Virus record (IMG/VR): IMGVR_UViG_3300020411_003518
Location: 1-31,754 of that record
Length of the DNA stretch: 31,754 nucleotides
Source of the DNA: a virus
Strand: one strand, 5' to 3'
The first letter of the stretch is position 1. Every line of letters begins with the position of its first letter. The translations under genes and the position numbers were made by a program. The notes beneath the pieces are model-generated. The model was not told the origin of the DNA. It did not search any database and was given only the letters and a program-made list of their open reading frames with translations. This document shows positions 1 through 31,754 of this stretch, piece by piece.

Positions 1-12
1 TGAGGTATTAAC

Positions 13-552
13 TTGGCTGCCAGTAGTACAAACAAGATGCCGCTGTTGATAGACAGACCGCTGCATTCTTTCGCAAGCATAGGAGGCACGGCTGCATTGT
101 CGACGGCTTCCAATTACAACACCGTTACAGGTAACGGATGTGTATTATTAGTCGATTGCACTTCTAACGATGGTGCGGTAGTAGACAGTATATCGGTTGT
201 AGCCACTGAAGCCAGTACTCAGATTACTGGTAGTGCCGCTGTTGAAGTCTTAGTCTTTTTAAGTCTCGCTACGACAACTGCAACGATAACAACTACCAAT
301 ACTTTATGTGTTGCGGCTGCAACTATATCGACCTCTATAGGACTAGGCTCTAGAACTAATATTGCTTTACCAGCATTGTCTGTTCCTGTGCCTAATTTAG
401 GTGCTGATAGCTCTATTAGTGAGACAGATAAAAAGAATACAGGATTATATATCCCTTCTGGAGCAACTCTATACGTAGGCACTCAGGCTACTATTGCTTC
501 GCCAAGTGCTAATACTCGCTTAAACGTTTTTGCTCAAGGCGGATTCTTCTAA
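13..552 (+). CDS. Small virion structural protein (unassigned)
   Basis: Encodes 179 residues. The frame is closed by TGA at positions 1-3, and the first usable start is TTG at 13, seven bases after a GAGG ribosome site at 2-5, so the gene appears complete despite lying at the window edge. The protein is rich in Ala, Thr, Ser and Val in alternating beta-like stretches, has no signal peptide or catalytic motif, and ends in Gly-Gly-Phe-Phe. That composition fits a beta-rich virion component. It lies 3 bp before the 922-residue DUF4214 gene at the head of the structural module, which supports a virion role. The exact part (decoration, tail or fibre) cannot be told from sequence alone. Confidence 0.6.
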   Translation: MAASSTNKMPLLIDRPLHSFASIGGTAALSTASNYNTVTGNGCVLLVDCTSNDGAVVDSISVVATEASTQITGSAAVEVLVFLSLATTTATITTTNTLCVAAATISTSIGLGSRTNIALPALSVPVPNLGADSSISETDKKNTGLYIPSGATLYVGTQATIASPSANTRLNVFAQGGFF

Positions 553-555
553 ATC

Positions 556-3324
556 ATGGCTACTTCGCTTCACGGTTTATACCAAGAAAAATTCGGCAGA
601 CCACCAGATGCTGGTGGCTACGAATATTGGTCAGACCAGATTAGCAAAGGAGCCAGCTTAGACAGTATTGCCACTTTATTTGATAATTCGGCAGAAGGGC
701 AGAAACACGCAAAAGTTAAAGCAGCAGTAGAAGCAACTGGAAAGACTTACAATCCCGCAACGTCGGGGTGGGGTAAGGCTATGCACTCAGGCAACGTCAC
801 CGCAGACGATGCCGTAGCAGCAATTCAAAAGGAAGCCAGCAATACTGCTACTGCTGGAACGGGGAACATAACTGGCAGCAATGACAATACTACCCTTACG
901 TTGACCAGTAATGCTAGTAGCAATGACAACGATACAGCAGCAGCTGCAGTCGTAGCCAGTGGCGATGCGGGAGATACTACAGGTGATTCCTCTGCAGATC
1001 TCTACAACACAACTCTTAATAACACCGTTGCAGTCCTTAACTCAGGTGCTAATAATATTGCGGCGGAACCGTTACCTTTTTCAACTGCCGCTAGCACAGC
1101 AGCAGGGCAGACAGATGAAGAATTTGTTAATGATTTGTATATCAATATCCTAGGTAGAACTCAAGAAGAGACTGACGATGATCTTGCAGGACGCACGTAC
1201 TGGATAAAGGATATAGACAAGATGAGGAAGAATAATATGTCTGAGGAGGATATTAAAAAATCTGTATTAAGTAATTTCAATATCAGCGGTGAAAAACAAG
1301 TTAACAATATTTTGTACGGAGGGACAGACGACACATCAGGCAGTGGAACGACTATAGGTGCTGCGATGCACCATGAGTTCGAGATGGATCCAGATACGTT
1401 GCAAACCGCAGCTGATTTTACCAATGCTTTTGGGGACGCTACGACTACTACAAATACTGGTAAGGCTAACGAGAATACTTCAGAAGGTAATAAAGCATTA
1501 GCAAGTGTTATTCGTGGAACAGATCGTACTATTCTTGCTACGCATAATCCTGACAAATTAAAAGAATTAGATATCAAAGGTCTTAATGTTCTTTACGATA
1601 AACATCTAGACAGAGAGGTTCGTGACGAAGGGATTGATTATTGGATAGGAAGGCTAAATGCTGGAGATAGCTGGGAAAAGATTGAATCTGATATTGCTTC
1701 TTCCAAACAGAAAGAAACTGCTATTGCTAAGAAGACGGGGGGTTACAACGAGACTTTTATGGTCGGTGACGCGACAGACGCTACTAAAGGCGATATTAAT
1801 GTATTACCTGGGGCTGATGATCGGATACAAGTCGGAGAATCTGCGGAAGACTATTCAACAAGATGGCATAACACTTATGGACAATATTATGACGACGATG
1901 GTAATTACATAGAAGGGAGCTACACTCCACCTACTACAACAGATGTAGCTGCATGGGATGAGACGAAGCTTAATACGCTAATTGATAAATATAAATCAGC
2001 AGCTAATAGAGATCCTGAACAGAGTGAAATTGACAAGTGGAAGGCGTGGGCGAAGAATGACGAGGATAAATTTAATTCTGCACTTAATGCTATTGGGTCT
2101 TATGACTTTACAGAACAAGAGTCAGATTACGATGCTATTTACCAAAAATACGAAGATGAGACAGGCTTTACAGCTGACGAAGCAACTAAAGCTAAATTAA
2201 AAAGTGCTTTAGCTTTAGGTCAGGTTTCCAATTATGGAAGCATGATGAAGTCATTGGAATCGACTGGAGATATTGCAGATACGTTAGGACCTCTTTACAA
2301 GAGTCACGGTGGTGCAGACATGACTGCTGCTAACTTGGAAAACTGGACAAAGAAGATTGCTTCTGGAGATACCACATTAGAAGCCGCAGCAAAGGCTATC
2401 AGAAGTTTCGACTTCGACGAGCAGGATAAAGATGCTAATAGAGCTGCTCTTACAACCCTATTAAAGACGTATAGCATAGACGGTGGAACTCCTAGCGATG
2501 AATTGCTAGATAAGTGGCAACATGCTTTAGGATTTGATACAGCAACTCTTGGAGCAGGTGCAGTAGCTGGATCTGACGGATTTGTTGCGAATATGGGGCA
2601 AGCAGAAGACACGATGAAGGCATGGTTTTTAAAGCAGCCAGGAACTAGTGGTACGGATACAACAGATACAACAGATACAACAGATACAACAGATACAACT
2701 ACAACTGATACAACGACTACAGACACAACTACTACGGATACAACAACCACTGACACAAGTACTACAGATACTACAGACACCACCGATACAGATACAACAA
2801 CAACAACCAATACAGATACAACAGATACAACAGATACAACTACAACAGATACAACTACAACTAATACAGCCTTAGATTCTCTGCGTGAAGAAGTGACTTC
2901 ATTGACTAAAAAGAATCAAGGTTTAACAGATTTATATAACGATGCTAATAAAGAGACTCAAGCTGCTTTGGATGACGCTGCAGATGCCAATATTCAAATC
3001 AGCGATTGGGAAGGTAAATACAAAAAGTTAAAAGGTGACTACGAAGATCGTTTAGCAGAAGAAGCTTATAGCCCTGACAGAATGGCCGAGGAAGCAGAAA
3101 GAAAACGTATAGCTAGAGGTGGTGTCAGAGGTAACAGGTTTGACATTGATCCCGTTAATTTAGCTGCTGGAAGTTTTCAAAGCATTACAGGTGCTGATGT
3201 GGTGGGACCTCAAACTAGCGGTTCCTATCACGAGGCTAGAAGCAGGGCATTAGCGAGAAGAGGAAATGCAGCAGGAGCTGCTACGGCTAGCAGTTACTAC
3301 CAAGACAGGGGAACGTATGGCTAA
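556..3324 (+). CDS. DUF4214-repeat virion protein with Thr/Asp tract and C-terminal coiled coil
   Basis: A 922-residue protein. The N-terminus carries a DUF4214-type motif (LY-x-FGRPPD-x-GGYEYW, residues 8-30). Further copies lie near 190-225 (LYINILGR...YW) and 343-375 (LYDKHLDRE...DYW), and weaker helical copies near 476, 528, 580 and 635. Residues about 700-771 are almost pure Thr/Asp, followed by a heptad-like coiled coil (about 775-850) and a Gly/Arg/Ala tail. DUF4214 occurs in bacterial surface proteins and in cyanophage structural proteins; its molecular role is not established. The protein probably forms an elongated tail or appendage component. It starts 3 bp after the previous stop, and its last 8 bases overlap the next gene. 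The function is inferred; the domain call is fairly sure. Confidence 0.7.
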   Translation: MATSLHGLYQEKFGRPPDAGGYEYWSDQISKGASLDSIATLFDNSAEGQKHAKVKAAVEATGKTYNPATSGWGKAMHSGNVTADDAVAAIQKEASNTATAGTGNITGSNDNTTLTLTSNASSNDNDTAAAAVVASGDAGDTTGDSSADLYNTTLNNTVAVLNSGANNIAAEPLPFSTAASTAAGQTDEEFVNDLYINILGRTQEETDDDLAGRTYWIKDIDKMRKNNMSEEDIKKSVLSNFNISGEKQVNNILYGGTDDTSGSGTTIGAAMHHEFEMDPDTLQTAADFTNAFGDATTTTNTGKANENTSEGNKALASVIRGTDRTILATHNPDKLKELDIKGLNVLYDKHLDREVRDEGIDYWIGRLNAGDSWEKIESDIASSKQKETAIAKKTGGYNETFMVGDATDATKGDINVLPGADDRIQVGESAEDYSTRWHNTYGQYYDDDGNYIEGSYTPPTTTDVAAWDETKLNTLIDKYKSAANRDPEQSEIDKWKAWAKNDEDKFNSALNAIGSYDFTEQESDYDAIYQKYEDETGFTADEATKAKLKSALALGQVSNYGSMMKSLESTGDIADTLGPLYKSHGGADMTAANLENWTKKIASGDTTLEAAAKAIRSFDFDEQDKDANRAALTTLLKTYSIDGGTPSDELLDKWQHALGFDTATLGAGAVAGSDGFVANMGQAEDTMKAWFLKQPGTSGTDTTDTTDTTDTTDTTTTDTTTTDTTTTDTTTTDTSTTDTTDTTDTDTTTTTNTDTTDTTDTTTTDTTTTNTALDSLREEVTSLTKKNQGLTDLYNDANKETQAALDDAADANIQISDWEGKYKKLKGDYEDRLAEEAYSPDRMAEEAERKRIARGGVRGNRFDIDPVNLAAGSFQSITGADVVGPQTSGSYHEARSRALARRGNAAGAATASSYYQDRGTYG
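2653..2869 (+). repeat. In-frame Thr/Asp microsatellite
   Basis: About 217 bp built from ACA/ACT/ACG (Thr) and GAT/GAC (Asp) codons in 9-base (ACAACAGAT) and 12-15-base units, giving TDT-TDT and TTTTD patterns. The 5' end is nearly perfect at DNA level; later units use mixed synonymous codons, so selection on the protein is also likely. All units are multiples of three, so slippage would change linker length without breaking the frame. Confidence 0.85.
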
Positions 3325-4732
3325 AGGTTTAGGTTCTCTCGACAAGAATTTCGGCATGGGGTCGATGAGTCGAGGCTTAAAACCACGTAGTCATGGATGG
3401 TATCCAACGAAAGGCTATGGAGCAGGTATATATGGTGGAGCAGTTTTTCCTACTGTTATAGAAGCTTATAACAGCGAGTCTGATTACAAGCGTTGGAGGG
3501 CTGGGCAAGATTTTTATTTCAGTTCTGGAAGTAGTTGGGCTGATAGATCTATATATAGTCTTGCGAGATTCCCTCAAGGAGCTGTGGATGGACAGTCAAA
3601 AGATATTGTTACTTTATTTCCGAGTAAGAACAGCCCTGAAAGGGCATGGTATGTAGGTCAAAGAACCAGAGGTAGTATCATCCTCCCACAGCCTATTAGT
3701 AGTGGAACAATCACAATTAATGCGACTGATCCTGATCCTTCTACTCATACTTTGGTATGGGATGTCACAGGTATTCTTTCAGTTGCACAGTTAGGTATTT
3801 TTAATATTTTTAAGGGCGATCAGTTTGAAAATACAGCGACTGGTACGAACTATCCAGATGATCTAGTAGAGAAAGACGCAGGAAGTGTTGCGTTGGTGTT
3901 AACAGATGTCTCGACGTCAAGTATGACTTTGACATTTGATTTATCTCGTCCTCAAGGTCGAATAGCTAGGGGAGAACGGATTTATTGGAAAAAGCTTGTA
4001 TATGATCCTTCAGAACCAACACGATACGCATGGGATCCAGCATCCAATCGTCACTTGTGTTCGAGCTTTAAATTCTTTTGTTGCTGTCCAGATCATTTGG
4101 GTGGTGCATTAGCTAACTTGGAATACCCAGAAGGTGATGCTGGGATGGATGAATTTCCATTGCCTAACACAGCGAGAACTGTTCGATCTGCTTGGGAGAA
4201 ACAAGGGGTTGGCTATTACAGGCAGTGGAGAAGTCTACCTTTTCGTATTGATGAAAGAAGAGAATGTAAGCACATCCATGCAATGAGGTGGGCATGTGGA
4301 TGTCCTTGGCATGAACCTGATGATTACATGATTGAGACAGACCAAGATGTTGACCAGTTCGGTTTTATCGGAAGGGAAGAAGGCATGTCAGAAGAGGACT
4401 ATGAGGAGTATCAAATGTTGAGAGAATTGAATAAAGATAGATATATTCTTTCTTTGGCTGAGGTTGTTGGTATAGAGTTATTTCCTCCTTCTGATGTTCG
4501 AGATGGAATTAGGACAGATTCACGTCCCATGCTGTGGAACGATACTTTAGAGCCTGACGCAGCTTGGTGTCGTCAGAACGATTGGTGGTGTCGTAGAGGT
4601 ACTTCAGAAATTAAAATCTTCAACACATCGGCAAACAAGTTCGAGTCAATTATTACTGCTGGGGGGATTGAGTACCCGATGATAGAAGAAGTGGAAGAAG
4701 GAGCTGCAGGATCGCCTAAAATAGTTCCATAA
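3317..4732 (+). CDS. Cys/His-rich virion structural protein (unassigned)
   Basis: From ATG 3317 the product is 471 residues. An in-frame ATG exists at 3266, but 3317 has an AGGGGA ribosome site at 3307-3312 and gives a short 8-base overlap with the upstream gene. The N-terminal half is Gly/Ser/Tyr-rich and beta-like. The second half holds an unusual Cys/His region: a CCCPDH cluster near nt 4080-4100, then ECKHIH and ACGCPWHEPDD near 4265-4325, and AWC...WWCRR near 4560-4600. Cys and His spaced this way could bind a metal or form disulfides. I do not recognise the family. Its place between the DUF4214 protein and fibre genes suggests a tail or baseplate part. The function is inferred. Confidence 0.6.
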   Translation: MAKGLGSLDKNFGMGSMSRGLKPRSHGWYPTKGYGAGIYGGAVFPTVIEAYNSESDYKRWRAGQDFYFSSGSSWADRSIYSLARFPQGAVDGQSKDIVTLFPSKNSPERAWYVGQRTRGSIILPQPISSGTITINATDPDPSTHTLVWDVTGILSVAQLGIFNIFKGDQFENTATGTNYPDDLVEKDAGSVALVLTDVSTSSMTLTFDLSRPQGRIARGERIYWKKLVYDPSEPTRYAWDPASNRHLCSSFKFFCCCPDHLGGALANLEYPEGDAGMDEFPLPNTARTVRSAWEKQGVGYYRQWRSLPFRIDERRECKHIHAMRWACGCPWHEPDDYMIETDQDVDQFGFIGREEGMSEEDYEEYQMLRELNKDRYILSLAEVVGIELFPPSDVRDGIRTDSRPMLWNDTLEPDAAWCRQNDWWCRRGTSEIKIFNTSANKFESIITAGGIEYPMIEEVEEGAAGSPKIVP

Positions 4733-4750
4733 GGCGAATACAATACATAC

Positions 4751-5284
4751 ATGGCGTCTTACCCTAATAACTTCGGCGGAATTATTTCCGCAATCAATGC
4801 TTGTATAGCAACAGCAGGAGGTACTGTGACAAGTTATCCCAACAATACTGGAGGTATCATTCAAGCTTTAATAGCTTTAAATGGAGCATTAGGAGGATTG
4901 GGCGGAGGCTCTGCTGTAATGATGGAGCTTGAAGCAGCTGAAGATCTAGACAAGGGCGATGTTGCTTACATAAATGGCAACGGGAAAGTAGCAAAAGCTA
5001 TTCAAAACATTAATAGAGATAGTGCTACTGTTGCTGGGATGATTCAAGAAGATGCTGTCTCTGGTGCTCAAGCAAAATTGGTTGTTGTAGGAAAAGTCGA
5101 CATTACAGGTTGGGGACAGACCCCAACAGCATTAACAGCTGGGGCAAGGTACTTCTTGAATGGCCACGGCTTAATCTCCGTTACGCCTCCTTCTGGATCT
5201 GGGGAATACCTAGTGTTAGTAGGAGAAGCATTAGATGAAACAACTATTGCTTTAAATATTGATGTTCCTGTACTTCTGAGCTGA
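4751..5284 (+). CDS. Phage fibre/appendage protein with YPNNxGGII repeats
   Basis: Encodes 177 residues. The N-terminus carries two copies of a short repeat (SYPNN-F/T-GGII), each followed by a helix, a pattern I associate with cyanophage structural proteins. A Gly-rich hinge (GALGGLGGGS) leads to a C-terminal beta domain with a GDVAYINGNGKVAKA motif and a later SGEYLVLVGEALDETT motif, typical of small phage fibre-tip domains. The stop overlaps the next start as TGATG, so translation is probably coupled. Likely a virion appendage component; the receptor or partner is unknown. Confidence 0.6.
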   Translation: MASYPNNFGGIISAINACIATAGGTVTSYPNNTGGIIQALIALNGALGGLGGGSAVMMELEAAEDLDKGDVAYINGNGKVAKAIQNINRDSATVAGMIQEDAVSGAQAKLVVVGKVDITGWGQTPTALTAGARYFLNGHGLISVTPPSGSGEYLVLVGEALDETTIALNIDVPVLLS

Positions 5285-5910
5285 TGGCAGATCGTAAACC
5301 CATTGTCTACGTTGACGGCTACCCACAAGAGCTAGCCACTGGAGATAGGCTAGCTGGAGTAGGTGCTGTAACAGTTTCAGCTACTCAACCCGGTACAGCA
5401 ACAACTGGAGATCTATGGCTAAATTCGACGACCGAGATATTAAGTGTTTATGATGGCTCTGCGTGGACAGAACCCAACGAATCTGAATCATTTGTCAAAG
5501 TTCAAAATTCGGTTCCCAGCTCTGGAATCACTGGTCAATTGTGGTTTGATACTGGCAGCAACCAGCTTTACTGTAATGATGGGAATGGTTGGGAGACAGC
5601 AGAAGCTACCACTTACGCACAAGCAAACGCTCCTACTAATCCTACACAAGGTAATTTTTGGTGGGATACGACTAACTTAAGACTGAAATTACTGTTAAGC
5701 GGCGTTTGGACAGCAGTAGCTCCTCGATATACGAGTGCAGCAACGGCTCCCTCCACAGGAGTAGAAGCAGGGGATTGGTGGTATAACTCAACCACTGGAG
5801 CCTTTAGTATGTATGTAGCAGGATCCGTCAATGCTTGGACCCTCGTTAGCAGCGGGGGAGGTAGTGGTGGTGGAGGTGGCTCTATTAATGACATCTTGGC
5901 GTTTGGTTAA
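5284..5910 (+). CDS. Tail-fibre-like protein with four GDLW-type repeats
   Basis: Encodes 208 residues. Four repeats of about 40 residues share a G-x-LW-x-(N/D)-T ... L-x-(V/L)-(Y/L)-x-(D/G)-G-x-W pattern (GDLWLNST..., GQLWFDTG..., GNFWWDTT..., GDWWYNST...), each predicting a small beta-hairpin unit common in phage fibre proteins. The C-terminus is a flexible Gly/Ser linker (GGGSGGGGGS) followed by a short tail INDILAFG. It is start/stop-coupled on both sides (TGATG at 5282, TAATG at 5908). Probably part of a multi-protein fibre with its neighbours. The repeats are seen; the role is inferred. Confidence 0.65.
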   Translation: MADRKPIVYVDGYPQELATGDRLAGVGAVTVSATQPGTATTGDLWLNSTTEILSVYDGSAWTEPNESESFVKVQNSVPSSGITGQLWFDTGSNQLYCNDGNGWETAEATTYAQANAPTNPTQGNFWWDTTNLRLKLLLSGVWTAVAPRYTSAATAPSTGVEAGDWWYNSTTGAFSMYVAGSVNAWTLVSSGGGSGGGGGSINDILAFG

Positions 5911-6272
5911 TGGCAACATTTAAAAGCACTATTCAGGAGTTTGGTACGAATGGCTATCCGGCTGGTACTACCAATTGCTATACAACGCCTGCATCTAAGG
6001 CATCTGTCATTGTTGGTATTTCGATCACTAATAAGAGTGCTTTTGAACTGCCAATGGATGTCTGGATTCAAAGAGATGGTACTAAGCATTACCTAGCTAA
6101 GAGCGTTTACGTCCCAGCAGGTAAGGCTGTTACTCTTTCTAATGCAGAAAGAATAGTACTTGAATCTGATGGAACTATCCATGACACGGTGAACGCAGAC
6201 GCACCAACCGTAGATGGTAACACTGCAAAGACTTTTTCTTGCTGGCTTTCTATTTATGAGGACGTTAACTGA
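5910..6272 (+). CDS. Virion appendage protein, small beta-sandwich type
   Basis: Encodes 120 residues with no signal peptide. The layout (VIVGISITNKS ... VWIQRDG ... KSVYVPAGKAVTLSNAERIVLESDGTI ... SCWLSIYEDVN) matches a small beta-rich family common in cyanophage fibre clusters, in which a central ERxVL motif is followed by a sugar-binding-like beta domain. The gene at 8266 belongs to the same general type. It is coupled to both neighbours by TAATG (5908) and TGATG (6270), so it is part of one fibre operon. Exact position in the virion unknown. Confidence 0.6.
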   Translation: MATFKSTIQEFGTNGYPAGTTNCYTTPASKASVIVGISITNKSAFELPMDVWIQRDGTKHYLAKSVYVPAGKAVTLSNAERIVLESDGTIHDTVNADAPTVDGNTAKTFSCWLSIYEDVN

Positions 6273-6565
6273 TGAGTAAAATTCAACTAGTCAGAGAAGC
6301 TACTGAATCTCACGAAGCTCAGTTAGGCTCTTTAAACGACTTACCAGAACCGTCGGGTAAGATTGGATATGGTATTAAATTTGACATAGCTACTGGAGCC
6401 TTTGACGTTGTAAGACACAATGATGTTGCGGGAGAATTTATTAAACTCAAGGACGATTCTATACTTAATAATGACGACTATGTTCAGGTTGTTTGGTCAG
6501 ACAAGCTTTTAGAGTTTGATTGGAACACGACCTACCCAGGACATTTACAAGTAAAGATCGTTTAA
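6272..6565 (+). CDS. Small hypothetical protein in the fibre cluster
   Basis: Encodes 97 residues. Its start overlaps the stop of the previous gene (TGATG) and it ends 6 bp before the large repeat fibre. It is acidic and polar, with a KIGYGIKFDIATGAFDV segment and a C-terminal beta-like stretch. No catalytic motif, membrane segment or signal peptide is visible. I do not recognise the family. Strict coupling to fibre genes suggests a small structural or assembly partner of the appendage. Confidence 0.55.
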   Translation: MSKIQLVREATESHEAQLGSLNDLPEPSGKIGYGIKFDIATGAFDVVRHNDVAGEFIKLKDDSILNNDDYVQVVWSDKLLEFDWNTTYPGHLQVKIV

Positions 6566-6571
6566 GTATTC

Positions 6572-8032
6572 ATGAGCACTATTCTTGATCTCGGTAAATT
6601 AAGATTTCTCTTTAGAGGAGTTTATGCGAACGGGACCGCATATGAAACGAATGATGTCGTCACGTACGGTGGTAACACATACGTTTATATAAATAACACA
6701 GCAACAGCAGGCAATGTACCAACTGATACGACCTACTGGTCGAAGATGGTTGACGGTCTCAGTGCTCAAGCTGGAAGTTATAACAACTCTACAACATACC
6801 AAGCTAACGACCTAGTCAAAGTTAGTGGTATCGTTTACAGATGTCTTCAAACCACTACTGGGGTTGTTCCACCTAATGCAGCCAACTGGGAAATATTTGT
6901 AGAAGGATTTGCTTACAAGAGTGATTGGAGTAGTGCTACTCAGTATTACAAGAACGATATTGCAACCTTAAATGGTATCAACTATATAGCAATTGCAAAT
7001 AACTTGAACAGTGAGCCACCTAGTGCTGACTGGGCTGTCTTCGCTGCAGGTTTCGAAGACAAAGGAGACTGGGATTCTACTACCGCCTACGAGGTTAATG
7101 ACCTTGTAACTTTAAATGGTGTTATATATCGTTGTAAAGCTGACTCAACAAATAACGAGCCACCAGACAGTACTTACTGGGTAGTTTTTGCTAAGGGTTT
7201 CAATCACACTGGTGCTTACAACGCAGCTACTCCATACAAAATCAATGATTTAGTTGAAGTTAGTGGTAGAACATATAGATGTACTGCAGCCGTCACAGGT
7301 CAAGAGCCACCTCATGCAAGCTTCTCTGTATTCGTTGACGGTTACAAGCATAAAGGAAATTACGATGCAGCAGAGGCTTACAAGATTAACGACATTGTCG
7401 TAGTTAATGGTGTTACATATAGATGTATTGCAGCCGTCACAGGTCAAGAGCCTCCTCATGCAAGCTTCGAAGAATACATTGTAGGTTTCGAACTAAAAGG
7501 TGCGTGGTCAAATAGTGTCGCTTATAAGCTGAACGACCTAGTTTCTCATGGTGGAAATCTTTACAGAGCTAAAACTTCTCATACAGGATCTGAACCTCCT
7601 AATGGAACTAACTGGGAATCTTACATAGAAGGATATAATCGTCGTACCGACAACCAAGGACTTTGGGCTACAAGTACTGATTACAACGTGAACGATACTG
7701 TTTCACACTTAAACCATACATATCAGTGCATTGCAGATCACACTTCAACAAGTGATTTCTATACTGATTTCGTTACTAGTTCTAATTGGGTCAGGTTAAC
7801 TGCAGGACTTAAGAACAGAGGCGGCTATTCAAACGGTGTGTCTTATTTCGTTAACGATATCACAACTGTTGGATCCGCTCCAAACATGGAGATGTATATC
7901 AATTTATACGATCATGTAGCTAACGGTGCAGCACCAACTAACGATGGCAGTAACTGGACAAAAATCCAAGACGGACAAGTAACAGCTGGTACAAGTATTA
8001 GTGCATATGCTTATTTCGTAGGCGTTCAATAA
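6572..8032 (+). CDS. Tail fibre with nine carbohydrate-binding-like repeats
   Basis: A 486-residue protein made almost entirely of nine repeats of about 48 residues with the pattern G-x-Y/W-x5-Y-x-x-ND-(L/I/V)-V-x-x-x-G-x-x-YR-(C/A)-x4-TG-x-x-PP-x4-W. This matches the chitin-binding/CBM5-12-like module found in phage fibres and bacterial surface enzymes, where aromatic residues bind glycans. The product probably contacts lipopolysaccharide or other surface sugars of the host. Repeats 5 and 6 are nearly identical at DNA level. Repeats 8 and 9 are longer and more divergent, and a short C-terminal cap follows. The operon position between appendage genes supports a receptor-binding role. The repeat call is firm; glycan binding is inferred. 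Confidence 0.75.
   Translation: MSTILDLGKLRFLFRGVYANGTAYETNDVVTYGGNTYVYINNTATAGNVPTDTTYWSKMVDGLSAQAGSYNNSTTYQANDLVKVSGIVYRCLQTTTGVVPPNAANWEIFVEGFAYKSDWSSATQYYKNDIATLNGINYIAIANNLNSEPPSADWAVFAAGFEDKGDWDSTTAYEVNDLVTLNGVIYRCKADSTNNEPPDSTYWVVFAKGFNHTGAYNAATPYKINDLVEVSGRTYRCTAAVTGQEPPHASFSVFVDGYKHKGNYDAAEAYKINDIVVVNGVTYRCIAAVTGQEPPHASFEEYIVGFELKGAWSNSVAYKLNDLVSHGGNLYRAKTSHTGSEPPNGTNWESYIEGYNRRTDNQGLWATSTDYNVNDTVSHLNHTYQCIADHTSTSDFYTDFVTSSNWVRLTAGLKNRGGYSNGVSYFVNDITTVGSAPNMEMYINLYDHVANGAAPTNDGSNWTKIQDGQVTAGTSISAYAYFVGVQ
7271..7468 (+). repeat. Recent internal duplication in the fibre gene
   Basis: Positions 7271-7324 and 7415-7468 share 52 of 54 bases, at a spacing of 144 bp (48 codons, one protein repeat). 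The differences are C/T and A/T. Other repeats of this gene are similar only as protein, so this pair looks recently duplicated or gene-converted. Confidence 0.85.
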
Positions 8033-8197
8033 GTGTTATTCAAGAAAAGAAAATTAAAAGAGGCTGAAAAAGAAAAGAAGATAGCCTCTCATGGATCCAC
8101 TGTCGACAGGAAAAATATGGTGAATTCTAGGAATCACCTACAAAATAAATCAAAGCTTAGGAAGACTAGAGACATGATGGGTGACTTTGGTTACTAG
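8033..8197 (+). CDS. Small basic hypothetical protein
   Basis: A 54-residue frame beginning GTG immediately after the fibre stop codon (TAA at 8030-8032), with a weak TAGG ribosome site about 10 bases upstream. The N-terminus is very basic (MLFKKRKLKEAEKEKK), followed by a polar Asn/Lys/Arg-rich region ending DMMGDFGY. It fills most of an otherwise empty gap between fibre genes. I do not recognise it. The high Lys content could fit nucleic acid or membrane-surface binding, but that is speculation. Confidence 0.5.
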   Translation: MLFKKRKLKEAEKEKKIASHGSTVDRKNMVNSRNHLQNKSKLRKTRDMMGDFGY

Positions 8198-8265
8198 TCG
8201 TTATTGAATACCATCTATACTTAGGAGACGAGGCAAAAGCCTACTACCCTAATTGACGACGACGC

Positions 8266-8604
8266 ATGGCATCTGGAATTAAAGGCTCATTAGACGCAGG
8301 AGCGGGTTCTCTCGATCTCACCTCTCAATGGGAGCTTGTTAAGGCAAGTACAACGACAACTGTGATCGTTTCAGCCTGTAATAGAGCCGCAGCTGCTGAT
8401 ACAATCAGAATTGCTGTTATACCAGCGAGTGTAACTGCCACTTCGGGTTCAGTAGCTAATGATTACTTTATAGAGTACGACTATTCTTTAGCAGCAAATT
8501 CAGCCCTAGAAAGAACTGGTATTGTTCTTGAGACAGATGCAAGAATACACGTTAGTAGTGCGGGAGGAAATGTTTCCTTCTCTTGTTATGGACTTGAGTC
8601 CTAA
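8266..8604 (+). CDS. Virion appendage protein (CNR...IEYD...ERTGIVL family)
   Basis: Encodes 112 residues with the pattern SACNRAAAADTIRIAVIP ... YFIEYDYSLAANSALERTGIVLETDARIHV ... VSFSCYGLES. This order (CNR, IRIAV, IEYD, LERTGIVL, V-S-x-GxE) is recurrent in small fibre or appendage proteins of marine phages, and I recognise the pattern rather than a named function. No good ribosome site lies close to ATG 8266; the nearest AGGAG is at 8222-8226, and an in-frame TGA just upstream fixes the start. The 68 bp before it hold only a short AGGC-AAAA-GCCT hairpin (8230-8241). Confidence 0.65.
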   Translation: MASGIKGSLDAGAGSLDLTSQWELVKASTTTTVIVSACNRAAAADTIRIAVIPASVTATSGSVANDYFIEYDYSLAANSALERTGIVLETDARIHVSSAGGNVSFSCYGLES

Positions 8605-8637
8605 TTCATTTACATAACTACTAGGAGGTAGAAACTA

Positions 8638-9948
8638 ATGGGAAGGAAACTCAGCTTTACGGGAATAGCAGCTGGTGGCGGTGGCGGTGGCGGCGGAGGT
8701 GGTAGCGCACCGTTGAACTGGTGGGAAGACACTTGGAATGTTGTTGCGTCGTCGACGTTTTGGATTAGAAGTTCTTCTTACAGCAGTCAGAGTTCCACAA
8801 CGTACCAACGTTTTGGTGCGCTGAAGCATAAGGGTGCATTTGGCGGCATCTTCGACCCTTGGACTACGAATAATAACGGGGGACCTTACGCTAAAGGCTT
8901 CTTTGTTGACCAGACGACTGGAGCTATTACTGAGGGCAGCGGTTCACTTATATGGGGTCATAATTACGGTGCGACATTTACGACTTTACATAGAGGTAAT
9001 GTAGGAAACGACTACGTAGTTAGAGGTGGATGTACAAACCCTAGCTACGGCTCCAGCTATAGAGATTGGTGGTACGGTGCTCGTTTTAATAGTTCTGGAA
9101 ATCCTTCACAGACCTCGTACAGTTCTGGATCTCCTAGTGGAGATTTAGCAGAGCATAGCAATGGTGACCTTGCTATGGCTCAAACTAGTGTTAACGGTAC
9201 GACTTACTTCAGAAGGTCTGGTTACAACAGAAATGACAGTAGATATTGGCATAGTAGGGCTTATTTTAACGGTAATGGTGGTAGTTACGACGAATGGAGC
9301 AACCCTAGTTCAAGTACATCTACTAACTACTGCACTTCTTTTACCCCTCAAGAGAGAGGTTCCAATCCTTACGGATGTATTTGGTGGTATAACAGCAGTA
9401 GCCAACAGCAATGGACTGGAGTATATGGCGATACTCTTGCCCGAGGCTCCGCCACCGCTGTCAGCAACACGACGTTAGGCTGGCATGGAAACTGTCACGG
9501 TTTTGTTATGAGTAATAACAAGGTTTTGATGACGGCAGGTGGATCTCCTACAAACACCGGATTGATGGATATAACGAACGGAAACTTCAGCGGCATGCCC
9601 AGCGCTGCCCAGTATGGTATTTTGGCTCTATGTTCCAATACAGATTATTCTCAGAGCTGCCATTTGCCAAGACCTACATGGCCTGAGGTAGCAGATTCAT
9701 GGATGATGTCAACGAGTGGCAAGGGCTATGCCGTCATCAAGATTAATCCAACGACATGCAATGTAACTGTAGTGACGGCTAAAGACACAGTCATAGCAGG
9801 CTTAGGTTCTACTCCTCCAACTAGAGCCAGCCAGCTAACGTCTATTACAGGAGATACAAACCAGTACTATGTTTTTGCTGACGTTACAGGTGGTAGGGCA
9901 AACATAACTGTATACGACAATCCTTTCAAGGATGCTGATATGAGCTAA
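8638..9948 (+). CDS. Gly-rich, aromatic-rich virion protein
   Basis: A 436-residue protein with the best ribosome site of the module (AGGAGG, 8623-8628, nine bases before ATG). After MGRKLSFTGIAAG comes an uninterrupted poly-Gly stretch (residues 13-22), then a long domain rich in Trp, Tyr, Ser and Asn, probably a beta-propeller or beta-helix, with scattered Cys. No enzyme motif is visible. The Gly linker probably attaches the domain to a fibre core and pairs in style with the Gly-rich C-terminus of the 5284 gene. Likely a receptor-facing fibre or tip protein; family not recognised. Confidence 0.6.
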   Translation: MGRKLSFTGIAAGGGGGGGGGGSAPLNWWEDTWNVVASSTFWIRSSSYSSQSSTTYQRFGALKHKGAFGGIFDPWTTNNNGGPYAKGFFVDQTTGAITEGSGSLIWGHNYGATFTTLHRGNVGNDYVVRGGCTNPSYGSSYRDWWYGARFNSSGNPSQTSYSSGSPSGDLAEHSNGDLAMAQTSVNGTTYFRRSGYNRNDSRYWHSRAYFNGNGGSYDEWSNPSSSTSTNYCTSFTPQERGSNPYGCIWWYNSSSQQQWTGVYGDTLARGSATAVSNTTLGWHGNCHGFVMSNNKVLMTAGGSPTNTGLMDITNGNFSGMPSAAQYGILALCSNTDYSQSCHLPRPTWPEVADSWMMSTSGKGYAVIKINPTTCNVTVVTAKDTVIAGLGSTPPTRASQLTSITGDTNQYYVFADVTGGRANITVYDNPFKDADMS

Positions 9949-9986
9949 TTATGATCTTTTATACTATTAACAAGAGACATTAGATT

Positions 9987-10250
9987 ATGGCAAACATCAC
10001 AGCAGCTCAACTAAGAACCGAAAGAAATACTCGCTTAGCAGCGAGTGATTATTTACTTTCCCCAGATCTGTACAATACGTACGCACCAGGGTCTCAGACG
10101 ATGTTAGCGGATTATCGTCAAAAGCTTAGAGATTTACCTGCTTTACATGCCGAGGAAGGGGATACAATCGACGATACCAAGATTGAATGGCCAGAGAAAC
10201 CTTTGATTTCTGTATTGGAAGGCGAACCTGCCAAGCAATTACCTGCTTAG
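9987..10250 (+). CDS. Phage tail assembly chaperone-like protein
   Basis: Encodes 87 residues. The motif LRTERNTRLAASDYLLSPD followed by ADYRQKLRDLPAL matches the small tail assembly chaperone-like family (Phage_tail_APC, PF16778), where RxxRNxLLxxTDW and YRQxLRDLP are the hallmarks; here SDYLLSPD takes the place of TDWxxLPD. It ends in a Pro-rich tail (EWPEKP). The family typically sits directly after fibre genes, as here. It probably assists fibre or tail folding and is not itself a major virion part. Confidence 0.7.
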   Translation: MANITAAQLRTERNTRLAASDYLLSPDLYNTYAPGSQTMLADYRQKLRDLPALHAEEGDTIDDTKIEWPEKPLISVLEGEPAKQLPA

Positions 10251-10302
10251 GTGGCTATTTAACCGAAACCTTAGTACAATCTGGTAGCTAAAAATAAAAG
10301 CT

Positions 10303-10530
10303 ATGCAAACTCCAGCATTTGGTACAAAAGAATGGGTTCAGGAGAACCAAAATCGTGCTGATTATATGAATTTTTTATATGATCATTTCGATAGAGATCA
10401 TGCTCCTATAGGTTTAAGGCATACCTTTACAGGACTCGCTAAGTTACGTGCAGAAGAATTAGGTAGACCCTTGATGGATGCTGAGATTAAAGTATGGGAT
10501 AAGTTGGATCATACTGTAGGTGCAAATTAG
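10303..10530 (+). CDS. Small hypothetical protein
   Basis: Encodes 75 residues from ATG 10303, predicted mainly helical, with an acidic/His-rich centre (YDHFDRDHAP) and the motif GLAKLRAEELGRPLMDAEIKVWD. No signal peptide or membrane segment. It overlaps the next frame by 11 bp, so the two are probably translated together. I do not recognise the family. The 52-bp gap upstream is A/T-rich and holds no clear promoter. Confidence 0.55.
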   Translation: MQTPAFGTKEWVQENQNRADYMNFLYDHFDRDHAPIGLRHTFTGLAKLRAEELGRPLMDAEIKVWDKLDHTVGAN

Positions 10531-10711
10531 TAGTCCTTTTCAGGAACTAAATTCTATCGTGGCGACACGAGATTTCCTTTTAAGACTCACTGATACTAAG
10601 GAGTCTCCGCGAATTCCTGGCGAAGTTAGGAGAGAGGCTAGAGCTTTGTTACGTCATTATCCTCCTGTCTATCGGTTGAAACCGTTGCTGGAAGAGGCAT
10701 TATATAAATAA
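10520..10711 (+). CDS. BPSL0761-like small protein
   Basis: Encodes 63 residues from GTG 10520. The core VATRDFLLRLTDTKESPRIPGEVRREARALLRHYP matches the BPSL0761-type family seen in phages and prophages, of unknown function (TREFL ... LP..VR.EA..LLRHYP). The start is uncertain: GTG 10520 overlaps the upstream gene by 11 bp and has no ribosome site, while GTG 10559 lies 13 bases after AGGA and would still keep the core. It sits in a run of small genes downstream of the fibre chaperone, where this family is often found. Confidence 0.6.
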   Translation: MQISSPFQELNSIVATRDFLLRLTDTKESPRIPGEVRREARALLRHYPPVYRLKPLLEEALYK

Positions 10712-10727
10712 CAACTACAATAAGTAG

Positions 10728-10883
10728 ATGGACTTACTATCTGAGTCTGATAGAGAAAAGCGTAAAGAATTACGTCGCATTATCGATGCTTGGGGTACTC
10801 CTCGTGCATACGATAAAGAAACTACTATCGAGGCTCAGAAACAATATATCCAACTTCAAATGAAATCTTCGGGGAGACTCTAA
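10728..10883 (+). CDS. Small charged hypothetical protein
   Basis: A 51-residue frame from ATG 10728 to TAA 10881-10883, sixteen bases after the previous stop and three bases before the next start. It is helical and highly charged (ESDREKRKELRRIIDAWGTP, then Gln/Lys-rich). The tight spacing on both sides and its length without a stop support a real gene. No function recognised. Confidence 0.55.
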   Translation: MDLLSESDREKRKELRRIIDAWGTPRAYDKETTIEAQKQYIQLQMKSSGRL

Positions 10884-10886
10884 ATC

Positions 10887-11927
10887 ATGGTAAGGATGGC
10901 AGGTTTAGAGGAAAGAATGTTGGGTTGGCCTGAATTCAGGAATCCTAGAGATAGGTATGCTTATTCCAGTCCTGAAGCGATAGGAGAGATAATACCTGGG
11001 ATTAGAGATCTTTTGCATAGATATGATGATCCTGTTGAAATCAGTTCAGGTCCTTATATACCTAGTGAAGATACTTCCGAGATTGTCCCTCTTGTAGAGT
11101 CTAGCGGTGGTGGAATCACAGGCATGAAGGATGAGATTCCTAGATACATGAATCCAATCACAGGTGATATGGAAGTTGCTGGGCTATTTGATCGACTAAA
11201 AAGCGGCGGATCAGGAGGTGGAGTACCGGAAACCAAGAATAAATGGGGCGTATTAGATTCCAAGCTTGTGGAAAGTGGTGACATGACTCTACAAGAATTT
11301 ATAGAGAAATGGGGTATTAATCCGAGTGATTATGAACAGCTACCTCAAGCTTTTGCTAAGCCTGGCCAAAGCCCAGGTGATGACAGGTCGAAAGATCCTT
11401 ATGACAAGGATTGGCCTGCCCCTGCACCACTTGCACCGAAATTAGCTCATGTAAATAAAACTGGTACAGCACATGATTGGCAGGATCCTAATCATGGTGG
11501 TATTCGTGTTCCTGGTGGAACTGTAAATCCTCATGGCCAGAGAGGAGGTCTTACTTATCCCGATGGTAGAGCCAAATATTCCCAAGAAGAGGTGCTCCAA
11601 ATGATGAAAGATGGAAAGATAGATCCTAATAGTTATAAATGGGACGATAGATTTTGGCCTGCAGATTCTCGACCTGGGGATGGTAGTAATCTGACTCCAG
11701 AAGCACAAAAACTTTATGATAGTATTTTTAGTGAGGATTTAAATTCTGGATTAGGGAAGAGTCCTAAATTAGCTAGTAACGTAGTAGGTTACGAAGACTG
11801 GACTATAGACGGACCAAGAGAACAAGGTCCTATTCCTGCTCTTCAAAACACCAGATCTATTGATCAGGGAAAATTAAAAAGTTTAATGGACGAGCTTAGA
11901 GATATGAGGCTTCGAGGAGTATTATGA
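10887..11927 (+). CDS. Unassigned Pro/Gly-rich protein, probable virion component
   Basis: A 346-residue protein starting ATG 10887; a second in-frame ATG at 10896 is possible. It is low-complexity in parts (Pro, Gly, Asp), with no signal peptide, membrane segment or catalytic motif. A short helical motif TLQEFIEKWGINPSDYEQLP lies near residues 133-152, and a second helical segment KYSQEEVLQMMKDGKIDP near 231-248. The C-terminus is a charged helix (LKSLMDELRDMRLRGVL). Its ATGA overlap with a following 10-codon frame suggests coupling. The two minus-strand genes just downstream (12224, 12888) have a similar polar, Gly/Pro-rich style. Function unknown. Confidence 0.5.
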   Translation: MVRMAGLEERMLGWPEFRNPRDRYAYSSPEAIGEIIPGIRDLLHRYDDPVEISSGPYIPSEDTSEIVPLVESSGGGITGMKDEIPRYMNPITGDMEVAGLFDRLKSGGSGGGVPETKNKWGVLDSKLVESGDMTLQEFIEKWGINPSDYEQLPQAFAKPGQSPGDDRSKDPYDKDWPAPAPLAPKLAHVNKTGTAHDWQDPNHGGIRVPGGTVNPHGQRGGLTYPDGRAKYSQEEVLQMMKDGKIDPNSYKWDDRFWPADSRPGDGSNLTPEAQKLYDSIFSEDLNSGLGKSPKLASNVVGYEDWTIDGPREQGPIPALQNTRSIDQGKLKSLMDELRDMRLRGVL

Positions 11928-12095
11928 CCGAACTATTTAACGAGGTTAAGTATTAATCAACGATCTAAATATAGTTTAAAATTAATTAAACTTGCTCGCA
12001 AAGCAGAGCACTGTACTTCTCGTGAAGAAGCACAGAAAATTTTACGTAAAACTAAAAAAACACAAAAGAAAATTTTTAAACTAAATCATGAATGA
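11924..12095 (+). CDS. Small basic helical protein, apparently split by a +1 frameshift
   Basis: An ATG at 11924 with a strong GAGGAG ribosome site (11914-11919) opens a ten-codon frame (MTELFNEVKY) that stops at TAA 11954-11956. Skipping one T places the reading in a frame that continues as NQRSKYSLKLIKLARKAEH and on to TGA 12093-12095, an all-helical Lys/Arg-rich protein. The second frame alone has no ATG, GTG or TTG start, only ATT at 11952 six bases after GAGG. The whole therefore looks like one gene of about 56 residues with an extra T (mutation, sequencing error or programmed +1 shift). It overlaps the next gene's start by 8 bases. Function unknown. Confidence 0.45.
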
Positions 12096-12231
12096 TTTTC
12101 AGTTAGCTGTTCTTTATTGTTATTTACCTTTTATTGTTTTTATTACTTTTTATTATTTAACACAGCCTAGTGACGATGATGATGATGATGATGATAGAGG
12201 TACTTTAGTCCCTGCGTATTATCCTACTTAA
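12088..12231 (+). CDS. Tiny single-pass membrane protein with poly-Asp tail
   Basis: A 47-residue product: a hydrophobic N-terminal segment (residues 5-24, rich in Phe, Ile, Leu, Tyr) that would span a membrane once, then eight consecutive Asp (GAC plus seven GAT codons, 12172-12195) and a short tail GTLVPAYYPT. I recall similar cyanophage mini-proteins with a membrane helix, a poly-Asp run and a final P-x-Y motif, but no function is known for them. Its last 8 bases overlap the end of the convergent gene at 12224. Confidence 0.55.
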   Translation: MNDFQLAVLYCYLPFIVFITFYYLTQPSDDDDDDDDRGTLVPAYYPT

Positions 12232-12886
12232 GACTTGAGCCGCCTAAAGTATCAAACCCTCTAAATTTGCCTACAGAAGACGTATCAGTGCCGAAAGTTT
12301 TATTATTTCCTGCTCCTCTGAAAGAGGGATTGCTTGGTAGGTTTTTACCTTGAGTATCATTAAATTTCGCGTTAATTCTTGCTAAAGCCTGATTAATTTT
12401 AAAACCGAATCCATCGTCATATGATCGGTGTTGGTAGTTATTAACTTTTGCATCTGGAGCTAATGTCACGTTGACAGTCTTAGAGTTATCTCCTACTGCT
12501 TGAGATATCTTTGCAATTGCTGCTTTTCTTGTGGCATTAGTTCCTGATGGCCCTTTATTTCCTCCTCCCCATTTTCGCCAAGGAACGCCTTGAGAAAACT
12601 TACGGTCAGGAAAATTTTCGCTTTCAAACGCCCAATTGTATTCTCTATTTTCTTCTGGAGTCGCCACTCTTGAGAGATACACAGCCCGATCCATGCTGTC
12701 TATTTCCGATCTGCCGTAACGTTTACCTTCTTCTATATGGTTGCTTAGCAACTTTTTCCATTTTTCTTGGGCTGTCTTTCTTTTTGCTTCCTCTTGAACA
12801 GGGTCAATGATTTGCTCTGTTTCAGGGGTTTTTTGATGTCTTTTGGATCTTAAAAGATCAGTTGTGAAAGATGGTAATTGAGACAT
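12224..12886 (-). CDS. Hypothetical polar protein
   Basis: From ATG at 12886 the product is 220 residues. A longer in-frame start (12922) would overlap the upstream gene, while 12886 lies one base after that gene's stop (TAAAATG), so the shorter form is preferred. The N-terminal third is charged and helical (QEEAKRKTAQEKWKKLL); then comes GVPWRKWGGGNKGP, a helical stretch and a Gly/Asn/Ser-rich C-terminus. No signal peptide or catalytic motif. It forms a two-gene unit with 12888-13382. Its end overlaps the convergent poly-Asp gene by 8 bp. Function unknown; virion or morphogenesis roles are possible from context only. Confidence 0.5.
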   Translation of the reverse strand: MSQLPSFTTDLLRSKRHQKTPETEQIIDPVQEEAKRKTAQEKWKKLLSNHIEEGKRYGRSEIDSMDRAVYLSRVATPEENREYNWAFESENFPDRKFSQGVPWRKWGGGNKGPSGTNATRKAAIAKISQAVGDNSKTVNVTLAPDAKVNNYQHRSYDDGFGFKINQALARINAKFNDTQGKNLPSNPSFRGAGNNKTFGTDTSSVGKFRGFDTLGGSSLK

Positions 12887-12887
12887 T

Positions 12888-13382
12888 TTAAAAACGAATA
12901 TCGTCTCCAAAGAGTTTTGCAATATCTATATCGTTTGCGGATCCACCTACACCTTCTTTTAAATAAGGATATTTATATTCGAGCAAGGCTCGAGTCACGG
13001 CATCCTCTGGACTTGATCCTGGCTGCATAGGTGTTACGCCACGATTGGAATCATAATTGATTTCGTAGGTTGGATCACCACCAAATAAACCAGGAGTTAC
13101 ATTGGCTTCCCATTTACTGCCTACAGGATGAATTTTTAGCCCTCCAGTATTTCTATCAAGCGTTGCGTGTGGGCTGACCTTTCCGCTTAACAATATATCT
13201 TTAATACGATTTACCTCTGGATTATTAGTATCGGCATCCATAGCAAATCGCATACCTTTAGGAATAACCCCAAAATCATAGAAATCTCTTATATTGGTGT
13301 ATTGCTCACCAAACGCTTCACTTCCTATAGTTCTCGCAGTCCCGCCTAATCCAGGATTGCTAACTGGTGATCCGAAAGGCAC
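12888..13382 (-). CDS. Hypothetical protein, first gene of a two-gene minus unit
   Basis: Encodes 164 residues from ATG 13382. Polar, Gly/Pro/Asp-rich, without signal peptide, membrane segment or recognised motif; the centre reads as short beta strands (GGLKIHPVGSKWEANV). It ends one base before the next gene's start, so the two are almost certainly co-transcribed. Transcription must start in the 103-bp divergent gap shared with the HNH gene, which carries an inverted repeat at 13442-13455. I do not recognise the family. Confidence 0.5.
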   Translation of the reverse strand: MPFGSPVSNPGLGGTARTIGSEAFGEQYTNIRDFYDFGVIPKGMRFAMDADTNNPEVNRIKDILLSGKVSPHATLDRNTGGLKIHPVGSKWEANVTPGLFGGDPTYEINYDSNRGVTPMQPGSSPEDAVTRALLEYKYPYLKEGVGGSANDIDIAKLFGDDIRF

Positions 13383-13435
13383 GATTTGTATTTAATACCG
13401 TAACTCCTATTGTAAAGCTTTTGCAAAAACTAAGA

Positions 13436-13461
13436 ACTTAATCCCTGTCAGGGGAGTTTAA
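13436..13461. promoter_or_regulatory. Imperfect inverted repeat in divergent gap
   Basis: The core TCCCTGTCAGGGGA (13442-13455) has CCCTG and CAGGG arms around one T. Flanking CTTAA (left) and TTAAG (right) extend the symmetry with a small bulge. It lies between divergent genes (13382 minus, 13486 plus). Its CCCTGTCA matches eight bases of the motif clustered at 25182-25521, so the same DNA-binding protein could act at both places. No T-run follows, so a terminator is unlikely. Confidence 0.45.
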
Positions 13462-13485
13462 GGTGGATCTAATTGATATTGGTGT

Positions 13486-13989
13486 ATGACACCCGAGCGA
13501 TGGGAGGCTTACATGTACGGCCTCATCGACTTGTCCCCCGGTTCTGCTAAGAAGCATTTTCGGCAATCTATTAAAGATGAATGGGGGTGTTGTGCTTATT
13601 GTGGCAGAGTCCCAGATAAAGATGATGAATCGTCTGAAATGACATTAGATCATGTTAAGCCAAGGTTCTTCGGAGGGAGTAGTTTAAGGTCTAACCTTGT
13701 TCCTGCTTGCACACGTTGCAATAAGGACAAGGGAAGCATTCGCTACTGGAGGCATTGGTATGACAAACAGGATTTCTACTGTCCTGCAAAAGCAGCCAGA
13801 ATTGAAACATGGCTTCAACCTGAATCGATAGGAGGTAACAATGGAAGAGGAATTCACTATCGAACAACAGTACGCCCTCAGAAGGCTCAGGATCGAAATG
13901 CAGGAGCTCTCGCGAGCAGAACTCATGGAAGCATTATTAGAATGCTCGGAGGATCTATATCGGCAGAAGCAGTTCTTTTTGCAGCTTAG
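13486..13989 (+). CDS. HNH endonuclease
   Basis: Up to 167 residues from ATG 13486. The HNH/zinc fold is clear: CAYC (C36, C39), TLDHVKPR (D55, H56), SLRSNLVPACTRCNKDKGS (N70, C75, C78, N79). The family makes metal-dependent DNA cuts, often as free-standing homing enzymes or packaging-linked nucleases. The fold ends near residue 110. The last 49 or so residues are read out of frame through the nblA-like gene (13841 onward) and look non-native, so the ancestral stop was probably lost or shifted. There is no strong ribosome site; AAGGTGG at 13460-13466 is about 19 bases away. Activity is inferred from intact motif residues. Confidence 0.75.
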   Translation: MTPERWEAYMYGLIDLSPGSAKKHFRQSIKDEWGCCAYCGRVPDKDDESSEMTLDHVKPRFFGGSSLRSNLVPACTRCNKDKGSIRYWRHWYDKQDFYCPAKAARIETWLQPESIGGNNGRGIHYRTTVRPQKAQDRNAGALASRTHGSIIRMLGGSISAEAVLFAA

Positions 13990-14182
13990 TCATGAGGCAG
14001 GTTTTACTTTTCGCTTAGAAGATAAAATTCCTGCCCTTGTGCCAACTAGTGAAGAAGATTTCAAGAAGGTGTTCGGGTATAACCCCACTCCGGAGGAGAA
14101 AGCAACTTACGTGAATGGCCTATACGATGATGCCACTATGGAGTTAGATATGGACGAAATTGTACTTGATTCTGAAGACTGA
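13841..14182 (+). CDS. nblA: NblA-like phycobilisome degradation protein
   Basis: Encodes 113 residues with a strong GGAGG ribosome site (13831-13835, five bases before ATG). The N-terminal 55 residues resemble NblA: EEFTIEQQYALRRLRIE, then ELSRAELMEALLE and a second helix. NblA is a small helical protein (about 60 residues) that binds phycobilisomes and delivers them to Clp protease. Freshwater cyanophages encode it, which could release amino acids and alter light harvesting during infection. Here an acidic extension of about 50 residues follows, including VPTSEEDFKKVFGYNPTPEEKA, not present in the classical form. With hli genes downstream, it suggests manipulation of host light harvesting. 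The similarity is judged by eye; a structural-protein alternative is not excluded. Confidence 0.6.
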   Translation: MEEEFTIEQQYALRRLRIEMQELSRAELMEALLECSEDLYRQKQFFLQLSHEAGFTFRLEDKIPALVPTSEEDFKKVFGYNPTPEEKATYVNGLYDDATMELDMDEIVLDSED

Positions 14183-14216
14183 TCATATACAATCAAGTAA
14201 CTATGTATAAGGCGTT

Positions 14217-14597
14217 ATGGAAGCGGTGATCACCGGAGCTATTGCTGCGATTATAGGCTTAGCATCTGGACAAGCAATCAGTGTTCGCTTGGCGGGAGTT
14301 AAAGGTAAAGATGAGAGTCGTATAGCAGCTTTAGAAGCAAGTGTATCGACCATGATTACTCGAGAAGAAGTTCAAAGTGCTTTCCTGCAGGTAGCCAAGA
14401 TCGAAGCAGAGAAGCAAAAAGCGGCAATGACGCCTCCTCCTATACCTTCAAATGTATCTTTTGAAGAAGCCGTTTTAAGTAGGCAGCAAAATTTACAACG
14501 AGCAGCAGCTCAAACTGATCAAGTGAATCAGCAAATGAATCAACAATTAGCAGCATTGCAATCTCGCTTAAAAGAGATACAGTCGGGACAGTCTTAA
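14217..14597 (+). CDS. Membrane-anchored coiled-coil protein
   Basis: Encodes 126 residues. An N-terminal hydrophobic helix (about residues 3-25, AVITGAIAAIIGLASGQAI) is followed by a helical region, a Pro-rich hinge (MTPPPIPSN) and a long Gln/Ala/Leu-rich C-terminal coiled coil (about 85-124). The AAGG at 14209-14212 lies near the start. Topology resembles small phage membrane proteins such as spanin-like or holin-associated factors, but no lipobox or holin pair is evident, so lysis is only one possibility. It is followed 7 bp later by the DUF2997 gene. Confidence 0.5.
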   Translation: MEAVITGAIAAIIGLASGQAISVRLAGVKGKDESRIAALEASVSTMITREEVQSAFLQVAKIEAEKQKAAMTPPPIPSNVSFEEAVLSRQQNLQRAAAQTDQVNQQMNQQLAALQSRLKEIQSGQS

Positions 14598-14604
14598 TTT
14601 TCAT

Positions 14605-14817
14605 ATGCCTGAAACAACAATTAAGTTCAAAGTTGATCAAAATGGCAACGTAAAGGAGGAAGTAATAGGTGTTGTGTGCAGTAATTGTACTGACATAACC
14701 AAGCAAGTTGAAAGCGACTTAGGCTCAGTTATATCAAGGACTTTGAAAGGAGAATATTATCAACCTTGTACTATAAATCAAGCAGACCAGAAAGAAATAG
14801 TGGCACAAACCGAGTAA
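14605..14817 (+). CDS. DUF2997 family protein
   Basis: Encodes 70 residues. The order IKFKVDQNGNVKEEVIGVVCSNCTDITKQVESDLGSV...EYYQP matches DUF2997: a beta-hairpin, a GxxCxxxT step, an LG motif and a final EYY. DUF2997 genes in cyanobacteria often lie beside ycf35/DUF1257; no such partner is seen here. The family's function is unknown. It has two Cys at the C-x-x-C position (CSNC), where many members have only one, so a redox or metal role is conceivable. A weak hairpin (TACCT-attac-AGGTA, 14821-14835) follows the gene. Confidence 0.7.
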   Translation: MPETTIKFKVDQNGNVKEEVIGVVCSNCTDITKQVESDLGSVISRTLKGEYYQPCTINQADQKEIVAQTE

Positions 14818-14870
14818 AACTACCTATTACAGGTATTAACATAAAGGTTTATTTACTCACTTGAGTACTC

Positions 14871-15236
14871 ATGATTAAGTCTGCTCTTATAGCTGCAGCA
14901 TCTTCTATAGCTATCTCTCCAGCTGTTTTTGCTGGTCCTTATGTCAATGTTGAAACTAACGCTGGTTGGTTAGACAAAGAATTTACTGCTGCTGTTACTG
15001 ATATTCATTTCGGCGTAGAAGGTCAGAACGGAGCTTGGAACTATTACGCACAAGGTGGCCCTGCTTACGTTAAGGTCGCTGATGTTGATGGAGAAGTTCG
15101 TCTTTCAGGTAAAGCTGGCGGTGGATACGCTATCTCTGAGTCTGTAGGCGTTTATGGCGAACTATCTGCACGTACTGGCGAAGATAAGGAAGATTTCTCA
15201 ACAGGCGGTAAACTAGGTCTTAAGTACAAGTTCTAG
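14871..15236 (+). CDS. Exported outer-membrane-like beta-barrel protein
   Basis: Encodes 121 residues with a clear signal peptide (MIKSALIAAASSIAISPAVFAG, cut expected after Ala-Phe-Ala). The mature part alternates in short amphipathic strands (GPYVNVETNAGW, IHFGVEGQNGAW, YAQGGPAYVKV, VRLSGKAGGGYAI, VGVYGELSART) and ends KLGLKYKF, with a terminal Phe as in outer membrane barrels. I recall close cyanophage relatives annotated as porin-like or hypothetical. It is probably inserted in the outer membrane of the infected cell; possible roles are superinfection exclusion or envelope change. It starts a run of small genes through 16514. Confidence 0.65.
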   Translation: MIKSALIAAASSIAISPAVFAGPYVNVETNAGWLDKEFTAAVTDIHFGVEGQNGAWNYYAQGGPAYVKVADVDGEVRLSGKAGGGYAISESVGVYGELSARTGEDKEDFSTGGKLGLKYKF

Positions 15237-15241
15237 TTCCC

Positions 15242-15496
15242 ATGAGCCAGAAGATATTTAATATCTTCGCTGTTGCCAGCCTCGCACTTTCCAGCAGTCT
15301 TGCTGTAGGTGTGGTGGCTGGTATTTTTTATGTCAGAAGTGACGCAGCGAAAGAAGCAGTTAAGTCTCGCTTAATGAAGCTGATCACTCCTGACATCGAT
15401 GGGCAAATGATGAAAGCGGTTCCCGATATAGGTAACGCCACCTTAGATGCAATCAAATTCCCAGACACGACAGGACCTGTAGCACCAAAACTTTAG
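15242..15496 (+). CDS. Small membrane-anchored hypothetical protein
   Basis: Encodes 84 residues and begins 5 bp after the previous stop. Residues 8-32 form a hydrophobic segment (IFAVASLALSSSLAVGVVAGIFYV) followed by a basic/polar C-terminal part, so a single-pass membrane protein with an N-terminal anchor is expected. Similar short membrane proteins occur in cyanophage genomes without known function. No enzyme motif. The close spacing suggests one transcript with the outer-membrane-like protein. Confidence 0.55.
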   Translation: MSQKIFNIFAVASLALSSSLAVGVVAGIFYVRSDAAKEAVKSRLMKLITPDIDGQMMKAVPDIGNATLDAIKFPDTTGPVAPKL

Positions 15497-15511
15497 ACTG
15501 AACGTATCAAC

Positions 15512-15715
15512 ATGATTGCTACGCTCGTGACTCTTGATGTCATTGATGTAGGAGAACATGAATTCATCTACAAACGACTAGATGGTTCATACTATGCTTT
15601 ACGTGTAAGAGCAGGAAAAGCAGATGAGATTATTGAGTTGGGTGATATCCCTCCTGAAAGACGTTCCCGTCAGGAGCCAATAATTCATGGGGACGATCAG
15701 GATCCCGAAGATTAA
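15512..15715 (+). CDS. Small acidic hypothetical protein
   Basis: Encodes 67 residues. The N-terminal half predicts a small beta-sheet (IATLVTLDVIDVGEHEFIYKRLDGSYYALRV); the C-terminus is Glu/Pro/Arg-rich, then acidic (HGDDQDPED). Its last 29 bases overlap the start of the next gene in another frame, suggesting coupled translation. Family not recognised. Confidence 0.5.
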   Translation: MIATLVTLDVIDVGEHEFIYKRLDGSYYALRVRAGKADEIIELGDIPPERRSRQEPIIHGDDQDPED

Positions 15716-16514
15716 TAGTCTAGGGGTTAGGGACATTTCGATTAGAGATCTATCAGTACCCACCGTGAAAGTGTGGGCTGCAGACCCTCCAGAAAGCCTT
15801 CCTTTATACCTTCCAGTAACAGCTGATATGGGCTGGCCTCTTATCGAGATGCCTGGCTGCGTCGAGGCTAGAGAGGAGTGGAACGAGAAAGCATTAGAAG
15901 ACGACCCAGAAGGCAATCTTTTGTTATGTACAGACGCTGGGATGCCTTCTTTTCAAACTCTGGACTACAACCAAGAAGGAATGGTTTTTGTCCAGAAGAA
16001 GGCTCCCGATCTACCTAATACGGGAGTAGGAGGCGATCAAGATAATAGTAAGGAAAATAATGAAAATGGTGATACCAATCAAGATACTTCTGCTTTTTCT
16101 ACCGATAATTTTACAGGAGATATTCCAAAGAATATCGAGCCAGAAGAAAAACCATGTCCCCGTCCAGATGATCCTAGTGTCGGCAGTAAAGGCAAGTTTG
16201 GTAGAGGGCGTGTTAAAGGTTACGAGCGTAATGAGGAGGGGGAATGTATCACATTGTGGGAAGAGGTAGCTGTACTGGAAACTGTCAACACCTATCTCCC
16301 ACCACCACCACTCATACTCAGTACAGGTGCGATTGCAGCTACAGCGGTGACGTCTAGTGTTCTTATTAAGCCTTTATCAGATTATCTGTTGAAAATTATC
16401 AAGCCTTTGGTTAAAAAAGTTCTAAAAAAGGTTCTACCAAAGCTTATGGGGAAGAAGCCCAAGGTGCTCTCCGTTCGTGAACGCCGATTGTCTCAACGGG
16501 ATTTGAGGAAATAA
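15687..16514 (+). CDS. Conserved cyanophage protein with C-terminal hydrophobic helix and basic tail
   Basis: Encodes 275 residues from ATG 15687, with CAGGAG at 15671-15676. The N-terminus reads RIPKINSLGVRDISIRDLSVP, which I recall from T4-like cyanophage hypotheticals. The middle is Asn/Asp/Pro-rich and probably disordered (residues about 110-165). A hydrophobic segment near 210-230 (LILSTGAIAATAVTSSVLI) is followed by a very basic helix (KPLVKKVLKKVLPKLMGKKPK) and a terminal RERRLSQRDLRK. The pattern suggests a membrane- or DNA-contacting virion or ejected protein, but the role is unproved. The 3' end overlaps the convergent exported-protein gene by 71 bp. Confidence 0.6.
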   Translation: MGTIRIPKINSLGVRDISIRDLSVPTVKVWAADPPESLPLYLPVTADMGWPLIEMPGCVEAREEWNEKALEDDPEGNLLLCTDAGMPSFQTLDYNQEGMVFVQKKAPDLPNTGVGGDQDNSKENNENGDTNQDTSAFSTDNFTGDIPKNIEPEEKPCPRPDDPSVGSKGKFGRGRVKGYERNEEGECITLWEEVAVLETVNTYLPPPPLILSTGAIAATAVTSSVLIKPLSDYLLKIIKPLVKKVLKKVLPKLMGKKPKVLSVRERRLSQRDLRK

Positions 16515-17196
16515 TTTCTTTGATCTCAGTCTTTTCAATTTCAATGGAGTGAGAGTGGTCTGGTAATACTCCTGGAGGGTTTATAACCTTCACGTCGGCA
16601 CATATTGCTGCGTATTTGCTATTAGAAGCGAAGACTATGCCTTCCTTGGCGAGATTGCCGCAATGCTTTAACCGAGAAATTTCATAGTCTAAAACTTTCA
16701 TATTTAACGCGGCTTGTTGAAGTGCTATTTGATTCGTAGCAGCATTCCTACATAGCTCTACCATTCTCTTATCTAATGATTTAGACCAGCTAGCGGTGAA
16801 TCCTGCTGTTAAATTGAGATTATCCTTCTGTAATGTTTGAATCGTTTTCTCGAATAATATGTCTCCCGGATTGTCAGGCACTGTGTCCCCATCTAAATCC
16901 CTGAGGTCGTATACCGGTTCTTGATAGGTCTCCTCAAATGGTAATCTTTGACCGAAGGTGGCTCCCGCGTAAGGAGTAATAGTTAACGTAGAGCTTTGAC
17001 AATTTACGCCTCCAGTAAACGTCGAATTCATGTAAGTGCCGTTTAGCACTTGGTATGCATTAACAGTTGCTTGACCGGAAGAATTGGCAACCGGATTAGA
17101 TGTAGCCGATATACCTCCAATATCACTCGCTCTAGCAGGGAGAGTAAATAACAAAGATATCGTTAAAAGCCTTGGTATGACAGGGATCTTAATCAC
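16444..17196 (-). CDS. Exported cyanophage protein (third of three)
   Basis: Encodes 250 residues starting GTG at 17196, overlapping the upstream TGA by four bases (GTGA). A signal peptide is clear (MIKIPVIPRLLTISLLFTLPARA). The mature N-terminus is Ser/Asn/Thr-rich beta (ATSNPVANSSGQATVNAYQVLNG), then CQSSTLTITPYAG, an acidic DLRDLDGDTVPDNPGD loop that resembles a Ca-binding turn, and a C-terminal helical part with ISRLKHCGNLAKEGIVF and YAAICADV. I recognise this architecture from cyanomyovirus genomes; function unknown. It follows 17193 and 17670 in one exported-protein cassette. The last 71 bp are shared with the convergent gene. Confidence 0.65.
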   Translation of the reverse strand: MIKIPVIPRLLTISLLFTLPARASDIGGISATSNPVANSSGQATVNAYQVLNGTYMNSTFTGGVNCQSSTLTITPYAGATFGQRLPFEETYQEPVYDLRDLDGDTVPDNPGDILFEKTIQTLQKDNLNLTAGFTASWSKSLDKRMVELCRNAATNQIALQQAALNMKVLDYEISRLKHCGNLAKEGIVFASNSKYAAICADVKVINPPGVLPDHSHSIEIEKTEIKEIISSNPVETIGVHERRAPWASSP

Positions 17197-17651
17197 TGGC
17201 TGAACACTGAGGTTGATTCTACAATTGTATCGGCTTCTACGGTGCGCGTCACGGTAGTCCTATTACGAAGCCCAGCTCCAGAATATGTTTCAGCAAACAT
17301 AAAGCTAGCCCCTGGCTCGACGATTGACCATGTTGGCTTGTTATTCAGATCTAATCCTTTCCATGTTGTAGTAATACCGTTAACAGTAATACTCCCTGCA
17401 TCTACGGCGGGGGCAGTGATATTGTTGCTACTAGGTTTTACGTTTTGGCCTGACACCGTATACTCCCAACCGGTAGAGAAATCCTCAGACACTATCGTCT
17501 CCGATGTCACAACACGACTCTCGGTTCGAGACGTTAGCTGGCCTTGAGAGAAATTTGGCACGACTGGGACGGCCAGAACATTTGTAGGTATGAATATTGT
17601 GGTGGCCGCATACAGGGCATGACGTATACTTCTTCTCATAAACTGAGACAT
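17193..17651 (-). CDS. Exported cyanophage protein (second of three)
   Basis: Encodes 152 residues from ATG 17651, with GGAGG at 17664-17668 (11 bases upstream). The N-terminus MRRSIRHALYAATTIFIPTNVLA is a signal peptide. The mature region is Thr/Val/Ser-rich beta: VPNFSQGQLTSRTESRVVTSETI, an SGQNVKPSSNNITAP turn, WSIVEPGASFMFAETYSGAGL and a terminal EADTIVESTSVFSQ. I recall this SVF-Q ending and layout from marine cyanophages. Its stop overlaps the GTG of the next gene. Location is periplasm or outer surface; function unknown. Confidence 0.65.
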   Translation of the reverse strand: MSQFMRRSIRHALYAATTIFIPTNVLAVPVVPNFSQGQLTSRTESRVVTSETIVSEDFSTGWEYTVSGQNVKPSSNNITAPAVDAGSITVNGITTTWKGLDLNNKPTWSIVEPGASFMFAETYSGAGLRNRTTVTRTVEADTIVESTSVFSQ

Positions 17652-17669
17652 CTGTCATTATGCCTCCAA

Positions 17670-18200
17670 TTAGTTGCCGATTATTAGCTCATTAGTAATC
17701 TGCCCAATCGCAGTTGTACCAGCCGCTCCGGCAGTTAGAGTCGAGATTGTGCCTCCCGCAGAACTGCTGAGAGCACCCGCTAAGGTTCCTTTAGTACCTC
17801 CGGCGAAAGTGGTAGTTGAGCCGTAAGCGGGAATGGACTGTACTTGACCGGTTGTCGTGCTCACTGTTGACCCCGCATTCAAGGTAGCTATAGGGTCACC
17901 TTGTAAGTAATTTTCTGCAAAACTAAATTGATTCCCGGCTGTATGGATTTCGTATGTACCAGCTTTAATTGTTGGGCTTGCGGTTGCAGACCCGGCAGTT
18001 AATCCGCCGAATACGTCGCTATTACCGGTGCCGACTTTAATATTTGTGCCACTTACGGAATATGCAGAGCCGATTCTTGATGCAGTTGATGATGCGCCAT
18101 CAACGGTGAGTTGTACCGAGGCTTGATGTCTCATCGTAATATCGGCCATCGCTGGTCCCGCTGACAAAGTAAATATTGCCAGTAAGATCTTCCACTTCAT
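17670..18200 (-). CDS. Exported cyanophage protein (first of three)
   Basis: Encodes 176 residues. A short signal peptide (MKWKILLAIFTLSAGPAMA, cut before DI) leads to a low-complexity Ser/Thr/Ala/Gly beta protein with ITMRHQASVQLTVDGA at the mature start and a SFAENYLQGD motif mid-chain. The SFAENY motif here and FMFAETY in the next gene look alike, so the two may be distant paralogs that co-assemble. I recall the architecture from cyanophage genomes. Role unknown; envelope or virion decoration are both possible. The next gene follows after 18 bp. Confidence 0.65.
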   Translation of the reverse strand: MKWKILLAIFTLSAGPAMADITMRHQASVQLTVDGASSTASRIGSAYSVSGTNIKVGTGNSDVFGGLTAGSATASPTIKAGTYEIHTAGNQFSFAENYLQGDPIATLNAGSTVSTTTGQVQSIPAYGSTTTFAGGTKGTLAGALSSSAGGTISTLTAGAAGTTAIGQITNELIIGN

Positions 18201-18232
18201 AATTCAAAAGCATTGGTCTTTGTAAATTTATA

Positions 18233-18565
18233 TTAGGTGTTTTTACGCCCGTCATGTTTCGTGAAGGATTCACCGTCAGGCTTCGTATTACGATCATCGG
18301 TCCCCCAACCATTGCGCTGGTACTCCATTAAGAATACAAGGCAACACCCTGCATGTGCTAAATGTGAAAAGCCTGTTTCGGGGTCTTTATCTTCTCCTCT
18401 CCACCAAGCAAAGACATGTCGACATAATGCTGCAAAATACCTGCCCCACTCTGCTCCTCTACACCAATTATTTGCTTCGTACTTATCAGCACCATAAGTT
18501 AACACATCTGTAATCTCTTCGATAGCTGCCCAAGGGGTTAATTCAAATCGAGTCTTTGGCTTCAT
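18233..18565 (-). CDS. dATP/dGTP diphosphohydrolase-like protein (DUF5664)
   Basis: Encodes 110 residues. The sequence LTPWAAIEEITDVLTYGADKYEANNWCRG, then RYFAALCRHVFAWWRGEDKDPETGFSHLAHAGCCLVFLMEY, matches the all-alpha MazG-like family named dATP/dGTP diphosphohydrolase N-terminal domain. Conserved Glu/His/Asp residues (GEDxDPETGxSHLAHA) would bind the metal and nucleotide phosphates. Such enzymes hydrolyse dNTPs to dNMPs; relatives support purine-modified genomes in some phages, but purZ is absent from this window. Its start faces the small + gene at 18601. The family call is firm; substrate unknown. Confidence 0.75.
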   Translation of the reverse strand: MKPKTRFELTPWAAIEEITDVLTYGADKYEANNWCRGAEWGRYFAALCRHVFAWWRGEDKDPETGFSHLAHAGCCLVFLMEYQRNGWGTDDRNTKPDGESFTKHDGRKNT

Positions 18566-18600
18566 ATGTATGTAGTATCCGTCCTAGGATAGGAAATGAA

Positions 18601-18915
18601 TTGAATATTTCCAATACCTTGAGAGGAAATCCAGGAGCTCCTTATAGACATAATCCTAAGAAGGTTGAGCCTTTAGTTAGGAAGCATTTAGCTCGTGCTA
18701 GAAAATCTAATTCAGACGCTCAGTCTTACGGTGGCAGCACAGGAGGCAGGAAGAGTTTGCAAAGCGGGGGTAGTGGATTAAATGTTTTAAGAGAAAGAGC
18801 TACAAAGATGAGAACTGACGAAGAGATTTTCAACGATTCCGCAGCCGAGCTGGGGCATGACATGAGGAAGGATTTTTCACCAAAGTCTTCTGGTTTTGAG
18901 ACTTTTGATCTATAA
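18601..18915 (+). CDS. Small basic hypothetical protein
   Basis: I prefer TTG 18601, six bases after AGGA (18591-18594), giving 104 residues; an upstream TTG at 18556 would overlap the divergent start of the 18233 gene and lacks a ribosome site. The product is basic, Gly/Ser/Arg-rich and probably disordered (RKHLARARKSNSDAQSYGG, RKSLQSGGSG), with a short acidic helix later. A DNA-binding or virion-internal role is possible but unsupported. The 3' end overlaps the convergent gene at 18830 by 86 bp. Confidence 0.5.
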   Translation: MNISNTLRGNPGAPYRHNPKKVEPLVRKHLARARKSNSDAQSYGGSTGGRKSLQSGGSGLNVLRERATKMRTDEEIFNDSAAELGHDMRKDFSPKSSGFETFDL

Positions 18916-19363
18916 CTTTTTCAGGAGGAGTAGGAGGTAGATAAGCTTCAACAAAATTAGTAGATATTGGTTTTAATTTGAGAATAGGTCTCGAAGTCCT
19001 CTTAGGCAGACTCTGAACTAACTCGATAGCTTCAAAGCTCTCTATAGTGAACAAGCAACTACGACCTGAACTCCATTGAGGATCTGGGTCTGTGGGATCC
19101 CACCATTTAGAAACTTTAAAAGGTGATTCGTTTAATTGTTTATATCCAGAAAGAGATACATGAAAAGAATGAAGACGTCGGGCAAGAGCTGTAATGTTAT
19201 CGAAAGTTGTCTCATCTAGCTTTTCCCTCAATTCTAATTCTTCAGGTAGGGCGTCAGACCAAAATAACCATGAATCGTAAACAATAGATCGACAAGTTAG
19301 CCACCATTCGCCAGTAGGAATTTGAAATTCTTCTTCTTTGAACCTGGCGTAAGGATTATGCAT
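18830..19363 (-). CDS. Hypothetical protein
   Basis: Encodes 177 residues from ATG 19363, overlapping the upstream gene's stop by one base (TAATG). Trp-rich N-terminus (GEWWLTCRSIVYDSWLFW), a helical middle (DNITALARRLHSFHV) and a Lys/Pro/Ser tail that lies in the 86-bp overlap with the convergent + gene. No motif recognised. Coupling to the Dam-like gene suggests shared expression, not necessarily shared function. Confidence 0.5.
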   Translation of the reverse strand: MHNPYARFKEEEFQIPTGEWWLTCRSIVYDSWLFWSDALPEELELREKLDETTFDNITALARRLHSFHVSLSGYKQLNESPFKVSKWWDPTDPDPQWSSGRSCLFTIESFEAIELVQSLPKRTSRPILKLKPISTNFVEAYLPPTPPEKVIDQKSQNQKTLVKNPSSCHAPARLRNR

Positions 19364-19992
19364 TAGTCTCTGTAGTTATACGCCTGTTTTTCGTTGGCTT
19401 TATAAGCACGTTCCCAATCTCCTTCTCCACTTAATTCGTTGAAGACTATGCGTCCTAAATGACTAAATGAAGTATGGAATCTAGCTAACATCGACTGGAA
19501 TAATGACCCTGGGCTTGGCGGCGGGAGATAAAAGACAGCCGACCAATCAGATGGGGAAACAGATCTGAATACTTCTAGCTCATCATCCCACCATGACGGA
19601 CGCAATCTTTTAAAAGGTATGCAACAAGGGAAATCCCACAACCAAGGACACTTGATAATTGTTTCGTTATAGCCCACCCACAAAACAGCCTGGTCAATGT
19701 GTCCAGCACGATATTCTCTCAAGGTCTTATTAAACAGCTTCCTACTAGGGGCTAATCCAGCAGGGGGTGCTACGAAGACTCTTCCTTTTCCAATGCATTC
19801 CCAACTTTGAGAAGTACTTTTAAATAATGCATCTTCGCCATCGTTGCGATCAAAAAATTTACTCGCCATCACCATGCGATTAATATCTTTAGTACTGTAT
19901 GGATCTAGATCAATAGAGCCCAATACACTACGTGCAGCTAGTACGACAGGTTGTGGTGGAGCCAGGTCGCACCGATCAGGTCTTCTACTCAT
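19363..19992 (-). CDS. Dam-like adenine methyltransferase homolog with degenerate catalytic motif
   Basis: Encodes 209 residues. The layout follows phage Dam-type N6-adenine methyltransferases (PF05869 type): an acidic DLDPYS motif (residues 28-33), the FFDRNDGEDAL segment that in the family precedes Trp and Gly, then the catalytic position, an AVLWVGYNET strand and a late RPSWWDD. In active enzymes the catalytic motif is (D/N)PP(Y/F); here it reads VFVAPPAGL (APPA, residues 75-78), lacking both the Asp/Asn and the aromatic residue. The protein may therefore bind DNA or S-adenosylmethionine without methylating, or have another activity. It lies in a minus-strand operon and abuts 19993 (TAAATG). 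Confidence 0.6.
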   Translation of the reverse strand: MSRRPDRCDLAPPQPVVLAARSVLGSIDLDPYSTKDINRMVMASKFFDRNDGEDALFKSTSQSWECIGKGRVFVAPPAGLAPSRKLFNKTLREYRAGHIDQAVLWVGYNETIIKCPWLWDFPCCIPFKRLRPSWWDDELEVFRSVSPSDWSAVFYLPPPSPGSLFQSMLARFHTSFSHLGRIVFNELSGEGDWERAYKANEKQAYNYRD

Positions 19993-20226
19993 TTACGGCA
20001 AGATGATCCTTTCTTTCTTTCTCCATCCTTTTCGATCTACCCATTCATTGAATTCTGCTTTCGCTTCGGGAGTCATATAGCCGAAGAATCTATTTAATGC
20101 GTGTTTTAGTGCGTAGTTTTTGTCCTCATACTTATCTAGTTCCAGCCCTCCATGCAATGCACAGCAGGCATCGAGCAAGTCATACATTGGTATGGATGTT
20201 CTTGCGTTCTCTTGATCTTTATTCAT
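19993..20226 (-). CDS. Small hypothetical protein
   Basis: Encodes 77 residues; the start overlaps the previous stop by one base (TAATG) and the stop directly precedes the Dam-like start. All-helical prediction with SIPMYDLLDACCALHGG at the N-terminus and RFFGYMTPEAKAEFNEWVDRKGWRKKER at the C-terminus. No catalytic motif is visible. Its position in a strictly coupled operon supports a real gene; family not recognised. Confidence 0.55.
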   Translation of the reverse strand: MNKDQENARTSIPMYDLLDACCALHGGLELDKYEDKNYALKHALNRFFGYMTPEAKAEFNEWVDRKGWRKKERIILP

Positions 20227-20687
20227 TATTTAGACATCTCCTCTAGTATTGCTTGTGCATGTTTAGCTGGATATTCTCGTTCTATGATTTTGGTGCTCAT
20301 GCCAGTTTTATCGACGAGGACTACTAAGGCTGCTTTGGCTGGGTTGAACTGAACGACAGTATCTACCAAACTCGATAAAAAAGCGTGATTAAATTCATCA
20401 CCAGCCGCGTCCGTTTCAGCAGCACCTGCCTTTAAATCGTCTAAGGATAAATAGTATTTACCTTCTTTCTCTCGATGAGGTTTGAGTTTAGTTAATGGAT
20501 AAAATAATGCACCTGGACCATGCTTATCAAAACCTTCATCGTACATTTTGATGGCATCAACGAGGATTAACTCGATAGCCATCACATTAATTTTGAGAGA
20601 AGCTTCTTTATCTCCTTTACTGCCGCCTGGCTTTGTCAGCTCAGGAAACATCTTTTTACCTAACTCACGTCGAGATGGTCGTGGCAT
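20226..20687 (-). CDS. Hypothetical protein
   Basis: Encodes 153 residues. The basic N-terminus (MPRPSRRELGKKMFPELTKPGGSKGDKE) precedes two helical blocks, including INVMAIELILVDAIKMYDEG and a later FLSSLVDTVVQFNPAKAALVVLVDKTG. No signal peptide or enzyme motif. Its start overlaps the end of the 20665 gene by 23 bp. Position in a continuous minus operon supports expression; function unknown. Confidence 0.55.
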   Translation of the reverse strand: MPRPSRRELGKKMFPELTKPGGSKGDKEASLKINVMAIELILVDAIKMYDEGFDKHGPGALFYPLTKLKPHREKEGKYYLSLDDLKAGAAETDAAGDEFNHAFLSSLVDTVVQFNPAKAALVVLVDKTGMSTKIIEREYPAKHAQAILEEMSK

Positions 20688-20847
20688 TCCTGAAATTGAC
20701 TAACAACTTATCAGCAGCTTGTTCTGCTAATTGAGCCAATTTTAGTATCTCCTGACTATCTTCGCATCCTTTTATATAATCAATTGACTCACTTAGGTAG
20801 TTATGAGCCTTAATGAGCCGAGCTGTTACCTCTAGAGAATTCTTCAT
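20665..20847 (-). CDS. Small helical hypothetical protein
   Basis: Encodes 60 residues, almost entirely helical (EVTARLIKAHNYLSESIDYIKG ... ILKLAQLAEQAADKLLVNF), with heptad-like spacing that suggests oligomerisation. It overlaps the downstream gene by 23 bp and the upstream 52-residue frame by 38 bp. No recognised family; plausible small regulator or adaptor, but that is a guess. Confidence 0.5.
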   Translation of the reverse strand: MKNSLEVTARLIKAHNYLSESIDYIKGCEDSQEILKLAQLAEQAADKLLVNFRNATTIST

Positions 20848-20968
20848 AAGTCTGACCGTTTGTACAAATATAATCCTTTGGCGGTTCTTTTAGCCACACT
20901 CTTCGGCCTTCAATGATACGGTATTGATTTTCTCCGCAGGAGACTGTGTAAGGTGGATGAATTGACAC
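20810..20968 (-). CDS. Very small hypothetical protein
   Basis: A 52-residue frame from GTG 20968 to TAA 20812-20810. It reads IHPPYTVSCGENQYRIIEG then RRVWLKEPPKDYICTNGQTYEEF, a beta-like pattern with two Cys. It overlaps the next gene by 38 bp and fills a gap that would otherwise be empty. There is no good ribosome site, so confidence is limited. Confidence 0.45.
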   Translation of the reverse strand: MSIHPPYTVSCGENQYRIIEGRRVWLKEPPKDYICTNGQTYEEFSRGNSSAH

Positions 20969-21027
20969 TTAAGTATTTCGAACAAATTGAAGATAACGTT
21001 AGAAATACCTAAGTGCAACTATCTAGG

Positions 21028-21252
21028 TTACATTGCGTGTTTTGATTTATATTCTGGACTCAATTTGATATTACCTATGACTCTTTTTCTTGCTATATCT
21101 AGGGTTTCTCCATTCTCAACCATCTCATCAATGTCTTTAAGCCAGTACGCTTTACCTTCTTCGTCAGGATCTCTGCTGAGATAAGTTTGATAAACAGAAT
21201 CAACCCACTGAGAATTATCTAGATCCACATCAGCAGTTTGGGTGTCAGCCAT
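21028..21252 (-). CDS. Single-domain DUF4214 protein
   Basis: Encodes 74 residues, essentially one DUF4214 unit: SVYQTYLSRDPDEEGKAYWLKDI, then DIARKRVIGNIKLSPEYKSK. The spacing of LSRDPD and YW matches copies in the 556 and 21286 genes. A stand-alone copy next to a multi-domain one suggests a domain split off or a small partner in the same structure. It lies 33 bp after the 512-residue gene. Confidence 0.65.
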   Translation of the reverse strand: MADTQTADVDLDNSQWVDSVYQTYLSRDPDEEGKAYWLKDIDEMVENGETLDIARKRVIGNIKLSPEYKSKHAM

Positions 21253-21285
21253 GTTAATAAGAATGCTATAGAAAGTTTAGTGACT

Positions 21286-22824
21286 TTATAAGTTTTTAGC
21301 TTCTTCTTTAATCTTTTTAGACCATTTTTCGAACATTGCTTCTGCATCCATTGGTGCTTTATTAAGATTATCCACGACTCCAGAGCTAAGAGAATCTACA
21401 GCATGGTAACCAAGCTGAGCCATCTCCATGTTGGCTACCTTTTGTTTTTGAAGATCATAAGCATGTTTTTCTCCTGCTGATTTTTGATTGGCTAAACGAA
21501 TTAAGTTAGCCTGAGCACCACCACTTAATCCTTCCCAAGTTGCTGCGTCTACTCCGTAGAAACTTGTATCAGCCGCAGTTCCGCCTGCGTCGTCAGCACT
21601 AGAGCTAGTAGTTGTACTGGACAACGTATCTGCAGATGTTGTTGTATTGCCTGAGGTTGTTGCAGCATTTTGATATTCATCCCAAGGATTTCTATCTCCT
21701 TGTTTTTGAACCCATTCTGCTTGCTTATCGTTCATGATATTACTGAAAGCTCTTTGTTCTGCTTCTTTTCTGCTCAGCCCTCCTGCAATGTCTGTTTCGA
21801 TATTGTTCATCCAATAAATACCTCCTTCCTGACCAAGAGGCCTGTTGAATACAGTTTTATATAGATTGTTGAGCTTACCTTCTGTAGTCGCGGGGAGCAT
21901 TGTATTGAGTTGTTCTATTGTTAATCCACCGTGACTGTCCTTACCAGGAGTCATTGCTCCGACGTATTTAGCAAGTTCTTCTCCAGTAGGGTTACGGTCG
22001 AATGCTTTATTGAACGATCTAATAACAGCAGCTTCGTTAGTTAGTTTCTTGCCCGTTTTGGAATCCCAGCCTGAAAATTCTAAACCTTTAACAGAATCTA
22101 AACCAGGGGCCTCTTCTCCTGAATAGGGATTCTTCATCTGAGCTAAGTCAATATAACCTTTGATCAGAGAATCAGATGGAGACCATATTCCAGCTGGTCC
22201 TGTTACCCCACCGATTTCACCTGTTCTTGGATCTAGCTTGGTATCGCCAATATTATCGGGCAATGATTCTCCTTGTATATCTCCAATCTGTTGTGTCCCT
22301 CCTGTATCAGGTGCTTTGAATGCGTCAGTATTAGACCATTTATATCTATAGGTAGGAATTTCATCTCCGAAATCGCTGAAGCTCCACTCTGAATCAGCGA
22401 AATCAGCTTTCGTAGAAAAACCTTCAAATGATGATTGACTATCGTCTTCATCTCTGCCAAAGGTTTTCCCGTAAGGAGTATCCTTGAAACCAACGCCTGC
22501 CAATATATCCCCTGTACTTTGATCTTGTCTTAGACCGAATCTATTTAATAAGCTTTTATCAACATTAATTCCATGACGAGTAATTAATTTAGCAAGTGAT
22601 TGCTGCATCGCAGCACCTTTGTCGAACCATGCTCCAGAATGAGGAGCTCTTCCATCGCCAAGAATATCGTAGTTTTTCTCCCATATCTTGCTGAATTCGC
22701 CAGTAGATAAAGTCTTATCTCCGTCAGTATCTGCTCCTAGTAAATCATTCCATAAATTAGTTTTATAATGTTTGCCGTAATTACCTCTTCCACTCCAAGT
22801 GTGAGTACTCCAATCAGTTGCCAC
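21286..22824 (-). CDS. Virion-type protein with EF-hand loop and DUF4214 copies
   Basis: Encodes 512 residues from GTG 22824. A canonical Ca-binding EF-hand loop is visible at residues 32-43 (DTDGDKTLSTGE: D1, D3, D5, S9, E12). Two DUF4214-like units follow in the middle: VIRSFNKAFDRNPTGEELAKYV and NLYKTVFNRPLGQEGGIYWMNNI. A Thr/Ser-rich linker (SGNTTTSADTLSSTTTSSS) and a helical C-terminus (EAMFEKWSKKIKEEAKNL) complete it. The shared design with the 556 gene (DUF4214 plus Thr-rich linker plus helix) suggests another structural protein, expressed from the opposite strand. Ca dependence is inferred from the loop. Confidence 0.65.
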   Translation of the reverse strand: MATDWSTHTWSGRGNYGKHYKTNLWNDLLGADTDGDKTLSTGEFSKIWEKNYDILGDGRAPHSGAWFDKGAAMQQSLAKLITRHGINVDKSLLNRFGLRQDQSTGDILAGVGFKDTPYGKTFGRDEDDSQSSFEGFSTKADFADSEWSFSDFGDEIPTYRYKWSNTDAFKAPDTGGTQQIGDIQGESLPDNIGDTKLDPRTGEIGGVTGPAGIWSPSDSLIKGYIDLAQMKNPYSGEEAPGLDSVKGLEFSGWDSKTGKKLTNEAAVIRSFNKAFDRNPTGEELAKYVGAMTPGKDSHGGLTIEQLNTMLPATTEGKLNNLYKTVFNRPLGQEGGIYWMNNIETDIAGGLSRKEAEQRAFSNIMNDKQAEWVQKQGDRNPWDEYQNAATTSGNTTTSADTLSSTTTSSSADDAGGTAADTSFYGVDAATWEGLSGGAQANLIRLANQKSAGEKHAYDLQKQKVANMEMAQLGYHAVDSLSSGVVDNLNKAPMDAEAMFEKWSKKIKEEAKNL

Positions 22825-22863
22825 GATGTCTACACATAGTCAATACTTATATAGTAGCTGCGG

Positions 22864-23550
22864 CTAGAACTCGTCGTTCTGTATTAGGTTTGCATTAATG
22901 AGTGTTTTAGTGTCTAGAGGTCCGCTGGCATTCATTCTGAAATCGATCCATATCTTATTGTCTTTCTCTATCTTCTCAAAACGTTTTGGATCTTTATCTC
23001 TCGTTGTTTCCAAGAAGCGTTGAGTATCTTCCATTAATTTTCTCGAGTTAAATTCTAAATCAATCGCATGAAGATGTCGGTGATTAAAGAAATGAGGGAC
23101 TCCTTTTACTCTTAAATGCAAAGGATTACAGCAATCATTATTACCACAGACAGCCTTAATAGGTAGTCGTCCCACATCTCCCCAAGAGAACCAAACAGCA
23201 CATCGTTGAGCACTATATTGTCTACCTCCCCAGTGCCTAGGCATTGAAAAATAAGTCGACCTTGATCTGCTGTGAGTGGGACCATGCCAAGGCCAGCATT
23301 CATCAGCAGTGCCTATTTCAACAAAAGACCAAAATTCTAGAAAACGTCGACGGTGTTTCTTCTCTATCTCATGTATATCTAAAGACAATCTCCCCTCGGT
23401 CAGAGATGAAATACATCTCACACAAGAATGACTATCGCTATAGCGAGGGATACGACCATCCTTAGAACCAATAGAATGATCCTTGCAGAAACATACTGGA
23501 CCACCTTCTATATTCGAATGAAGATTAGGTGGTATTGGCCACTGTGCCAT
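22864..23550 (-). CDS. HNH endonuclease-like protein
   Basis: Encodes 228 residues. The N-terminal part has a CFC ... CVRC zinc-knuckle-like pattern. The centre matches the HNH_3-type layout: FWSFVEIGTADECWPWHG, then RCAVWFSWGDVGRLPIKAVCGNNDCCNPLHLRV. In the family the core is H-x-C-x-N-x-x-C-x-NP-x-HL; here Ala replaces the first His (AVCGNNDCCNPLHL), a form I believe is common in cyanophages but not confirmed. Likely a mobile or packaging-linked nuclease. The stop is followed directly by the next start on the same strand (TAAATG). Confidence 0.65.
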   Translation of the reverse strand: MAQWPIPPNLHSNIEGGPVCFCKDHSIGSKDGRIPRYSDSHSCVRCISSLTEGRLSLDIHEIEKKHRRRFLEFWSFVEIGTADECWPWHGPTHSRSRSTYFSMPRHWGGRQYSAQRCAVWFSWGDVGRLPIKAVCGNNDCCNPLHLRVKGVPHFFNHRHLHAIDLEFNSRKLMEDTQRFLETTRDKDPKRFEKIEKDNKIWIDFRMNASGPLDTKTLINANLIQNDEF

Positions 23551-23790
23551 TTAAATATTCAAGGGAAAGCCTTTAGGTGGTTTAAACTTACCACCCATCT
23601 TGACTAATTGCTCTTTTTTAGGCTTTAACTCTACGATTCTCGTGTCCCACAACTCTTGTCTTGTAGATCCTTCGATGATGACAGGAAGTTTTTCTAGGTG
23701 GAGTCCAACAGTTTGAGATTGTCCAACGACAAAACCATCTTGGTTATTTGTTATGTGTCGAACTCTTTGACCAACTTGAAAAGTAGACAT
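23551..23790 (-). CDS. Small SH3/KOW-like hypothetical protein
   Basis: Encodes 79 residues with an N-terminal beta unit VGQRVRHITNNQDGFVVGQ and later VIIEGSTRQELWDTRIVELKP, an arrangement like small SH3-type barrels that bind nucleic acid or proteins. The C-terminus is Lys/Pro-rich. It lies immediately upstream of the HNH gene and probably shares its transcript. The fold is guessed from the pattern; the function is unknown. Confidence 0.5.
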   Translation of the reverse strand: MSTFQVGQRVRHITNNQDGFVVGQSQTVGLHLEKLPVIIEGSTRQELWDTRIVELKPKKEQLVKMGGKFKPPKGFPLNI

Positions 23791-23823
23791 TTAATTAAGC
23801 CTTCAAACTAGGTTAATTACTGT

Positions 23824-24360
23824 CTAAGTTACGTCAAGCGAACAAGGTGATGCATCTATCGGTTCTTCTTCTTGATTCATTGGACCTTTCATCGGCACTC
23901 TGTGAACTGTGACTCCTGCTTCGACAAACATTTGACGAGCTAAATCAAAACTTTCCTGCCATCTATATGGTTCCACAAAGTCAGGGACAACAACTTTATT
24001 GATTTCCGCTTGAATTAATACAGCAGCGCATTGGCTACATGTCATGAGTGGCCAAACATACATAGTTGCCCCTGTCAGACAAACACCACTACGTGCTGCG
24101 TAAGCCACACAATTCATCTCGGCGTGGGTTGTCATCTTGAGGCGAGTCTCTCTATTAGCTAGTCGACTATCGGTGTCATCGACTCCTGCAGGTAGACCGT
24201 TATATCCTGTAGCGAGTATCCTACGATTCCTCACAGCTACTGCTCCCACTTTTGTTGAAGGATCTTTAGACCATCCAGCCACATGCGAAGCAAGAACTAA
24301 AAAACGTTGATCCCAATGCTTTGGTGGCTTAGGTGGACGTCCAATACTCTTAGTATCCAT
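23824..24360 (-). CDS. dCMP deaminase
   Basis: From ATG 24360 the product is 178 residues; a longer frame upstream reads through the divergent gene and is not needed. The zinc deaminase signature is present: THAEMN (H79, E81) and the second motif MTCSQC (C108, C111), with the usual Pro before the first Cys replaced by Thr. The upstream KDPSTKVGAVAV and TGYNGLPAG are typical of dCMP deaminases. The enzyme converts dCMP to dUMP, feeding dTTP synthesis for phage DNA replication. The C-terminus has a short acidic extension. Its start faces the + gene at 24401. Confidence 0.85.
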   Translation of the reverse strand: MDTKSIGRPPKPPKHWDQRFLVLASHVAGWSKDPSTKVGAVAVRNRRILATGYNGLPAGVDDTDSRLANRETRLKMTTHAEMNCVAYAARSGVCLTGATMYVWPLMTCSQCAAVLIQAEINKVVVPDFVEPYRWQESFDLARQMFVEAGVTVHRVPMKGPMNQEEEPIDASPCSLDVT

Positions 24361-24400
24361 TAATAACTTAAAATAAATATGGAACCCTACTGCCTTTCTT

Positions 24401-24628
24401 GTGCTTGAAGTTGTCGCTGTTTTAGGACTCGCCGCAACAGGAGCGTTGTGGAGAATGGCCTTCGAACAAGGAAGTATGAAGAAGGGTATGGAATCAATTT
24501 TAAATGAAGTTCGGCTCTTAAGAAACGAGGTAAGCAAAGATATCAGGCATATCGAACGTAACTTGCATGATCATGAGAAAAGAATAAGAAATCTTGAAGA
24601 TGTATCACACGATCACAAAAGAAGATGA
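24401..24628 (+). CDS. Small membrane protein with C-terminal coiled coil
   Basis: Encodes 75 residues from GTG 24401. The first 20 residues (MLEVVAVLGLAATGALWRMA) form a hydrophobic anchor, followed by a charged heptad-rich helix (ILNEVRLLRNEVSKDIRHIERNLHDHEKRIRNLE). A phage membrane-tethered coiled coil is likely; lysis or host membrane interaction are possible roles. Its stop is followed one base later by the next start (TGAAATG). Confidence 0.5.
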   Translation: MLEVVAVLGLAATGALWRMAFEQGSMKKGMESILNEVRLLRNEVSKDIRHIERNLHDHEKRIRNLEDVSHDHKRR

Positions 24629-24629
24629 A

Positions 24630-24812
24630 ATGGACTGGGATAAAGAGATAGAGAATGATAGACTAAAGGGTATGATCATCGTCTATCAAGAGCACATTGA
24701 CGTGCTGGAGAAAGAGACCCAGGAGCTGAAGGATAAGATTGTCTTTTTAGAAACACAGTTGGAATATAAAAGCTACGGCCCTCCTACCTACGAAGAGATT
24801 TCAGCTAGTTAG
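24630..24812 (+). CDS. Small coiled-coil protein
   Basis: From ATG 24630 (one base after the upstream stop) the product is 60 residues; an in-frame ATG at 24594 would overlap the previous gene. Nearly all coiled coil: DRLKGMIIVYQEHIDVLEKE then QELKDKIVFLETQLEYK, ending YGPPTYEEISAS. The PPTYEE motif resembles a PPxY-like linear motif, probably by chance. The last 8 bases overlap the convergent gene. Confidence 0.5.
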   Translation: MDWDKEIENDRLKGMIIVYQEHIDVLEKETQELKDKIVFLETQLEYKSYGPPTYEEISAS

Positions 24813-25146
24813 CGCCTCCTTCTACGTCTGCACCTGATCCGACACACGCAGATTGTTCTGGAGCCCAGCTAGGTCTATAGCCAGAAAACCATATTTTACG
24901 TGTCTTCTCGAATAGTTGATCCTTCGACATGTTCCATTTAGACAGGCATAACTGCAGATCTTCTCTGATATGCAGGAAAGGGCGATTATCCCAGTAACGC
25001 ATGCACAGTCTTGCTATATCTATATATTCTTCATCCGTTGGTTCCTCCATCGATATGATCTGACTTAATAAGTTTCTGTCATGATCAACTAAAGCAGCAT
25101 TATCTGTTCGATAGGCAGCAGTATTTTGAGGAGAAACTCGTGGCAT
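24805..25146 (-). CDS. Conserved cyanophage hypothetical protein
   Basis: From ATG 25146 the product is 113 residues; an upstream start (25221) would run through the operator-like repeats and is unlikely. The helical core reads YRTDNAALVDHDRNLLSQI then EEPTDEEYIDIARLCMRYWDNRP, followed by QLFEKTRKIWFSGYRPSW. I recall this order from marine cyanophages with no known function. It is transcribed away from the 25147-25522 region, where a promoter-like pair on the minus strand (TTGACA and TAGATT, 17-bp spacer) lies about 45-75 bp upstream. Confidence 0.55.
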   Translation of the reverse strand: MPRVSPQNTAAYRTDNAALVDHDRNLLSQIISMEEPTDEEYIDIARLCMRYWDNRPFLHIREDLQLCLSKWNMSKDQLFEKTRKIWFSGYRPSWAPEQSACVGSGADVEGGAN

Positions 25147-25522
25147 CGGAGATTTACGTTGTGACAAGTTGACCTTAAAAAACCCTGTCAGAAATCTAAA
25201 GAAGACTTGACAGGGTGTCAAGAGTATTTAATTGGTATGACTTAGTTCTTGAGCAACCTGACGGGGTTGACGGGGTTTGCTAGAACTCTCTCAGAATATT
25301 TCCTCCTCTCTTGGAAGAAGAAAGAACCAAGACCTAGCTTGATATTAGACGTTCTTTTTAGTGAACAACTCGAAGGAAAATATTAGGATTAAGTATTATT
25401 TAGTTTCTCCCTACAAAGTCCTTAGATGACCCTGTCAACCCTGTCAAGTTATTTAGATCGCAGTGAGAACAAGTCTTTTGGACTGACACCCTATAGAATG
25501 AAACAAGTTTTTTGACAGGGTC
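25147..25522. promoter_or_regulatory. Divergent non-coding region with clustered 9-bp motif (operator or origin)
   Basis: The only gene-free stretch above 300 bp. Copies of TGACAGGGT (either strand) or close variants lie at 25182-25190 (-), 25208-25216 (+, inside the palindrome CTTGACA-GGG-TGTCAAG, 25206-25222), 25259-25267 and 25268-25276 (tandem TGACGGGGT), 25429-25437 and 25438-25446 (- tandem), 25484-25492 (AGGGTGTCA variant, -) and 25513-25521 (+, abutting the ATG at 25523). Sites at both ends overlap the expected expression signals of both flanking genes, which suggests repressor or activator sites. The tandem copies near a replication gene also fit iterons of an origin. Confidence 0.6.
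25193..25221 (-). promoter_or_regulatory. Candidate sigma70-type promoter for the 24805 gene
   Basis: On the minus strand, a perfect TTGACA (25216-25221) is followed by a 17-bp spacer and TAGATT (25193-25198, four of six to TATAAT). The predicted transcript would start near 25186, inside the motif copy at 25182-25190. The -35 hexamer is itself part of the 17-bp palindrome, as expected for a regulated promoter. Confidence 0.45.
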
Positions 25523-26242
25523 ATGGAATGGCGTCCTTATAGACCAGAAACTTTAGGCGGATGGTTAGAAGGGAAGCTTGACCAGAAAGAAGTCGATTAC
25601 GTGTGGAAATGTATTAAAGAGGCTGAAGATAACAACGTAGACAAGAGATCTGAATTAGCAGGCAACATCAGCTCTAGCTTGCAATTAATAGATGTTGATA
25701 ATTATTTCGAGAGACAGGTTCTTGTGCCTTTGTGTCATTCATATCTCAAGTGTTTCCCTGAATACAAGCTGGCGAAGACTTCGCTACCTTATAGTCCTAA
25801 TACAGATATTGCTGATATTGAGTGGAGTGACATAGGATGGAATTTTTCTTTATCTTCATGGTGGGTTAATAAGCAAAAACAATACGAATACAATCCGCCT
25901 CATGACCATGCTGGGCAATTCTCTTTTGCGCTGTGGTTAAAGGAACCAGCCGAGTGGGACGAACAAAAACAGAAGACAAATTCAGTCAAGACTAATAACC
26001 CAGTGAATAATACTTTTCAATTCTCATTCAACGATATATTAGGTAACAGACAGTGTTTTACTTATCAACTAGGGAAACACGTAGAAAATATGATAGTCTT
26101 TTTCCCTGCTTCATTGCAGCATGGAGTATATCCTTTCTTTGATAACGAGGGAATTCGTATTAGCGTTGCTGGTAATATATTCATGCAAGCTAGATTATTG
26201 TCAGATTTAGAGGATGGAGAAAAAATAGATCTATCTCCTTAA
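25523..26242 (+). CDS. 2OG-Fe(II) oxygenase-like protein A
   Basis: Encodes 239 residues. The centre reads YEYNPPHDHAGQFSFALWLKEP (an H-x-H/H-x-D-type metal pair on a beta strand); the C-terminal part has VFFPASLQHGVYPFFDNEGIRISVAGNI, with the second His and the Arg that would hold 2-oxoglutarate. This is the double-stranded beta-helix layout of phage 2OG-Fe(II) oxygenases, abundant in cyanophages with unknown targets. Its ATG directly follows a copy of the 9-bp motif (25513-25521), so the ribosome site is covered by the operator. It ends exactly where the convergent oxygenase B ends. Confidence 0.65.
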   Translation: MEWRPYRPETLGGWLEGKLDQKEVDYVWKCIKEAEDNNVDKRSELAGNISSSLQLIDVDNYFERQVLVPLCHSYLKCFPEYKLAKTSLPYSPNTDIADIEWSDIGWNFSLSSWWVNKQKQYEYNPPHDHAGQFSFALWLKEPAEWDEQKQKTNSVKTNNPVNNTFQFSFNDILGNRQCFTYQLGKHVENMIVFFPASLQHGVYPFFDNEGIRISVAGNIFMQARLLSDLEDGEKIDLSP

Positions 26243-26899
26243 CTAATCCTTGAAAGAATTAACCAGTTGATTCTGATCAAGATACCAAGGAGGTTGATTG
26301 ACTTCGAATTGTGTTAATCGAGAAGGGAGGAAGTTATATGCAAAGCAAATTCTATTTTCATCAGTGTGATTATCATTTCCTTTATGAGCTAAATGACTAG
26401 GAAAAATAATTAAATCTCCTTCTTCCATATCGAAAGAAACAGGATTGTTAAAAGTATGTCTAACGATTAATTCATAGTTTGGTTGATGATGTTGGTCGCA
26501 CGAAGCCTCTCTTGGAGCATCGTGGAACGCAATACTCATTCCTTTACCTTTCAAGTAAACGACTGCAGACATGAAGGATTCAATATGAGAATGTATCTCA
26601 AAGTTAGTTTCGTTAGGAGTGCATAAGCTAGACCAAGCTGAACAGATATTCCATTGTGAAAGAATATTATCATTATGAGGCAAAGCAGGAAGTGAAGCGT
26701 TAATAATTTCTTGATGGAAAAAAGCTAGTTCCTTTGTATGAAGAATATCGTCCCAATATAAATTGTTATCCATATCAATTTGCTCTATCATTGATCTTTC
26801 TCTATGACGATCTTCGCATAGATCTAATGCCTTCTTTATTAGTTTTTCGTCTATCTTTGTCTTACCTATTAATGTAGGAAAAATAGTCGCAAATTCCAT
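26243..26899 (-). CDS. 2OG-Fe(II) oxygenase-like protein B
   Basis: Encodes 218 residues. NFEIHSHIESFMSAVVYLKGKG supplies the first metal His on a strand; EEGDLIIFPSHLAHKGNDNHTDENRICFAYNFLP gives the second His (HLAHKG) and the Arg near the end of the barrel. It resembles protein A only in these core motifs, so the two are not recent duplicates. It directly follows the PrimPol-VapE gene (TAAATG) and may share its transcript. Possible targets are nucleobases, proteins or metabolites; none is shown. Confidence 0.65.
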   Translation of the reverse strand: MEFATIFPTLIGKTKIDEKLIKKALDLCEDRHRERSMIEQIDMDNNLYWDDILHTKELAFFHQEIINASLPALPHNDNILSQWNICSAWSSLCTPNETNFEIHSHIESFMSAVVYLKGKGMSIAFHDAPREASCDQHHQPNYELIVRHTFNNPVSFDMEEGDLIIFPSHLAHKGNDNHTDENRICFAYNFLPSRLTQFEVNQPPWYLDQNQLVNSFKD

Positions 26900-29254
26900 T
26901 TAGTTAGGTCTGATCCAAATTCTTTTCGTCTTGCCATCGATGGTAGCTCTACATTGTTTGTAATTCAATCTCTTCAAAGCATCAGTGACTTGCATACCTA
27001 TCTGAGCTTGCTTGTCAACGGCTATTTCGAGCCATGAATAGAGATCGGAAAGAGTTATGTAACCTTGAGTTCTGTAATAACCAGTCATGTTTCTTGTTAA
27101 TGTTTCTGCAATTCTTGTTTCTAATGGACTGTCTTTAGTAAAGCTGTCAATGTAATCAGCAATATGACTAAGCTCGTAACTTGAGAAGTTATGAATCGGT
27201 TCATCTAAATACGCTTGGTATGCTGCAGCCCAAATAGAATTGCGATCTGCTTTAAGCCTGTCGAGATCTATGATCTTTAATTTAGGATTATCTTTCGATG
27301 CAACTTTTCCTGAGACAATAATAGGCATGAAGCGTCTATTTCCTGTGGGATCTACAAGGAAGTCCATGCCGTTAGTAGCTCCTGCGAGAACAAAGCTGCG
27401 AGGATAATTCTTTTCATTCTCATATTTCCGAGCACTTCTATCGACTGAAACACTAACCAAGTTCTTTAATTCTTCAACGTGCTTTCTCTTGAAGTATCTT
27501 TCGGCTTCATCTAAAACGACAATCCAGCCAGAGTGAAGTGCATGAGGTCTATCTTTGAGATATTCAATTCCTTGCTGAATCGTGGAGACCCAAGGATAAT
27601 TGCCAGGGTCTACAGGATCAGGTGGAGTAAGGTATTGGAAGAATGTTGATTTACCACAGTTCTGTCCACCGATAAAGATAGGCATCCAATCATGTCTTAC
27701 CCCAGGCTGTAGGACTCTTGCCACTGCCCCGATCATGAAGCGTTTCATAATGACATCAGCCAGAAGCTTACCGTCGGGCATTCTAGGATTCTGTGCTATA
27801 TCTTCTGGAGTACCTATTAACGTGGACGCAATAGTATCGAAGTAATCACAAGGAGTGCTTCTGCTGGCTACGAATTCTAAATAAGCTTTGCAAGGGTTAT
27901 ATTCGTTCCTGTCTGCCATTACCGTAGTAACGTCATACACTAAGGTTTTTGGGAAGGCTCTACCTTCTCGGGTAGGAATTTTGACGTAGGTAGTCGAAAC
28001 GTCCCGAATAATACTGGGGTTAGCTTTGGATCCATATTCCATATCCAAAGACATTGCATTGCGACGTAGGTCAGGGTAAGCAGTACGAAGATGCCTTTCG
28101 ATGATTTCAATTTCACTTAGACCATCTCTGTTCTGTGGAGTTCGCGCGTGAACCGCAGGTTCATCTGAGATTTCTTCGGCATGATGAGTTGGTGGTGTAT
28201 TAACTGGAGGAGGAGTGGGGGCGATAATATTCCAAGGTCTATTTTCGCTGAATAAACCTTGAGTAGGTGTGGCGACTACTTCTTCTTCTAGTTCCTCGTC
28301 TTCTCCGCCAAAATCGGAATGGTCGTAACCACTGACTGAGAAACGTTGGCCAATAAAATCTGTTCCGAAATCGCCTGACCCTTTTAGCTCTGAAGGAAGT
28401 TTTTTGCGCCATTCTGAATCGCATTCATTTGCACAGTAGAACAAAGTAGCAAGACTTGATCCATTGAAACCGTAGAAGAATTTTTCTGTGCAACGTCTGG
28501 AGTTGTTTCCTGTTCCATGATGTCCTTGAGAAGCCCAGTCACACCAAGCCGTGTAAATAGAACTACCACCAGCTCTTGCAGCTGCAGTGACCTTTGTAAA
28601 TCTTTGATATTCTCCTTCGCTGGTTGGTTCTATAACTTGCTCTAGACAATAAATAGCCTGATCAATGGTTATCTGATCGTAGTCTTTTGTTTCGTGGTCA
28701 TAGCGTGTTCTTCTTTTCTCAGCTTCTTTTTCAGCTTCGTTTATTAGATCTGCAGGAAGGATTGTAGAAGGCTGCCATAGGATTGTTTCTCCTTCGCTGT
28801 TGCCATAAAACAAGCGACATGCATCTGTGCAAGCTTGATCTCCTCCTAAAGCCTTAGACAGAATCGTCAGGATTGCCTTATAGAGATCCCCATCTGTGAC
28901 CTTTTGAGGCAGTTGAAATATTACCCTGTATCGATGTTTATTTTCAGCAGCATTATGACTAGCAGTTGTATAAGCAAAAGTGGCACTACGTGCTAATGGG
29001 TGTTTCAGGAAATCTTCAATCTTCAGCCCATTATCAATATCAACACAGGCAAGGTTTGCATAGTCAAATGCAGCACTTGATCTTCTATGGGATGTCATGG
29101 CTGCAGCCACGAATGCCCCGCCGTTTAATATATGATCTCTGAGTGATTCAAGGTCACTGCTTTGAAGTTTCCATTGCTCTGCAAAAGAAGGCTTCCATCC
29201 ACTTCGAGGTTTGTTATGAATTTCGGGGTGAGTGCTGAAACTGAGCTTTTCCAT
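26900..29254 (-). CDS. PrimPol-VapE replication primase/helicase
   Basis: Encodes 784 residues, with a strong ribosome site (AGGAG at 29261-29265, six bases from ATG). The N-terminal archaeo-eukaryotic primase domain shows the metal pair VDID (D72, D74) and the basic strand NKHRYRVIFQLP (H107-R110). The middle (about 300-370) is acidic and Pro-rich linker. The C-terminal VapE-type ATPase has Walker A GGQNCGKST (529-537), Walker B WIVVLDEAE (577-585), sensor LAGATN (623-628) and an Arg-finger-like GNRRF (638-642). Such proteins prime and unwind DNA at phage or satellite origins. It could act at the motif cluster 25182-25521. The function call is strong. Confidence 0.85.
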   Translation of the reverse strand: MEKLSFSTHPEIHNKPRSGWKPSFAEQWKLQSSDLESLRDHILNGGAFVAAAMTSHRRSSAAFDYANLACVDIDNGLKIEDFLKHPLARSATFAYTTASHNAAENKHRYRVIFQLPQKVTDGDLYKAILTILSKALGGDQACTDACRLFYGNSEGETILWQPSTILPADLINEAEKEAEKRRTRYDHETKDYDQITIDQAIYCLEQVIEPTSEGEYQRFTKVTAAARAGGSSIYTAWCDWASQGHHGTGNNSRRCTEKFFYGFNGSSLATLFYCANECDSEWRKKLPSELKGSGDFGTDFIGQRFSVSGYDHSDFGGEDEELEEEVVATPTQGLFSENRPWNIIAPTPPPVNTPPTHHAEEISDEPAVHARTPQNRDGLSEIEIIERHLRTAYPDLRRNAMSLDMEYGSKANPSIIRDVSTTYVKIPTREGRAFPKTLVYDVTTVMADRNEYNPCKAYLEFVASRSTPCDYFDTIASTLIGTPEDIAQNPRMPDGKLLADVIMKRFMIGAVARVLQPGVRHDWMPIFIGGQNCGKSTFFQYLTPPDPVDPGNYPWVSTIQQGIEYLKDRPHALHSGWIVVLDEAERYFKRKHVEELKNLVSVSVDRSARKYENEKNYPRSFVLAGATNGMDFLVDPTGNRRFMPIIVSGKVASKDNPKLKIIDLDRLKADRNSIWAAAYQAYLDEPIHNFSSYELSHIADYIDSFTKDSPLETRIAETLTRNMTGYYRTQGYITLSDLYSWLEIAVDKQAQIGMQVTDALKRLNYKQCRATIDGKTKRIWIRPN

Positions 29255-29303
29255 ATTTTTCTCCTAGGAAACTAAATTAACAAATCCAGATAAAAGTGCA
29301 AGA

Positions 29304-29513
29304 CTAACTTTGATATAGAGCATGTTCTAGAAGCATCTTGTCTAGAACTTCTTTCATAAAGAAGACCATCTCGCCTTCTTTCTTTTTGCTTGGAAGATTG
29401 AAATCATGAGCAGCCATGTACTCGACAAGACTAGTTTTAAGTATTCGCATTGCTTCCGCATTTAGCTCTAAAGCTAAACGAAATTCATCCTTATCATCGA
29501 GTCGACTAGTCAT
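29304..29513 (-). CDS. Small helical hypothetical protein
   Basis: Encodes 69 residues from ATG 29513, overlapping the upstream gene's stop by one base (TAATG). Helical: EFRLALELNAEAMRILKTSLVEY, then a Lys/Glu-rich turn and EMVFFMKEVLDKMLLEHAL. No motif recognised. The gap of 49 bp to the primase holds that gene's ribosome site. Confidence 0.5.
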   Translation of the reverse strand: MTSRLDDKDEFRLALELNAEAMRILKTSLVEYMAAHDFNLPSKKKEGEMVFFMKEVLDKMLLEHALYQS

Positions 29514-30271
29514 TAGTCAGTTACTGTGATGGTATTTTTCATAGTTGAATGATATTCGCAGATGTAATGATACGTTCCTGCTTTATTAAATGATACAGCT
29601 AATAAATTTGTATCACTAATTGTACCTTTAGCTCCGTTGTTCTTTATTCTTGCCCACCCAGGAGATTCGTCACCTGCTCCAAGAGTGGCAGACGTTTTAA
29701 TCCAGAGAGGATGTGCAGTTCCCGTGTTATTTGTTATATAGAGTAATTGATTCGTTTTCAGGGTTAAAGCTGGGTTGATCGCATCTGTTAATGATTCACC
29801 CGTAAAGAGATAGTTTCCACTGTCAGCTGTAACGGTATATACTTTCTCAGTGAAAGATGAGACATCTCCTTCTAGAAGCCAGTGATCAGATCCCAAGTAG
29901 GTGAGTTTAAACGAAGCATACGGGAAGCTTGTAAACCACACAAGAGCTGAATTAGTAGCTGGATTGACATGAGCACAGTGGATTTTTACATTCCCTGTCC
30001 CTACAACACTTAATTGGTTGCTTTGGCCTGCAATAAAAACGACTTGAGCGCCTTCATAGAAACCTGTGTTTTCTAGCGTTACGACAGTATCAGTGTCATT
30101 GATTTTTATATAATCACCTTGGTCATCGATAGATACTGCATGAATCGTCTCTCCGACTTCTGACCTAAGGGTTGGAATATCCGTTATCTCGCTGAAGCCA
30201 GAGATCTCTCTAGGAGCATAAAGTTTAAAATTTTGCGGATCGTATGTAACTGGTAAACGACGAGTGCTCAT
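29513..30271 (-). CDS. Fibre-type protein fused to a cupredoxin (copper-binding-like) domain
   Basis: Encodes 252 residues. Residues 1-137 look like a phage fibre beta domain (SEVGETIHAVSIDDQGDYIKI ... ASFKLTYLGSDHWLLEGDV). Residues 142-252 form a cupredoxin-like domain: KVYTVTADSGNYLFTGE, NQLLYITNNTGTAHPLWIK (H187), then AGTYHYICEYHSTMKNTITV with C238, H241 and M244. These four residues match type I copper ligands, with short C-x2-H-x2-M spacing. Plastocyanin-like domains occur in cyanophage structural proteins. Copper binding is inferred; a stabilising fold without metal is possible. Confidence 0.7.
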   Translation of the reverse strand: MSTRRLPVTYDPQNFKLYAPREISGFSEITDIPTLRSEVGETIHAVSIDDQGDYIKINDTDTVVTLENTGFYEGAQVVFIAGQSNQLSVVGTGNVKIHCAHVNPATNSALVWFTSFPYASFKLTYLGSDHWLLEGDVSSFTEKVYTVTADSGNYLFTGESLTDAINPALTLKTNQLLYITNNTGTAHPLWIKTSATLGAGDESPGWARIKNNGAKGTISDTNLLAVSFNKAGTYHYICEYHSTMKNTITVTD

Positions 30272-30316
30272 TCCGAACGATGCTTAAGTGTTTACTTATT
30301 CTAAAATCGATTTAAA

Positions 30317-30934
30317 GTGGTGGTTACTGTGGTGGAATCTGTAAAATTGACTAACTCTTCAATGGGTAAATATATAGGGATCGGACTAGGAGGAGTTCTT
30401 GGTTTATCTCACTTTTGGATGATCGGTCTTCTTGCTAACAAGGAAGCAGGTCTACCGAAATTCAATCTGCCGACCAGTCCATACAGTCAGTACACGATTA
30501 ATGCGAGTAAGGACGGATACAGTATCACTCATCGAATGAATGATCCGAAGGTGATGGAAATGAAGAAGGAACTAGTAATACCAGGTAAGAAAGGAATATT
30601 TGGTAGCACCGCAGATAGAACGGTTGTTGAATATGAGCAGTACACAATGGAGGGTAAGCAGCATCTTATAGGACCGGGCATCTTTCAAGACAAAAGCAAA
30701 CTTCCTTCAGATGGAAAACTTACTGAAGAGCAGATCGCTTGCCTTAAGAAAGCTGGGGCAGGTCAAGGAACAGGAGCAGCCATTGGAGCTGCAGCCGCAT
30801 CTACTTACGTGGCTCCTTCTGTCTCTACCATTCCTATCATTGGGTGGGTTGCCTCTGCTTGGAGTACTGCTTTCGGTGCGAAGAAAGGTGGAGAGATAGG
30901 AGAGTCGATGGCTGAGTGGTATCACGATTGCTAG
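30317..30934 (+). CDS. Conserved cyanophage membrane-associated protein
   Basis: Up to 205 residues from GTG 30317; in-frame TTG 30347 and ATG 30362 are alternatives, the latter beginning MGKYIGIGLGGVLGLSHFWMIG, which matches how I recall relatives starting. The N-terminus is a hydrophobic anchor. The centre has SQYTINASKDGYSITHRMNDP and the C-terminus a Gly/Ala-rich hydrophobic stretch (GTGAAIGAAAASTYVAPSV). I recall this layout from T4-like cyanophages, function unknown. A stem-loop (30940-30970) follows six bases after the stop. Confidence 0.6.
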   Translation: MVVTVVESVKLTNSSMGKYIGIGLGGVLGLSHFWMIGLLANKEAGLPKFNLPTSPYSQYTINASKDGYSITHRMNDPKVMEMKKELVIPGKKGIFGSTADRTVVEYEQYTMEGKQHLIGPGIFQDKSKLPSDGKLTEEQIACLKKAGAGQGTGAAIGAAAASTYVAPSVSTIPIIGWVASAWSTAFGAKKGGEIGESMAEWYHDC

Positions 30935-30939
30935 GTATA

Positions 30940-30970
30940 AGTATTTCTTACTAGCGGCATAAGGAATACT
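30940..30970 (+). terminator. Strong stem-loop after 30317 gene
   Basis: Eleven-base arms AGTATTTCTTA (30940-30950) and TAAGGAATACT (30960-30970) pair with one T-G wobble around a nine-base loop (CTAGCGGCA). It starts six bases after the stop codon. No run of T follows, so it is not a classical intrinsic terminator; RNA end protection, processing or partial termination before the hli genes are alternatives. Confidence 0.5.
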
Positions 30971-31019
30971 GTGTCAGGAATGGGTGTTTCTACTACCTGA
31001 ATAGAGGAAAAACATCAAA

Positions 31020-31064
31020 ATGGAATATATAATTAAGAAGTTAACAATTCTTTACAAAGCATGA
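31020..31064 (+). CDS. Possible 14-residue leader peptide before hli genes
   Basis: ATG 31020 opens MEYIIKKLTILYKA and stops at TGA 31062-31064, overlapping the first hli start as ATGA. AGAGGA lies at 31002-31007. Because the first hli start has no ribosome site of its own, this leader could couple translation. A TATAAT sequence at 31028-31033 lies within it and might instead be a promoter -10. Weak evidence. Confidence 0.25.
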   Translation: MEYIIKKLTILYKA

Positions 31065-31168
31065 CACCTGAAGCAGAGAAGTTCAATGGTTGGATGGCGA
31101 TGCTTGGTATCGTTGCAGCTTTCGGAGCATACAGCGTAACTGGTCAAATCATTCCTGGAGTTTTTTAA
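31061..31168 (+). CDS. hli: High-light-inducible protein 1 (short, Arg-less motif)
   Basis: A 35-residue frame. The core EKFNGWMAMLGIVAAFGAY then SVTGQIIPGVF is the one-helix Hli/chlorophyll-binding fold. In the family consensus ExxNGRxAM, Glu and Asn ligate chlorophyll and the Arg pairs with a Glu of a partner helix. Here E6 and N9 are kept but Arg is Trp (W11). Hli proteins protect photosystems during stress; cyanophage copies are thought to maintain photosynthesis during infection. Its stop overlaps the next start as TAATG. No own ribosome site is visible. Confidence 0.75.
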   Translation: MTPEAEKFNGWMAMLGIVAAFGAYSVTGQIIPGVF

Positions 31169-31287
31169 TGAAGAAAACTAATATTGATATCTGGTTACGT
31201 TCTAATGGACGTGCAGCCATGATGTTCTTTTGGATCGTATCTGGTTCATACGTATTAACTGGGCAACTTGTTCCTGGAGTGTATTGA
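31168..31287 (+). CDS. hli: High-light-inducible protein 2 (short, Glu-less motif)
   Basis: A 39-residue frame starting inside the previous stop (TAATG). The core IDIWLRSNGRAAMMFFWIV then GSYVLTGQLVPGVY carries NGRxAM, but the Glu three residues before Asn is Leu (LRSN). The Arg is kept. It thus lacks the residue that the first Hli keeps and keeps the one the first lacks. Ends by overlapping the third hli start (TGATG). The short N-terminus leaves room for little more than the membrane helix. Confidence 0.75.
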   Translation: MKKTNIDIWLRSNGRAAMMFFWIVSGSYVLTGQLVPGVY

Positions 31288-31484
31288 TGACTTCTTCTAC
31301 TGTTACTACCGAATACGGTAAGCAGAATATTTTCGGCAAAGAAACTCAACCTCAAGTTATGGAAGACTACAAAGGTTACATCGAAGAAGCTGAATTAGCC
31401 AATGGCCGCTGGGCAATGATCGGGTTTGTTGCTCTTATCGGAGCTTACTTGACTACTGGCCAAATCCTTCCGGGCATCTTCTAG
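31287..31484 (+). CDS. hli: High-light-inducible protein 3 (canonical)
   Basis: A 65-residue protein from ATG 31287 (a start further upstream in this frame would overlap hli 2 and is not needed). A polar N-terminus of about 35 residues leads to EEAELANGRWAMIGFVALIG and AYLTTGQILPGIF, the complete Hli motif with Glu, Asn and Arg intact. It would insert in the thylakoid membrane and bind chlorophyll and carotenoid as a dimer. Coupled start/stop with hli 2 predicts co-production. Its last 90 bp are also read on the other strand as the end of the nuclease gene. Confidence 0.85.
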   Translation: MTSSTVTTEYGKQNIFGKETQPQVMEDYKGYIEEAELANGRWAMIGFVALIGAYLTTGQILPGIF

Positions 31485-31754
31485 GATCTTCTTAGCTAGT
31501 CGTTCTTCTTCCTTGATCTCCCAGTATCGACGTACTTTTTGTAGCCACTTCTGCTGAAATCTTTGAAGTTCGTCTCCTCGCAAGAGGAAGCTTTGGTTGG
31601 TCTTAGGAGTTGAAACGACTATTTGAGCTGCATCAATATCGAGATCTAAGGTCTCTTTGATAGCTAATGAGTAGGCGCCTAATTGCATTGAGCATTTAGT
31701 GAATTTACTCCAACCCGTAAAGTTTTGTCGGTTATCTTTATCAGGAAAATATCG
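31395..31754 (-). CDS. PD-(D/E)XK-type nuclease, C-terminal part (runs off the window)
   Basis: The frame is open to the window end, so only the last 119 residues are seen. The segment FTKCSMQLGAYSLAIKETLDLDIDAAQIVVSTP, followed by a LRGDELQRFQQKWLQKVRRYW helix, matches the C-terminal region of PD-(D/E)XK exonucleases found in cyanophages: the QL-x-AY motif IV helix and the VVSTP strand. The catalytic D and ExK lie upstream outside the window. The C-terminal tail of about 30 residues overlaps hli 3. Likely role: DNA processing in replication or recombination, or host DNA degradation. Confidence 0.6.
   Translation of the reverse strand, partial: RYFPDKDNRQNFTGWSKFTKCSMQLGAYSLAIKETLDLDIDAAQIVVSTPKTNQSFLLRGDELQRFQQKWLQKVRRYWEIKEEERLAKKILEDARKDLASSQVSSDKSNKPDHCPAAIG

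Follow-up and report, generated by a model that had tools for sequence, protein, structure and literature searches.

The window, meaning the whole stretch of 31,754 bases that was analysed, is an IMG/VR record from a marine cyanobacterial virus and a linear fragment, with a trio of hli genes at its right end. Several hli genes are often carried by cyanophages. The three genes and their motifs lie as follows.

31061..31168, + strand: Hli1, class A (ExxNGW), 35 amino acids; open reading frame matching phrog_178 (E 2.6e-18)
31076..31093, + strand: Hli1 motif E-K-F-N-G-W in the sequence, with Glu and Asn present and Trp at the Arg slot
31168..31287, + strand: Hli2, class B (LxxNGR), 39 amino acids; open reading frame matching phrog_178 (E 1.7e-10)
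31195..31212, + strand: Hli2 motif L-R-S-N-G-R in the sequence, with Leu at the Glu slot and Asn and Arg present
31287..31484, + strand: Hli3, canonical ExxNGR, 65 amino acids; open reading frame matching phrog_178 (E 4.5e-25) and Pfam PF00504
31392..31409, + strand: Hli3 motif E-L-A-N-G-R, complete in the sequence (ELANGRWAMIG)

Translation of the open reading frames gave MTPEAEKFNGWMAMLGIVAAFGAYSVTGQIIPGVF for Hli1 (sequence start MTPEAEKFNGWMAMLG) and MKKTNIDIWLRSNGRAAMMFFWIVSGSYVLTGQLVPGVY for Hli2 (sequence start MKKTNIDIWLRSNGRAAMMFF). In Hli1 the codons of the motif are Glu at 31076-31078, Asn at 31085-31087 and Trp, in the Arg slot, at 31091-31093; in Hli2 they are Leu, in the Glu slot, at 31195-31197, Asn at 31204-31206 and Arg at 31210-31212. 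The motifs given for both proteins by an earlier sequence-only reading were thus exact, and the TAATG junction that it had described, a 1-nt overlap of the Hli1 stop and the Hli2 start, was also confirmed. The Hli2 stop and the Hli3 start overlap by one nucleotide as well (TGATG). All three proteins gave a profile match to phrog_178, the high-light-inducible PHROG, while the cut-off of Pfam Chloroa_b-bind (PF00504) was passed by Hli3 only. Of the complete chlorophyll-binding motif ExxNxR, which is present in Hli3, Hli1 lacks the Arg and Hli2 the Glu; both were therefore filed as variant-class members of the PHROG and not as standard Hlips. A 53.8-kb contig with a 100% match to the Hli3 of the window carried these three Hlis only.

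Upstream of Hli1, a 14-codon open frame (MEYIIKKLTILYKA, 31020-31064, + strand) has its stop codon overlapping the Hli1 start codon (ATGA) and may be a leader peptide or a product of chance. This stretch was identical in one relative of the window (L140) and different in three others (L137, L139 and L142). Elsewhere in the window, a 252-amino-acid protein (29513-30271, − strand) had a baseplate/fibre-connector-like match to phrog_677, which overlaps a C-terminal cupredoxin-like region at the Pfam cut-off. A further gene encodes a VapE-type helicase/primase of 784 amino acids (26900-29254, − strand), the best phage match of which was cyanophage S-LBS1 with 28% identity over half its length, so that the virus appears to be only distantly related to those cyanophages of the collection that have been cultured. 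Two 2OG-Fe(II) oxygenase-like genes (25523-26242, + strand, and 26243-26899, − strand) stand tail to tail with zero gap, and a 922-amino-acid protein (556-3324, + strand) contains a long internal Thr-Asp repeat (TDTTDTT...) and had no PHROG match.

Hli1 and Hli2 showed 85.7% and 51.4% identity to hli03 and hli04 of P-SSM2, respectively. In that phage one base is shared by hli03 (EKFNGWMAMIG) and hli04 (LRANGRAAMIG), and the latter also overlaps hli05 (EKWNGIAAIVGC); P-SSM7 has the same arrangement. These three genes correspond to T4-GC 267, 270 and 271. The window resembles both phages in that a class A gene is followed by a class B gene with a 1-nt overlap. It differs from them in that the class C gene, hli05, which comes next in P-SSM2 and P-SSM7, is absent directly downstream of Hli2, where the canonical Hli3 is found instead. 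Its class B protein is also peculiar in the sequences N-I-D-I-W and AMMFFW, and by the proteins examined the virus, unlike the two phages, is not T4-like. The pair of classes A and B recurred, mostly joined by a 1-nt overlap as in the window, in P-SSM2, P-SSM7, P-TIM40, P-TIM68 and many IMG/VR contigs, so the arrangement of Hli1 and Hli2 is more than a chance pairing in one contig, an explanation that was ruled out. Among the relatives of the window the cluster varied: A-B-C-Hli3 was found in L137 and L140, A-B-Hli3 in the window, L139 and L143, and A-Hli3 in L142 and L145, as if B and C had been gained or lost as a block.

With tblastn, more than 500 phage records were found to contain hli-like sequences. 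Hli cores were then sought in all reading frames of the loci fetched, with a profile in which the Glu and Arg positions were masked. The classes were defined without the three motif positions: class A by the N-terminus MTPEA, class B by an N-terminus ending in I[FLWYV], and class C by GC at core positions 11-12, as in hli05 of P-SSM2. Hli1 (MTPEAEKFNGW, the MTPEA N-terminus with ExxNGW) belongs to class A and Hli2 (MKKTNIDIW-LRSNGR) to class B, and the variant motifs of both proved to be common to whole classes and not peculiar to single sequences. At the loci fetched, all 73 class A cores had Glu and Asn, and all 73 had Trp at the Arg slot. All 57 class C cores had Glu and Asn and none had Arg, the Arg slot being occupied by Ile, Tyr, Ala or Gln. 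Class B had Arg in each of its 100 cores. Its Glu slot held L, E, F, Q, V, T, I, D or N and its Asn slot Q, I or N, and Glu and Asn never occurred together in one member. The Arg codons of class B were mixed (CGT 94, AGA 66, CGA 6, AGG 2, CGC 1), so this residue is conserved at the protein level. Nearly all Hlis outside the three classes had Glu and Asn, and most had Arg. Two Hli helices fused in one frame were not found among the loci searched.

Altogether 668 Hli cores were obtained, 403 with both Glu and Arg, 184 with Glu only, 81 with Arg only and none with neither. About 22 cores lacking both residues would be expected under independence, a figure that is not a probability because the sequences share descent. 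The complementary losses pointed out in the sequence-only reading therefore hold class-wide. Decay of the motif under relaxed selection on redundant hli copies, with A-B-C as a merely inherited order, would fit the many hli copies per genome, the fact that much of the sampled gene order is shared by descent, and the replacement of both Glu and Asn of class B by several different residues. Such decay is nevertheless very unlikely to be the explanation, as the losses were not random (B always had Arg, and neither Glu nor Asn was ever missing from A or C), no core had lost both Glu and Arg, and the substitutions at two sites predicted to face each other were coupled across genes, as described below.

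The order of the genes was examined in the clusters, and the collection-wide counts of A, B and C contexts given here are among the matches listed. In each of 36 records searched whole, the hli genes were clustered at a single place, with weak partial matches as the only exceptions, and the local contexts are thus nearly complete inventories. A was located directly upstream of B at 95 places in 108 clusters, compared with a mean of 25 in shuffled gene order. A directly preceded B in 89 of 105 assessable class B contexts, and 114 of 135 A-B junctions were 1-nt overlaps. An obligate heterodimer of Hli1 and Hli2, made sequentially by coupled translation, as had been proposed, would account for these values and for the phage clusters that contain A-B without class C. 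Five such clusters had A-B with no Hli directly downstream (L116, L394, L421, L458 and L490, with ERINGW followed by FRANGR); the class B Asn was kept in these, as it was in the window and in NATL1A-7.

The dependence was not mutual, however. In a motif-neutral scan B followed A in only 2 of 20 ExxNGW contexts among the matches listed, and the single Hli of P-SSP7 is of the ExxNGW type. Class A is a common phage Hli, and it is also common and multi-copy in Prochlorococcus; as it is often present without a neighbour of the Hli2 class, it does not need Hli2. Class B, for its part, occurred without class A in NATL1A-7, whose Hlis are one canonical and one class B protein. In Prochlorococcus none of the 16 distinct class B contexts had an Hli directly upstream, although A-B-C was present in three Prochlorococcus-labelled contigs (L261, L286 and L294). 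Short overlaps were found between other hli genes of the clusters too (Hli2-Hli3 in the window; annotated 1-nt overlaps elsewhere), and the class never found without B was C, not A. ExxNGW and LxxNGR copies were not always neighbours, even though A preceded B far more often than in shuffled order. Occurrence of one variant alone in many genomes, which the sequence-only reading had named as a refutation, was observed for the Hli1 class, and an obligate Hli1-Hli2 pair was rejected since each class was found without the other. We consider this reading unlikely.

The strict companion of class B is class C. In a scan for class C that ignored B, B was directly upstream in 82 of 82 assessable contexts among the matches listed, and the dependence runs from C to B. 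Of 110 class B contexts, 10 had no neighbour lacking Arg on either side, and several of these were at contig ends. The class C profile was not specific in Prochlorococcus, where it matched 116 of 121 genomes, and these matches were kept out of the counts. The Prochlorococcus class B proteins (NKDI[FL][DN][RK]AIGRPAMM) are of the same class as Hli2 and likewise have an invariant Arg; their Glu slot is Asp or Asn and their Asn slot Ile. Unlike Hli2, they had no class A gene directly upstream in the contexts read. An ExxNG[RK] Hli was downstream in all 16 distinct contexts, so that here the neighbouring Hli keeps Arg or Lys.

In a B-C pair of the light-harvesting complex (LHC) type, the B Glu slot would be expected opposite the C Arg slot. 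The 80 distinct B-C pairs comprised, in this order of slots, Leu-Ile (51), Gln-Ala (11), Glu-Tyr (8), Phe-Gln (4), Thr-Tyr (3) and others (3). Covariation was determined as mutual information with APC correction. The pair formed by the B Glu slot and the C Arg slot had a corrected value of 0.45 and ranked first of about 300 variable position pairs, the next value being 0.25. With redundancy weights it was again first at each of five identity thresholds between 75 and 95%, and second in one alternative ranking at 75% identity. The other position pairs serve as a control because the same ancestry is common to all of them. When the Prochlorococcus pairs were added (Asp-Arg 7, Asn-Lys 4, Asn-Arg 2), the same two slots were still first. 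On a DNA tree built without the codons of these two slots, a simple parsimony reconstruction gave 7 changes at the B Glu slot and 6 at the C Arg slot, 4 of them on shared branches. This was the highest rank among 224 pairs, with a hypergeometric P of 2e-5 and a branch-length-weighted P of 2e-4. The covariation as a whole reflects few independent events, the effective number of pairs being about 15 at 85% identity. For A-B and A-C no covariation was found at the motif sites; at the corresponding site of A-B it is unmeasurable because A always has Trp there. The B-C result is what would be expected if the two sites touched in a mixed dimer. It was obtained with B-C pairs, of which the window has none. 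E+0, H/N+3 and R+5 are the conserved functional sites of the superfamily (PMC3020630), and an LHC-type crossing would be expected to bring the Glu and Arg slots into contact.

From these results we infer that class B is probably the Arg-donating half of mixed one-helix Hli dimers with a Glu-bearing partner. An Arg without its own Glu, an adjoining gene with Glu and without Arg, and coevolving sites in the two are together best explained by such a dimer, and they suggest that the Arg-only type depends on mixed pairs of this kind to function. Class B, with the N-terminus N-K-x-I-[FLW] and the core xxxxGR, keeps the Arg of ExxNxR and would tolerate loss of the ligands Glu and Asn, and its Arg would reach across to the Glu of a different Hli. 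The downstream Glu-bearing gene to which B is tied would supply the partner, which in phages would be class C, with Ile, Tyr, Ala or Gln for Arg, and in Prochlorococcus the ExxNG[RK] Hli. Hli1 belongs to a common stand-alone class and would be a possible, not obligatory, partner of Hli2. The mixed dimer might bind and quench chlorophyll and so protect photosystem II in infected cells. The class B Arg could also owe its conservation to something else, for instance a contact to a photosystem subunit. That class B is not a pigment-dimer subunit at all, its Arg binding another protein or a lipid (as a docking helix close to photosystem II might) and its linkage to C reflecting a shared pathway, would agree with the loss of both usual chlorophyll ligands in many members and with the docking of known Hlips to other proteins, by which they act according to PMC12142464. 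It does not itself predict, however, that the B Glu slot and the C Arg slot rank first in covariation, and it appears decidedly unlikely.

As the window has no class C gene, its Hli2 would most likely pair with Hli1 or with the canonical Hli3. A mixed Hli1-Hli2 dimer would restore one Glu-Arg bridge, as the sequence-only reading had stated, but this is not specific to that pair. Hli3 together with either protein would also give one bridge, so counting bridges cannot choose the partner of Hli2, and Hli3 could be the partner of either. More broadly, marine picocyanobacteria and their phages may share a dedicated asymmetric heterodimer of class B and the Glu-bearing Hli encoded downstream. The Arg would be contributed by one subunit and the ligands Glu and Asn by its partner, the vacated Glu and Arg sites would still touch and coevolve, and the pair would be spread by phages between unrelated virus groups. 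We regard the chances for and against this wider proposal as even.

The genes themselves are not new. Cyanophage genes of these clusters were already annotated as high light inducible proteins, and T4-GC 270 and 271 were listed earlier among sporadic cyanophage Hli genes (PMC3037559). The division of Glu and Arg between partners appears to be new, and no description of it was found in the open-access papers searched, in agreement with what the sequence-only reading had supposed. If it is true that a class completes its motif only with a partner, the view of several hli copies per phage would change to one of fixed pairs, with the pairs named. The variants would represent a natural dismantling of the Glu-Arg bridge of the light-harvesting superfamily and would be useful for questions of pigment binding and dimer choice, and the coupling of the two facing sites makes a prediction on dimer geometry that can be tested directly.

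Mixed dimers of this general type have precedents. A role as a dimer zipper has been suggested for the motif (PMC8617258), and E/R pairs have been proposed to bridge homo- and heterodimers (PMC5794176). In the available parts of two reports (PMC12142464, PMC11449106), the Synechocystis pairs HliC/HliD, HliA/C and HliB/C are one-helix Hlis in mixed pigment-binding dimers, and HliD is also described as a homodimer; a split of Glu and Arg between the partners is not described there. Unlike Hli1 and Hli2, HliD as solved (9sau) has a complete EKLNGR motif. For OHP1/OHP2 of plants and algae, such a split was likewise not found in the available text of PMC12142464. These proteins are of a different lineage from the phage Hlis, and they form a natural one-helix LHC-like heterodimer of two non-redundant partners.
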